Origin: Oscillospiraceae bacterium
GTDB lineage: Bacteria; Bacillota; Clostridia; Oscillospirales; Oscillospiraceae
Reading direction: 5' to 3'
NCBI GenBank assembly: GCA_902761635.1
Contig: CACWLG010000045.1
Coordinates: forward strand, 1-49,612
DNA length: 49,612 nt
Position numbers and translations under genes: made by a program. Shown piece by piece: positions 1 to 49,612 of this stretch; positions within the stretch are counted from its first letter, which is position 1; each line of letters begins with the position of its first letter. Under the pieces are notes generated by a model that was not told where the DNA came from, ran no database searches, and saw nothing but the letters and a program-made list of their open reading frames with translations.

Positions 1-17
1 AGACAAACCTCCACTCT

Positions 18-145
18 CGTCATTCCGAGCCAGTGTCGCAACACTGGCGTGGGAATCCGTTCCCCGGCAGAATGTCAGTAAACATGCGGCTTTCGGGGAG
101 TACGGATTGCCACACCAGTGACATCGGTCACTGGTTCGCAATGAC
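18..145. repeat. Inverted pair of ~48-bp interspersed repeat units
   Basis: Two related units face each other. Unit 1 (18-65) starts GTCATTCCGAGCCAGTG. The reverse complement of unit 2 (95-145) starts GTCATTGCGAACCAGTG. Both continue through a CACTGG half-site to AATCCGT and a run of C. Each unit has its own small hairpin, CCAGTG pairing with CACTGG, and the two units can also pair with each other across about 30 bp. This looks like an interspersed palindromic repeat. No gene is evident in 1-230. Confidence 0.7.
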
Positions 146-230
146 AGACCGGAAGCTGGTGCTTGCTGAATTAAGCCGATACTCATATTCACTTTTATCG
201 CATGGGCCATCGCGTCGGCCTCTGCGATAT

Positions 231-641
231 TTACCGGGCGCTTCCGAGCCAGCCCTCTAAAATCAGGCTCGCCGCCACGGCGTCCACGCTCTTGCGGTGC
301 TGCTTTTCCTTTTTGCCGGCGCTGTGCAGGATGGCATGGGCCTCGATGCTGCTGCGCCGCTCGTCCCACAGGATCACGGGCAGGCCGGTCTCTCGGATCA
401 GCAGCTCCCGGAAGACGCGGCTTTTCTCGGCGCGCGGCCCCTCCGTGCCGTCCATGTTTTTCGGCAGGCCCAGCACCAGGGTGCCCACATCCCGGACCCT
501 TGCCTCCTCGGCGATGCGCCTCGCGGCCCGCTCCATATCCCATTCCTGCATGGTCCAGGCCTCGCCCGCCAGAATGCCCAGCGGGTCCGAGACCGCAAGC
601 CCGATGCGCTGATCGCCGTAGTCGATTGCCATGGTGCGCAT
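231..641 (-). CDS. ruvX: Putative pre-16S rRNA nuclease / Holliday junction resolvase-like protein (YqgF/RuvX)
   Basis: This 136-residue protein has an RNase H-like fold. The family trims the 5' end of pre-16S rRNA and was earlier proposed to resolve Holliday junctions. Visible family motifs are DYGDQRIGLAVSD at the N-terminus (first catalytic Asp), GLPKNMDGTEGPRA in the middle, DERRSS, and KSVDAVAASLILE at the C-terminus. The length is normal. The frame stays open upstream, but the ATG at 641 is preceded by an AAAGGAGG Shine-Dalgarno and directly precedes the conserved first strand, so I chose it. Its promoter side abuts the 161-bp palindromic repeat that separates it from the glycosyltransferase gene. 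Confidence 0.93.
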   Translation of the reverse strand: MRTMAIDYGDQRIGLAVSDPLGILAGEAWTMQEWDMERAARRIAEEARVRDVGTLVLGLPKNMDGTEGPRAEKSRVFRELLIRETGLPVILWDERRSSIEAHAILHSAGKKEKQHRKSVDAVAASLILEGWLGSAR

Positions 642-657
642 GGGAAAGCCTCCTTTT

Positions 658-818
658 AGGCAACACCGCACAATCCGCCTTCGGCATCTCCTGGAAAATT
701 TGCGCTCTGATTTCGTCACTTTTTCTTGAGGTACACAAAGTACATCTGCGAAAAAGTGCCTTTATCAGAACTCAAATTTTCTCAGGATCTGCTCTTGCCG
801 AATTATGCGGTATTGCCT
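658..818. repeat. 161-bp imperfect palindrome (MITE-like hairpin element)
   Basis: The two ends are near-perfect inverted copies. The left arm begins AGGCAACACCGCACAAT, and the reverse complement of the right arm begins AGGCAATACCGCATAAT. Matching blocks continue inward: TTCGGC, AAAATTTG, CTGAT and CACTTTTTC. The centre is GTAC-ACAAA-GTAC near 735-750. No coding sequence is supported inside. It begins beside the stop codon of the glycosyltransferase gene and fills the gap to ruvX. The form suggests a non-autonomous mobile element or a large processed hairpin. Confidence 0.8.
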
Positions 819-1877
819 TTATTTTTTGTGCTTGAGCTTTGTAAACAGCCGCGGGGCTGCCTCCCCGGCCTTTGCCACGAGGCGGAAGGCGAGGTAATTG
901 AGCGTGACGTTTTTTGTATGCATCACGGCGCAGAGGCTCTTCACCGCAGGGCCGCCGAACACATCCCGGCTGCGCGCCTGCACCCGTTCATTCTCCAGCG
1001 TGCGGCGGATCTCGGCGCGCTTCTCGGCCTCGGTGAGCGTGCATTTCGGAGAAAACAGGGTGGTCAGGCAGGAAAAGACGCTCTTGACGAACATATAGCG
1101 ATAGTCCCGCTCGTCCGAAACGGAGAAGCGGCGGCAGAGCGCCTCCATCCGCGTGTCCGACTTTAGGCACACGTCCAGCTTTTTGTCGTAGTAACGGGTG
1201 ATCAGGCTCTCCCCGGGGTACATGATATAGGCATACTTGCACTCCGGCAGCACGGCGACGGACTGCGCCCGCTCCAGACAGTCATAGATGAAAAGCCGGT
1301 CCTCGCCCCAGCGGTAGTCCTGAAAGCGGATGGCGTTGTCCAGCACGAGGCTTGCCCGGAAGAGCTTGCCCCAGACCTGGTTCAGGAGATTGGCCTTGTA
1401 CAGCCGCCCGAGGCTTGCGCCCAGGGTTTCGGGCGTATAGCGGGCCGCCGGTTCATAATAGCGCTGGACGCTCCCGTCCGGCTCCAGGATGGAAAAGCCC
1501 ATCAGCACAAGGTCCGCGGCCCCGGCGTTTTCGATGGCGTATTCCAGCGCGTCCGGCTCCAGCAGGTCGTCCGCGTCGGAGAACATGAGGTATTCCGTCC
1601 CCGGCGGCACGACGTCAAGGCCCGCGTTTCGCGCCCTGGCAGGGCCGCCGTTCGGCAGTTTGATGGGCTGCAGGCGCCCGTCCTCCCTCTGCAGGCGCGA
1701 GAGGATCGCCGCCGTCTCGTCCGTCGAGCCGTCATCCACCACGATCAGCACGAGATCCCCCATGCTCTGCCCGAGGATGCTGCGCACGGTTTTTTCGATG
1801 GTGCTTTCGGCGTTGTAGGCGGGCATGATCACCGCCGCCCGCGGGGCAAAATGCGTCATGGCCTTTTCTCCGATCAT
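819..1877 (-). CDS. Family 2 glycosyltransferase
   Basis: This 352-residue protein has a GT-A domain at the N-terminus. Residues about 13-60 read VIMPAYNAESTIEKT followed by VDDGSTDET, the nucleotide-sugar binding strand and loop. The metal-binding region FSDADDLLEPDALEYAI follows at about residue 100. The C-terminal half is helical and variable, as in enzymes decorating surface polysaccharides or teichoic acids; donor and acceptor cannot be read from sequence. The start codon overlaps the upstream DUF2461 stop as ATGA, with a purine-rich GGAGGA upstream, which suggests translational coupling. An in-frame ATG six codons later is an alternative start. No other polysaccharide genes are adjacent. 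Confidence 0.85.
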   Translation of the reverse strand: MIGEKAMTHFAPRAAVIMPAYNAESTIEKTVRSILGQSMGDLVLIVVDDGSTDETAAILSRLQREDGRLQPIKLPNGGPARARNAGLDVVPPGTEYLMFSDADDLLEPDALEYAIENAGAADLVLMGFSILEPDGSVQRYYEPAARYTPETLGASLGRLYKANLLNQVWGKLFRASLVLDNAIRFQDYRWGEDRLFIYDCLERAQSVAVLPECKYAYIMYPGESLITRYYDKKLDVCLKSDTRMEALCRRFSVSDERDYRYMFVKSVFSCLTTLFSPKCTLTEAEKRAEIRRTLENERVQARSRDVFGGPAVKSLCAVMHTKNVTLNYLAFRLVAKAGEAAPRLFTKLKHKK

Positions 1878-2554
1878 TTTGCCTTTTCCTCCTCCGGGCA
1901 GGACATCCAGATCTCAACCAGAAAACGGTACAGGGGCATCAGCTCGACAAAGGCGTCGGCCACGATCCCCGGCAGCTCTGCGGTATAGGCCGCACCGCCG
2001 AGGTCGAAATTCTTCTGTACGCCCACATACTTTAAATTATACCAGGCGTCCAGCATCGGGTCGTCGTGCAGAGCCTTGGGGCGCTTGTAAGGCTCACCCG
2101 AGAGCGTCCAGCCCCCGCGAGAGACCGCCTTCACGATGCGCAGAAAGCGGGCGGGATTGGCGTCGACGGCGCGGCGATAAGCCTCCATTTGTGCGGGGCT
2201 CGTCTCCCAGAAGCCCATGCCGTAGCGGTAGGCGGACGGGCCGATCTCAAACCAGAAAGCAGGGCCGTGCTTGGACACGTCGCTGGTCCAGAGCGTGAAC
2301 CAGAGGTGATCCTTGTAGGGCCCCCGGCCGAAGAGGCGGCGGGCATCCCGATAGATGCGGGAGATGTGCACTGAACCCTCAAAATCGGGGAGGCGTTTTT
2401 TCATCCCGGCATAGGTATCGGCCGCCATGGCCTTGAAGGGGGTGTTGACATAGTCCTCAAATTCCTGCTTGTGGGCCAGAAACCAGGGTCGTTCGTTGTT
2501 GAAGGCGAGATCCCAGAGGAAGGCGCCGGTTTTTTCGCTGAATCCGGAAAACAT
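1874..2554 (-). CDS. DUF2461 (TIGR02453) family protein
   Basis: This 226-residue cytosolic protein belongs to a widespread family of unknown function. The N-terminus MFSGFSEKTGAFLWDLAFNN followed by ERPWF matches the family opening, in which the conserved NN.R.WF motif sits near residue 20. Central features are DARRLFGRGPYKDHLWF and the GMGFWE segment. I place the start at the ATG at 2554 because it aligns with the family N-terminus; a TTG at 2581 would add nine residues and overlap the cinA stop. The gene sits between cinA and the glycosyltransferase in a tightly packed leftward operon. I do not assign a biochemical role. Confidence 0.85.
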   Translation of the reverse strand: MFSGFSEKTGAFLWDLAFNNERPWFLAHKQEFEDYVNTPFKAMAADTYAGMKKRLPDFEGSVHISRIYRDARRLFGRGPYKDHLWFTLWTSDVSKHGPAFWFEIGPSAYRYGMGFWETSPAQMEAYRRAVDANPARFLRIVKAVSRGGWTLSGEPYKRPKALHDDPMLDAWYNLKYVGVQKNFDLGGAAYTAELPGIVADAFVELMPLYRFLVEIWMSCPEEEKAK

Positions 2555-2577
2555 GTGAGTACCGTCTTTCTTTAAAA

Positions 2578-3834
2578 TCAATCCACTTTTAAGCCGCGCA
2601 TCCAGCGGCGCATCATGTCGAAGGCGTGGTTGCCCGCCATGCGGCGGATGAAGCTGCGGGTGCGAAATGTGCCCATGTGCGTCTCGCGGACCCAGGTCCC
2701 GTCGGGCGCGGCAAGGCCGATGAAGACGGTGCCCACCTCGTGCACCCCGTCCCCGTCGGGTCCGGCGAGGCCCGTGACGCTCACGGCGAGGTCGGTGCAG
2801 AGTCTTTCGCGCACCCCCTCGGCCATGGCGGCGGCCACCTCGCGGCAGACGGCGGTCTTCTCCCGGAGAAGCTGCGCGTCCACGCCGAGCAGGGCCGTCT
2901 TGACCTCATTGGTATAACTCACGACGCCGCCCTTGAAAAAGGCGCTCGCGCCGGGCAGCTCCGTAAAGCGGCGCGCAATGTCCCCGCCGGTGCAGCTTTC
3001 GGCCGCGGCGAACGACAGTTTTTTCTCCTGCAGCAGCGCCATCACGGCCTCCTCCAGGCATTCGATGTCCTCACCGTATATGAGCTCGCCGAGCTTTTCA
3101 CGCACATGCGCCGCCACCGGGGCGATCATGGCTTCACACTCCGCCTCGCTCCCGGCTTTGGCGGTGATCTGCAGCAGACAGTCACACTCCTTGGCGTAGG
3201 GAGCCATGGTGGGATTCGTCATGCGGTTCATCTCGTCGGCAAAGAGATCGTCCACCGCGCTTTCGCCGATGCCGAAGATTTGCAGGGAGTGGGAGACGAT
3301 CACCTCATCCGAGAGCTTTTTGAGATAGGGCAGGGCATAGTGCCGGAACATGGGCACGCACTCCTTGGGCGGGCCTGGGAACATGAGCACATGTTTTCCC
3401 TCTGCCTCAAAGGCGCAGCCGGGGGCCGTGCCCCACTGATTGTGAAATATCTCACAATTCTCCGGTACCAGCGCCTGGCTGTAGGTGTTGGGAGTCAGGC
3501 CGCGGCCTGTCCTGATATACTCGTAGAGGCCCTGCTCCTCGCGCTCGCTTTTCACAAGCTTTTTGCCGAAGGCCTCGGCCAGGATCTGCTTGGTCAGATC
3601 GTCGCAGGTGGGGCCGAGGCCGCCGGTGGTGATGAGGATATCGGCGCGCTTTTTGGCGATCTCCACGCACTGGCGCAGACGCTCGGGATTATCGCCCACC
3701 ACGGTGTGATATTTTACGTTGATCCCGATCTTCGACAGCATTTCGGAGATATCCCGGGCGTCGGTATTGGTGATGTGGCCCAGCAGGATCTCGGTGCCGA
3801 CGCACAGGATCTCGGTATCAAAGCTCTTCTTCAT
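2578..3834 (-). CDS. cinA: CinA: nicotinamide-nucleotide amidohydrolase / competence-damage-inducible protein
   Basis: This 418-residue two-domain protein has the full Firmicutes architecture. The N-terminal MoCF/COG1058 domain shows GTEILLGHITNTDA, TTGGLGPTCDD and MFPGPPKE, typical of ADP-ribose pyrophosphatase-like CinA domains. The C-terminal PncC domain, from about residue 255, has AAAESCTGGDIARR, which contains the catalytic Ser of NMN deamidase, then GGVVSYTNEVK and VSVTGLAGPDG. The family recycles the NMN released by NAD-dependent DNA ligase and is competence-linked in some species. The start overlaps the end of thiI by 17 nt, so the two are probably co-translated. The Shine-Dalgarno inside thiI is weak. 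Confidence 0.95.
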   Translation of the reverse strand: MKKSFDTEILCVGTEILLGHITNTDARDISEMLSKIGINVKYHTVVGDNPERLRQCVEIAKKRADILITTGGLGPTCDDLTKQILAEAFGKKLVKSEREEQGLYEYIRTGRGLTPNTYSQALVPENCEIFHNQWGTAPGCAFEAEGKHVLMFPGPPKECVPMFRHYALPYLKKLSDEVIVSHSLQIFGIGESAVDDLFADEMNRMTNPTMAPYAKECDCLLQITAKAGSEAECEAMIAPVAAHVREKLGELIYGEDIECLEEAVMALLQEKKLSFAAAESCTGGDIARRFTELPGASAFFKGGVVSYTNEVKTALLGVDAQLLREKTAVCREVAAAMAEGVRERLCTDLAVSVTGLAGPDGDGVHEVGTVFIGLAAPDGTWVRETHMGTFRTRSFIRRMAGNHAFDMMRRWMRGLKVD

Positions 3835-5002
3835 AGCCGACAGGAATCCTTTCCAGCCCCGCGAGGGCTTCGTTCACCAGCGCCTCCACATCGAGGGCGG
3901 CTTCGGCCTCCTCGACCTCCTGCACCGTGGGATGGGTGCGCGGATGGCGCGGAGTGAAAACCGTGCAGCAGTCCTCATACGGCAGGATAGAGGTCTCGAA
4001 GGTGCCGATCTTTCGGGCCTGTTGGATGATCTCGCTCTTGTCCATGCCGATCAGCGGCTGCAGGACCGGCAGACTCAGCACTGCCTGGGTGGAGGCCATG
4101 GCCTCCATGGTCTGGCTTGCCACCTGGCCGAGGTTTTCGCCCGTGACGATAGCCTTGGCCCCGTTGTCCAGGGCGATGCGCTCGGCAATGCGCATCATGA
4201 AGCGGCGCATGATAAGGGTGAAATACTCCTCGGGGCACTTGTCGCGGATCTCCTCCTGAATATGGGTGAAGGGCACGACCTCCATACGCATGCGGCCGCA
4301 CCAGGGGGTCAGGAGGCTTGCAAGCTCGATGACCTTCTCCTTGGCCTGCTGCGAGGTATAGGGGAAGGAGAAAAAGTGGACCGGGATGGGCCGCACGCCG
4401 CGCCGGGCGATCATCCAGGTGGACACGGGGCTGTCAATGCCGCCGGAGAGCAGAGAGATCGCCACGCCGTTGGAGCCCACAGGCATCCCGCCCGCGCCGG
4501 GCACCGGAGATGCGTGCACGTAGGCGGCGAGATCCCGCACCTCGATATGCACGGTGAGCTCGGGGTTATGCACGTCTACGGCGCAATCGGGAAAAGCGTC
4601 GTCCAGCTCCCCGCCGACGTACTGGCTGAGCTGCACACTCGTCATGGGGAAGGACTTGTCGGAGCGACGGGTCTCCACCTTGAAGCTTTTGGCGTGCAGC
4701 ATCTCGTCCCGAAGGTAGGTTTTGGCGAGCTCCACAATGGCGTCCTTGTCCTTTTCGCATGCGGCAGCACGTGAAATGGCCACAATGCCGAAGACCTTCT
4801 GCAGCTCTTCAAAGGCGGCGTCCATGTCGGCGTTCTCCTCTGCCCCCTCCACATAGATGGCGGACTGAAGGATATAGGCCCTGAATTTGCCGATGCGGCT
4901 GAGGCGCCAGCGGATATTGCCGAGCAGCTTCTGCTCGAAGCGGCGGCGGTTGAGGCCCTTGAGTATGATCTCGCCGACCTTTAATAGGATGATATCGTTC
5001 AT
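3818..5002 (-). CDS. thiI: tRNA 4-thiouridine synthetase ThiI
   Basis: This 394-residue enzyme adenylates and thiolates U8 of tRNA and, in many bacteria, contributes sulfur to the thiamine thiazole. An N-terminal ferredoxin-like region and THUMP domain (about 1-165) precede the PP-loop ATPase domain with SLLSGGIDSPVS at about 183-193. The protein ends without a rhodanese domain, as is usual in Firmicutes, so sulfur would come from a partner cysteine desulfurase. No such gene is visible nearby, although many relatives keep one next to thiI. The AAGGAGAAAGC Shine-Dalgarno at the start is strong. It overlaps cinA by 17 nt and begins the thiI-cinA-DUF2461-GT run. Confidence 0.95.
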   Translation of the reverse strand: MNDIILLKVGEIILKGLNRRRFEQKLLGNIRWRLSRIGKFRAYILQSAIYVEGAEENADMDAAFEELQKVFGIVAISRAAACEKDKDAIVELAKTYLRDEMLHAKSFKVETRRSDKSFPMTSVQLSQYVGGELDDAFPDCAVDVHNPELTVHIEVRDLAAYVHASPVPGAGGMPVGSNGVAISLLSGGIDSPVSTWMIARRGVRPIPVHFFSFPYTSQQAKEKVIELASLLTPWCGRMRMEVVPFTHIQEEIRDKCPEEYFTLIMRRFMMRIAERIALDNGAKAIVTGENLGQVASQTMEAMASTQAVLSLPVLQPLIGMDKSEIIQQARKIGTFETSILPYEDCCTVFTPRHPRTHPTVQEVEEAEAALDVEALVNEALAGLERIPVGYEEEL

Positions 5003-5070
5003 GCTTTCTCCTTTTTTTCAGCCGCCTGCGGCGCCTTGTGGCGCGGTTTTGCCGCATGGGGCCTTTTCAT

Positions 5071-5114
5071 AAACGACGGATTCGCCCGTAAGGATGTCTG
5101 CGAATCCGTCGTTT
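5071..5114. terminator. Hairpin between mscL and thiI
   Basis: A perfect 15-bp inverted repeat, AAACGACGGATTCGC and its complement, encloses a 14-nt loop (5086-5099). It lies directly downstream of mscL on the minus strand and upstream of thiI. The minus-strand T-tract is weak, so termination may be partial; a T-rich run follows on the plus side. Confidence 0.55.
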
Positions 5115-5130
5115 TCTGTATGTTCTTTTT

Positions 5131-5580
5131 TTATTTTGCTTTTCCGTCCTGCTTACGGAGCTCAGCCAGAATCTCGCCGAGCAGCTCTTCGGTGGTGGGC
5201 TTGGGATCTTCCGCAGCCTTGGCTTCCTCCTCTTCCTGCTGCTTCTTCAACAGCTTCTCGCTCATCTCCTTGGCTTTGTTGATGGCCTTGATGACGGAGA
5301 ACAGCGCAAAGGCGATGACCAGGAAGTTGATGATGGTACCAAGGAAGGTGCCGAGACCGAGGACGATCGGCTCTCCGCCGTCCGTTGCGGCGCGAAGAGT
5401 GATGTTCAGCGCGTCCGGATTCGGGGAGTTGAACAGGACCGCCAGCAGTGGTGTGATCACGTTGCTGACCAGGGAGCTCGTAATGGCCCCGAAGGCGCCG
5501 CCAATGATGACGCCGACAGCCATATCCATGACGTTTCCGCGGGAGATAAAGGTTTTGAACTCTTCAAAAAACTTTTTCAT
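5131..5580 (-). CDS. mscL: Large-conductance mechanosensitive channel MscL
   Basis: This 149-residue membrane protein opens a wide, non-selective pore on hypo-osmotic shock. The N-terminal amphipathic helix and pore-lining TM1 read FISRGNVMDMAVGVIIGGAFG, the family hallmark. TM2 is at about residues 72-97 (FLGTIINFLVIAFALFSVIKAIN). A charged cytoplasmic helix rich in K and E (about 100-149) follows, as in other MscL proteins. The length is at the upper end of normal. The start has an AAAGGA Shine-Dalgarno. It is transcribed leftward, between serS and thiI, with a strong hairpin after its stop codon. Confidence 0.96.
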   Translation of the reverse strand: MKKFFEEFKTFISRGNVMDMAVGVIIGGAFGAITSSLVSNVITPLLAVLFNSPNPDALNITLRAATDGGEPIVLGLGTFLGTIINFLVIAFALFSVIKAINKAKEMSEKLLKKQQEEEEAKAAEDPKPTTEELLGEILAELRKQDGKAK

Positions 5581-5631
5581 GATACTCGTCCTTTCATTTT
5601 ATTTTTAGAGTGAAATGTATTCACTTCCCTC

Positions 5632-6951
5632 TTACTTCTTCGGCGTCAGGATCTTCGTGCCGCCCATGTAAGGCCAGAGGACCTCGGGGATGGTGACGCT
5701 GCCGTCAGCCTGGAGATGGTTTTCCAGGAAGGCAATGAGCATGCGCGGGGGTGCGACAACGGTGTTATTGAGAGTGTGGGGCAGGTAAACTCTGCCGTCC
5801 TCGCCCTTGACACGCATTCTCAGGCGGCGCGCCTGGGCGTCGCCCAGGTTGGAGCAGGAGCAGACCTCAAAATACTTCTGCTGTCTCGGGCTCCAGGCCT
5901 CGATATCGCAGGACTTGACCTTGAGGTCGGCAAGATCGCCGCTGCAGCACTCAAGCTGGCGCACCGGGATTTCCATGCTGCGGAAGAGCTCCACCGAGTA
6001 GCGCCACATCTTCTCATACCAGGCCATGGAGTCCTCGGGCTTGCAGACTACGATCATTTCCTGCTTCTCAAACTGGTGGATGCGGTAAACGCCGCGCTCC
6101 TCAATGCCGTGGGCGCCCTTTTCCTTCCGGAAGCAGGGAGAATAGCTCGTGAGAGTCTGAGGCAGGCTCTGCTCGGGAATGATCTGGTCGATGAACTTGC
6201 CGATCATGGAGTGCTCGCTGGTGCCGATGAGGTAGAGATCCTCGCCCTCGATCTTATACATCATGGCGTCCATATCGGTCTGGCTCATGACGCCCTCTAC
6301 CACGTTGCCGTGGATCATAAAGGGCGGGATGCAATAGATAAAGCCCTTGCCGATCATGAAGTCACGGGCATAGGCCAGAACGGCGGAATGCAGGCGCGCA
6401 ATGTCGCCCATGAGGTAATAGAAGCCGTTGCCGGAGACGCGGCCCGCCGCGTCCATGTCCACGCCGTTGAAGCGCTCCATGATCTCGGTGTGATAGGGGA
6501 TCTCAAAGTCGGGCACCACGGGCTCGCCGAAGCGCTCCACCTCCACGTTTGCGGAGTCATCCGGGCCGATGGGGACGGAGGGGTCGATGATATTGGGGAT
6601 GTTCAGCATCAGATGGCGGATCTTCTCGGCATATTCCCCTTCCAGGCGCTCAAGCTCAGCCAGACGCTCATCATTGGCTTTGACGGCGGCCATATTGGCG
6701 TCGATCTGCGCCTGGATGGCAGCTTTCTCTTCCTCGGAAGCCTTCTTGAGCTTTCCGAACAGTGGGCCGTTTGCCTTGGAGAGCTGGTTTTTCTTTGCGC
6801 GCAGATCGCTTGCCTCGGTAATGGCTGCGCGGTTGAGACGGTCCAGCTCTATGACCTCGTCCACCATTGGGAGCTTCTGATCCTGGAATTTCTTTTTGAT
6901 ATTCTCTTTGACGATCTCCGGGTTCTCTCTCAGAAATTTGATGTCAAGCAT
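5632..6951 (-). CDS. serS: Seryl-tRNA synthetase
   Basis: This 439-residue class II synthetase charges tRNA-Ser. The N-terminal half (about 1-115) is the long antiparallel coiled-coil arm that grips the tRNA (DLRAKKNQLSKANGPLFGKLK and the following heptads). The catalytic core has motif 2 CFRKEKGAHGIEERGVYRIHQF and the motif 3 region LNNTVVAPPRMLIAFLENH. Motif 3 differs from the common ALENYQ form, which suggests a divergent clostridial subtype. The upstream gap to parB is only 66 nt, so there is no room for a T-box leader. The start has a GGAAGG Shine-Dalgarno. It is probably co-transcribed with parA and parB. Confidence 0.95.
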   Translation of the reverse strand: MLDIKFLRENPEIVKENIKKKFQDQKLPMVDEVIELDRLNRAAITEASDLRAKKNQLSKANGPLFGKLKKASEEEKAAIQAQIDANMAAVKANDERLAELERLEGEYAEKIRHLMLNIPNIIDPSVPIGPDDSANVEVERFGEPVVPDFEIPYHTEIMERFNGVDMDAAGRVSGNGFYYLMGDIARLHSAVLAYARDFMIGKGFIYCIPPFMIHGNVVEGVMSQTDMDAMMYKIEGEDLYLIGTSEHSMIGKFIDQIIPEQSLPQTLTSYSPCFRKEKGAHGIEERGVYRIHQFEKQEMIVVCKPEDSMAWYEKMWRYSVELFRSMEIPVRQLECCSGDLADLKVKSCDIEAWSPRQQKYFEVCSCSNLGDAQARRLRMRVKGEDGRVYLPHTLNNTVVAPPRMLIAFLENHLQADGSVTIPEVLWPYMGGTKILTPKK

Positions 6952-7017
6952 TGCGATTTACCTTCCTACAATTTATATTTAACACGGGTTTTGTTTTGCC
7001 TTCTTTTATGCCCAAGC

Positions 7018-7872
7018 TTATTTGAGCTTTTCCAACGCTTCGATCAGCGCTTCCCTGTCGTCCGCGCCGTAAAACTCAATTTCAATGCGGCCTATTTTTT
7101 TGCCGTCGATCAGCTTTACCTTGCGGCCGAGGCTGAGACTCAACCGGTTCGCCACCTCTGCGGCGTAGTCCACCCGAATTTCCTCCTCGGGCTTTGGCTG
7201 CTTTGGCTCCTTGAGAAGCCGGGCGGCAAGCTGTTCGGTCTGGCGAACGGACAGGCCCTTTTCCACGACCTCCTTTGCTGCGGCGATCTGAAGCTTATCG
7301 TCCAGGATTGGCACCAGAGCGCGGGCATGGCCGGCAGAGAGCTGCTGTTTTTCCACCATTTCCAGCACCGCGGGGCAGAGGCTCAGGAGCCGCATGGCGT
7401 TTGCCACTGCCGGGCGGGAGCGGCCCACGCTTTTCGCAGCCTCCTCCTGGGTCAGGCCGTATTCGTCGATCAGTGCGCGAAAGCCACGGGCTTCTTCAAT
7501 CGGGTTCAGATCTTCACGCTGCAGGTTCTCCACGAGCGCAAGCTCTGCGGTGCGACGGTCGTCGGCCTCGATAACCCGGACCGGCACCTCGGTCAGGCCT
7601 GCCAGTCTTGCTGCGCGCCAGCGGCGTTCACCGGCAATGATCTGGTAATAGCCGCTGTCCAGTCTGCGCGCAGTGATGGGCTGGATCAGACCGTACTGGG
7701 CAATGGAGTCCGCCAGCTCCTGCATGCTCTGTTCGTCAAAAATTTCCCGCGGCTGGTCCTGGCGGGGTTCCACCTTGGTAATAGGCAGGATCTGAAGTTC
7801 GGTCTCCTCGTTCTCGTCCACGCCAAACAGCGCGTCCAGTCCGATTCCGAGACCCTTCTTTTCTTTTGGCAT
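7018..7872 (-). CDS. parB: Chromosome partitioning protein ParB (Spo0J family)
   Basis: This 284-residue protein is a CTP-dependent clamp that loads at parS and spreads to organise the origin. The N-terminal ParB/Srx domain carries QDQPR at 38-42 and GERRWRA at 81-87 (CTP and phosphate contact). A helix-turn-helix (about 118-145, YGLTQEEAAKSVGRSRPAVANAMRL split over two helices) binds parS. The C-terminal 40 residues form the dimerisation domain. Length and order are normal for chromosomal ParB. It lies just downstream of parA, and two parS sites are within 1 kb. Its Shine-Dalgarno is AAGGAG. Confidence 0.96.
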   Translation of the reverse strand: MPKEKKGLGIGLDALFGVDENEETELQILPITKVEPRQDQPREIFDEQSMQELADSIAQYGLIQPITARRLDSGYYQIIAGERRWRAARLAGLTEVPVRVIEADDRRTAELALVENLQREDLNPIEEARGFRALIDEYGLTQEEAAKSVGRSRPAVANAMRLLSLCPAVLEMVEKQQLSAGHARALVPILDDKLQIAAAKEVVEKGLSVRQTEQLAARLLKEPKQPKPEEEIRVDYAAEVANRLSLSLGRKVKLIDGKKIGRIEIEFYGADDREALIEALEKLK

Positions 7873-7940
7873 ATGTTCTCCTTCCGCTGCGGCCTCGCGG
7901 GGTTTGGCCGCGCAGCCTCTCTCTGAGAAAGAAGCTGGTT

Positions 7941-8699
7941 TTATTTTTCGTTTCTCCTGATAAACTCCACGGCCAGGGCCATGTATCCCTTGCTGCCCCG
8001 ATTGACGCGGTCATAGACCACGCCGGGGATACCGTGGCTGGGTGCCTCGGAGAGGCGGACACTGCGGGGGATCACCTCGGTGTAGACCTTGTCGCCCAGG
8101 AACTTCCGCAGCTCGTTTGCCACCTGCGTCGTGAGATTGGCACGGGCGTCATACATGGTAAGCACGATGCCCTCAATGCCCAGGCGTTTATTCAGATGCT
8201 TGGAGCACATCTTGATGCTTGTCAGCAGGTCCGCGATTCCCTCCAGCGCGTAGTATTCACATTGCATGGGAATCAATACGCTGTCCGCCGCTACCAGAGC
8301 GTTGACGGTCAGCAGTTCCAGTGAAGGCGGGCAGTCCAGAAAGATGTAGTCGTATTCACTGTAGAGTGCCGAGATCTTGTCCTTGAGCACGTACTCGCGC
8401 CGCTCCGCGTGGATCAGCTCCACTGATGCGGCAGCCAGCTCCTTGGATGCCGGGATCACATCCCCGTATTCGGTCTGTACCACGCATTCTGCGGCGGTCT
8501 TGTCTGAGATCAGCATGTCATATGTATTGGGTCTGGTGGTTTTTGAGACGCCCATGCCGGAGCTCGCGTTTCCCTGAGGATCACAGTCTACCAGCAAGAT
8601 TCTTTTGCCCATCAGACTCAGAGCCGCGCACAGATTCACGCAGGTGGTTGTTTTTCCGACGCCGCCCTTTTGATTTGCGATTGCAATGATTTTTGCCAT
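7941..8699 (-). CDS. parA: Chromosome partitioning ATPase ParA (Soj family)
   Basis: This 252-residue deviant Walker ATPase drives origin segregation with ParB and, in Bacillus, modulates DnaA. The deviant Walker A motif KGGVGKTT is at 11-18, the A' region is LVDCDPQGNASSG, and the Walker B-like segment is DYIFLDCPPSLELLTVNAL. The length matches Soj, without the N-terminal DNA-binding extension of plasmid type Ia ParA. A clear sigma-A promoter lies upstream with a parS site next to its -35 element, suggesting autoregulation by ParB. The start codon follows GAAAGGACAAGGGTCCT. Confidence 0.96.
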   Translation of the reverse strand: MAKIIAIANQKGGVGKTTTCVNLCAALSLMGKRILLVDCDPQGNASSGMGVSKTTRPNTYDMLISDKTAAECVVQTEYGDVIPASKELAAASVELIHAERREYVLKDKISALYSEYDYIFLDCPPSLELLTVNALVAADSVLIPMQCEYYALEGIADLLTSIKMCSKHLNKRLGIEGIVLTMYDARANLTTQVANELRKFLGDKVYTEVIPRSVRLSEAPSHGIPGVVYDRVNRGSKGYMALAVEFIRRNEK

Positions 8700-8732
8700 A
8701 GGACCCTTGTCCTTTCTTTTTGTTGTGGGGTC

Positions 8733-8761
8733 ATTATAGCAGTATCGTTTTCACTTTGCAA
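8733..8761 (-). promoter_or_regulatory. parA-parB promoter
   Basis: On the minus strand, TTGCAA (8756-8761) is followed 17 nt later by TATAAT (8733-8738), a good sigma-A match. The -35 box directly abuts the parS-like site at 8762-8777. Confidence 0.8.
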
Positions 8762-8777
8762 TGTTTCATGTGAAACA
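8762..8777. promoter_or_regulatory. parS-like site 1
   Basis: TGTTTCATGTGAAACA differs at one central base from the canonical parS palindrome TGTTTCACGTGAAACA. It adjoins the -35 element of parA, so bound ParB could repress the operon. Confidence 0.85.
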
Positions 8778-8859
8778 ATTTTATTCTGCGTGGAGTTTGA
8801 GGGTACGGTGTTAAAACAGAAGAAACAATTTTCAGTATTTGCTTTTCATCTCTCCATAT

Positions 8860-8875
8860 TGTTTCACGTGAAACA
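8860..8875. promoter_or_regulatory. Perfect parS site 2
   Basis: TGTTTCACGTGAAACA is an exact 16-bp match to the Bacillus parS consensus, 82 bp from site 1 in the parA-gpr intergenic region. It should act as a ParB loading site near oriC. Confidence 0.95.
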
Positions 8876-8945
8876 CGCAACATCCTGCAAATCAGCAAAA
8901 CAAATCCATTTATTAAAAGATACTCATTAACTCCACACTTCACAT

Positions 8946-9788
8946 TCACCCTATCAGTGCGTCGACGTCTCCAATCGTAAGGTCGCGGTTCAGGGCGAGA
9001 TTCAGGGCATAACCGATCAGTCTTCCGCCGGCGCGTACCAGGCTGTCGATATCCCGCGGGGTGACAAACATGCCGCCGAACGCCTCTTCTCCGAGAAAAC
9101 CGGCGTCTATCACAGTAGGAATCCCGATGGAGACAACCGGGACACCGAGCGTTTCCTTGCTTAATTCCCTCCTGTCGTTTCCGACTCCCGAGCCCGGGGA
9201 GATGCCGGCATTGGATACCTGCACACTGCGGCAGAGCGAGTCCGCCTCGGAGCCGGCCAGGGCGTCGATCACCACAACAGCCTGTGGTTCTATGGTCTGA
9301 CACAGGATGCGTATCTGTTCGGCAGACTCCATGCCCGATGTGCCGAGCACGCCAGGACGACACAGCGCAAGAGAACAAAAGGCGCTGAATTTTTCCGGCT
9401 CCTTCTCTTTTAAATGTCTCGTTACAAGAATAGACCCCGCTGCCAGTGAGCCCAGGGCATCGGGCGTAATGTCGGGATTTCCGAGCGCCGCCACCAGCAC
9501 TCTGTCATGCTCTCCGGGCAGGCAGCGCCCGACCAGTTCCGCCAGAGCAAGCACCGCATCGCTGAAGCTCTCGCTGCCCCGGTCAAACCATCGCGGCAGG
9601 CTCAGGGTATAATATTGTCCCTTTGCCTTTCCAAGACGAAGCTCCCCCTCCCTGTTGAAAATATCCACAATGAAAACCGGCAGTCCGCGCAGTTGTTTCT
9701 GCTGACAGCCGACTCCCGGCAGTTCACCCGCCTTCTGCCGTCTGAGCTCCGCCGCCATGTCGGTTCGAATGCTTCTTCTCTGGTTCAT
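8946..9788 (-). CDS. gpr: Germination protease GPR (spore endopeptidase, family A25)
   Basis: This 280-residue protease degrades small acid-soluble spore proteins during germination. The N-terminus MNQRRSIRTDMAAEL is the propeptide region; RTDMA.E is the conserved autoprocessing context that also resembles the cleavage site in SASPs. The body includes VAALGNPDITPDALG, the conserved RPGVLGTSGMES segment, DALAGSEADSLCRSVQVSNAGISPGSGVGN, and GIPTVIDA. The start is the ATG at 9788; the open frame upstream is AT-rich, non-coding promoter sequence. Its divergence from rpsT matches the Bacillus and clostridial arrangement. I see no spoIIP after it. Its presence indicates sporulation ability. Confidence 0.95.
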   Translation of the reverse strand: MNQRRSIRTDMAAELRRQKAGELPGVGCQQKQLRGLPVFIVDIFNREGELRLGKAKGQYYTLSLPRWFDRGSESFSDAVLALAELVGRCLPGEHDRVLVAALGNPDITPDALGSLAAGSILVTRHLKEKEPEKFSAFCSLALCRPGVLGTSGMESAEQIRILCQTIEPQAVVVIDALAGSEADSLCRSVQVSNAGISPGSGVGNDRRELSKETLGVPVVSIGIPTVIDAGFLGEEAFGGMFVTPRDIDSLVRAGGRLIGYALNLALNRDLTIGDVDALIG

Positions 9789-9909
9789 TTTCTGCCCCCT
9801 GTTCGAAATATAAAAATATAAAAGATATATCAAGATATAGTATAGCCGGTCCGGTTCAGACACAATCCATAAGCCCGTAAAAAAAGTGAAAAATTTTTTG
9901 AAAAAATAC

Positions 9910-9938
9910 TTGCTTTTCGCCATCTTCTTTGCTATACT
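9910..9938 (+). promoter_or_regulatory. rpsT promoter
   Basis: TTGCTT (9910-9915), a 17-nt spacer and TATACT (9933-9938) lie 59 nt before the rpsT start, in an AT-rich gap shared with divergent gpr. Confidence 0.75.
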
Positions 9939-9997
9939 TACTAAACGCGAGTTAAGTTATGTAACTCAATTTTATAGGAGGAGGTGGCGATTGAAAC

Positions 9998-10261
9998 ATG
10001 GCCAACATTAAATCTTCTGCAAAGAGAGACCTTAAGTCCAAGGAACTCAGAGCCAAGAACCGCGCTGATAAGACCGAGCTCAAGACCATGGTTAAAAAAT
10101 TTGACGCAGCTGTTGCCGAAGGCGACAAGGACAATGCCGTCGATGCCTATAAAGTTGCTGTTAAGACAGTTGACCGCGCGGCTGCCAAGGGTCTGCTTCA
10201 CAAGAACAACGCAGCTCATAAGAAGTCCGCAATGGCTGACAAGCTCAACAAGCTGGCCTGA
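9998..10261 (+). CDS. rpsT: 30S ribosomal protein S20
   Basis: This 87-residue basic protein binds 16S rRNA in the body of the small subunit. The N-terminus MANIKSSAKRD is the family signature. The rest is three long helices, with KAVKTVDRAAAKG-type sequence before the conserved GLLHKNNAAHKKSAM C-terminal motif. The length is typical. A very strong AGGAGGTGG precedes the ATG. The gene has its own promoter and a rho-independent terminator, so it appears monocistronic. Confidence 0.98.
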   Translation: MANIKSSAKRDLKSKELRAKNRADKTELKTMVKKFDAAVAEGDKDNAVDAYKVAVKTVDRAAAKGLLHKNNAAHKKSAMADKLNKLA

Positions 10262-10281
10262 GCCGTCAATATGGGTTAGTG

Positions 10282-10313
10282 AACCGGGAAGGAAACTTCC
10301 CGGTTTTGTTTTC
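10282..10313 (+). terminator. rpsT rho-independent terminator
   Basis: The stem AACCGGGAAG / CTTCCCGGTT has a GAAA loop and is followed by TTGTTTTC. It sits 20 nt after the rpsT stop codon. Confidence 0.92.
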
Positions 10314-10317
10314 TCCG

Positions 10318-10346
10318 TTGACTCTCTCTTCGATATTCGGTATAAT
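10318..10346 (+). promoter_or_regulatory. Promoter of the lipid kinase gene
   Basis: TTGACT (10318-10323), a 17-nt spacer and TATAAT (10341-10346) form a near-consensus sigma-A promoter, 51 nt upstream of the start codon. Confidence 0.85.
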
Positions 10347-10397
10347 CTATCCGTTGCAAACAGATCCCATTACGCTTCGTAAAGCGAGGTTTTTTTT

Positions 10398-11288
10398 ATG
10401 TCCAATTCCCTCATGCTGATTGTCAACCCCATGGCAGGTCGCGGCGCTTTCAAGTTCAATTTTGGGGAGGCCTTGGCGCTGCTTGACAAGGGCGGTTACC
10501 GCACCACAGTTTTCTTCACTCGTGCAAGGGGTGACTCCGCCCGCTTTGCCGCCAGCTACGGTGCGGATTTTGATACGGTCGCCTGTATCGGCGGCGACGG
10601 TACTCTCAGTGAAGTCCTGTCCGGGCTGATGCAGCTGGATAGTCCCCCGCCGGTTGGCTACTTTCCCATGGGCACCGCAAACGATGTAGCCACGACGCTC
10701 GGCCTGCCGAAAAACGACACCCTCGCCGCCGCGCGCTGTCTTCTTGCCGGAACGCCTCATTCCTTCGATGTGGGCGGCTTTGGGGAAAAAGATTACTTCG
10801 CCTATATCGCCGCCTTCGGCGCCTTTACCGAGGTAAGCTATGCCACCCCCCAGGACCAGAAAAAGATGCTGGGCCATCTGGCTTATGTGCTCCAGGGCAT
10901 GCAGCAGCTGCCATACATTGCCCCCATTCCTGTGCGTGTGGACTATGACGGCGGCAAGTTTGAGGGCAAGGTCCTCTACGGCAGCGTTTCCAACTCCACC
11001 TCCGTGGCAGGCATCGTCCATCTGCCGGATGCGATGGTGAGTCTCGGCGACGGGGAAAGCGAGCTGGTTCTTGTGCGTGATCCCGGGAACATCGCCTCCT
11101 TTGCCGAGGTGGTCAATTCGGTGCTGACCGAGCGCTTTGACAGCAACAATCTGATCATTCTGCACACGAAGAAGGCCCGCTTCCGTTTCGACCGCCCCAT
11201 TGCCTGGACAAGAGACGGCGAAGAAGGCGGTGAGTATACGGATATTGAGATTCGCAACATTCACAGTCCTGTGAAGCTTATCTTTTAA
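10398..11288 (+). CDS. Diacylglycerol kinase-family lipid kinase (YegS/DgkB type)
   Basis: This 296-residue soluble lipid kinase has the DAGK catalytic fold. The N-terminal SLMLIVNPMAGRGAF is the first strand and nucleotide loop, and CIGGDGTLSEVLSGL holds the GGDGT ATP-binding signature at about residue 73. PMGTANDVATTLGLP follows, typical of the family. The C-terminal lobe has the beta-rich VSNSTSVAGI region. Bacillus DgkB recycles diacylglycerol from lipoteichoic acid synthesis into phosphatidic acid; other members phosphorylate undecaprenol-like or other lipids, so the substrate is not certain. It has its own strong promoter. Confidence 0.9.
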   Translation: MSNSLMLIVNPMAGRGAFKFNFGEALALLDKGGYRTTVFFTRARGDSARFAASYGADFDTVACIGGDGTLSEVLSGLMQLDSPPPVGYFPMGTANDVATTLGLPKNDTLAAARCLLAGTPHSFDVGGFGEKDYFAYIAAFGAFTEVSYATPQDQKKMLGHLAYVLQGMQQLPYIAPIPVRVDYDGGKFEGKVLYGSVSNSTSVAGIVHLPDAMVSLGDGESELVLVRDPGNIASFAEVVNSVLTERFDSNNLIILHTKKARFRFDRPIAWTRDGEEGGEYTDIEIRNIHSPVKLIF

Positions 11289-11290
11289 AC

Positions 11291-11319
11291 TTGCATTCTT
11301 TTGCGCGGCTTTATATAAT
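11291..11319 (+). promoter_or_regulatory. asnS promoter
   Basis: TTGCAT (11291-11296), a 17-nt spacer and TATAAT (11314-11319) start three nt after the lipid kinase stop codon. Confidence 0.8.
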
Positions 11320-11359
11320 GTAAAAGTCATTCTTTTTCACATAGAAAGGAACATGTCCC

Positions 11360-12754
<1,395 letters not shown>

Positions 12755-12770
12755 AAAACACCAAGATATG

Positions 12771-12865
12771 CCGCAGGGGACGATGCCCTCTTCGGCCTGC
12801 CGTTTTCCAGCATTGTGCGGTATTCGACAGGTCGATCCGGGGATCGGCCCTGCGGTCTTTCTTTT
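12771..12865 (+). repeat. GGGGCCGATGCCC-family repeat acting as asnS terminator
   Basis: Outer arms CCGCAGGG (12771-12778) and CCCTGCGG (12848-12855) pair, and the inner sequence has GGGGACGATGCCC plus CGATCCGGGGATCG hairpins. TCTTTCTTTT follows the outer arm, so the unit could terminate asnS. Related units are at 17056, 17486 and 42864. Confidence 0.65.
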
Positions 12866-12922
12866 CCATCCGTTTTGAACCTGCGCTTATTACATTATTT
12901 ATATTTAGTGCTTCAAAAAACC

Positions 12923-12951
12923 TTGAAAGCCTTGTGGAAATCTGTTATAAT
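12923..12951 (+). promoter_or_regulatory. dnaA promoter
   Basis: TTGAAA (12923-12928), a 17-nt spacer and TATAAT (12946-12951). The spacer contains TGTGGAAAT, a weak DnaA-box-like sequence that could mediate autoregulation. Confidence 0.85.
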
Positions 12952-13003
12952 ACATTAGTTAATGAATATGCGCGTAAAAAAGGCCGTGGGGAGTGTGTAA
13001 AAG

Positions 13004-14326
13004 TTGGTAAATTCCGTCAAAGATATATGGCAGAAAATTCTGGACATCCTGGCCCAGCAGCTTACGCCGACGGCCATGGAGACCTGGTTTCTCGACTGCG
13101 TGCCCGTGGAACTGGACGACTGCCGTCTGATCCTGCAGACCAGCTCCGAATTTAAGCAGGAAATCATCCAAAAGCGTTTCAGCGACCGCATCAAGGCCGC
13201 GCTCTATGATCTCTTTGCCTCGGATTTTGAGGTGCTCGTCCTCACAGAGGAGGAGCTGAGTGACATGCCCACCCAGAAGGACAATCTCAATTCCCTGCCG
13301 GAGATGGCGGGCTATACCTTCGACCACTTCATCGTAGGCAATTCCAACCGTTTTGCCCATGCTGCCGCTGTGGCTGTCTCGGAAAACCCGGGCAAAACCT
13401 ATAATCCCCTTTTCATTTACGGAAACTCCGGCCTCGGCAAGACTCATCTGCTGCTGTCGATCGGCAACGCCATCCATGAGCGGGAGCCGAAAAAGCGCAT
13501 CGTCTACATCAAGGGGGACGAGTTTACCAATCAGCTCGTCCGCGCCATCAAAAACGGCACGACCGAGGATTTTCACAATAAATATCGAAATGTTGATCTG
13601 TTTCTGGTGGATGATATTCAGTTTATTGCCGGCAAGCAGCAAACGCAGAACGAGTTCTTCCACACCTTCAACAGTATCTATGAGGCCGGCAATCAGATCG
13701 TTATCACCTCTGACCGGCCCCCGCTGGAGATGGCCACTCTTGACGACCGTCTGCGCACCCGCTTTGAGTGGGGCCTGATGGCAGATATTCAACCACCCGA
13801 TCTGGAGACACGCATGGCCATCACGCGCAACAAGGCCGCTCAGCTCGGCCTCATGCTCTCGGACGATGCGGTGTTTTACATTTCCGACAACATAACCGAC
13901 AACATCCGGCGGCTCGAGGGCGTGATCAAGAAGCTCACAGCCTACAAGGAGATTCTCAACGAGATCATCAACATTGACTCTGTCAAGCGCGCGATCAAGG
14001 ATGTGATGAAGGAGGGCATTTTTACCCCTACGCCCGCCATCATCATCCGCGAGACCGCCCGTTATTTTCAAATCAGTGAAGAGGATCTGCGTGGACAGAG
14101 CCGTTCGAAGAATACCGCCATGGCGCGGCAGGTTTCCATGTACCTGATCCGCACCCTCACGGATCTCTCCCTTCAGGGGATCGGCGAGCTCTATGAAGGG
14201 CGCAATCACGCTACGGTCCTTAGCTCCATCCGCAAAATTGAAAACCTCATTCAGACCGATCACAAGACCGCCACCATCGTTCGGGACGTAACGAGCAACA
14301 TCAACTCCAACGATCGGGAAGGCTGA
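13004..14326 (+). CDS. dnaA: Chromosomal replication initiator DnaA
   Basis: This 440-residue AAA+ initiator has all four domains. Domain I (1-75) is KDIWQKILDILAQQL and on, domain II a short linker. Domain III holds Walker A GNSGLGKT at 140-147 and Walker B LFLVDDIQF at about 200. Domain IV ends in the DnaA-box binding signature YEGRNHATVLSSIRKI. The start is a TTG at 13004, preceded by GGGGAG; no ATG fits the family N-terminus. It has its own promoter, and oriC lies directly downstream before dnaN. Confidence 0.98.
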   Translation: MVNSVKDIWQKILDILAQQLTPTAMETWFLDCVPVELDDCRLILQTSSEFKQEIIQKRFSDRIKAALYDLFASDFEVLVLTEEELSDMPTQKDNLNSLPEMAGYTFDHFIVGNSNRFAHAAAVAVSENPGKTYNPLFIYGNSGLGKTHLLLSIGNAIHEREPKKRIVYIKGDEFTNQLVRAIKNGTTEDFHNKYRNVDLFLVDDIQFIAGKQQTQNEFFHTFNSIYEAGNQIVITSDRPPLEMATLDDRLRTRFEWGLMADIQPPDLETRMAITRNKAAQLGLMLSDDAVFYISDNITDNIRRLEGVIKKLTAYKEILNEIINIDSVKRAIKDVMKEGIFTPTPAIIIRETARYFQISEEDLRGQSRSKNTAMARQVSMYLIRTLTDLSLQGIGELYEGRNHATVLSSIRKIENLIQTDHKTATIVRDVTSNINSNDREG

Positions 14327-14556
14327 AAGCTTTCAACATTTTTCCTGTGGAAAAAAGATTTCTTGCTGTGGAAAAAAATTGGACATGCAGTGCCTGTGGA
14401 AAGCGGCAAATCTGTCCACATTTTTGTCAACAGTCAAAAGCAAGATTTTTCAAGGCGCCAGCCCGCTTTTCCACAATTATTTAGCCTACTACTATTGCTA
14501 CTAAAAATATATCCTTTCTTTCTTGCTGAGAGAGAAACAGATTCGGAGGAAATACT
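14327..14556 (+). other. oriC: oriC: DnaA-box cluster and DnaA-trio unwinding element
   Basis: The dnaA-dnaN gap holds five DnaA-box-like 9-mers: TGTGGAAAA at 14346-14354 and 14367-14375, TGTGGAAAG at 14395-14403, CTGTCCACA at 14412-14420 and TTTTCCACA at 14467-14475. Ten nt after the last box is CTACTACTATTGCTACTA (14486-14503), then AAAAATATAT. A box followed by CTA-register triplets and AT-rich DNA matches the Bacillus basal unwinding system, in which DnaA loads onto trios on one strand. The boxes deviate from TTATCCACA in a consistent way, TTTTCCACA. Confidence 0.85.
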
Positions 14557-15663
14557 ATGAAATTCAGCTGTGAAAAATATCTGCTCCAGACAGCCTGCAG
14601 CATTGCCTCCCGCGCTGCCGCCTCCAAAAGCCCCATCCCCGCACTGGAGGGTCTGCAGATCAGCGCCGAGGATAAGCTCTATGTCAAGGGCTATGATCTC
14701 AAGGAGGGCATCGTCACCGGCATAGAAGCCGATATTGCCCAGCGCGGCGTGGTTGTCGTAGGGGCCAGACTCTTCGGTGAAATGATCCGCCGCCTGCCTG
14801 ACGGGATCGTCTCCGTCTCCTCCGATGAAAAAGACAATATCACCGTCAAGTGCGGCAAGAGCCAGTTCAATATCCTCGGCATCAACGCGGAGGATTATCC
14901 GGAGCTGCCGAGCTTCGACACGCTCAACTCCATCCGCCTGCCTCAGCGCATCCTGAAGGATATGATCAACAAAACCATTTTCGCCGTCTCTACCGATGAG
15001 GTGCGGCCTATCTACACCGGTACCCTCTTCGAGGTGGAGGAAAAGTGTCTGACCCTTGTCTCCGTGGACGGCTATCGCCTCGCGAGAAGGACAGAGGAGC
15101 TTGCCGACTCCAGACTTGAAAGCTGCACCTTCGTGGTGCCCGGCACCGCCTTGAGCGACGTGGAAAAAATCTGCTCCGATGAGGAGGGGGATGTTTCGAT
15201 CTCTGTCGGCTCCCGGCATATCTCCTTTGAGATCGGCGACACTGTGGTGGTCTCCCGCCGGCTCGAGGGTGAATTTCTGAATTATCGCCGCTCGATCCCC
15301 GATACCTTCAAATACGAAATTAAGGTAGACCGCGCGGAGTTCATGGCCTCCATTGACCGTGTCTCTCTCATTGTCAGCGAGAAAAATTCCAGCCCCGTGC
15401 GCATGACCATGGGTGACGGCACCATTGACTGCCTCTGCGTGACCCCCATCGGCCGGGCGGAGGACGTCTGCACCTGCGAAGGCAATGGCGAGGGGCTGCT
15501 TATAGGCTTCAACGACCGGTATATGAAGGACGCCCTCAAAGCCGCCGGCAAGGACGAGCTCAAGCTCTGCATCAACTCCGCCGCCTCCCCATGCATCATC
15601 AAGGCCGCCGACGGCAGCGAGGACTTTACGTATATGGTTCTTCCGGTGCGGCTGCACGCGTGA
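14557..15663 (+). CDS. dnaN: DNA polymerase III beta sliding clamp
   Basis: This 368-residue clamp subunit has three repeated domains and forms a ring that tethers the replicase. The N-terminus MKFSCEKYLLQTACSIASRAAASKS is split by the family pattern of hydrophobic positions. Domain 2 has VSVDGYRLARR, the most conserved clamp segment. The C-terminus YMVLPVRLHA is the usual end that lines the partner-binding pocket (MLPVR). The start follows GGAGG with a good spacing. It is immediately downstream of oriC and probably shares transcripts with dnaA and the genes after it. Confidence 0.97.
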   Translation: MKFSCEKYLLQTACSIASRAAASKSPIPALEGLQISAEDKLYVKGYDLKEGIVTGIEADIAQRGVVVVGARLFGEMIRRLPDGIVSVSSDEKDNITVKCGKSQFNILGINAEDYPELPSFDTLNSIRLPQRILKDMINKTIFAVSTDEVRPIYTGTLFEVEEKCLTLVSVDGYRLARRTEELADSRLESCTFVVPGTALSDVEKICSDEEGDVSISVGSRHISFEIGDTVVVSRRLEGEFLNYRRSIPDTFKYEIKVDRAEFMASIDRVSLIVSEKNSSPVRMTMGDGTIDCLCVTPIGRAEDVCTCEGNGEGLLIGFNDRYMKDALKAAGKDELKLCINSAASPCIIKAADGSEDFTYMVLPVRLHA

Positions 15664-15685
15664 ATCGAGATGGATTCAGGCGTTT

Positions 15686-15705
15686 GAAGTGTGAAGTTTG
15701 GAGTT
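15686..15705. repeat. AACTCCACACT-family motif copy
   Basis: GAAGTGTGAAGTTTGGAGTT, in the dnaN-yaaA gap, is the complement-orientation form of the AACTCCAAACTTCACACTT motif found at several other intergenic sites in the window. Confidence 0.55.
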
Positions 15706-15737
15706 ACTGAAAACGCCAAACTGAAAAAGAGGTTTTT

Positions 15738-15950
15738 ATGGAACGTATTGAGATAACGACCGAGTTTATCAAACTCGACGCTCTGCTGAAATTTGCGGCG
15801 CTGGTCGGGACCGGGGGCGAGGCCAAGATGGTCATTGCCGACGGGCTTGTCGGCGTCAACGGAGAGACCTGCACCCAACGCGGCAGAAAGCTCTACCCCG
15901 GGGACAAGGTGGACTTTCAGGGCACGGTGCTGGAAATCGCAAAGGCATGA
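15738..15950 (+). CDS. yaaA: S4-domain RNA-binding protein YaaA
   Basis: This 70-residue protein is a single S4-like RNA-binding fold. Visible signature residues are FIKLDALLKFAALVGTGGEA at the N-terminus, VNGETCTQRGRKLYPGDKV in the middle, and a short hydrophobic end. Its position between dnaN and recF is the standard Firmicutes arrangement. The Bacillus homologue is linked to ribosome assembly; the exact role is not clear. The stop overlaps the recF start by 4 nt, so the two are translationally coupled. The start follows AAAGAGG. Confidence 0.92.
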   Translation: MERIEITTEFIKLDALLKFAALVGTGGEAKMVIADGLVGVNGETCTQRGRKLYPGDKVDFQGTVLEIAKA

Positions 15951-17047
15951 TCGTTCGGCGCATTGCGTTAAACGGCTTTCGCAACTATGACTTTGAGACG
16001 GCGGAATTTGACGCCGGCACCAACGTCATCTGCGGTCCCAACGCTCAGGGCAAAACAAACCTCCTGGAAGCGGTGTACATGCTCGCCATGGGCAGGAGCT
16101 TTCGCACCCGCTTTGATAAGGAACTGGTAGGCTTTGATGCCGATGGGGCGGATATCCTCGCCGACGTCACGAGCCACGGGCGTGAGCAGACCGTGAACAT
16201 CCGCCTGACCCCGGGCAGGCCCAAGCGCATTCTGGTCAATGCCGTCAGGAAAAACGCCGGGGAGCTTTCGGATACGGTCAACACCGTACTCTTCTGCCCG
16301 GATGACTTGAACCTCATCAAGGAGGGTGCGGCGGTGCGGCGGCGTCTCATGGACAATGCCATCTCTCAGATCCGGCCGCGCTATGCTGAAATCCTCTCCG
16401 ACTTTAACCGCCTGTATGAGAACAAGACCCGCATCTTAAAGGATTGGCACGAAAAGCCCGCCCTGCTCGACACGCTGGATGATTTCTCCGACGGTATGGC
16501 CCGGGCCTCGGCCCAGCTCATCCGTTACCGCGCGGCCTTCGCGCTGCGCCTGAGCGAGGCGGCAGCCCCCATCCACCGGGATTTTTCCGACGGCCAGGAG
16601 GAGCTGCGGGTACAGTATAAGACCGTGAGCTCCGTGCGCGATCCCTTCGCCTCCGCCAAGGAAATCTACTACGATATCTGTGACCATCAGGAGCGGCACC
16701 GCCAGGCGGAGCTGGACAGTGCCCAGTGTCTGACCGGCGCGCACAAGGACGATCTGGAGATCGACATTAATGGGAAAAACGCCCGCGCCTTTGCCTCCCA
16801 GGGACAGACCCGGACGGCAGCACTGTCTCTCAAGCTTGCCGAGCGTGAAATATTTCTGAAGGAGACCGGCGAATACCCAATTCTCCTGCTCGATGACGTA
16901 CTGTCGGAGCTCGATCAGCGACGGCAGGAGTTCGTCCTCAACCGCATCGGCGGCGGGCAGACGCTCATCACCTGCTGCGAGGATGAGGGAATCTCCAAAC
17001 GCACCGGCGGGCGCGTCCTCTTTGTGGAGGGGGGCCGGATCCGGTGA
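15947..17047 (+). CDS. recF: DNA replication/repair protein RecF
   Basis: This 366-residue SMC-like ATPase helps RecOR load RecA at gaps. Walker A GPNAQGKTNLLEAVYML is near residue 25-40. The ABC-type signature region is in SQGQTRTAALSLKLAE (about 285), and Walker B plus D-loop is YPILLLDDVLSELDQRRQEF (about 305-325). The GAHKDDLEI segment is also a RecF hallmark. Length is normal. It overlaps yaaA by 4 nt. After it comes a 184-nt gap with a repeat before remB. Confidence 0.97.
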   Translation: MIVRRIALNGFRNYDFETAEFDAGTNVICGPNAQGKTNLLEAVYMLAMGRSFRTRFDKELVGFDADGADILADVTSHGREQTVNIRLTPGRPKRILVNAVRKNAGELSDTVNTVLFCPDDLNLIKEGAAVRRRLMDNAISQIRPRYAEILSDFNRLYENKTRILKDWHEKPALLDTLDDFSDGMARASAQLIRYRAAFALRLSEAAAPIHRDFSDGQEELRVQYKTVSSVRDPFASAKEIYYDICDHQERHRQAELDSAQCLTGAHKDDLEIDINGKNARAFASQGQTRTAALSLKLAEREIFLKETGEYPILLLDDVLSELDQRRQEFVLNRIGGGQTLITCCEDEGISKRTGGRVLFVEGGRIR

Positions 17048-17055
17048 GACAGCGG

Positions 17056-17136
17056 AAATTACCGTCCCGCAGGGGCCGATGCCCTCATCGGCCCGCAACA
17101 GTCGGTCCGGTATTTCGGGTCGATCAGGGGAGAAGG
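17056..17136. repeat. GGGGCCGATGCCC-family repeat copy
   Basis: CCGCAGGGGCCGATGCCC followed by TCATCGGCCCG forms a hairpin, then TTCGGGTCGATCAGGGG continues the unit. It matches the layout of the copy after asnS and lies between recF and remB. Confidence 0.65.
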
Positions 17137-17231
17137 TGAATTGCCCTGAAAGGGCAAGAGAAGCTGGCCTGGGCCATCGACCTCTACGGCGCACAGCTGG
17201 ATCATATATCGGACGGAAAGAGGAAAACAGC

Positions 17232-17486
17232 ATGAGATACCTGCACCTCGGCAAGGGCAAAGTCGTGCGGGATGATGAAATCATCGGCATCTTTGATCTT
17301 GATATCACAAGCCAGTCCCGCCTCACGCGAAGCTTTCTCTCAGCCTGTGAAAAGGCCGGCGAGGTCGAAAACGCCGCAGAGGACATTCCCAAGTCCTTCG
17401 TGGTTTGTGAAGGCCGCGGACAGCGCAGCCTGATCCTCAGTCAGATGAACACCGCAACACTGTTGAAACGTTCTAACGAGCTGTAG
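17232..17486 (+). CDS. remB: RemA/RemB family extracellular matrix regulator (DUF370)
   Basis: This 84-residue protein belongs to the small DUF370 family. In Bacillus, RemA is a DNA-binding activator of matrix genes, and RemB (YaaB) is encoded between recF and gyrB exactly as here. The sequence starts MRYLHLGKGKVVRDDEIIGIFDLD and contains KSFVVCEGRGQRSLILSQMNTATLLKR. The start is the ATG at 17232, because upstream sequence in this frame is repeat-derived. Positional homology favours RemB over RemA. A short open stretch in another frame ends as ATGA over this start. Confidence 0.9.
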   Translation: MRYLHLGKGKVVRDDEIIGIFDLDITSQSRLTRSFLSACEKAGEVENAAEDIPKSFVVCEGRGQRSLILSQMNTATLLKRSNEL

Positions 17487-17511
17487 GGGCCGACGCCCCC
17501 GGCGGTTCGCA
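17486..17511. repeat. Short GGGGCCGACGCCCCC hairpin unit
   Basis: GTAGGGGCCGACGCCCCC followed by GGCGGTTCGC is a truncated copy of the same family, in the 46-nt gap between remB and gyrB. Confidence 0.5.
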
Positions 17512-17532
17512 ATATCCAATTAGGAGAAGTTT

Positions 17533-19437
17533 ATGTCAGACAATATTGAAAAAGTAACACAGGAATATGACGCCTCGCAGATCCAGGTGCTCGAGGGCCT
17601 GGAGGCGGTGCGCAAGCGGCCGGGCATGTACATCGGCTCGACGTCTTCCTCCGGCCTGCATCACCTGGTCTATGAGATCGTGGACAATTCCATCGACGAG
17701 GCCCTGGCCGGCTACTGCACCCATATTGAGGTTGTCATTGAGCCGGGCGATATCATCCGCGTCTCCGACAATGGCCGCGGCATCCCCGTGGATATTCAGG
17801 AGCAGACCGGAAAGCCCGCCCTGGAAGTGGTCTTTACCGTTCTGCACGCGGGCGGCAAGTTCGGCGGCGGGGGCTACAAGGTCTCCGGCGGTCTGCACGG
17901 TGTGGGCGCCTCGGTCGTCAACGCCCTCTCCGAGTGGCTGGAGGTCGAGGTCTGCAAGGACGGCAAGCGCCATGTCATGAAGTTCTCCCGCGGCGCCATC
18001 ACCGAGCCCATGCGCGTCGTGGGCGAGACGGACAAGACCGGCACAACCGTCCGCTTTAAGCCAGACCCCGAGATGTTTGACGAGACAGTGTACGACTATG
18101 ACACCCTGCGCCGCCGCATGCGTGAGCAGGCCTTCCTGAACGCCGGCCTTGCCATCACCATTGAGGATCAGCGCCCGGGTCAGGAGCAGAGTCAGCGCTT
18201 CCGCTACGAGGGCGGCATCCGGGAGTTCGTGCGCTATTTAAACCGTCACAAGACCCCGATTCACGAGGATGTGATCTATATCTCCGGCGAAAAGGGCGAC
18301 GCTGTGGCTGAGATCGCCCTGCAGTATAACGATGATTTCAAGGATACGCTGGTCTCCTTTGCCAACGACATCCATACCCCCGAGGGCGGCATGCACGAGA
18401 CGGGCTTCAAAACAGCCCTGACACGCGTTATCAACGCCTACGGCCAAAAAAACAACATCATCAAGGGCGACGACAAGGTCTCCGGCGACGATGTGCGCGA
18501 GGGTATTTCTGCCGTCATCTCCGTCAAGCTCCCCGAGGCGCAGTTTGAGGGTCAGACCAAGCAGAAGCTCGGCAACGCCTATATCCGCACACTGGTTGAT
18601 TCGCTTGTAAACGATCAGCTCACCACCTATTTTGAGGAGCATCCCCAGGTCGCCAAGGCCATCCTGGATAAGGCACTCATGGCAAACCGCGCCCGCGAGG
18701 CCGCGCGCAAGGCCCGTGATTCCGTGAGGAGGAAGACGGGGCTGGAATCCGGTCAGATGCCGGACAAGCTCCAGGACTGCAATGAGCGCGATCCCAGCCT
18801 CTGCGAAATCTACATCGTCGAGGGTGACAGCGCCGCAGGCTCCGCCATCCAGGGCAGGGATTCAAGATTCCAGGCCATCCTCGCCATGTGGGGCAAGATG
18901 CTCAATGTGGAGAAGGCCCGGGCCGACAAGATCTACGGCAACGACAAGCTCTATCCCCTCATCGTCTTCAATATTGAGAAGCTCCGCTACCACAAAATCA
19001 TCATCATGGCCGATGCTGACGTGGACGGCAGCCATATCCGCACCCTGCTTCTGACCTTCTTCTTCCGCTACATGCGCCCGCTCATCGAGCGCGGTTACGT
19101 CTACTCCGCCGTGCCGCCGCTCTATAAGCTCACCCGCGGCAAGACCCAGAAGGTCGCCTACTCCGATGAGGAGCGCGACAAGATCTCGGCAGAACTGCGC
19201 AGCGACAACCAGAACGCGAAGGTGGATATCTCCCGCTTCAAAGGTCTCGGCGAGATGGACCCTCACGAGCTCTGGGAGACAACCATGGACCCGGAGACAA
19301 GAACGCTCCGCCGCATCACCCTCAACGACGCCATCGAGGCCGACCAGGTCTTCACCATTCTGATGGGCGAGGACGTGGAGCCGCGCCGCGAGTGGATCGA
19401 GCAGAACGCGAAATATGTCGTGAATCTGGACATCTGA
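17533..19437 (+). CDS. gyrB: DNA gyrase subunit B
   Basis: This 634-residue ATPase subunit works with GyrA to introduce negative supercoils. The GHKL ATP-binding domain has [31 protein letters not shown] and the [15 protein letters not shown] lid. The transducer follows. The TOPRIM domain has [23 protein letters not shown] (split over the metal site) and [21 protein letters not shown]. The C-terminal [20 protein letters not shown] is the GyrA-binding tail. The length is normal. TAGGAGAAG precedes the ATG. Confidence 0.98.
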
Positions 19438-19445
19438 TATGCCTT

Positions 19446-19594
19446 TGCCTCCCCCGGCCGCGCAGCGGCGTTTGGGGGAAGGGGACCGCTTCATCGGTGG
19501 AAGGGGTTTGTGCGAAGACGGACACCCCTTCAGTCATGGCCTCGCGGGAGATCGGCCATGACAGCTCCCCTGGAGGGGGAGCCTATAAGGAGGA
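19446..19594. repeat. Structured intergenic repeat ending GGGAGCCTATAAGG, upstream of gyrA
   Basis: The gyrB-gyrA gap is filled by a repeat: CCGCTTCATCGGTGGAAGG, then CCCTTCAGTCATGG, a CATGGCC/GGCCATG stem, and a closing CAGCTCCCC / GGGGGAG hairpin with GCCTATAAGG. A second divergent copy is at 23119-23310. The 3' end merges into the AAGGAGG that is the gyrA Shine-Dalgarno. Confidence 0.7.
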
Positions 19595-19603
19595 ATAATT
19601 ACA

Positions 19604-22126
19604 TTGGCACATAAACGAGACTACAAGCCTGAGGACATTGCGTTCCCGAATCAGGCCATTACCGAATCCGAGCTGGTCAGCGAGATGCAGACCAGCTATA
19701 TCGACTACGCCATGTCGGTCATCGTCGGGCGCGCCCTGCCGGACGTGCGCGACGGTTTAAAGCCTGTACACCGGCGCATCCTCTACACCCTGTATGAGGA
19801 CGGCCTGACCGCCGACAAGCCCTTCAAGAAGTCCGCCACCTGCGTGGGCGACGTGCTGGGCCGTTACCATCCCCACGGCGACGCTTCCGTCTATGACGCC
19901 ATGGTGAGACTGGCACAGAGCTTTTCCATGCGCTATATGCTCATCGACGGCCACGGCAACTTCGGCTCTGTGGACGGCGACCCCCCTGCCGCCTACCGCT
20001 ATACCGAGGCGCGCATGTCGAAAATCTCCAACGAAATGCTGCGGGATATCGACAAGGAGACCGTGGACTGGGACCCCAACTTTGACGAGACGCGCAAGGA
20101 GCCCCGGGTCCTGCCCTCCAAGTTCCCGAATCTGCTGGTCAACGGCTCCTCCGGCATCGCCGTCGGCATGGCCACCAACATCCCGCCCCACAATCTCACC
20201 GAGGTTATCAACGCCTGTGTCTGTGTGCTGGACAATCCTGAGGCCACGCTCTCTGACCTCATGCAGCACATCACAGGTCCGGACTTCCCCACGAGGGGCA
20301 TCATCATGGGCCGCAGCGGCATCCGCCAGGCCTACCTCACCGGCCGAGGCAAGATCATCGTGCGCGCCCGCGCAGAGTTTGAGGAGTTCGGCCAGGGCCG
20401 CACCCGCATCATCGTGACGGAGCTGCCCTATCAGGTAAACAAGCGCCAGCTCATCAAGAACATCGCCGACCAGGTACACGACAAGCGCCTGGAGGGGATC
20501 TCCGACCTGCGCGACGAGACCGACCGCAACGGCATGCGCATGGTCATCGAGCTGAAAAGAGACGCCAATCCCCAGGTGGTCCTGAACCGTCTCTTCGCCC
20601 AGACTGCCATGCAGTCGAGCTTTTCGATCAACATGCTGGCCCTGGTCAACAACCAGACCCAGCCGCGCATCCTCTCCCTGCGGCACATCCTGGATGAGTA
20701 CCTCGCCTTCCAGGAGGAGATCATCGTGCGCCGCACGAAGTTTGACCTCAAGAAAGCCCTCGAGCGCGCCCACCTGCTGGAAGGGCTGCTCATCGCCCAG
20801 GACAATATCGACGAGGTCATCCACATCATCCGCACAAGCTATGATAACGCCAAGGCCCGCCTCATGGAGCGCTTCAATCTCGATGATGTGCAGGCCCAGG
20901 CCATCTGCGACATGCGCCTGATCGCCCTGCAGGGCCTCAACCGCGAGAAGCTCGAAAACGAATACAAGGAGCTCGAGGAGCGCATCGCCTATTACCGCGA
21001 GCTGCTGGCCGATCCCGAGAAGGTCAAGGCTGTTTTGAAGGATGAGCTTCTTGCCCTGCGCGACAAGTACGGGGATGAGCGCCACACCGAGATCCAGGAC
21101 GTGGCGGACGAGATCGACATTGAGGATCTCATTGAGGAGGAGCAGTGCGTCTATACCCTGACCCACGGCGGCTATATCAAGCGCACCCCGGTCAGCGAGT
21201 ATCGGGCCCAGGGCCGCGGCGGCCGCGGCATCCGCGCCATGGCCACCAAGGACGAGGATTATGTGGAGACCGTCTTCACCGCCTCGACCCATGACTATAT
21301 CCTCTTCTTTACCTCCAAGGGCCGGGTCTTCATCAAGAAGGGCTACCAGATCCCGGAGGCGGGCAGAAGCGCCAGGGGCACCAATATCGTGAACATCATC
21401 CCCGTGGAGAACGGGGACGAGCCGGAAAAGGTCAGCGCCATGATCCGTGGGCGCGGCATGGAGGAGGAGAGCTATCTCTTCTTCGTGACAAGAAACGGCA
21501 CTGTCAAGCGCATCGAGCAGACGGCGCTTCGCAACATCCGTTCCAACGGTATCCGTGCCATCACCCTCGACGAGGGGGACGAGCTCATTTCCGTCCTCTC
21601 CACGACGGGGAACGAGGATATCTTTATCGCGACAAGAAACGGCATGTCCGTCTGCTTCAACGAAACCGAAGTGCGCGCCATGGGCCGCATGGCCGTCGGT
21701 GTGCGCGGCATCCGCCTCAGAGAGGGCGATTTCGTCATCGGCGCCGGGGCCTCCGGACAGGGGGGTGAGGTGCTCACCGTTACCGAAAAGGGCTACGGCA
21801 AGCGCACCGCTCTCAGCGAGTACGCGGTCAAGGGCCGCGGCGGTATCGGCGTAAAGAACTATAACTGCACCGGCAAGACCGGCCTCATCGCCGATGTGAA
21901 GCTTGTTACCGGGGACGAGGACCTGCTGATCATCACGGACGACGGCACCATCATTCGCATGGCGGTCGACCGGGTAAGCCTCCTGTCTCGCTCCACTCAG
22001 GGCGTGCGCCTTATGCGCCTTGTGGAAACCAGCCGCGTCATTTCGATCGAATGCACCGAGAAGGCGGCTGAGGACACGGCGGAGGACGGGACGGAAGACG
22101 ACGCCGGAAACGGAGAAGAAACGTAA
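19604..22126 (+). CDS. gyrA: DNA gyrase subunit A
   Basis: This 840-residue subunit breaks and rejoins DNA. The winged-helix/tower domain has [20 protein letters not shown] near the start, the quinolone-region [17 protein letters not shown], and the active-site Tyr in [11 protein letters not shown]. The C-terminal beta-pinwheel holds the GyrA box QGRGGRG, which favours gyrase over topoisomerase IV ParC. The tail is acidic and Thr/Asp/Glu rich. The start is a TTG (19604) chosen for AAGGAGG nine nt upstream and the N-terminus [12 protein letters not shown]. Its Shine-Dalgarno comes from the end of a dispersed repeat. Confidence 0.97.
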
Positions 22127-22129
22127 AAG

Positions 22130-22209
22130 AGTGTAAAGTTTGGAGTGAGAGTTAAAGTGTGCCTTCGGCACATGGTTTAATCAACCTATAACTCCACACT
22201 CCAGACTCC
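22130..22209. repeat. Motif pair AGTTTGGAGT ... AACTCCACACT
   Basis: Two inverted copies of the short motif, at 22130-22153 and 22190-22209, flank a small hairpin, GTGCCTTCGGCAC, between gyrA and the next gene. The same pairing is seen at 49058/49182. Confidence 0.55.
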
Positions 22210-22237
22210 TGACTGAATCAAGGGGAGGTGCGCTTCC

Positions 22238-22684
22238 ATGAACAACAAGCAAAGCAGCAAGGGCTCCGGCACGGTGACCCTTGTAATCATCGCGGTGACG
22301 GTCCTGCTCTATCTGTTCTCATCGGATCTCGATTCGGAGAATCTGCCTGTCGTCATTGCCTCTGTGCTCATCGTCGCGTTCACCATGGTCATCGTCACTT
22401 TTATCTCGAAGATAAAGGGAAACAAGGGCGGCGACAAAAAACAGACAGCCGTACCGCTCAACCGCCCCTTCCCCCAGCCCACGGCAGGGAAGATGCAGCA
22501 TGCCTCCGTCCTCAAGCACAGGGACGAAGCGGAGGAGGTTATAACCTGCGGACATAAGAGCGGGAAGGAAAAGTACCTCGAACAGGTGGAGGGCTTTTAT
22601 AAAAACGGCCTCATCGACCGAGACGAGTACAAGATCCTCAGGGCAAAGTACGAAAAGCTCGAGATCCCGGAGGATTACCATTGA
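22238..22684 (+). CDS. Small membrane protein with SHOCT-like C-terminus
   Basis: This 148-residue protein is not a family I can name with certainty. Two hydrophobic segments, about residues 12-29 ([15 protein letters not shown]) and 37-57 ([20 protein letters not shown]), form a hairpin of transmembrane helices. A basic linker and a soluble tail follow. The last 35 residues ([20 protein letters not shown] and on) resemble the SHOCT or short C-terminal oligomerisation motif, with the L.ksGlIteeEy pattern. The start follows GGGGAGGTG. The stop overlaps the TTG start of rnhA by 4 nt (TTGA). Confidence 0.75.
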
Positions 22685-23118
22685 AAACAGTCGAAATCTA
22701 TACCGACGGCGCGTGCAGCGGCAACCCCGGGCCCGGCGGCTGGGGGGCGATTCTGCGTTATAAGGGCGTAGAAAAGGAAATCTCCGGCGGCGAGGCCATG
22801 ACCACCAATAACCGCATGGAGCTGACCGCTGTCATTCAGGCGCTGCTGCACCTCAGGGAGAAGTGCGTGGTGGAGCTCTGGTCCGACTCCAAATACGTCA
22901 TCGACGCGCTGGAAAAGGGCTGGGCCTGGGGCTGGCGTAAGAAGGGCTGGATCAGGTCCGACAAAAAGCCGGCTCTCAATCCCGACCTCTGGGAAATGCT
23001 GCTGGATCTTACAAGCCAGCACGAGATGCACTACCATTGGGTCAAGGGCCACGCGGACAATGAATACAACAATCGCTGCGACGCGCTGGCCGTCGCGGAG
23101 CGGGAAAAATACGCGTGA
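22681..23118 (+). CDS. rnhA: Ribonuclease HI
   Basis: This 145-residue nuclease cuts RNA in RNA-DNA hybrids. It shows [20 protein letters not shown] (first catalytic Asp) and [13 protein letters not shown] (catalytic Glu). [25 protein letters not shown] has the third catalytic Asp and the basic handle. [21 protein letters not shown] carries the last His-Asp elements. The full E. coli-type handle is present. The start is TTG at 22681, with GGAGGATT upstream inside the previous gene. Confidence 0.97.
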
Positions 23119-23310
23119 GCCTTTTCCCTCCCTTTGAAAAAAAGGAGGGAGACCGCTTGCGGTGGTGGGATCGATCAGATTTGCACATTGTTCGATGAAA
23201 GCGTGTGCAGGACAGTCGATCCCTCAGTCAGCTCTGCTGGCAGCAAGCCCGGTTCGTCGTGCGCTTCCCGCGCGTCGCCAGGCTCCCTTTCACAAAGGGA
23301 GCCTATAAGG
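23119..23310. repeat. Structured intergenic repeat, second copy, ending GGGAGCCTATAAGG
   Basis: This shares the landmarks of the gyrA-upstream copy: GGGAGACCGCTTGCGGTGG, CGATCCCTCAGTCAGC, and GGCTCCCTTTCACAAAGGGAGCC at the 3' end, then TATAAGGAAG. The last bases again supply the Shine-Dalgarno of the downstream gene. Confidence 0.7.
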
Positions 23311-23321
23311 AAGATGATTTT

Positions 23322-25067
23322 ATGACAAACAAACCCATCAATTACAAAGCCCCGCCCCTTCAGATCTTCGCCCGCTACATCGGGCGGCACAAGAGGCTTT
23401 TTGCGTTGGATATGGCCTGCTCGGTGGCGGTTGCGCTGGTGGATCTCATCTTCCCCTATGTCTCACGGAAAAGCATGTACACGCTTCTGCCCGAAAAGCA
23501 GTATAAGGCCTTTTTCGCGGTCATGCTGCTGATGGCGGGGGCATATGTTATCAAGGCGGCGCTCAATTATCTGATCGTGGTTTATGGCCACCGCATGGGC
23601 GTACTCACCGAGTCCGACATGCGCCGCGACCTCTTCGAGCATATGCAGAACCTGAGCTTCTCCTACTACGACAGGCACCGCACCGGCGTTCTCATGAGCC
23701 ATATCACCTCCGACCTTTTCGACGTGACGGAGCTTGCCCATCACGGGCCGGAGAATCTGCTGATCTGCGCGCTCACCTTTTTCGGCTCCATGCTCGTCAT
23801 GCTCACCATCAGCTGGCGGCTCGCCCTTGCGCTCTTTCTGGTGCTGGCGGTGAGCGTCTGGTTCACCCTGAACCAGCGGATGCGCATGCGCAGAGCCAAT
23901 ATCGAGGTCAAGCGCAAGACCGGGGAAATCTACGCCGCCATCGAATCCAGCATTTCCGGCATCCGCACTGCCAAGGCCTTTGCCAATGAGGAGAAAGAGA
24001 GCGAGAAGTTTGATGCCGCAAACGCCCTCTACCGGGGCGCGAAGGTGGAGTACTACCGCGCGATGGCGGGCTTTCAAAGCGGCATGGAGTTTTCCTCCGG
24101 CATTGCCCAGGTGGCGGTCATCGCCGTGGGCGGCCTTCTCATCATGGGCGGGGAGCTCAGCTATGTGGACCTGATCACGTTTTCGCTCTACATTACGACC
24201 TTCGTCAATCCCATACGCCGCCTGTCCCAGTTCTCCGAGACCTATATGCAGGGCATGGCGGGCTTTTCCCGCTTTCTCGAGGTCATGAACACCGAGCCCG
24301 CCGTCACCGACGCGCCCGATGCGAAAACGCTCGGTGAGGTCTCGGGCGAGGTCGAGTACCGGGACGTGAGCTTTTCCTATCAGAACGGCCTGCCGGTACT
24401 GCGCCATGTGAACCTGCACGTCAGGCCCGGCGAGTGCCTGGCCCTGGTCGGGCCCTCCGGCGGCGGCAAGACCACCATCTCCAACCTGCTCCCCCGCTTC
24501 TATGACGTGACGGACGGCGCAGTGCTGGTGGACGGGCAGGACGTGCGCAGTGTTACACAGGCGAGCCTTCGCCGCAACATCGGCGTCATCCAGCAGGAGG
24601 TCTTCATGTTCGCCGGCACCGTGCGCGAGAACATCCGCTACGGCCGCCCGGACGCCAGCGACACGGAGATCGTGGAGGCCGCGGTGCGCGCGGAGATCCA
24701 CGACGAGATCATGCAGATGCCGGACGGCTACGACAGCTATATCGGCGAGCGGGGCATTATGCTCTCCGGCGGACAGAAACAGCGCATTTCCATTGCCCGC
24801 GTCTTTCTCAAAAACCCGAAGATCCTGGTGCTGGATGAGGCGACCTCCGCCCTTGACACCGTTACCGAGCAGCGCATCCAGGCGTCGCTTGATGAGCTCA
24901 GCCGGGGCCGCACCACCATCGTCATCGCCCACCGCCTCTCCACGGTCAAGCATGCCGATTGCATCGCCGTTGTGGAGGATGAACATATCGTCGAACAGGG
25001 CAGCCATGACGAGCTCATGGCGAAAGACGGCGTCTACGCCGCGCTATGCCGCGCGCAGGCGCTGTAA
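23322..25067 (+). CDS. ABC transporter, fused permease and ATPase (half-size exporter)
   Basis: This 581-residue exporter subunit has six predicted membrane helices in residues about 15-300, with SYYDRHRTGVLMSHITSDL in the first coupling region. The nucleotide-binding domain follows: Walker A LVGPSGGGKTTISNLLPRFY, Q-loop IQQEVFMFAGTVREN, signature LSGGQKQRISIARVFL, Walker B ILVLDEATSALD and the switch His in VIAHRLSTVKHAD. All catalytic elements are intact, so a homodimer is possible. The substrate cannot be inferred; homologues move lipids, drugs or peptides. I use the ATG at 23322 with AAGGAAG because sequence upstream is repeat. Confidence 0.92.
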   Translation: MTNKPINYKAPPLQIFARYIGRHKRLFALDMACSVAVALVDLIFPYVSRKSMYTLLPEKQYKAFFAVMLLMAGAYVIKAALNYLIVVYGHRMGVLTESDMRRDLFEHMQNLSFSYYDRHRTGVLMSHITSDLFDVTELAHHGPENLLICALTFFGSMLVMLTISWRLALALFLVLAVSVWFTLNQRMRMRRANIEVKRKTGEIYAAIESSISGIRTAKAFANEEKESEKFDAANALYRGAKVEYYRAMAGFQSGMEFSSGIAQVAVIAVGGLLIMGGELSYVDLITFSLYITTFVNPIRRLSQFSETYMQGMAGFSRFLEVMNTEPAVTDAPDAKTLGEVSGEVEYRDVSFSYQNGLPVLRHVNLHVRPGECLALVGPSGGGKTTISNLLPRFYDVTDGAVLVDGQDVRSVTQASLRRNIGVIQQEVFMFAGTVRENIRYGRPDASDTEIVEAAVRAEIHDEIMQMPDGYDSYIGERGIMLSGGQKQRISIARVFLKNPKILVLDEATSALDTVTEQRIQASLDELSRGRTTIVIAHRLSTVKHADCIAVVEDEHIVEQGSHDELMAKDGVYAALCRAQAL

Positions 25068-25109
25068 TATCCGCATAGTATAGTGCAAAACACAATATCA
25101 AGGTAAACT

Positions 25110-28100
25110 ATGGAACAACTCATCAATCAAATACTCACCCACAAGGAAGCTGCCGCCCTCCCCTCCCTGCTGGAGAGCGGAGGGCTTCCCGCACTCATTT
25201 CCGGCCTCTCTCCGGTGCACCGGGCCAATTTGGCGGCGGCGCTGTACATTCAGCTCCGCATGCCGCTCTTTGTCCTCTGCCCGGACGATACCGCCGCCGA
25301 GAGCTTTGCGCGGGATCTCGCCGCCATGACCGGGAAGGAGATCACCGTTCTCGGGATGCGCGACTATGTCTTCTATCCTGCCGAGGCTGTCTCCCGGCCC
25401 GCCGAGCAAAAGCGTATTGCCGCTTTGTATAAGCTCGCCGCAGGGGAGAGCGAGATCACCGTCGCCTCCGTCTCCGGCCTCATGCAGCGCACGTTTCCGC
25501 CGGATCTCCTAAAGCGCGCGGCGTATGAAATTCGGGACGGCGCCGCCTGTCCACCCGAGGAGGCGGAGGAGGCGCTGCTGCGCTGCGGCTATACCCGCTG
25601 CGAGCAGGTGGAGGGCCCCGGCCAGTTCGCCCGGCGCGGCGGCATCCTGGACTTCTTCTCCCCTGCTGACGCGGAGCCCGTGCGCATCGAGTTCTGGGGA
25701 GACGACATCGACTCCATGGCGCACTTTGACGTGCAGAGCCAGCGGCGCGGCGATCCTCTCAATTTCTGCCGTATCCTCCCGGCGCTGGAGGCCCTGCCCT
25801 CCCTCTCGCCCGGCGGTGCGGGCGCGGTGGCGCGGGAGATCGGGCGTTTTGGCGACACCTATATCAAGCGCCGCAAGGGCGAAAACGCCCAGGCCCTGGC
25901 CGCCACCCTGCGCGCCGACGCGGAAAAGCTCGCCGAGGGCCTCACCCTCCCGGATGCGGATCGGTATCTGCCGATCCTGTATGAAGAGGCCAGCGGCTTT
26001 GACTATATCCCTGAAAACGCCCTGCTCTTTCTCGACCAGCCGGGACGCTGCAGCGAGCGGGCAAGGGCATTTGAAAAGCAGCTTGCGGAGGATGTGGCAG
26101 AGCTGCAAAAACGCGGCATGATGGCCATGAGCGCCGACGGCTTTCGTCTGAGTGCCGAGAAGCTTTTCAAGCTTCTGCCGGAGTTTCCCCTCTACATGGC
26201 GGACGCCTTCACCGTAGGGCGGGGGCCGGTGCAGCCGAAGACCCTCACCAGCATCGCTGCCAAGCAGCTCCCGAGCTATGCCGGCTCTGCCGCGGCCGCA
26301 GCGGAGGATGTGGCGGCCTACCTCAAACAGAATTACCGGGTCGTGGTCCTTGCCGGGGACGAACGGCGCGCCAAAACTCTGCAGGAGTTTTTCCACGACA
26401 AGGGCATCGACGCCCTCATCGACCCGACCCTCAAGCGCCTGCCGACGGACGGGCAGTGCCGCATCGCCGTGGGCGCAGTGTCCGCGGGTTATGAGTACCC
26501 GGCCATCCGCCTCACGGTCCTGACCGACGCCCAGCTTGTCCGCTCCCGCGGAAAGACCGCGAAGGCGGGCAAAAAGCTGCCTCCCAACCGCCAGCGCATC
26601 GAGTCCTATTCCGACCTCTCGCCGGGCGATTTCGTGGTGCATGAAAACCATGGCATCGGCAAATTCGCGGGCATCGTGCGCATGCAGGTGGACGGCTTCG
26701 ACAAGGATTATATCAAGCTCGACTATGCGGGGGGCGACACCCTCTATGTCCCTGCCACGCAGCTTGACATGGTGACCAAGTATACTGGTGCGGGCGAGGA
26801 AAAGCCTGTGCGCCTGAGTAAAATGGGAGGAGCCGAGTGGGCCAGGACCCGCAGCCGCGCCAAGGCCTCAGCCAAGGACATGGCAAAGCGCCTCATCCAG
26901 CTCTACGCCCAGCGCCAGCGTCTGCCGGGCCACGCCTTCGCCCCGGACAGCGAGTGGCAGCGGGAGTTTGAGGAGAACTTCGGCTATACCGAGACGGACG
27001 ATCAGCTGAGGTGCGTCAGTGAAATCAAGGCGGATATGGAGTCCTCCGTGCCCATGGATAGGCTTCTGTGCGGGGACGTGGGCTTCGGCAAGACCGAGGT
27101 GGCCCTGCGCGCCGTGATGAAGTGCGTGCTCGACGGCAAGCAGGCCGCAATCCTCGTGCCCACCACGGTGCTGGCCCAGCAGCATTACCAGACCGCTCTG
27201 CAGCGCTTTTTCGGCTTCCCGGTGCAGATCGGAGTGCTGAGCCGCCTTGGCGCCGGAGCGGGCAACACCAAGACCCTCCGGGATCTGGAGAGCGGGAAGC
27301 TCGACCTTGTGATCGGTACGCACCGCCTTCTCGGCAAGGATGTGAAATTCAAAAACCTCGGCCTTCTCGTGGTGGATGAGGAGCAGCGTTTCGGCGTCAC
27401 CCACAAGGAGCATATCAAGGAGCTCTCGAAGGGCGTGGACGTACTGACCCTCACGGCAACGCCCATCCCCCGCACACTCAATATGGCCATGTCCGGCATC
27501 CGCGACATGTCGAATATCGAGGAGCCGCCGGAGGACCGCCTGCCGGTGCAGACCTTCGTGCTGGAGCATGACTGGGGCATCGTGGCCGACGCCATCCGGC
27601 GCGAGATCCAGCGCGGCGGGCAGGTCTATTACCTGCATAACCGCGTCGACGACATCGACCGCACCGCCGTCCGCCTGCGCGAGCTTCTGGAGGACGTGAC
27701 GGTCGCCGTGGCCCACGGGCAGATGGAAAAGAACATGCTGGCTTCGGTGATGGACTCTGTTGTGAGCGGCGAGACTCAGGTTCTGGTGTGCACCACCATT
27801 ATCGAGACGGGCATCGACATCCCGAACGTCAACACCCTCATCATTGAGGACGCGGATAAGCTGGGCCTTGCGCAGCTCCATCAGATCCGGGGCCGTGTGG
27901 GCCGTTCCACCAGACGTGCCAGCGCCTATCTCACCTTCCGGCGGGACAAGGTGCTCACCGAGATCGCCGAGAAACGCCTCAACGCCATCCGGGACTTCGC
28001 GGCCTTCGGCTCCGGCATGAAAATCGCCATGCGCGATCTGGAGATCCGCGGCGCGGGCAGCCTGCTCGGCGCCGAACAGTCGGGCCACATGGTGGACGTG

Positions 28101-28610
28101 GGTTACGACATGTATATGAAGCTCTTGAATGAGGCCGTGCTGGAAGCGCGCGGCATCGAGGTGCCGCAGCGGGCCGAATGCTCGGCAGACCTCGCCGTGG
28201 CGGCGAACATCCCCGAGCGCTATATCGAATCAGCCGAGCAGCGCATGGACATCTATCGGCGTATCGCCCTCATCCGCACCGAGGCGGAGGCGGACGACCT
28301 GACCGATGAGCTCATCGACCGCTTCGGCGAGACGCCGCCGGGGGTCAACGCCCTCATTCACGTGGCGCTCCTGCGCGGCGAGGCGGGCAAGGCCGGCATC
28401 ACGGACATTGCCCAGAAGGCCGGGACGCTCCGCTTCACAGTGGCGGATTTCAATATGGAAAAGGTCTCCACCCTCTATGCAAGGCCCGAATACAAAAACC
28501 GCCTGCGGGTCGAGGCGGGCTCCAAGCCCTGCCTCAGCGTCAAGATCCAGAACAAAAACCGTGTCATCGACGAGGCGAGAAAATTTGTCGCGGACTGGCA
28601 GGCACTTTAA
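25110..28610 (+). CDS. mfd: Transcription-repair coupling factor Mfd
   Basis: This 1166-residue translocase removes stalled RNA polymerase and recruits UvrA. The N-terminal UvrB-like module is at about 1-350. The RNA polymerase-interacting domain (CarD-like, DLSPGDFVVHENHGIGKFAG) is near residue 510. The translocase has Walker A GDVGFGKTEVALRA near 655, DEEQ box VVDEEQRFGV near 752, and LTATPIPRTLNMAMSG, followed by the TRG motif region. The C-terminal D7 domain covers the last 170 residues. Full length for the family. A short gap separates it from the ABC exporter; AAGG precedes the ATG. Confidence 0.97.
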   Translation: MEQLINQILTHKEAAALPSLLESGGLPALISGLSPVHRANLAAALYIQLRMPLFVLCPDDTAAESFARDLAAMTGKEITVLGMRDYVFYPAEAVSRPAEQKRIAALYKLAAGESEITVASVSGLMQRTFPPDLLKRAAYEIRDGAACPPEEAEEALLRCGYTRCEQVEGPGQFARRGGILDFFSPADAEPVRIEFWGDDIDSMAHFDVQSQRRGDPLNFCRILPALEALPSLSPGGAGAVAREIGRFGDTYIKRRKGENAQALAATLRADAEKLAEGLTLPDADRYLPILYEEASGFDYIPENALLFLDQPGRCSERARAFEKQLAEDVAELQKRGMMAMSADGFRLSAEKLFKLLPEFPLYMADAFTVGRGPVQPKTLTSIAAKQLPSYAGSAAAAAEDVAAYLKQNYRVVVLAGDERRAKTLQEFFHDKGIDALIDPTLKRLPTDGQCRIAVGAVSAGYEYPAIRLTVLTDAQLVRSRGKTAKAGKKLPPNRQRIESYSDLSPGDFVVHENHGIGKFAGIVRMQVDGFDKDYIKLDYAGGDTLYVPATQLDMVTKYTGAGEEKPVRLSKMGGAEWARTRSRAKASAKDMAKRLIQLYAQRQRLPGHAFAPDSEWQREFEENFGYTETDDQLRCVSEIKADMESSVPMDRLLCGDVGFGKTEVALRAVMKCVLDGKQAAILVPTTVLAQQHYQTALQRFFGFPVQIGVLSRLGAGAGNTKTLRDLESGKLDLVIGTHRLLGKDVKFKNLGLLVVDEEQRFGVTHKEHIKELSKGVDVLTLTATPIPRTLNMAMSGIRDMSNIEEPPEDRLPVQTFVLEHDWGIVADAIRREIQRGGQVYYLHNRVDDIDRTAVRLRELLEDVTVAVAHGQMEKNMLASVMDSVVSGETQVLVCTTIIETGIDIPNVNTLIIEDADKLGLAQLHQIRGRVGRSTRRASAYLTFRRDKVLTEIAEKRLNAIRDFAAFGSGMKIAMRDLEIRGAGSLLGAEQSGHMVDVGYDMYMKLLNEAVLEARGIEVPQRAECSADLAVAANIPERYIESAEQRMDIYRRIALIRTEAEADDLTDELIDRFGETPPGVNALIHVALLRGEAGKAGITDIAQKAGTLRFTVADFNMEKVSTLYARPEYKNRLRVEAGSKPCLSVKIQNKNRVIDEARKFVADWQAL

Positions 28611-28673
28611 AAGTTCACAAAAGCGTGTTATAGTAGCAAACGTACATTTCCATAACCAAGGAGAGACGTCACA

Positions 28674-29888
28674 ATGAAAAAACTGATCTTCGGCCTGGTG
28701 GCCGTGATGGTCCTGTTCGGGGCCGCGATTACCTTCAACCACACCGGCAATACCCTGACGGCGCCTGCCGTCGCTGCATCGCCCGAAGCTGCGGCCGTCA
28801 CGCCGGACGCCACCCCCGCACCCGCTGCAACGCCTGAGGTTCACAGCCTGGACTATGAGGCGATCCGTGCCCTCTACCCCGCCGATACCGCCGCCATCAC
28901 CCTCGAGGATGAGGTGATGGACTGGGACCTCTATGCCGACTGGCTGCGCACCAACGGCCTGCAGTATGAAGAGTACTTCCGGCAGATGGCCGCCTATTAC
29001 GGCGTGGCCGCGGACTGGACCGGCTCCATCGGGGACGGCACCGGCGCCAACTATGCCAAGGGCCTGCTGAACGAGACCAACGATACTCTGTCAAGCTTTA
29101 TGGCAATCAAGGCCCTTGCAAAGGAAAAGGGCATCAGCCTGGATGAAGAGGCACTCAAGAACCTCGAGCCCGAGGCCATGGCCCACCAGATCCTAGGCGA
29201 GAACGCCACGGTCGAGCAGCTTGCCCAGGAGCTGGAGAACACCAGCCACCTGAGCGTCAGGGCTTTCCAGTTCTACAGCGAGGCCCTGGATCTCTACACT
29301 CTGCTGGCCCAGGAACTCTACGGCGCCCAGGGCGAGAAGCTGCCGGAGGCGGACGTCGTCAAGGCTCTGGAGGATCAGGGCTATATCTCCGCTCACCACA
29401 TCCTCTTCATGACTATTGACCCCATGACCGGCAAAAACCTGGAGCAGGACGAGATTGCGGCCAAGCTGCAGCAGGCAAACGACCTTGTCAAGGAGCTGCG
29501 CGCCATCGAGGATCATGACGAGCTGCTCAAGCGCTTCAAAGAACTCAAGGAGCAGTACTGTGAGGATACAGGCAAGCAGGCCTATCCCGACGGCTACACC
29601 TTCACGCCCGGCACCATGGTCCCCGTCTTTGAGGAAACCGTCAACGCCCTGAAGGATTACGAGGTTTCCGACACCGTGCAGTCCGATTACGGCTTCCACA
29701 TCATCATGCGCCTGCCGCTGGGCGGGGACAGCCTCCTCTTCAGCCCGCAGGGTACGCCCCAGACTGCCCGCGTCACCGTCGCGCAGGAGAAGATCACCCA
29801 CGATCTGGACGAGTACTTTGCCGCCCATCCCCCCGTGTATGCCGATGGTCTGGAGGATCTGGACCTCACGCAGTATATTGTGAAGTAA
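28674..29888 (+). CDS. Exported peptidyl-prolyl cis-trans isomerase, parvulin family
   Basis: This 404-residue extracytoplasmic foldase has an N-terminal hydrophobic segment (about 2-22) and an Ala/Pro/Thr-rich linker. There is no lipobox Cys, so it may be anchored by the uncleaved segment or released. A SurA/PrsA-like helical domain (about 80-235) precedes a parvulin domain with GYISAHHILFMTIDP near 240 and SDYGFHIIMRLP near 340. These are the family's active-site His-containing strands. It probably assists folding of secreted proteins. AAGGAGAG precedes the ATG. The gene ends at a strong bidirectional hairpin facing tatC. Confidence 0.88.
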   Translation: MKKLIFGLVAVMVLFGAAITFNHTGNTLTAPAVAASPEAAAVTPDATPAPAATPEVHSLDYEAIRALYPADTAAITLEDEVMDWDLYADWLRTNGLQYEEYFRQMAAYYGVAADWTGSIGDGTGANYAKGLLNETNDTLSSFMAIKALAKEKGISLDEEALKNLEPEAMAHQILGENATVEQLAQELENTSHLSVRAFQFYSEALDLYTLLAQELYGAQGEKLPEADVVKALEDQGYISAHHILFMTIDPMTGKNLEQDEIAAKLQQANDLVKELRAIEDHDELLKRFKELKEQYCEDTGKQAYPDGYTFTPGTMVPVFEETVNALKDYEVSDTVQSDYGFHIIMRLPLGGDSLLFSPQGTPQTARVTVAQEKITHDLDEYFAAHPPVYADGLEDLDLTQYIVK

Positions 29889-29894
29889 AGAAAG

Positions 29895-29920
29895 TGAGCC
29901 GCCCCGAACGGGGCGGCTCA
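29895..29920. terminator. Bidirectional terminator between foldase gene and tatC
   Basis: A 12-bp stem TGAGCCGCCCCG / CGGGGCGGCTCA with a 2-nt AA gap sits between two convergent genes. A TGCTTTTC tail follows on the plus strand. Confidence 0.88.
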
Positions 29921-29930
29921 TGCTTTTCAA

Positions 29931-30692
29931 TTACGCGGCTTCGGCCGCGGTCTTTTTTGATTTGCCGACCAGGCGGCTCAGCACAATGCTCAGCTCATAC
30001 AGCGCCAGCATCGGCACGGCGACCATGATCTGCGAGACAATGTCCGGCGGGGTGATGATGGCGGCCAGCACAAAGATGATGACGACCATAACCTTGCGGC
30101 CTCTGGCCAGCCATTCCGCCTTTACGATGCCGAGCCCCGTCAGCAGTACGGTGACTACCGGCAGCTCAAACACCAGGCCGAAGATCACAAACACCGTCAG
30201 CAAAAAGCTGATATAGGACTGGATGCTGATGGAGGCGGACACGTCCACCTCCCCGGTAAACTGGATCAAAAAGCGCAGCATGAAGGGCAGGCTGATAAAA
30301 TAGGCAAAGGCCACACCCAGCAGGAAGCACAGCGCCCCCGCAATAAGCGCCCCGGAAATATATGTGCGCTCCTTGCCGCTCAGCCCAGGGCTGCAGAAGG
30401 CGTAGACCTGGTAGGCCAGCACAGGAAAGCACACCACAACCGCGCCCACCAGCGCCACGTTCATATACACGAGGAACAGCTCCTGCGGCGCGATGTAGAC
30501 ATAGACGTAGTCAAAGCGCTTGCCCATGTCGGTGAGCAGGGTCACGATGCGCGGCGCAAAGCTCAGGCACAGGGCGAAGACCGCCAGCAGCAGCAGCACG
30601 CACACGAGGATGCGGTTTCTGAGCTCCCGCAGGTGGCCGGACAGACTCATGCTCCCATCGGGATTGGGCGCCTCTTTAGCTTTGTTTTTCAT
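29931..30692 (-). CDS. tatC: Twin-arginine translocase subunit TatC
   Basis: This 253-residue six-helix membrane protein recognises twin-arginine signal peptides. Visible landmarks are SLSGHLRELRNRI at the N-terminus (signal-peptide binding), FCSPGLSGKERTYI in the first periplasmic cap and cytoplasmic loop, FLLTVFVIFGLVFELPVVTVLL, and the AIITPPDIVSQIMVAVPMLALYE end. I use the ATG at 30692, since upstream residues in this frame are a low-complexity Arg-rich run from the tatA tail. It overlaps tatA by 17 nt. A Tat substrate, the flavoprotein, is encoded 5 kb away. Confidence 0.95.
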   Translation of the reverse strand: MKNKAKEAPNPDGSMSLSGHLRELRNRILVCVLLLLAVFALCLSFAPRIVTLLTDMGKRFDYVYVYIAPQELFLVYMNVALVGAVVVCFPVLAYQVYAFCSPGLSGKERTYISGALIAGALCFLLGVAFAYFISLPFMLRFLIQFTGEVDVSASISIQSYISFLLTVFVIFGLVFELPVVTVLLTGLGIVKAEWLARGRKVMVVIIFVLAAIITPPDIVSQIMVAVPMLALYELSIVLSRLVGKSKKTAAEAA

Positions 30693-30909
30693 CGCCGGCC
30701 TCGGCCTTCTTTCCGGTCTCGGCCGTCTGGCTCTTTCCGGCCTTCGGCGCCTGCGGCGCATCGCCGGCTTCAGCTGCCTCATCCATGCCGTCCTTGAAGC
30801 TCTTTACGCTCTTGCCGAACATTTTGGTGAGCTTGGGGATCTGGGTGGGCCCAAAAATAATGATGACAACAATCAGGATGATGATAAGCTCCTGCGTCCC
30901 GATTCTCAT
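30676..30909 (-). CDS. tatA: Tat translocase pore subunit TatA
   Basis: This 77-residue protein has a short membrane helix at 8-20 (LIIILIVVIIIFGPTQIPKL), with the FGPTQIPKL hinge typical of TatA, then the amphipathic helix TKMFGKSVKSFKDGMDE. The tail is charged and Ala/Lys rich. TAAAGGAGGAG precedes the start. The start overlaps the tatB-like stop by 4 nt. It forms the translocation pore with TatC. Confidence 0.94.
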   Translation of the reverse strand: MRIGTQELIIILIVVIIIFGPTQIPKLTKMFGKSVKSFKDGMDEAAEAGDAPQAPKAGKSQTAETGKKAEAGDEKQS

Positions 30910-31337
30910 GCGGATTCTCCTCCTTTATCTTCTGTTGCCTCCGCGTTCACTGCGGGGGCGGTCATATCTGCGTTTTGCGCTTCGGGAGCGGCGGCTTCCT
31001 CTGCCGGGGCCTCCGGCGTCTTCTCCGTTTCGGCCTGCTTCTCCAGCGGCCTGGCTTTGCCGATGTTCCTGAGGTCCTTTTCCACCGCGTTCAGATCACC
31101 CTTGAGACCCTTGGAGATATCGTCCAGCGGCTCCATCGCCTCGCGCAGAGGCTTCTGCGCCTCCTCCAACGGGTCGATGACGCTCTCCCGGATCTCCTTG
31201 GTTACATCCGAAGAGGCCTTGCGAAATACCCGCAGGGCGGAACCGAATTTGCGCGCATACTGCGGCAGCTTGTCCGGGCCGATCACCAGCAGGGCCACAA
31301 TGAATATGACCACCAGCTCCATGGCGCCGATCTTCAT
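30906..31337 (-). CDS. tatB: TatB-like Sec-independent translocase component
   Basis: This 143-residue protein has the Tat N-terminal helix MELVVIFIVALLVIGPDKLP, the amphipathic segment ARKFGSALRVFRKASSDVTKEI, and a long acidic, Ala/Glu-rich tail. The length, and DKLP instead of TQIP, make it closer to TatB than TatA. Firmicutes often have only TatA, so a separate TatB-like subunit beside tatA and tatC is informative but not rare. AAAGGAGGG precedes the ATG. It is first of three overlapping genes transcribed leftward. Confidence 0.85.
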   Translation of the reverse strand: MKIGAMELVVIFIVALLVIGPDKLPQYARKFGSALRVFRKASSDVTKEIRESVIDPLEEAQKPLREAMEPLDDISKGLKGDLNAVEKDLRNIGKARPLEKQAETEKTPEAPAEEAAAPEAQNADMTAPAVNAEATEDKGGESA

Positions 31338-31710
31338 GCAGGACCCTCCTTTCCGACAGAAGGGACAAGGCCCTTCCGGTCATATCAACGAGATGATAAT
31401 AGCACAAAAGCATAATACCATGTTTGCGCCGCACCTGTCAATAATGACTCTGTGATGGCGAAACGCCTTTTGGTGTTCCGCCGAGCCGCTTTGCGGCGCA
31501 GCGCAGCAGGAAGGCTGCGGCACTGTATATTCATTATAATGCTCGTCCGGCAAAGCGCCGGACAAGCCTGCCGGGGCGCATCTTCGGACAAGTCCGTACA
31601 GCCTGTGGGGCAATCGAAAAATCCAGGAAAATAATCAAATCTGCTCTTGCATCCCGGCATTATTTGTAGTACGATGCAAGAGCATACAGGAACCATCGGA
31701 GGATAAGGAA
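31338..31710. other. 373-bp gap between tatB and acpP
   Basis: This divergent gap carries the acpP promoter and its inverted repeat (31642-31684) at the right, and several GC-rich hairpins in the middle: CCGCTTTGCGG, GTCCGGC-AAAGC-GCCGGAC near 31546-31565 and CGGACAAGTCCG near 31583. TATAAT occurs at 31535-31540 without a good -35 box on either strand. I see no gene. Confidence 0.6.
31642..31684 (+). promoter_or_regulatory. acpP promoter inside a 12-bp inverted repeat
   Basis: TTGCAT (31647-31652), a 17-nt spacer and TACGAT (31670-31675) form the promoter. A perfect inverted repeat TGCTCTTGCATC (31642-31653) / GATGCAAGAGCA (31673-31684), with 19 nt between arms, covers the -35 box and runs past the -10 box. 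This placement suits a repressor operator. Confidence 0.75.
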
Positions 31711-31938
31711 ATGATTTTTGAACAAGTAAGAGACGCCCTTGCACAGCAGTTTGAAGTTGAGCCCGATTCCATCACCATGGATACCAACCTCATTGATGAT
31801 CTCGGCGCCGACTCCCTGGATGTGGTCGAGCTGATCATGTCCCTTGAGGACAGCTTCGGGATCTCCATCAGCGATGAGGATGCAGCCCAGCTCTATACTG
31901 TGGGCAAGATCGTCGATTATCTGGAGAAGCTCCAGTAA
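31711..31938 (+). CDS. acpP: Acyl carrier protein
   Basis: This 75-residue protein carries growing acyl chains on 4'-phosphopantetheine. The attachment site is Ser35 in [16 protein letters not shown]. The rest is the usual acidic four-helix bundle (DQVREAL-type helix I through [11 protein letters not shown]). It is the only fatty-acid gene in the window, unlike clusters with fabD/fabG. It has its own promoter within an inverted repeat and its own terminator, and GGAGGATAAGG precedes the ATG. Confidence 0.97.
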
Positions 31939-31950
31939 AAAGCAGAACAA

Positions 31951-31981
31951 AAAACACGCCGCTTCGTGCGGCGTGTTTTTT
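31951..31981. terminator. acpP terminator, shared with ccsA
   Basis: The 12-bp stem AAAACACGCCGC / GCGGCGTGTTTT has a TTCGT loop and a T run on the plus side (A run on the left), so it can act for both convergent genes. Confidence 0.93.
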
Positions 31982-32009
31982 GCGCTCTGGCAAACGCATA
32001 AAACAGGCG

Positions 32010-32804
32010 TCAGCCGTAGGTGTGCAGCCCATGCATGAAGGTGTTGACCCCGGCGAAGGTGAAGAAGACCACCGGCACCGCGATCACGAGATACCAGGCC
32101 AGGAAAGTCCGCCCGTCCTTGCCGCGGTTTCTCAGGTGCAGGTGCAGGTACACCGCGTAGATGATCCAGGTGATCAGTGCCCAGACCTCCTTGGGGTCCC
32201 AGGTCCAGAAAGCGGACCAGGCCTGCTCGGCCCAGATGGCGCCGGAGAGGAGCACCACCGTCAGAAACAGAAAACCGAAGGCCACCATGCGGTAGCTGAG
32301 ATAGTCCATCTGCCGCAGGGCCTTGCTGTCCGCGTTCCCCTTTTTGACCGTCAGCAGATAGCGCAGGGCAATGCTGCCGGCGATAACGAAGGCGGCGTAG
32401 CTTAAAACCGCTGAGCCGATGTGCACGCCGAACCAGGCGCTGCGCAGCGCCGGCATCAGATCCTTGATCTCCATGGGCTGCAGGGCGGCATAGGTCATCA
32501 CCAGCAGCGTCGCCGGCATGGCCACGGCCGAGAGCCAGTCGGCCTTGAGCTTTCCGCGCATCACGATCAGCATCAGCGCCACGCCCCAGGCAAAGGCGTT
32601 GGCAAATTCAAACTGGTTGGAAAGCGGCAGGCGCTTTGCGACGATGCCGCGCCAGACGATGAAGGCCGAATGCAGGGCGAAGGCCGCGACAAAAACGTAC
32701 CACGCCGCCCTCAAAAGCTTCTCTTTTTTGAAGGCTGTCCCCGTAAACTCCAGAATGACCGCCAGCGCATATACCGCAAAGGCCGCGAAAAACAATGCTC
32801 TCAT
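32010..32804 (-). CDS. ccsA: System II cytochrome c biogenesis protein CcsA/ResC
   Basis: This 264-residue polytopic membrane protein, with about eight hydrophobic segments, exports heme and presents it for attachment to CxxCH/K motifs. The Trp-rich heme-binding WWD domain is WAEQAWSAFWTWDPKEVW (191-208). Conserved His residues are in GVHIGSAVLSYA (about 128) and FMHGLH at the C-terminus. It works with ResB (Ccs1), encoded directly upstream. GAGGAGATCAGG precedes the start. The neighbouring five-heme NrfA is the obvious client. Confidence 0.95.
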   Translation of the reverse strand: MRALFFAAFAVYALAVILEFTGTAFKKEKLLRAAWYVFVAAFALHSAFIVWRGIVAKRLPLSNQFEFANAFAWGVALMLIVMRGKLKADWLSAVAMPATLLVMTYAALQPMEIKDLMPALRSAWFGVHIGSAVLSYAAFVIAGSIALRYLLTVKKGNADSKALRQMDYLSYRMVAFGFLFLTVVLLSGAIWAEQAWSAFWTWDPKEVWALITWIIYAVYLHLHLRNRGKDGRTFLAWYLVIAVPVVFFTFAGVNTFMHGLHTYG

Positions 32805-32853
32805 CCTGATCTCCTCTCTCTTTCAATCCGTCCGCCGAGCGGACACAATGACT

Positions 32854-34101
32854 TCAAACTTCACATGAGACTTCGTACTCCCTCAGCTCCTCGCCAAGCT
32901 CGATGCGCATACGCTCGGGCTTGGGGCCGAGGACCGCGTAGCCCACTTCATCGGTCTTGACCAGCACCGGCTCATGGAAGAAGGTAATGAAGAGGCCCGC
33001 GATCATCAGCGTGAAGGAGGCCACCAGCAGCCCGTTCAGTAGACGGGAGACATGCTTGACGCGGATGCCGGGGTACTCCACCGGGTCGTTGAAGCGAAAG
33101 CGCAGGCCCATGACCGTGAGTTCATCCCCCGGCTCCGCCAGCACGGGGGTGAAGACACCGTCGGAGAAGGTCTCCACCTGATAGATGGGATGGGGATAAC
33201 GCCCCTCGGTGATGGTAATGAGCGTGACCTCCCCGTCGGGGCTGCGGATAAAATCGGGGTAGAGGGTGTCATAGAGGATGCCGCTCGCCCCGTCGGCGGA
33301 GAGATAGGATTGACCGGTCAGGAGAAAACCGTCGCTGCCGCCGGTCTCCAGGTCGGTGACCGTGACGGAGCCCGCCGTGCCGAAGGTCTGCTGAAAGAGC
33401 TTCCAGGGGCCGAAGGAGAAGGGGTGGTTTACCTTGAGCTCGGCCACCTCGCTGCGCTGCCCGCTGGGAAGCGTGATCTGCACATGGCTCGTGTAGTCGA
33501 GGCGGCCCGTGTCGTCGGCAATGCGAAAGTCATGCACGCGGATCTCGGTCCCGTCCTCCATGAAAACGGACTGCCCAGGCATGCACTCCCGGTCCACGAC
33601 CTTCGGGGTGTAGAGGGCCAGTGCGCCGAAGATCACCGTCAGCAGGATGGACAGGTGCGTGAGAAAGCTGCCGTAGCGCCCGAAGCTGTTTTTGTGCCAT
33701 ACGGCTGCGCCTTCGTGCTCCTCGCGCCTGCAGTGAAGCTGCGTGAGATAATCCCGCAGCTTCTCCGCGCCTGCGGGGGTAAGCCGCACCGTATCGGGCG
33801 TCTTGGCGGCGCGCGCCGTCTCGCCCTTTGCCGCCCAGACAACGCTTCGGATGCGGACCAGGGAGCAGAGACTCAGGTTCAGGCACAGCAGCACCAGCAG
33901 CAGGATAAAGTACCGGCTCTCAAAAACGCGGTTTAAGCCCAGCAGCAGGATAATGCCGTGGAAGGAGCGGTAGGTCTGCGCGTACCAGGCGATCTCCCGG
34001 CCCTGGGGGATCACCGTCCCCGCCACGGAGCACAGGCCGATCAGCCCGAGCAGCAGCAGGCCGAAGCGCATGGAGCGCAGGAAATTCAATACTTTTTTCA
34101 T
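32854..34101 (-). CDS. resB: ResB/Ccs1-family cytochrome c biogenesis protein
   Basis: This 415-residue membrane protein pairs with CcsA for heme ligation. Three N-terminal hydrophobic segments (about 9-28, 45-80 and 148-165) and a C-terminal one (about 368-388) frame a large extracytoplasmic domain with HPFSFGPWKLFQQTFG, a conserved ResB feature. NFLRSMRFGLLLLGLIGLCS at the N-terminus matches the family opening. It is 49 nt upstream of ccsA, in the same orientation. A strong hairpin sits between it and nrfA. AAGGGG precedes the ATG. Confidence 0.93.
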   Translation of the reverse strand: MKKVLNFLRSMRFGLLLLGLIGLCSVAGTVIPQGREIAWYAQTYRSFHGIILLLGLNRVFESRYFILLLVLLCLNLSLCSLVRIRSVVWAAKGETARAAKTPDTVRLTPAGAEKLRDYLTQLHCRREEHEGAAVWHKNSFGRYGSFLTHLSILLTVIFGALALYTPKVVDRECMPGQSVFMEDGTEIRVHDFRIADDTGRLDYTSHVQITLPSGQRSEVAELKVNHPFSFGPWKLFQQTFGTAGSVTVTDLETGGSDGFLLTGQSYLSADGASGILYDTLYPDFIRSPDGEVTLITITEGRYPHPIYQVETFSDGVFTPVLAEPGDELTVMGLRFRFNDPVEYPGIRVKHVSRLLNGLLVASFTLMIAGLFITFFHEPVLVKTDEVGYAVLGPKPERMRIELGEELREYEVSCEV

Positions 34102-34120
34102 AGGCAGGACCCCTTATAGA

Positions 34121-34150
34121 AAACGGCCCGCCCCTTCGGGCGGGCCGTTT
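34121..34150 (-). terminator. Hairpin between nrfA and resB
   Basis: The 13-bp GC-rich stem AAACGGCCCGCCC / GGGCGGGCCGTTT has a 4-nt loop. On the minus strand TTTTCTATA follows, giving a partial terminator that could set the nrfA to ccs expression ratio. Confidence 0.8.
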
Positions 34151-34166
34151 GTTCTGGCATATGGGT

Positions 34167-35732
34167 TTAGCGGGTCAGGGCGAACATCATCTGCGTAGCC
34201 TCGGCGCAGAGCTCGTCCGCCTTGTCGAGGCACTGGTTGGTCAGGCTCGGGTTATGCACGCCCTCGGCGTTCTCAACGAACACGAAGTCCCAGTAGAACT
34301 GCGCGTCACGCGCGAGGGAACGGATGGGATCAAGCTGCTCGTCGGTGTACTTCCCGCTCGCCACGGCCTGGGCCAGAAGCTCGGTCAGGTACTCGAGGCG
34401 GTAGCCCACGGTATAGGTGCGCGTCTCGATCTTCTGCTGCGCGGCCCGGACCTCGCTCACGAGGTCAAAGTGGCAGGCAGAGCAGGTGTTCTGAATCAGC
34501 TCGGGGTTATCCAGGGGGCTGATGAGGTTGTGGCTGTGGTAGGCGGTGCCGTCGGCGTTCACCTCGTTCGGCATATGGCAGTCGGCGCAGGTGAAGTCGT
34601 TGGCGTGGGGGCTGCCGGCGCCCAGGAAGGTCTCAAACTCGGGGTGCTGCACCTTGATCTGCTTGACGCCGGTGCGGGGGTTGGTCCAGTCGGCAAAGGG
34701 CGCGCCGTCGTTGAAGTAGGCCAGCATCGTCTCGGGGGCCATGGACGCAAGGCTGTTGTGGGCGATGGTGGTCGCCTTGGTGTCGGGGGCAAAGTAATAC
34801 TCATTGTGGCACTGACCGCAGGCGAGGTTCGCCGGTGCGATCTTGTCAAAGTCGTCGCCCACCGCGTCGATCCAGTAGGTGTGGGTGATGGTGATGTCGC
34901 CGGGGGTGTTGGCATGGCAGGAGTAGCAGCTGATGCCCTCGGTGATCTGGGCCTGCACCTCGGTCCAGTCCTTCTGGTAGGCGCTGACGCCCTCCTCATT
35001 GACCATATTGGTGAAATCGGGGGTCTTGCAGGTCCAGCAGTTGGCCAGGGGGTGCGGACGGCCGGTGGCCTCGATATCCTGCACGTCGTAGTAGTGGCCG
35101 CGGGCCGCCTTGTAGTCCTTGGCGAAGCCGTAGCCCTCATACAGGCCGCGCAGCATCGGGTAGAGCTCGAGATAATCCTCGGCCTCACTGCTCTCCTTGG
35201 TCATGCACCAGCTGTTGTACTGGTCGGGGTACTGGTCCTTCCAGTCCACCGCGTGCAGAACGGTAACGCCGGACATGGTCTGCACCTTGTGGGCCGCAGG
35301 CCTGGCCTCGACCTTGGGGGCCTCCATGCCGAAGGCGGCGCTGTCGATGCCGCCGCTCTGCAGGGCCAGGGCGACTGCCTGCCGGATAGCGTCGGAGGTG
35401 ACGGTGGCGCCGGAGACGGCGTCGAGCGCGAGGGTCTGCTTTTCCACGATCTGACCGGGGATCTGGTCGACGGCCATGGTGCCGATGCCCTCGGTCTCGC
35501 TGTGCTCGGTCACGGTGACTTCATAGATCTTCTTATCGTCGGCCTTGACCTGAACGGTCACGTCGCCGACCTTGCCGGGGGCGCTGGCGGTCAGGGTCTG
35601 GGCATTCGCGCTTGCCGCGCGGGCGATAACGCCGGAGCTGACATTGATCACCAGCAGCAGTGCCAGGAACAGTCCGCAGCCCGCGCCGATCATGTTCAGG
35701 CGCTTTTCGCGTTTCGCTTTGTCTTCTCTCAT
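34167..35732 (-). CDS. nrfA: Pentaheme cytochrome c nitrite reductase NrfA with fused N-terminal FMN-binding domain
   Basis: This 521-residue exported enzyme should reduce nitrite to ammonium. Residues 14-38 form a signal anchor. About 46-130 is an FMN_bind-like domain ending DAVSGATVTSDAI, the flavinylation motif with Thr110 as acceptor. The NrfA part then follows: CWTCK (232-236, active-site heme with Lys ligand), CYSCH (269), CGQCH (305), CADCH (382) and CSACH (417). Catalytic residues are present as Arg211 (RGH), Tyr312 (NEYYF) and His363 (QHPEFE); K360/Q362 fit the Ca site. The NrfA body is complete. Fusion to FMN_bind is unusual, and no nrfH is adjacent. GGAGA precedes the start. Confidence 0.93.
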   Translation of the reverse strand: MREDKAKREKRLNMIGAGCGLFLALLLVINVSSGVIARAASANAQTLTASAPGKVGDVTVQVKADDKKIYEVTVTEHSETEGIGTMAVDQIPGQIVEKQTLALDAVSGATVTSDAIRQAVALALQSGGIDSAAFGMEAPKVEARPAAHKVQTMSGVTVLHAVDWKDQYPDQYNSWCMTKESSEAEDYLELYPMLRGLYEGYGFAKDYKAARGHYYDVQDIEATGRPHPLANCWTCKTPDFTNMVNEEGVSAYQKDWTEVQAQITEGISCYSCHANTPGDITITHTYWIDAVGDDFDKIAPANLACGQCHNEYYFAPDTKATTIAHNSLASMAPETMLAYFNDGAPFADWTNPRTGVKQIKVQHPEFETFLGAGSPHANDFTCADCHMPNEVNADGTAYHSHNLISPLDNPELIQNTCSACHFDLVSEVRAAQQKIETRTYTVGYRLEYLTELLAQAVASGKYTDEQLDPIRSLARDAQFYWDFVFVENAEGVHNPSLTNQCLDKADELCAEATQMMFALTR

Positions 35733-35794
35733 GATGTTCTCCTGTCTTCAAGCATAATCATTCTGCTTATAAACGGACACACAGATACATCTAT

Positions 35795-35823
35795 ATAATA
35801 TTATATTATGTTGACTTTTGCAA
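35795..35823 (-). promoter_or_regulatory. nrfA promoter
   Basis: Minus strand TTGCAA (35818-35823), a 17-nt spacer and TATTAT (35795-35800), in an AT-rich gap. A perfect 12-bp palindrome TATAATATTATA (35794-35805) overlaps the -10 box. I see no clear FNR-type TTGAT-N4-ATCAA box. Confidence 0.65.
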
Positions 35824-35837
35824 GAACAAATTTTCAT

Positions 35838-35870
35838 CAAAAAAGCACCCGGTGCGTGTGCACCGGGTGC
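35838..35870 (-). terminator. Terminator of the FMN/FAD flavoprotein gene
   Basis: Minus-strand stem GCACCCGGTGC / GCACCGGGTGC with a 4-nt loop is followed by TTTTTTGATG. It separates the flavoprotein transcript from nrfA, so the two are not in one simple operon. Confidence 0.93.
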
Positions 35871-35893
35871 GGGGCTTGTGATACGGAGTGTGC

Positions 35894-37810
35894 TTACTTC
35901 TTTGCCACGATCTTGGCGGCGCGGCGGCCGAAGGTCATGGTGCGGCCGCAGGCGAGGCCGGTGAAGAGGTTGGGGTAATTGTTGGCGAAGAAGCCGCCGG
36001 TGCAGTCGCCGGTGGCGTAGAGGCCCTCGATGACGGAGCCGTCCTCACGGATGACCTGCATGTCGGTGTTGATGCGGCAGCCGTCCAGGGTGGTCAGGTG
36101 CCAGGCGCCGGTGCGGATGCCGTAGAAGGGGGCGGTATCCACCGGGGTCATGCGGTGGGCGGACTTGCCGTAGTCCTCGTCCTCGCCCTTGGCGCACAGG
36201 ACGTTGTAGCGGGCGACGGTCTTCTCCAGCTCGTCGGCGGGGATGTTCAGCTTCTCGGCAAGCTCGGCAATGGTGTCGGCCTTCTGCAGGTAGCCCAGAG
36301 CCAGGTGGGAGTTCTCGCCCTCGGTCATTTCCTTCCAGCAGGCGTCAAAGCCGCGGTTGGAGATGGCGCCGTTCGGGAACGGGAAGAGGCGGCAGCAGCC
36401 GACCTCGTCAAACTGCTCGGCATACTGCTTGCAGTTCGAGTCAAAGATGTCTACGTAGGTGTGGTCGGGCTGCATGTACATGGAGTGCAGCATGAACTCG
36501 TAGGGGCCGGACTCGTTGCAGAAGCGCTGACCCTTGAGGTTGACCTTGAGGAAGGGCTGTTCGCCGAACCAGTACCACTTGCCGTTGGTCTTGTAACCGG
36601 CGGTCTCGGTGGGCAGGCACGAGCAGCGGTTGAACATCATGGAGGCGTGGCAGGGGTCCATCTCGCCGCCCGCCCAGAGCATGGCCTTGATGCCCGCGCC
36701 GTCGGACTTGGAGCCCATGGGGACGTTGATCTTCATCTTCATGGTCTGGGGCTGGAGGGCCAGCATCATGTCGCCGTTGGAGGCGTAGCCGCCGGTGGCC
36801 ATGATGACGCCCTTGGAGGCGTTGATGCGGATGTAATGCTGATCCTTCATGTCCTGGGCGATGATGCCGGTGACCTTGCCGTCCGCGTCCTGGTCGAGCT
36901 TGACGAGGCAGGTGTTGCAGCGGATCTCACCGCCGCGGCTGGTGACGAACTCGGTCATGTCGGAGTTGAGGTCCACGTCGTCGGGCTTGCCCTCCGCAGG
37001 ATGGGGGCTGTGGCCGGTGGCGTAAGCCTTGTCGCGCTCGGGGTGGTTGAGGTCGCCTACGCCGCCCTCGAGACTCATGTACCAGTGACCGGTGCCCTCC
37101 AGGATGTCGGTGAGCCAGTCCACGGTCTCGCCGGAGTTGTCGATCCAGACCTTGACGAGGTCACTGTCCACGTAGCCGCTGGCGTAGCGGACAATATCCT
37201 GCAGGGCCTCGATCTTGTTGATCTTGAACTCGGGGAACTGCTCAAAGCTCTCGAGCTGGAGCTTCGAGTTGATGGCGCCGATGTCCTCCTTGATCTTGGT
37301 GGGGGTCTCGGCCTTCTCGACGACGAGGACCTTTGCGCCCTCCTCGGCGGCGGCGTCGGCAACCTCGGGAGCCTCACCCAGCCAGTCGGAGACGGCGGGA
37401 GCGGCCTCCTGCACGACGACAGCCTTGCCGCTGGCCTGGGAGATACAGTCGGCGACGGCCTTCTTGACCGCGTCGGAGGTGACGGTCGCGCCGGAGACGG
37501 CGTCGATATCCGGGCCCTGGGCGTCGAGAATGGCCTTCTCGAGCAGGGGGCCGGCTTTGCCGCCGATGTCGGGGGTCTCACCGGTGGAGTCGATGACGAC
37601 GGAGAGGATCTCGGTCTCGCTGAACTCCATGGTCACCTTGACGTCGCTTGCGATGCCCTTGGCGGTGGCGGTGTAGACGCCGGGGGTGTACTTGGTTTCC
37701 TCTGCCGCGGCCACGACGGGGACGGAGCCCAGCACACCGGCGGCGGCGACGCCGAAGGCGCCGGCGGCGACGCCCTTGAGGAAGTCTCTGCGGGTAAGTT
37801 CTTTAGCCAT
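35894..37810 (-). CDS. Tat-exported FMN-binding, FAD_binding_2-type flavoprotein reductase, apparently lacking its FAD P-loop
   Basis: This 638-residue protein resembles extracytosolic fumarate/urocanate-type reductases. A Tat signal with RRDFLKG (7-13) and Ala-rich h-region comes first. An FMN_bind domain (about 40-125) ends DAVSGATVTSDAV (Thr109, covalent FMN). The FAD domain then lacks the first strand and GxGxxG loop: sequence passes from WLGEAPEVAD straight to AAAEEGAKVLVVEK (strand 2). The rest looks intact, including MATGGYASNGD and the C-terminal GLYATGDCTGGFFANNYPNL. No frameshift is seen. I use the ATG at 37810, six nt after AAAGGAGA. The electron acceptor is unknown. Confidence 0.85.
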   Translation of the reverse strand: MAKELTRRDFLKGVAAGAFGVAAAGVLGSVPVVAAAEETKYTPGVYTATAKGIASDVKVTMEFSETEILSVVIDSTGETPDIGGKAGPLLEKAILDAQGPDIDAVSGATVTSDAVKKAVADCISQASGKAVVVQEAAPAVSDWLGEAPEVADAAAEEGAKVLVVEKAETPTKIKEDIGAINSKLQLESFEQFPEFKINKIEALQDIVRYASGYVDSDLVKVWIDNSGETVDWLTDILEGTGHWYMSLEGGVGDLNHPERDKAYATGHSPHPAEGKPDDVDLNSDMTEFVTSRGGEIRCNTCLVKLDQDADGKVTGIIAQDMKDQHYIRINASKGVIMATGGYASNGDMMLALQPQTMKMKINVPMGSKSDGAGIKAMLWAGGEMDPCHASMMFNRCSCLPTETAGYKTNGKWYWFGEQPFLKVNLKGQRFCNESGPYEFMLHSMYMQPDHTYVDIFDSNCKQYAEQFDEVGCCRLFPFPNGAISNRGFDACWKEMTEGENSHLALGYLQKADTIAELAEKLNIPADELEKTVARYNVLCAKGEDEDYGKSAHRMTPVDTAPFYGIRTGAWHLTTLDGCRINTDMQVIREDGSVIEGLYATGDCTGGFFANNYPNLFTGLACGRTMTFGRRAAKIVAKK

Positions 37811-37860
37811 ACACATTCTCCTTTAGTTTTATAATAGGTTTGGGTTTCCAGCATGCCTTT

Positions 37861-37889
37861 ATTTTATCTTACTTTCATGCAACAGTCAA
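37861..37889 (-). promoter_or_regulatory. Flavoprotein gene promoter
   Basis: Minus strand TTGACT (37884-37889), a 17-nt spacer and TAAAAT (37861-37866), divergent from the surface-protein promoter. Confidence 0.75.
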
Positions 37890-37995
37890 TCGCTTTTGCG
37901 CCGCTCCTCCGCCTCCGATCACCGCAAAGGGCCCGGTGAGACGGGCATTCCCAGCAAAAAGTTTACATAAACTGCAAATTATTGTCAACAAAGGC

Positions 37996-38024
37996 TTGCA
38001 TGAAGAAAATGCTTATGGTATAAT
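37996..38024 (+). promoter_or_regulatory. Surface-protein gene promoter
   Basis: TTGCAT (37996-38001), a 17-nt spacer and TATAAT (38019-38024) give a consensus -10 promoter, 70 nt before the start codon. Confidence 0.82.
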
Positions 38025-38094
38025 ATCTGTTGTGAAAGAGTCAAAAAAGTTACGATTGTTTACAAAATCACTCCAGATCGCGAGGTTTCACGCC

Positions 38095-41000
38095 ATGAAA
38101 AAGAATGTAGTAAGAGCGCTGGCACTGGTGCTTGTAGCGCTGATGTGTCTGTCCCTGATCCCGCTGGCGGCGCATGCGGAGGCGCATGTGCACGAGATGG
38201 CGACGGATCATCAGGACCCCACCTGCGTGGAAGTCGGATTCGATCAGACCTACTGCCCGATCTGCAATACGACGTTCAGCATGAATTACATCCCCGCCAC
38301 CGGCGTGCACAGCTTTATCCCGGTAGAGGATGAGGAATACATGATCGAGGAGGGCGACTGCACCCACCCCTATCAGTACTGGAAATCCTGCTCCGTCTGC
38401 CAGCAGAGCGCGGAGGAGGCCTACGGTCTTGCTGTCGACGAGCTGGTGGAGGAGCTTACTGCCCGCAAACAGAGCGGGGAACAGGCGGATTGGGAGAGCG
38501 TCACGAAGAACCGCATCCTTCTGCTGGATGAGCGCTACAAATTCAGCGCCGGCGGTGAGGGGCACCATATCCTCCATGTCGACCGCCAGGAGGCCACCTG
38601 CACCAGCGACGGCTGGAAGGAGTACACCTGGTGCGACGTGTGCGGCGAGCGCTTCAACTTTGAGGCCATCCCTGCCAAGGGCCACCGCTGGAGCGAGTTC
38701 AAGGTGACGAAGGAAGCCACCTGCACCGAGGACGGCAGCCGTGAGCGCGTGTGTGAAGTCTGCGACAAGAAAGATGTCCAGGTCATTCCGGCCCTGGGCC
38801 ACACCTGGACTGCCTTCAAGGAGACGAAGGCGGCCACCTGCACCGAGGACGGCAGCCAGGAGCGCACCTGCACGGTCTGCGGCGCGAAGGAGGTTCAGGT
38901 CATTCCGGCAGCCCACAAGTTCGGTGAGTTTGTCGTGATCGAGGAGCCCACCTGCGATGCCTCCGGCACCAAAGAGCATACCTGCACGGTCTGCAGCCAC
39001 AAGGAGACCGAGAGCATTCCGGCGGCCCACAAGTTCGGCGAGTTTGTCGTGACCCAGGAGCCCACCTGCTACTCCACCGGCGCAAAGCAGCGCGTCTGCT
39101 CTGTCTGCGGCGAGACGGAGGTACAGTGGATCGACATGGCCCACAAGTATGAAAACGGCGTGTGCGTTTTCTGCGGCGAGGCCCAGCCCGAGGGTGAGAC
39201 CCAGAGCGTGAACGAGACCCAGACCGCGGCCGGAGAGACCGCGGCATACGAGAGCGCGGAGACCGAGGAACAGCCTGACGAGATGGCGCCGGTATCCGAA
39301 AACATCATCTACATCAACTTTGACGGCAACGGCGCGACCTCCGGCAGCATGGACGCCCAGGCCTTTGACCCGGGCACTTCCCAGAACCTGAACCTCAACG
39401 CCTTTGTGAGAACCGGATATAAGTTCATCGGCTGGGACTACATCGCCGACGGCAGCGGCATGGGCGATCAGCCCTTCCTCGACGGCGAGGAAGTCACCCT
39501 CAACTCCCCCGTGACCCTTTACGCCCAGTGGGCCGAGGACCCCGATGCGGACAGAGAATTTGCTGCTGTTAGTATCAGTGAAGCAGAGGCTTATAACGAC
39601 GACACTGCCAAAGTTGGTGAGTTAAGTGCAAGTGAGTTATTGCAGTTTAATGAAGGGGACGCACCCTTTGAGCAGCCGGAGTTGACGCTTGGCGGTATCA
39701 AGGTGACCGAGGCTCTGGTTGGCGCGACACTTACTGCAACTGTAGAACCCAGCGATAAGTCTTACCAGTATCAATGGATTCGCGACACGGACGGCGTATA
39801 CAGCTATATTTCCGGAGCAACAAAAAAGACATATACGCTGACTGATAGTGACTGCACTAATTCTGTTTATTGCTCGGTAAACGAGGTTGGTCATCTGCAG
39901 CCGGCAAGACTCAGCACAGGTGTTCATGTGCGCAAGGAAGCACCCCTTCCTGTTACGATCAGAGATGCAAACGGCAGCGAAAGCACCGTAAAGATTGAGG
40001 TAAAAGATAATATACATCCCGATTATTCGGCAGAGGTGTTCAGCTATCCGGAGTCGTATAGCAATTCTTTTAAACTCAATGCGCTGACCGAAGACGAAAT
40101 CAAAATCACCGTAAATCCGGACATTTATCACGGTACCTATGTTCGGTATGTAGTCAAGAACAGTTCTACGGTTTTGATCGGCACGGCGAAAGAGGAAAAA
40201 ACCTATACCATAGGATCGCTGAGCACAAGCGACGCTTCGAGTTACTTCACCATCTTTTTTGATATTCCGGTTTGTGAGGCAAGCGAGACTGCAACTATGG
40301 AGAATGACCAGCTCCTCGCAAATAATCCTGCGATTAAAGAAAAGTTTATAAAAGCTTATGTCGAAAAAGAAGGACAGGAAAACGCCTATCCTTATGCCTA
40401 CTACTATGTAACACCGCATTGGAAAACGGCCCCGACGGTCCCTCTCTCTCATAGCGAGATTTCTGTCGTTGGTGGATTCACCTTTACGATGAATCTGCCT
40501 GCAGGCGTTACTGATGAAAATTACAATGAGTTCGATGTCCGGGCCTATCATTATCTTGAAGAGTCCGACAGTTGGGAACAGATCAAATATAGAAAAGTTC
40601 CGAACGAGGCCAAGATTGAAATAGAGAATTTCTCTAACTTCTCCCCCTTTGCTGTTGTTGCAAGACCTACGGATAAAGCCAGCTTTGTCGGCGGCGAACA
40701 TGGTACGGTTACAAATCCTGATATAACCGCTGATGATAAAGGCGATTTGGTTCTGCCGCAGCCTGCTTTTACTGCTGCAAACGGGTGGACATTCGCTGGG
40801 TGGCAGGTAAACGGTGAGACAAAGCAGCCTGGTAATACGATCCATATTACTGAGGACATCGTTGTAACCGCTGTTTGGTCTAAAGGCTATACGATCACAT
40901 TTAACAAGAATGAAGGAACAGATCCTATCCATACATATGGGGCAAATGTTATAGGCGAGATGGCGCAGGAATTTGTTCTTTTCAATGAAGATGGCTCGCT

Positions 41001-42852
41001 GGTCAATCCCGATCAGAAACTTACAAAAGCTGCGTTCTCGCTGAAAAACCATGAGTTCCAAGGCTGGAGTGTTATTCCGGGTACCACTGCCACAGTGGAC
41101 CACATCGACCAAAAGAAGATTTCGGACATGGAAGTCCGAACAGAGGATCTAACTCTCTATGCCGTGTGGAAGAGAACAAAGGTTAGCCTTTCATTTAATG
41201 GTAGCGGCGCTACTGGTTCGATGGCAGAGCAGTCTACAAGCCCCGGAGCCTCCATTACCCTTAATGCCAATGCGTTTACAGCACCCACTGGTCAGATGTT
41301 TGCGGGCTGGGATACAGATCCAAGCGCTGGCACCGTAGTATACAAAAACGGCGAAACCATCACAATGCCAGATGTCGATACTACACTCTACGCTGTGTGG
41401 AGAGATCAAATAACGATCCACTTTTTCCCGAATAGCGACAGCGGCACCGGCACTGGTACAATGGCGGATCAAATTGTCCCGAGCGGTATACCGACCAAAC
41501 TGAGATCGAATGCCTTCACAGCACCTGACGGAAAAGCTTTTGCTTCATGGAACGATAGGCAGGATGGTTTAGGAAAAGAATATAAAAACAGAGCTGAAGA
41601 TAGTTGGACGGGCGACACCTATCTCTATGCACAGTGGGGTGATAAAGTCACCATATATTACAGTCCCAATGGAGGAAACCCTGAAACAAGAAAAATACAA
41701 ACCGCTGCGCAGGGTGTAGAAACTACAATTGCAACGAATGCACAAACCAACTTCACAAGGGATGGGTATACATTCATGGGCTGGGATAGAATCCCCAGCA
41801 AAAAGGAAAACCTCGATTATCCGGCCGGACAGGAAAACAAGGATACGTTTTACGAAGATACAGTTGAACTCTATGCAATCTGGGAGCAGACTGGCTTTGT
41901 TGGCAACGTGAATATCTCCGGCAGTCTGTCCAGCCTAGACGAGTTTGCTTTTGTGGGTGAGATACTGACAGCCAACGTGACAGGTGAAAGTAAGTTCACC
42001 AAATTTGAGTATGAATGGATTCGTGATAGTGATACGACTAATATTATAGGAACTGAAAAGACCTATGTCCCGACGGCAGAAGATTTTGGACATGTCCTCT
42101 CTTGTAGAGTCACAGCGGTAGATGCAAGTCAAGACAAGTCCAAGACAAGCAATAGCAAATATGTCAGCATTGACTATACAGAGAGACGTATCGTTAATAA
42201 CGGTCAGACGGAAAAGGACTATATAGAAGGTTTGCTTCCCACTATGACCTATACAATTAACGGTATAGATCAGGGACGTGTTACGCTTGTCAATGGCCTA
42301 ATGGAAGTTACAAAACAGGGCGTCTACCAGTTCTTCCGTGAAGACGGCACCTTTGCAGGCAGCGTTACTGTAATAAACTGGTGGACCATCGGCTTTAACA
42401 CCAGTTCCGGCACGGGCGACAGCGGCGGCAGCGGTACCGCCACCATGAAGCGTGGCAGCACTACCCTCTCCGGCAGCACCACCATCAGGGACAGCGCCGG
42501 CGACATCATCCTCCAGCCCTACAGTGTGAGCGGCTACAGCAATGCCTGGATCGTGCGCCAGGACGCTGGGATCACGGACATCACCCTGACGGTGAAGCCC
42601 TCCTCCGGCAGCTACGGTCATGTCAGCCGCAACGGCGGCAGCTACAGCTCCTCCAATGCGGAACGGACGATCAGCATCGGCGCGATTTCCGGGCCGGAGA
42701 TGTATGAAATCATCTTCAACAAGTCCAGCACCAGCCCGAAGACCGGGGACATGTCCCACCTGGGCCTCTGGTCCGGCCTGTGCCTGACCTCCTTCGTCGG
42801 CGCGGCGACCATCCTCGGCTCCGCCCGCAAGCGCAAAAAGGAGCAGGACTGA
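38095..42852 (+). CDS. Large mosaic cell-wall-anchored surface protein with Cys-rich and Listeria-Bacteroides repeats
   Basis: This 1585-residue exported protein begins with a Sec signal peptide ending AAHAEA (about 1-27). Residues about 165-360 hold five repeats of some 38-40 residues with the ATCTEDGS.ER.C.VC pattern. InlB-type (Flg_new, GY.F.GW...LYA.W) modules are at about 405-480 and 1030-1265. Ig-like segments (YQYQWIRD, FEYEWIRD) lie at about 540-600 and 1275-1355. The C-terminus is SPKTGD, a hydrophobic helix, then RKRKKEQD, a sortase signal variant. About 39.56-42.34 kb is much more AT-rich than the flanks. The start is the ATG at 38095 after GAGGT. Confidence 0.87.
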   Translation: MKKNVVRALALVLVALMCLSLIPLAAHAEAHVHEMATDHQDPTCVEVGFDQTYCPICNTTFSMNYIPATGVHSFIPVEDEEYMIEEGDCTHPYQYWKSCSVCQQSAEEAYGLAVDELVEELTARKQSGEQADWESVTKNRILLLDERYKFSAGGEGHHILHVDRQEATCTSDGWKEYTWCDVCGERFNFEAIPAKGHRWSEFKVTKEATCTEDGSRERVCEVCDKKDVQVIPALGHTWTAFKETKAATCTEDGSQERTCTVCGAKEVQVIPAAHKFGEFVVIEEPTCDASGTKEHTCTVCSHKETESIPAAHKFGEFVVTQEPTCYSTGAKQRVCSVCGETEVQWIDMAHKYENGVCVFCGEAQPEGETQSVNETQTAAGETAAYESAETEEQPDEMAPVSENIIYINFDGNGATSGSMDAQAFDPGTSQNLNLNAFVRTGYKFIGWDYIADGSGMGDQPFLDGEEVTLNSPVTLYAQWAEDPDADREFAAVSISEAEAYNDDTAKVGELSASELLQFNEGDAPFEQPELTLGGIKVTEALVGATLTATVEPSDKSYQYQWIRDTDGVYSYISGATKKTYTLTDSDCTNSVYCSVNEVGHLQPARLSTGVHVRKEAPLPVTIRDANGSESTVKIEVKDNIHPDYSAEVFSYPESYSNSFKLNALTEDEIKITVNPDIYHGTYVRYVVKNSSTVLIGTAKEEKTYTIGSLSTSDASSYFTIFFDIPVCEASETATMENDQLLANNPAIKEKFIKAYVEKEGQENAYPYAYYYVTPHWKTAPTVPLSHSEISVVGGFTFTMNLPAGVTDENYNEFDVRAYHYLEESDSWEQIKYRKVPNEAKIEIENFSNFSPFAVVARPTDKASFVGGEHGTVTNPDITADDKGDLVLPQPAFTAANGWTFAGWQVNGETKQPGNTIHITEDIVVTAVWSKGYTITFNKNEGTDPIHTYGANVIGEMAQEFVLFNEDGSLVNPDQKLTKAAFSLKNHEFQGWSVIPGTTATVDHIDQKKISDMEVRTEDLTLYAVWKRTKVSLSFNGSGATGSMAEQSTSPGASITLNANAFTAPTGQMFAGWDTDPSAGTVVYKNGETITMPDVDTTLYAVWRDQITIHFFPNSDSGTGTGTMADQIVPSGIPTKLRSNAFTAPDGKAFASWNDRQDGLGKEYKNRAEDSWTGDTYLYAQWGDKVTIYYSPNGGNPETRKIQTAAQGVETTIATNAQTNFTRDGYTFMGWDRIPSKKENLDYPAGQENKDTFYEDTVELYAIWEQTGFVGNVNISGSLSSLDEFAFVGEILTANVTGESKFTKFEYEWIRDSDTTNIIGTEKTYVPTAEDFGHVLSCRVTAVDASQDKSKTSNSKYVSIDYTERRIVNNGQTEKDYIEGLLPTMTYTINGIDQGRVTLVNGLMEVTKQGVYQFFREDGTFAGSVTVINWWTIGFNTSSGTGDSGGSGTATMKRGSTTLSGSTTIRDSAGDIILQPYSVSGYSNAWIVRQDAGITDITLTVKPSSGSYGHVSRNGGSYSSSNAERTISIGAISGPEMYEIIFNKSSTSPKTGDMSHLGLWSGLCLTSFVGAATILGSARKRKKEQD

Positions 42853-42863
42853 GGACACCGGAT

Positions 42864-42982
42864 TCGTAGGGGTCGATCCCCAGATCGACCCGGCGGGAAA
42901 ACCCGGGAGCCAGGGCATGCGCCGGGCAAATCCGTAAACGCGGCACCGTACTGCAGGGGACACGGCATCGGCCCCTGCAGTG
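42864..42982. repeat. GGGGTCGATCCCC-type repeat cluster
   Basis: GTAGGGGTCGATCCCC plus AGATCGACCCG forms one hairpin, and CTGCAGGGGACACGGCATCG with GCCCCTGCAG a second, in the gap between two convergent genes. They belong to the family at 12771, 17056 and 17486. Confidence 0.6.
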
Positions 42983-42996
42983 CGGAGGCATAATAA

Positions 42997-43035
42997 AGCA
43001 ACACGGCGGAACCGAAACGGTTCCGCCGTGTTGCT
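42997..43035. terminator. Bidirectional terminator between surface protein and folA
   Basis: An 18-bp perfect stem starts AGCAACACGGCGGAACCG, with an AAA loop, and touches the folA stop codon. TTATTA follows on the minus strand. Confidence 0.9.
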
Positions 43036-43514
43036 TATACTCTCTCATAGCTCATAAAGCGAAAGCGCAGACCGTCTTCCTCCTGCCAGTCGCCCGCCTC
43101 CCGCACACGCCAGTCGGGGGAGGCGTCCAGATCTTCAAAGAAGCTGTCGGACTTCGGCCGGGAATCAATCTTCGTCACGTGCACCAGCTCGACATAGGGC
43201 AGAAACTGCCGGTAGACCGAGGCCCCGCCGATCACCAGCGTCCGCGGATACCTGGCCGCGAGGGCCAGCGCCTCTTCGACGCAGTGGGCGACCTCCGCCC
43301 CCTCGACCGTGATCGCCTGCCGCGTGACCACGATGTTCTGCCGCCCCTTGAGGGGCCTGCCGCCGGGAAAGTCCCGGAGCGTCCGCCGTCCCACGATCAC
43401 CGCCGCGCCCGCCGTGAGCTCACGGAAATGCGCCCGGTCGGCCTTCAGCACCACCTGCTGCGTCCCCTCGCAGCCGATGCCCCAGTCGGAAAATACCGCC
43501 ACAATGGCCTCCAT
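43035..43514 (-). CDS. folA: Dihydrofolate reductase
   Basis: This 159-residue enzyme reduces dihydrofolate to tetrahydrofolate, replacing the folate consumed by ThyA next door. It begins MEAIVAVFSDWGIGCEGTQQ (adenine and Met20-loop region), with the catalytic acid as Asp26 in ADRAHFREL. VIVGRRTLRDFPGGRPLKGRQNIVVTR is the NADPH-binding core, and VIGGASVYRQFLPYVELVHVTKI a second conserved block. The ATG at 43514 fits the family start and follows AAGGAGGG, 13 nt after the thyA stop; upstream sequence in frame is thyA tail. Confidence 0.95.
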   Translation of the reverse strand: MEAIVAVFSDWGIGCEGTQQVVLKADRAHFRELTAGAAVIVGRRTLRDFPGGRPLKGRQNIVVTRQAITVEGAEVAHCVEEALALAARYPRTLVIGGASVYRQFLPYVELVHVTKIDSRPKSDSFFEDLDASPDWRVREAGDWQEEDGLRFRFMSYERV

Positions 43515-43527
43515 CGCCGCGCCCTCC

Positions 43528-44358
43528 TTACAGCGCCACCGGGATCTTCCCGGCAAAATCGCTGTATGTGTAGTTTTCCATCGTGAAGCTGTCGCGCGTG
43601 AAGGCGTAGAAGTCCGTCACCGCGGGATCGAGGCGGAATACCGGCGCGGCCTTCGGCTCGTGCGTGAGGATCTCCCTGACCATGTCCACATGCCGGTCAT
43701 AGATGTGGGCGTCGGCGATGACGTGCACAAACTCGCCGGGCTTGAGGCCCGAGACCTGCGCCATCATCAGCGTCAGCACCGCGTACTGCACCACGTTCCA
43801 GTTGTTAGCGGTCAGCATGTCCTGGCTGCGCTGGTTCAATATCGCGTTGAGCCGGTCCCCCGTCACGTTGAAGGTCATGGAGTAGGCGCAGGGGTACAGC
43901 GCCATCTCCGACAGATCCGCGAAGTTGTAGAGATTGGTCATGATCCGGCGGGAGGCGGGGTTGTGCTTGAGATCCCACAGCACCTTGTCCACCTGGTCCA
44001 TGTCCCCCTCGGGGTAGTGGTGCTTCACGCCGAGCTGGTAGCCGTAGGCCTTGCCGATGCTGCCGTTCTCATCCGCCCAGGCGTCCCACACCCGGGTGCG
44101 CAGATCGTGGACGTTGTTGCTCTTCGCCTGCCAGATCCACAGCAGCTCGTCAATGGCGGACTTCCAGTAGATGCGCCGTATCGTCAGGATCGGGAACTCC
44201 TCGGCCAGGTTGTAGCGGTTCACCACGCAGAATTTCTTGATCGTGTGCGCGGGCGTCCCGTCCTCCCAGCGCGTGCGCACCGCCCGGTCCGTGTCCCATG
44301 TGCCGTTGTCCAGGATGTCCCTGCAATTTTGAATAAAGATTTCGTCAGCTCTGCTCAT
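43528..44358 (-). CDS. thyA: Thymidylate synthase (ThyA)
   Basis: This 276-residue enzyme makes dTMP from dUMP with methylene-tetrahydrofolate. The nucleophile is Cys157 in EMALYPCAYSMTFNV. RRIMTNLYNFADLSEM binds phosphate, and QRSQDMLTANNWNVVQYAVL and HIYDRHVDMV bind dUMP. PCAYS in place of the usual PCH.. puts it in the Bacillus ThyA-like subgroup. The start is ATG 44358 with GAGGTG; an earlier in-frame ATG has no Shine-Dalgarno. It forms a two-gene operon with folA. Confidence 0.96.
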   Translation of the reverse strand: MSRADEIFIQNCRDILDNGTWDTDRAVRTRWEDGTPAHTIKKFCVVNRYNLAEEFPILTIRRIYWKSAIDELLWIWQAKSNNVHDLRTRVWDAWADENGSIGKAYGYQLGVKHHYPEGDMDQVDKVLWDLKHNPASRRIMTNLYNFADLSEMALYPCAYSMTFNVTGDRLNAILNQRSQDMLTANNWNVVQYAVLTLMMAQVSGLKPGEFVHVIADAHIYDRHVDMVREILTHEPKAAPVFRLDPAVTDFYAFTRDSFTMENYTYSDFAGKIPVAL

Positions 44359-44387
44359 CGCTGCACCTCGATTCCAGTAATACTGAC

Positions 44388-44416
44388 ATTGTACCATGAG
44401 CGGAGCGATATTTCAA
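44388..44416 (-). promoter_or_regulatory. thyA-folA promoter
   Basis: Minus strand TTGAAA (44411-44416), a 17-nt spacer and TACAAT (44388-44393). The short AACTCC repeat motif lies directly upstream of the -35 box. Confidence 0.8.
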
Positions 44417-44417
44417 T

Positions 44418-44440
44418 AACTCCAAACTCCACACTTTTCC
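44418..44440. repeat. AACTCCACACT-family motif copy
   Basis: AACTCCAAACTCCACACTTT, with two tandem ACTCCA units, lies in the divergent gap between thyA and dpaA. Confidence 0.55.
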
Positions 44441-44477
44441 GACCCTTCCGGCATACGATGGCATGGAGGTGGTGCCT

Positions 44478-45347
44478 ATGAAATTCGCTGTGATCGGCGG
44501 CGACGCGCGGGCCGGGTGGCTGGCAGCGCTGCTTGCGGGGGAGGGACATTCCGTGCGCTGCTATGCGCTGGAAAAGGCCGCCCTGCCCCAGCGCATCAGC
44601 CCGTGCAGCAGCGTGGAGGCCTGTGTCTACGGGGCGGACTGGGTGATCCTGGGCGTCCCGGCGGAGAAAAACGGGGCGGTCAGCACGCCCCTGTCGCTGC
44701 AGCACATCCAGATCGAGGACCTGCTCACCGCCCTGTGGCCGGGGCAGACCCTCTGCGGCGGCCGCTTCAGCCAGGCGACCGGCCTTGCCGCGGTGCGCGC
44801 CGGGCTCAGGGTCTGCGACCTGATGGCGCGGCGGGATTTCACCGTGGGCAACGCGGCCCTCACGGCGGAGGGGGCGCTGGGCCTTTTGATCCGGGAGAGC
44901 CCGCGCAGCCTCTGGCGGGGCCGGGCGCTGGTCACGGGCTGGGGCCGCATCGCGTCGACCCTCGCCCCGCGCCTGCGGGCTTTGGGCTGTGAAACCTGGG
45001 TCGCCGCCCGCAAGGCCGGAGACCGTGCCGAGGCCGAGGCGCAGGGCCTGCGCGCCTGCTCTTACGGCGAGATCGCAGAGCTGGCCGGGGAGCTGGATTT
45101 CACGGTCAATACCGTGCCCGCCCCGGTGCTCGACCGCCCGGTGCTGGAGCGCATCCGGCCCGACGCCCTGCTGCTCGAGCTCGCGTCCGAGCCGGGCTTC
45201 GACCCCGCGCTCGCCGACGAGCTGGGCCTGCGCACCGTGTACGCCCCGGGCCTGCCGGGCAAGTGCGCCCCCTGCGCCGCCGCCTGCCTCATGCGCGACA
45301 CGATCCAAACCGTCATCCGGGAAAGGGAGGAAAGCAATGGAACATAA
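44478..45347 (+). CDS. dpaA: Dipicolinate synthase subunit A (SpoVFA)
   Basis: This 289-residue subunit helps oxidise dihydrodipicolinate to dipicolinic acid, which fills the spore core. It has two Rossmann-like parts: FAVIGGDARAGWLAALLAGEG at the N-terminus and ALVTGWGRIASTLAPRLRALG near residue 150, plus FTVNTVPAPVLDRPVLERI and LPGKCAPCAAACLM toward the end. The start is the ATG at 44478, with GGAGGTGG upstream. The stop overlaps dpaB by 11 nt. In Bacillus it is made in the mother cell under sigma-K. Confidence 0.94.
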   Translation: MKFAVIGGDARAGWLAALLAGEGHSVRCYALEKAALPQRISPCSSVEACVYGADWVILGVPAEKNGAVSTPLSLQHIQIEDLLTALWPGQTLCGGRFSQATGLAAVRAGLRVCDLMARRDFTVGNAALTAEGALGLLIRESPRSLWRGRALVTGWGRIASTLAPRLRALGCETWVAARKAGDRAEAEAQGLRACSYGEIAELAGELDFTVNTVPAPVLDRPVLERIRPDALLLELASEPGFDPALADELGLRTVYAPGLPGKCAPCAAACLMRDTIQTVIREREESNGT

Positions 45348-45909
45348 AAAGCGTCTGGGCCTCGCCCTCTGCGGGTCCTACTGCACCTACGAGCAGGTTT
45401 TCAAGGCGGCGGAGGGCCTGCGGGAGCGCTACGACCTGGTCCCGCTGATGAGCGAGACCGCCGCCGGGACCGATACCCGCTTCGGCACGGCAGCGGAAAA
45501 CCGCCGCCGCCTCGAAGAACTCACCGGCAGGCCCGTGGCCGCCTCCATCGCCGAGGCCGAACCCCTGGGACCCAGAGAACCCATGGACGCGCTGCTGATC
45601 GCCCCCTGCACGGGCTGCACCCTGGCAAAGCTCGCCCACGGTCTGACCGACAGCGCCGTGGCCATGGCGGCCAAGGCCCATCTGCGAAACGGCAGGCCCC
45701 TCGTGATCGCCTTCTCTACCAACGACGGGCTCTCCGGCTCAGCCGAGAACATCGCCCGGCTCCTCAACCGCAAGCAGGTCTACTTCGTTCCCTTCCGCCA
45801 GGACGATCCGGCGAAGAAGCCGAACTCCCTGCAGGCTGACTTTTCCCTCCTGGGCGAGACCGTCGAGGCCGCGCTGCGCGGCGAACAGCTCCAGCCCCTC
45901 CTGCGATAA
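45337..45909 (+). CDS. dpaB: Dipicolinate synthase subunit B (SpoVFB)
   Basis: This 190-residue flavoprotein-like subunit has the phosphopantothenoylcysteine decarboxylase-type fold. The N-terminus is RLGLALCGSYCTYEQVF. The substrate and cofactor region reads DALLIAPCTGCTLAKLAHGLTDSAV, and RPLVIAFSTNDGLSGSAENIARLL follows. It acts with DpaA on the same operon, and its ATG is inside the end of dpaA, preceded by GGGAGG. Together with gpr it supports spore formation by this organism. Confidence 0.94.
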   Translation: MEHKKRLGLALCGSYCTYEQVFKAAEGLRERYDLVPLMSETAAGTDTRFGTAAENRRRLEELTGRPVAASIAEAEPLGPREPMDALLIAPCTGCTLAKLAHGLTDSAVAMAAKAHLRNGRPLVIAFSTNDGLSGSAENIARLLNRKQVYFVPFRQDDPAKKPNSLQADFSLLGETVEAALRGEQLQPLLR

Positions 45910-45910
45910 A

Positions 45911-45937
45911 AAAGGCCGGCACATCTGTGCCGGTCTC
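45911..45937. terminator. dpaB terminator, convergent with pdxK
   Basis: The GCCGGCACA / TGTGCCGGT stem has a 2-nt loop. An A run precedes it, and CTCCTTATTT follows on the plus strand. Confidence 0.85.
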
Positions 45938-45938
45938 C

Positions 45939-46769
45939 TTATTTCTTCATGCGCCAGAGGAGATAGGGGATGGCCTGCTCGAAGTTCACGCCGTACCAGC
46001 TGTGGTCCTTCTCCTGCAGGGTCAGGCGGATGCACTCCACCGTGTAATCCGCCGCGAGGGCCAGAGCCTCCGGCACGGACATCCCGTTGACCAGCGCGCC
46101 CACCGCCGCCGAGGAGTAGATATCCCCCGTGCCGTGGAAGCTCACCGGCAGGTGCTCGGTATAGTACTCGGAGAAATCTCCCGTCTTGCCGCTGAGAGAT
46201 ACCACGCCGAGTTTGCCGTGCTCAAAGCTCACCCCCGTGAGCGCGGCGTTCTTCGCCCCGCGCGCAAGCAGGCCCTCCAGCAGCCCCGTGATATACCGGC
46301 GGTCGTAGTCCGTGCGGTACTCCTTCCCCAGCAGGAAGCAGGCCTCCGTCAGATTCGGCAGCACCAGGTCCGCGCCCTCCAGCAGCTCCGCCATCTTCTG
46401 CGGGAACTCCGGCGTGAAGCCCGCGTAGAGCTTCCCGTTGTCCGCCATGGCGGGGTCCACGATCCGCATGGCGCCCTCGCCGAAGTCACGGAAATAGCGC
46501 TTGACGATGTCCACCTGCCGGAAGGAGCCGAGATAGCCGGTGTAGATGGCGTCAAAACGGAAGCCCTCCTTTTTCCAGTGGTCCGCGATGGGCTCCATCT
46601 CATCGGTGAGGTCGTGGAAGGTCCAGCCCTGAAACTGTGTGTGGGTGGACAGCAGCGCCGTCGGCACCACCGCGCACTCGATGCCCATGGCGGACACGAT
46701 GGGCAGCGCCACGGTCAAAGAGCATTTGCCCAGAGCTGAGATATCCTGAATACTGACGATTTTTTTCAT
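45939..46769 (-). CDS. Pyridoxal/pyridoxamine kinase (PfkB/ThiD-like)
   Basis: This 276-residue ribokinase-fold enzyme phosphorylates B6 vitamers. It starts MKKIVSIQDISALGKCSLTVA, the vitamin-binding strand. VDPAMADNGKLY and LPNLTEACFLLG form the ATP/Mg region. The anion-hole motif with the catalytic Asp is HGTGDIYSSAAVGALVNG. The length is typical for PdxY-type kinases, and a hydroxymethylpyrimidine kinase side activity is possible. The ATG at 46769 fits the family N-terminus. It is divergent from a MocR-type regulator, a pairing common for PdxR control of PLP supply. Confidence 0.9.
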   Translation of the reverse strand: MKKIVSIQDISALGKCSLTVALPIVSAMGIECAVVPTALLSTHTQFQGWTFHDLTDEMEPIADHWKKEGFRFDAIYTGYLGSFRQVDIVKRYFRDFGEGAMRIVDPAMADNGKLYAGFTPEFPQKMAELLEGADLVLPNLTEACFLLGKEYRTDYDRRYITGLLEGLLARGAKNAALTGVSFEHGKLGVVSLSGKTGDFSEYYTEHLPVSFHGTGDIYSSAAVGALVNGMSVPEALALAADYTVECIRLTLQEKDHSWYGVNFEQAIPYLLWRMKK

Positions 46770-46879
46770 GGGGGTCACCCTTTCCCTTGACTTTTGATGA
46801 GTCGGATTATACACTGGAACTGGCCTTGTGAATATACTCAGATCTATAATATTTTATAAGACCAGATTGGGGGACCAGC
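46770..46879. promoter_or_regulatory. Divergent control region of the kinase and MocR-like genes
   Basis: A minus-strand TATAAT lies at 46806-46811 and a plus-strand TATAAT at 46845-46850; neither has a perfect -35 box at 17 nt. CAGATCTATAAT and ATAAGACCAGAT frame the AT-rich centre and could be regulator contacts. The two transcripts probably share an operator here. Confidence 0.45.
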
Positions 46880-47953
46880 ATGAATTACCTGATTGACAGA
46901 AGCTCCTCGACCCCCGCCTACATACAGCTCTACCGCGAGCTGCGTTCGGATCTTGTCTCCGGCGCCATCCCTTACGGGGCAAAGCTCCCCTCCAAACGCA
47001 CCCTGGCGGAGGAGCTGGGGCTGAGCCTCATCACGGTGGAGCATGCCCTTGCCCTGCTTACGGATGAGGGCTATCTGGAGGCGCGGCCGCGCAGCGGTAC
47101 CTATGCCGCCTTCGGCGGGGAACCCCGACAGGAGGAGGCGCCGCTCCTTCCGGCCCCGGCACTGACACCGATCCAGGCTCCGGCGGACTTCCCTTTCACG
47201 GCTCTTGCGCGGACCATGCGCCGGGTGCTCAACGACTACGACCGGCGCATCCTCCTGCGCTCCCCCGGCAGCGGCACGGAGGAGCTGCGCGCCGCCATCG
47301 CCGCGTGGATCGCCCGCAGCCGGGGCCTCACGGTTTCGGCGGAGCGCATCGTTGTAGGCGCGGGGGCGGAGTATCTCTACGGCCTGATCGTACAGTTTTT
47401 CGGGCGGGAGACCCGCTTTGCCCTGGAGGAGCCCTGCTATGCCCGCATCCGCCAGGTGTATGAGCTGAGCGGCGCTGAGTGCGAGGGCCTGCCCATGGGA
47501 GCGGACGGCATCGTCTCCCGGGCGCTGGAGGGCTGTGCTGCCGGGGTGCTGCACGTCACGCCCTTCAACAGCTATCCGAGCCGCGTCACGGCCTCGGCCA
47601 CCAAGCGGCATGAGTACGCAGCCTGGGCCCGGGCCCGGGACAGCTTCATCGTGGAGGACGACTACGACGCGGAGCTGGCCTCCGTCACAAAGCATATCGA
47701 GACGATCTGCTCCCTCGCGCCGGAGCGGGTGCTGTACCTCAACACCTTCTCCCGCAGCTTTGCTCCCTCCATGCGCACGGCTTATCTGGTGCTGCCTGAG
47801 GCACTGGCACAGCCCTGGCGGGAGAAGCTGGGCTTCTACGCCTGCGCAGTGCCGGTTTTTGAGCAGTACGTGCTGGCGGAGTTTCTCAACAGCGGCGAGC
47901 TGGAGCGCTACCTCAACCGAAGAAGGCGAAAGCTGCGGCAGGAACGGGGCTGA
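46880..47953 (+). CDS. MocR/PdxR-type regulator (GntR HTH plus aminotransferase-like domain), short C-terminus
   Basis: This 357-residue protein has a GntR helix-turn-helix (about 1-75, LPSKRTLAEELGLSLITVEHAL) and a fold-type I aminotransferase domain from about 90 (SPGSGTEELRAAI, EEPCYARIRQV, VEDDYDAEL). Two things are odd. The usual PLP lysine context FSK.LAP is FSRSFAPSMR here, so the Schiff-base Lys is Arg. The protein ends at LNRRRRKLRQERG, about 100 residues short of typical MocR proteins. It may be a non-covalent B6 sensor, a DNA-binding-only regulator, or decaying. It is divergent from the B6 kinase. Confidence 0.82.
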   Translation: MNYLIDRSSSTPAYIQLYRELRSDLVSGAIPYGAKLPSKRTLAEELGLSLITVEHALALLTDEGYLEARPRSGTYAAFGGEPRQEEAPLLPAPALTPIQAPADFPFTALARTMRRVLNDYDRRILLRSPGSGTEELRAAIAAWIARSRGLTVSAERIVVGAGAEYLYGLIVQFFGRETRFALEEPCYARIRQVYELSGAECEGLPMGADGIVSRALEGCAAGVLHVTPFNSYPSRVTASATKRHEYAAWARARDSFIVEDDYDAELASVTKHIETICSLAPERVLYLNTFSRSFAPSMRTAYLVLPEALAQPWREKLGFYACAVPVFEQYVLAEFLNSGELERYLNRRRRKLRQERG

Positions 47954-47978
47954 CGCTTCTACGAGTTAGGGGATCGTA

Positions 47979-49004
47979 TCAGAGCAGGCGCTCAAGCGCT
48001 TCAAGCTGCTGCGCGGTCGTGGCCCAGCTTGTGACGAAACGGACGGCGGTGCAGCCGTCAGGCAGGGGCTGCCAGACGCTGAAAACCACATCCCGCTTCA
48101 GGCGTGAAAGCTGCTCCGGCGTGAGGATGAAAAACTGCTGGTTCGTGGGGGAGTCAATGAAGAGCGGATAGCCCTTTGCCGTAAACATCGCCTTGAGCTG
48201 CATCGCCATGTCGATGGCGTGGCGGCTGATGTCCCAGTATAGTCCGTCGGTAAAGAGGGCGTCGAACTGCTGGCTCACGACCCTCGTCTTTGCAAGCAAA
48301 GCTCCCTGCTGCTTGATGATGGCCATGAAGTGCGGCGGCATGTTGCCGCGGGTGAAGACCAGAGCTTCACCGCAGAGGGCGCCCACCTTGGTTCCGCCGA
48401 TGTAAAAGACATCGGTGAGCTCGCAGATATCCCGCAGCGTCATGTCGGACGCGGGACTCATCAGGCCATATCCCAGCCGTGCCCCGTCCATGTAGAGGGG
48501 CAGGCCGTATTTCCGGCAGGTGTCGTGCAGAGCGGTGAGCTCCGCCTTCGTGTACAGGGTGCCGTACTCCGTGGGGTGGGAGATATAGACCATGCCGGGG
48601 CGAACCATGTGCTCCTGCGTTTCATCGGCAAGATAGGCCTCCATGTACTGCGCAAGTGCCTCGGCCGGGAGCTTTCCCTCCATGCCGGGCAGGGCCAGGA
48701 CCTTGTGGCCGCTGTGCTCAATGGCGCCGGATTCGTGCACGGCGATGTGGCCTGTGTCGGCGCAGACAACGCCCTCATAGGTCCGCAGCATACTCGAGAC
48801 GGCGATGCGGTTGGTCTGGGTACCGCCGGTGAGAAAGCAGATCTGCAGATCGTTCCGCCCACAGGCGGCGCAGATCTTCGCCTTGGCGGCTTCGGTGTCC
48901 TCATCCAGGCCGTAGCCCGGCAGGGTGACAAGATTTCGTTCCATGAGGTGCTGCAGCAGCTTCGGATGCGCGCCCTCAGTATAGTCAGAGGCAAAGGAAA
49001 GCAA
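47979..49004 (-). CDS. Low-specificity L-threonine aldolase family protein
   Basis: This 341-residue PLP enzyme of the beta-eliminating lyase fold cleaves threonine or allo-threonine to glycine and acetaldehyde. The PLP lysine is Lys206 in YIGGTKVGAL. FLTGGTQTN near residue 58 and HIAVHESGAIEHSGHKV near 86 are the usual cofactor contacts, and LYMDGARLGYGL holds the Asp that contacts the ring. The start is TTG at 49004, with AAGGGG upstream. It is convergent with the MocR-like gene. Related enzymes act on other beta-hydroxy amino acids, so substrate preference is uncertain. Confidence 0.9.
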   Translation of the reverse strand: MLSFASDYTEGAHPKLLQHLMERNLVTLPGYGLDEDTEAAKAKICAACGRNDLQICFLTGGTQTNRIAVSSMLRTYEGVVCADTGHIAVHESGAIEHSGHKVLALPGMEGKLPAEALAQYMEAYLADETQEHMVRPGMVYISHPTEYGTLYTKAELTALHDTCRKYGLPLYMDGARLGYGLMSPASDMTLRDICELTDVFYIGGTKVGALCGEALVFTRGNMPPHFMAIIKQQGALLAKTRVVSQQFDALFTDGLYWDISRHAIDMAMQLKAMFTAKGYPLFIDSPTNQQFFILTPEQLSRLKRDVVFSVWQPLPDGCTAVRFVTSWATTAQQLEALERLL

Positions 49005-49057
49005 TAGTATTCCCCTTTCAGTCAGGCGTTTTGTTCGGTTAGGAGTATGGGGTTTTC

Positions 49058-49192
49058 AGCGTGGAGTTAAGGAGCGGCTTCGCCGCGATTATAACAGGCC
49101 TCGCTCTCTGAAAGGTGTGCTCTATCCAGGTAAAGGTACGTCCTGCATAATTACAATCCGTCCCGCGCAGCGGGACACCTCAACTCCACACT
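49058..49192. repeat. Inverted AGCGTGGAGTT / AACTCCACACT pair bounding a small element
   Basis: AGCGTGGAGTTAAGGAG (49058-49074) and AACTCCACACT (49182-49192) bound about 135 bp containing GCGGCTTCGCCGC and GTCCCGCGCAGCGGGAC hairpins. The whole lies between pnp and the aldolase, on the pnp 3' side. Confidence 0.55.
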
Positions 49193-49195
49193 ATA

Positions 49196-49226
49196 AAAAA
49201 TCCCGTGAATGATTCACGGGATTTTT
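49196..49226. terminator. pnp terminator
   Basis: AAAAATCCCGTGAAT and ATTCACGGGATTTTT form a symmetrical 15-bp stem just downstream of the pnp stop codon. Confidence 0.92.
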
Positions 49227-49230
49227 GTTA

Positions 49231-49612
49231 TCAGGCTTCGCCGCGCTCGCGCAGGGCGTCCTTGCGGCTGAGGTCGATGCCGCGGGGGCCGATGTTCATG
49301 ACCTTGACCCAGGTCATATCACCGGGCTTGAGCACGTCCTCGACCTTCTCGGTGCGCTTGAACTCGAGGTCCTTGATTTTCACAAGGCCGTCCTTGCCGG
49401 GAGCCAGCTCGACCCAGGCGCCGAAGTCGGAGCGGACATTGCTGACCTTGCCGTAGTACAGCGCGCCGACCTCGGGCTCGAAGCAGATGTCCTCGATGGT
49501 CTTGCGGGCGGCACGGCAGGCCTCGATATCGGAGGAGGCGATGAAGATGGTGCCGTCGTCGCTGATGTCGATCTTGCAGCCGGTGTCGGCGGTGATCTTC
49601 TGGATGACCTTG
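49231..49612 (-). CDS. pnp: Polyribonucleotide nucleotidyltransferase C-terminus (partial)
   Basis: This is the last 127 codons of a gene that runs off the right edge. The visible part has the end of the KH domain (KVIQKITADTGCKIDISDDG and AARKTIEDI) followed by the S1 domain: VGALYYGKVSNVRSDFGAWVEL, GKDGLVKIKDLEF and GDMTWVKVMNIGPRGIDLSRKDAL. KH-S1 in this order with this spacing is the PNPase tail. The protein ends RERGEA without the longer acidic tail of some relatives. PNPase degrades and tails RNA with phosphate. Confidence 0.93.
   Translation of the reverse strand, partial: KVIQKITADTGCKIDISDDGTIFIASSDIEACRAARKTIEDICFEPEVGALYYGKVSNVRSDFGAWVELAPGKDGLVKIKDLEFKRTEKVEDVLKPGDMTWVKVMNIGPRGIDLSRKDALRERGEA

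Follow-up and report, generated by a model that had tools for sequence, protein, structure and literature searches.

In the known NrfA systems, electrons are passed from quinol to the enzyme through NrfH or NrfBCD. In the NrfHA complex of Desulfovibrio vulgaris (2j7a, 2vr0), NrfH, a tetraheme quinol dehydrogenase, acts as both anchor and inlet. MmcA of Methanosarcina acetivorans is linked to RNF and lacks an FMN domain, and serves as an electron conduit and not as a nitrite reductase. The stretch of DNA analyzed here (hereafter the window; 49,612 nucleotides, contig CACWLG010000045.1 of an Oscillospiraceae genome) encodes an NrfA that differs from those of E. coli, Shewanella and W. succinogenes by an added N-terminal anchor and FMN domain, and by a genome without NrfH, NrfD or an above-cut-off UbiA match. 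Compared to D. vulgaris NrfHA, the chain itself carries a flavin cassette where a separate NrfH would be expected.

Fusions of this general kind have been described in other settings. FMN_bind domains are also carried by terminal reductases for fumarate and urocanate (Listeria FrdA and Shewanella UrdA; excerpts of PMC8238504), although the reductase head of these enzymes is FAD-dependent while that of NrfA is heme-dependent. The closest report appears to be that of Meheust et al. 2021, where, in the excerpts available to us, a subset of the multi-flavinylated RnfG proteins of Christensenellales is described as also carrying a multi-heme cytochrome domain (PMC8238504). As in that RnfG, FMN_bind and multi-heme domains share one chain in the window protein, with RNF as the donor there and the putative donor here; unlike it, the window protein is a free-standing, anchored reductase with a single FMN domain and is not an RnfG. 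The terms “NrfA” and “PF02335” were not found in the main-text passages of that article available to us. A likeness to MmcA, as portrayed in excerpts of PMC11024163, lies in electron transport by a multiheme cytochrome c. What appears to be new is the combination of a known enzyme core with a known flavin domain, which would change the electron donor. We consider it likely, judging from sequence, that the window protein is a membrane-anchored NrfA on the outer face, fed through a covalent FMN on its own chain that replaces NrfH, probably by RNF and without quinones.

A nitrite reductase core joined to an FMN_bind domain

The fusion gene occupies positions 34167..35732 on the minus strand and, based on its reading frame and family profile matches, encodes 521 residues. 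The predicted model begins with an N-terminal anchor helix (residues 2-35; 35628..35729, minus strand), assigned from its secondary structure and including a stretch of low confidence (pLDDT <50 at residues 31-38). This is followed by an FMN_bind domain (residues 44-130; 35343..35603, minus strand), which scored above the PF04205 cut-off, carries a DxxSGAT motif and was modeled with an FMN_bind fold, and by an NrfA core (residues 155-521; 34170..35270, minus strand), which was modeled with the NrfA fold and matched PF02335 (NrfA / cytochrome c552) with 259 bits against a cut-off of 24.1. The flavinylation motif D104-AVSGA-T110 (35403..35423, minus strand) was identified from sequence and from a motif-free profile test (see below); its threonine is, from ApbE substrates, presumably the site of flavin attachment. 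Sequence and alignment placed a CWTCK heme motif at residues 232-236 (35025..35039) and CxxCH heme motifs at residues 269-273 (34914..34928), 305-309 (34806..34820), 382-386 (34575..34589) and 417-421 (34470..34484), all on the minus strand. Alignments with 3ubr and 1gu6 matched R211, Y312, H363, K360 and Q362, which we take to be the catalytic Arg, Tyr and His, and the Lys and Gln that precede this His. The first-pass annotation, made from the DNA alone, had read an FMN_bind domain with a DAVSGAT motif and a complete NrfA (CxxCK, four CxxCH and the catalytic Arg, Tyr and His) on one chain, and each of these elements was confirmed. The protein scored below the cut-offs of the NCBIfam equivalog NF008339 (229 bits, cut-off 595) and of RnfG (TIGR01947; 26.9 bits, cut-off 102). 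An overlapping open reading frame of 549 aa on the plus strand was set aside on the basis of homology and the better codon score of the minus strand.

After removal of duplicates, the assembled set held 126 distinct NrfA genes, of which 60 were fused and 66 unfused, the latter including contig-end fragments and genes from outside the family. The recurrence of the fusion in 60 distinct genes ruled out an assembly chimaera. Within the 36 rows of alignment A1 (the most distant sharing 46% identity with the window protein), D104, G108, A109 and T110 were invariant; the rows had been picked by this motif, so its invariance there arises by construction and proves nothing. A fairer test was made with a profile of residues 46-100, which leaves the motif out, against the 126 distinct NrfA chains. 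The profile matched 59 chains, and D-x-x-x-G-A-T followed directly behind the match in 58 of them (48 SGAT, 6 TGAT, 2 AGAT and 2 GGAT). For the 59th chain, the inspected stretch stops before the expected motif site, and the chain was counted as motif-bearing in a separate count.

On the side of the reductase, R211, H213, K236, Y312 and H363 were invariant in A1, as were the heme-motif Cys and His residues. CxxCK, four CxxCH, Arg and Tyr are present in all 60 distinct fused genes, and K-x-Q-H is kept in 59 of them, the exception (L177) reading M-V-N-H. The same exchange of Lys and Gln for Met and Asn was seen in the NrfA homologues L095, L100, L096 and L099. NO and hydroxylamine are further substrates of NrfA enzymes, and this, together with the exchanged residues, would suit an enzyme that is wired to flavin without serving nitrite respiration, i.e., one that removes toxic nitrite, NO or hydroxylamine or reduces another acceptor. 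We regard such a role as unlikely for the window enzyme, in which every catalytic residue checked is kept and the core is that of NrfA by both sequence and fold.

Distribution and history of the fusion

In a sample of 400 genomes of the same family, 34 gave matches at E 1e-30 or better: 14 with the full fusion (the window's included), 17 with NrfA only (two of them with partial genes) and three with the anchored FMN cassette only. Across the order, 394 genomes were sampled, and PF02335 scored over its cut-off in two of them. Beyond the family, no NrfA match but the window's started before profile position 127 in 391 class and 398 phylum genomes, in scans that scored at most three candidates per genome and that a strongly diverged FMN domain would escape. 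As far as sampled, the fusion appears confined to one family of gut Clostridia. Named genomes were scanned separately (300 relatives, best 80 loci kept), and among these 80 the closest record was RUG13571 at 98% identity, “RUG” being, we assume, a label for rumen genomes. The fused genes that came with titles belong to metagenome-assembled genomes of Ruminococcaceae, Oscillospiraceae or Clostridia(les), and the gut of goat, sheep, roe deer or buffalo is named in many of the relatives' titles. At L030 and L035, a frameshift or an assembly error has put the first FMN part into another frame than that of FMN-NrfA.

The first-pass annotation had made the novelty of the enzyme depend on the fusion not being common and characterized. 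Within its family the fusion is fairly common, being present in 14 of the 400 genomes, while no characterization was found. Descriptions of an FMN_bind-NrfA protein were likewise not found among the open-access papers searched, some of which may contain a passing mention.

To follow the history of the fusion, a quick IQ-TREE phylogeny of the NrfA core was used, comprising 84 rows, of which 58 are fused and 26 unfused; L075 and L090 were left out because contig ends truncate them. The labels fused and unfused change at least six times on this tree, and five of these changes are forced by starred branches. This rules out a single clade of fused enzymes and indicates a recurrent wiring instead. 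The undescribed class of ammonifying nitrite reductase proposed in the first-pass annotation is therefore not a separate one by descent, and its catalytic core is that of an ordinary NrfA. Some unfused genes without adjacent rnf (L047, L053 and L065) are near sisters of the window gene, which shows that NrfA of this group can do without the FMN domain.

Seven unfused NrfA (L020, L073, L074, L076, L078, L079 and L080) have, as judged by eye, a fusion-like anchor and no FMN domain, and look as if this domain had been excised.

The fused domain could be unflavinylated and a mere anchor or spacer, with NrfA receiving electrons directly from diffusible carriers, a route that its unfused sisters have to use. 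Repeated gain or loss of the domain and the similar anchors of these seven relatives speak for such a role. Against this, the flavinylation motif is kept in 58 of the 59 chains that were found without using it, modeling gave the domain an FMN_bind fold and ApbE is encoded in the genome, which together make an anchor or spacer function very improbable.

Partner genes and the probable route of electrons

The window's genome (3.59 Mb in 176 contigs, 85.8% complete) gave no match to the NrfH/NapC family (PF03264) or to NrfD (PF03916), the partners with which an NrfHA or NrfABCD respiratory complex would be formed. For UbiA prenyltransferase, no match above the cut-off was found in this genome (one match of 21.2 bits, cut-off 34.2), and all 14 control genomes had one. 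The genome does encode one ApbE (G000:C16:38520-39338) and an rnfC-D-G-E-A-B operon whose RnfG carries FMN_bind; nrfA and rnf lie on separate contigs (C45 and C11). In all, 12 FMN_bind matches were obtained. Two FMN_bind proteins lie side by side (L101:9158-15158, G000:C44), an anchored one of 668 aa with six FMN_bind stretches and one of 1257 aa that combines two FMN_bind stretches with several of FAD_binding_2. Among five copies compared in this genome, the one closest to the anchor-FMN cassette of the window protein lies at the start of the six-FMN protein (54% identity over 125 aa), followed by the 1257-aa protein (44%) and by RnfG and the FMN-FAD protein that neighbours the fusion gene (34% each). 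In all three relatives compared, the cassette of FMN-NrfA is 45-50% identical to that of a 608-610-aa FMN-FAD reductase of the same genome. The anchor and FMN domain together look like a movable cassette.

Partner families were then counted in 69 hand-chosen NrfA-bearing genomes, consisting of 29 of the 31 NrfA-bearing genomes of the 400-genome family sample (G504 and G757, with partial genes, were left out), 10 other genomes of the family (G007, G020, G021 and G024 were left out beside these), 4 of the class and 26 from elsewhere in the phylum. The phylum genomes were high-scoring ones; G1524 was overlooked and lower-scoring genomes were left out. PF03264 was present in 0 of the 39 family genomes (21 fused, 18 unfused), 0 of 4 class genomes and 20 of 26 phylum genomes, and PF03116 (RnfD, also NqrB) in 34 of 39, 3 of 4 and 14 of 26, respectively. 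Genomes without PF03264 had PF03116 in 43 of 49 cases, as opposed to 8 of 20 for those with PF03264 (Fisher p 1.1e-4, uncorrected for kinship). PF03116 was not found in five of the 39 family genomes (G005, G751, G696, G729 and G633; 72-92% complete). Stand-alone nrfA in genomes lacking NrfH also occurs outside the family: resB or resC lay beside nrfA in 10 of 12 fetched neighbourhoods, and none of the 12 had an FMN gene beside nrfA. Since unfused and stand-alone nrfA exist without NrfH, the FMN fusion is one of several solutions to life without it.

On sequence grounds, three connections of this NrfA to flavin appear among the relatives, namely through the anchored FMN fusion, through an RnfG-NrfA fusion and through an nrfA placed in the rnf operon. 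Chains that start as RnfG and end as NrfA were found at L064, L082 and L092 (TIGR01947, 133.8, 132.2 and 215.2 bits; cut-off 102), and a similar chain at L069 stayed below this cut-off with 88.2 bits. These chains carry one (L069), two (L064 and L082) or five (L092) FMN_bind stretches. L092, L064 and L082 fit the description of the multi-heme RnfG in the excerpts of PMC8238504, with NrfA as the heme part, and the two arrangements may be the same. In the third wiring, the gene order is rnfC-rnfDG-rnfE-rnfA-rnfB-nrfA-resB-resC, with nrfA unfused and RnfD and RnfG on one chain; at L091 this RnfDG chain scored 235.6 bits against TIGR01946 (cut-off 207), matched PF04205 at E 1.5e-16 and fell just below the TIGR01947 cut-off of 102 with 97.7 bits. 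Such operons were seen at L091, L160, L161, L162, L163, L166, L170 and L172, and in part at L093, where the contig ends. The element shared beside NrfA across these wirings is the FMN_bind domain of the RNF and flavin network.

Directly 3' of the RnfG-FMN-NrfA gene, a second, unfused NrfA was noted at L082, L084, L085, L086 and L087 (L085 is titled Oscillibacter and L087 Dysosmobacter); its start looked lipoprotein-like by eye.

Adjacency to rnf was assessed for genes with at least 2.5 kb of upstream sequence and within a reach of 7 kb, limits chosen once a first operon of this kind had come to light. By this measure, nrfA followed rnf for 9 of the 35 distinct unfused genes and for none of the 51 fused ones (Fisher p 1.5e-4, uncorrected for kinship); four of the 26 unfused genes without adjacent rnf lay directly behind an RnfG-FMN-NrfA gene. 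Because rnf adjoins none of the fused genes, the link of the fusion to RNF derives from relatives. This would agree with a different reading, in which the FMN domain is the inlet and the FMN carriers are reduced not by RNF but by some other flavin- or cytochrome-based membrane system, by a soluble flavoprotein or by flavins outside the cell, as would the many further FMN_bind proteins in these genomes and the five family genomes in which PF03116 was not matched. Such a donor seems improbable to us, however, in view of the nrfA genes in rnf operons and the RnfG-NrfA fusions among relatives, and of the rnf genes present in the window's own genome.

Overall, the recurrent fusion, the motif kept in 58 of 59 chains, the lack of NrfH and NrfD matches, the presence of ApbE and the fusions and operons with RnfG in relatives make a flavin input, which the first-pass annotation had put forward as an alternative to NrfH or NrfBCD, what appears to be the best explanation. 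In the RNF-fed route that we favour, ApbE would attach FMN covalently to Thr110, and this FMN would form the electron entry in place of the quinol-oxidizing NrfH. Ferredoxin reduced by fermentation would deliver electrons to the ion-pumping RNF complex, from which they would pass to the flavin on RnfG at the outer side and then to FMN-Thr110, either directly or via the six-FMN protein, whose gene lies on another contig, before moving through the NrfA hemes to reduce nitrite to ammonium. The anatomy of the gene, its conservation, the families present in or missing from the genome, and the fusions and operons of relatives are observations, from which we infer flavinylation, docking, the order of electron flow, the donor, the substrate and activity, and energy conservation. 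A wider proposal, that in these gut Clostridia RNF feeds NrfA via covalent FMN through three interchangeable solutions and thereby allows an ammonification that conserves energy at RNF and is free of both quinone and NrfH, is offered tentatively, and we lean slightly against it. With a flavin-fed and probably RNF-coupled NrfA, nitrite could serve quinone-less fermentative Clostridia as an electron sink that conserves energy. This would matter for feeding nitrate to ruminants to curb methane, where the hazard is a build-up of nitrite, and FMN and five hemes on a single chain would provide a model for flavin-to-heme electron transfer. It would also bear on which gut organisms turn nitrite into ammonium, a step for which nrfA was assigned mainly to Prevotella and Bacteroides in the excerpts of a rumen study (PMC12918512).

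Transcription unit and neighbouring genes

Downstream of the fusion gene and on the same strand lie resB (32854..34101; PF05140, E 2.1e-33) and resC/ccsB (32010..32804; PF01578, E 5.5e-41; TIGR03144, 210.1 bits, cut-off 187.6), which by profile matches are the system II cytochrome c maturation pair. A promoter-like site with 9 of 12 consensus matches precedes the fusion gene (35795..35823, minus strand) and a terminator-like hairpin stands behind resC (31947..31983, minus strand), both from a consensus scan only. The FMN-nrfA, resB and resC genes are probably one transcription unit. Where at least 2 kb of downstream sequence was available, a ResB and/or ResC gene was found 3' of nrfA in 53 of 54 distinct fused genes and in all 40 distinct unfused ones. 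Other NrfA systems need a separate lyase for the CxxCK heme (NrfEFG, NrfI), and the presence of ResB-ResC beside a CxxCK-type NrfA fits this need. All hemes, the atypical one at CxxCK among them, would be attached by this pair.

Upstream and outside the unit lies a reductase with FMN_bind and FAD_binding_2 family matches and a twin-arginine-like start (35894..37816, minus strand). A conserved operon with this gene was ruled out, as a terminator-like hairpin behind it (35845..35870, minus strand; consensus scan and sequence) and the promoter-like site separate it from the fusion gene; among the printed neighbourhoods, such a neighbour was present only at L021, L026, L036 and L089. Close to the reductases, a tatC-like and two tatA-like genes were recognized by eye (29931-31337, minus strand). 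On the plus strand (38143-42852), a large protein ends in what by eye resembles a SPKTGD-type sortase signal and has repeated C-x-x-C modules in its N-terminal part.
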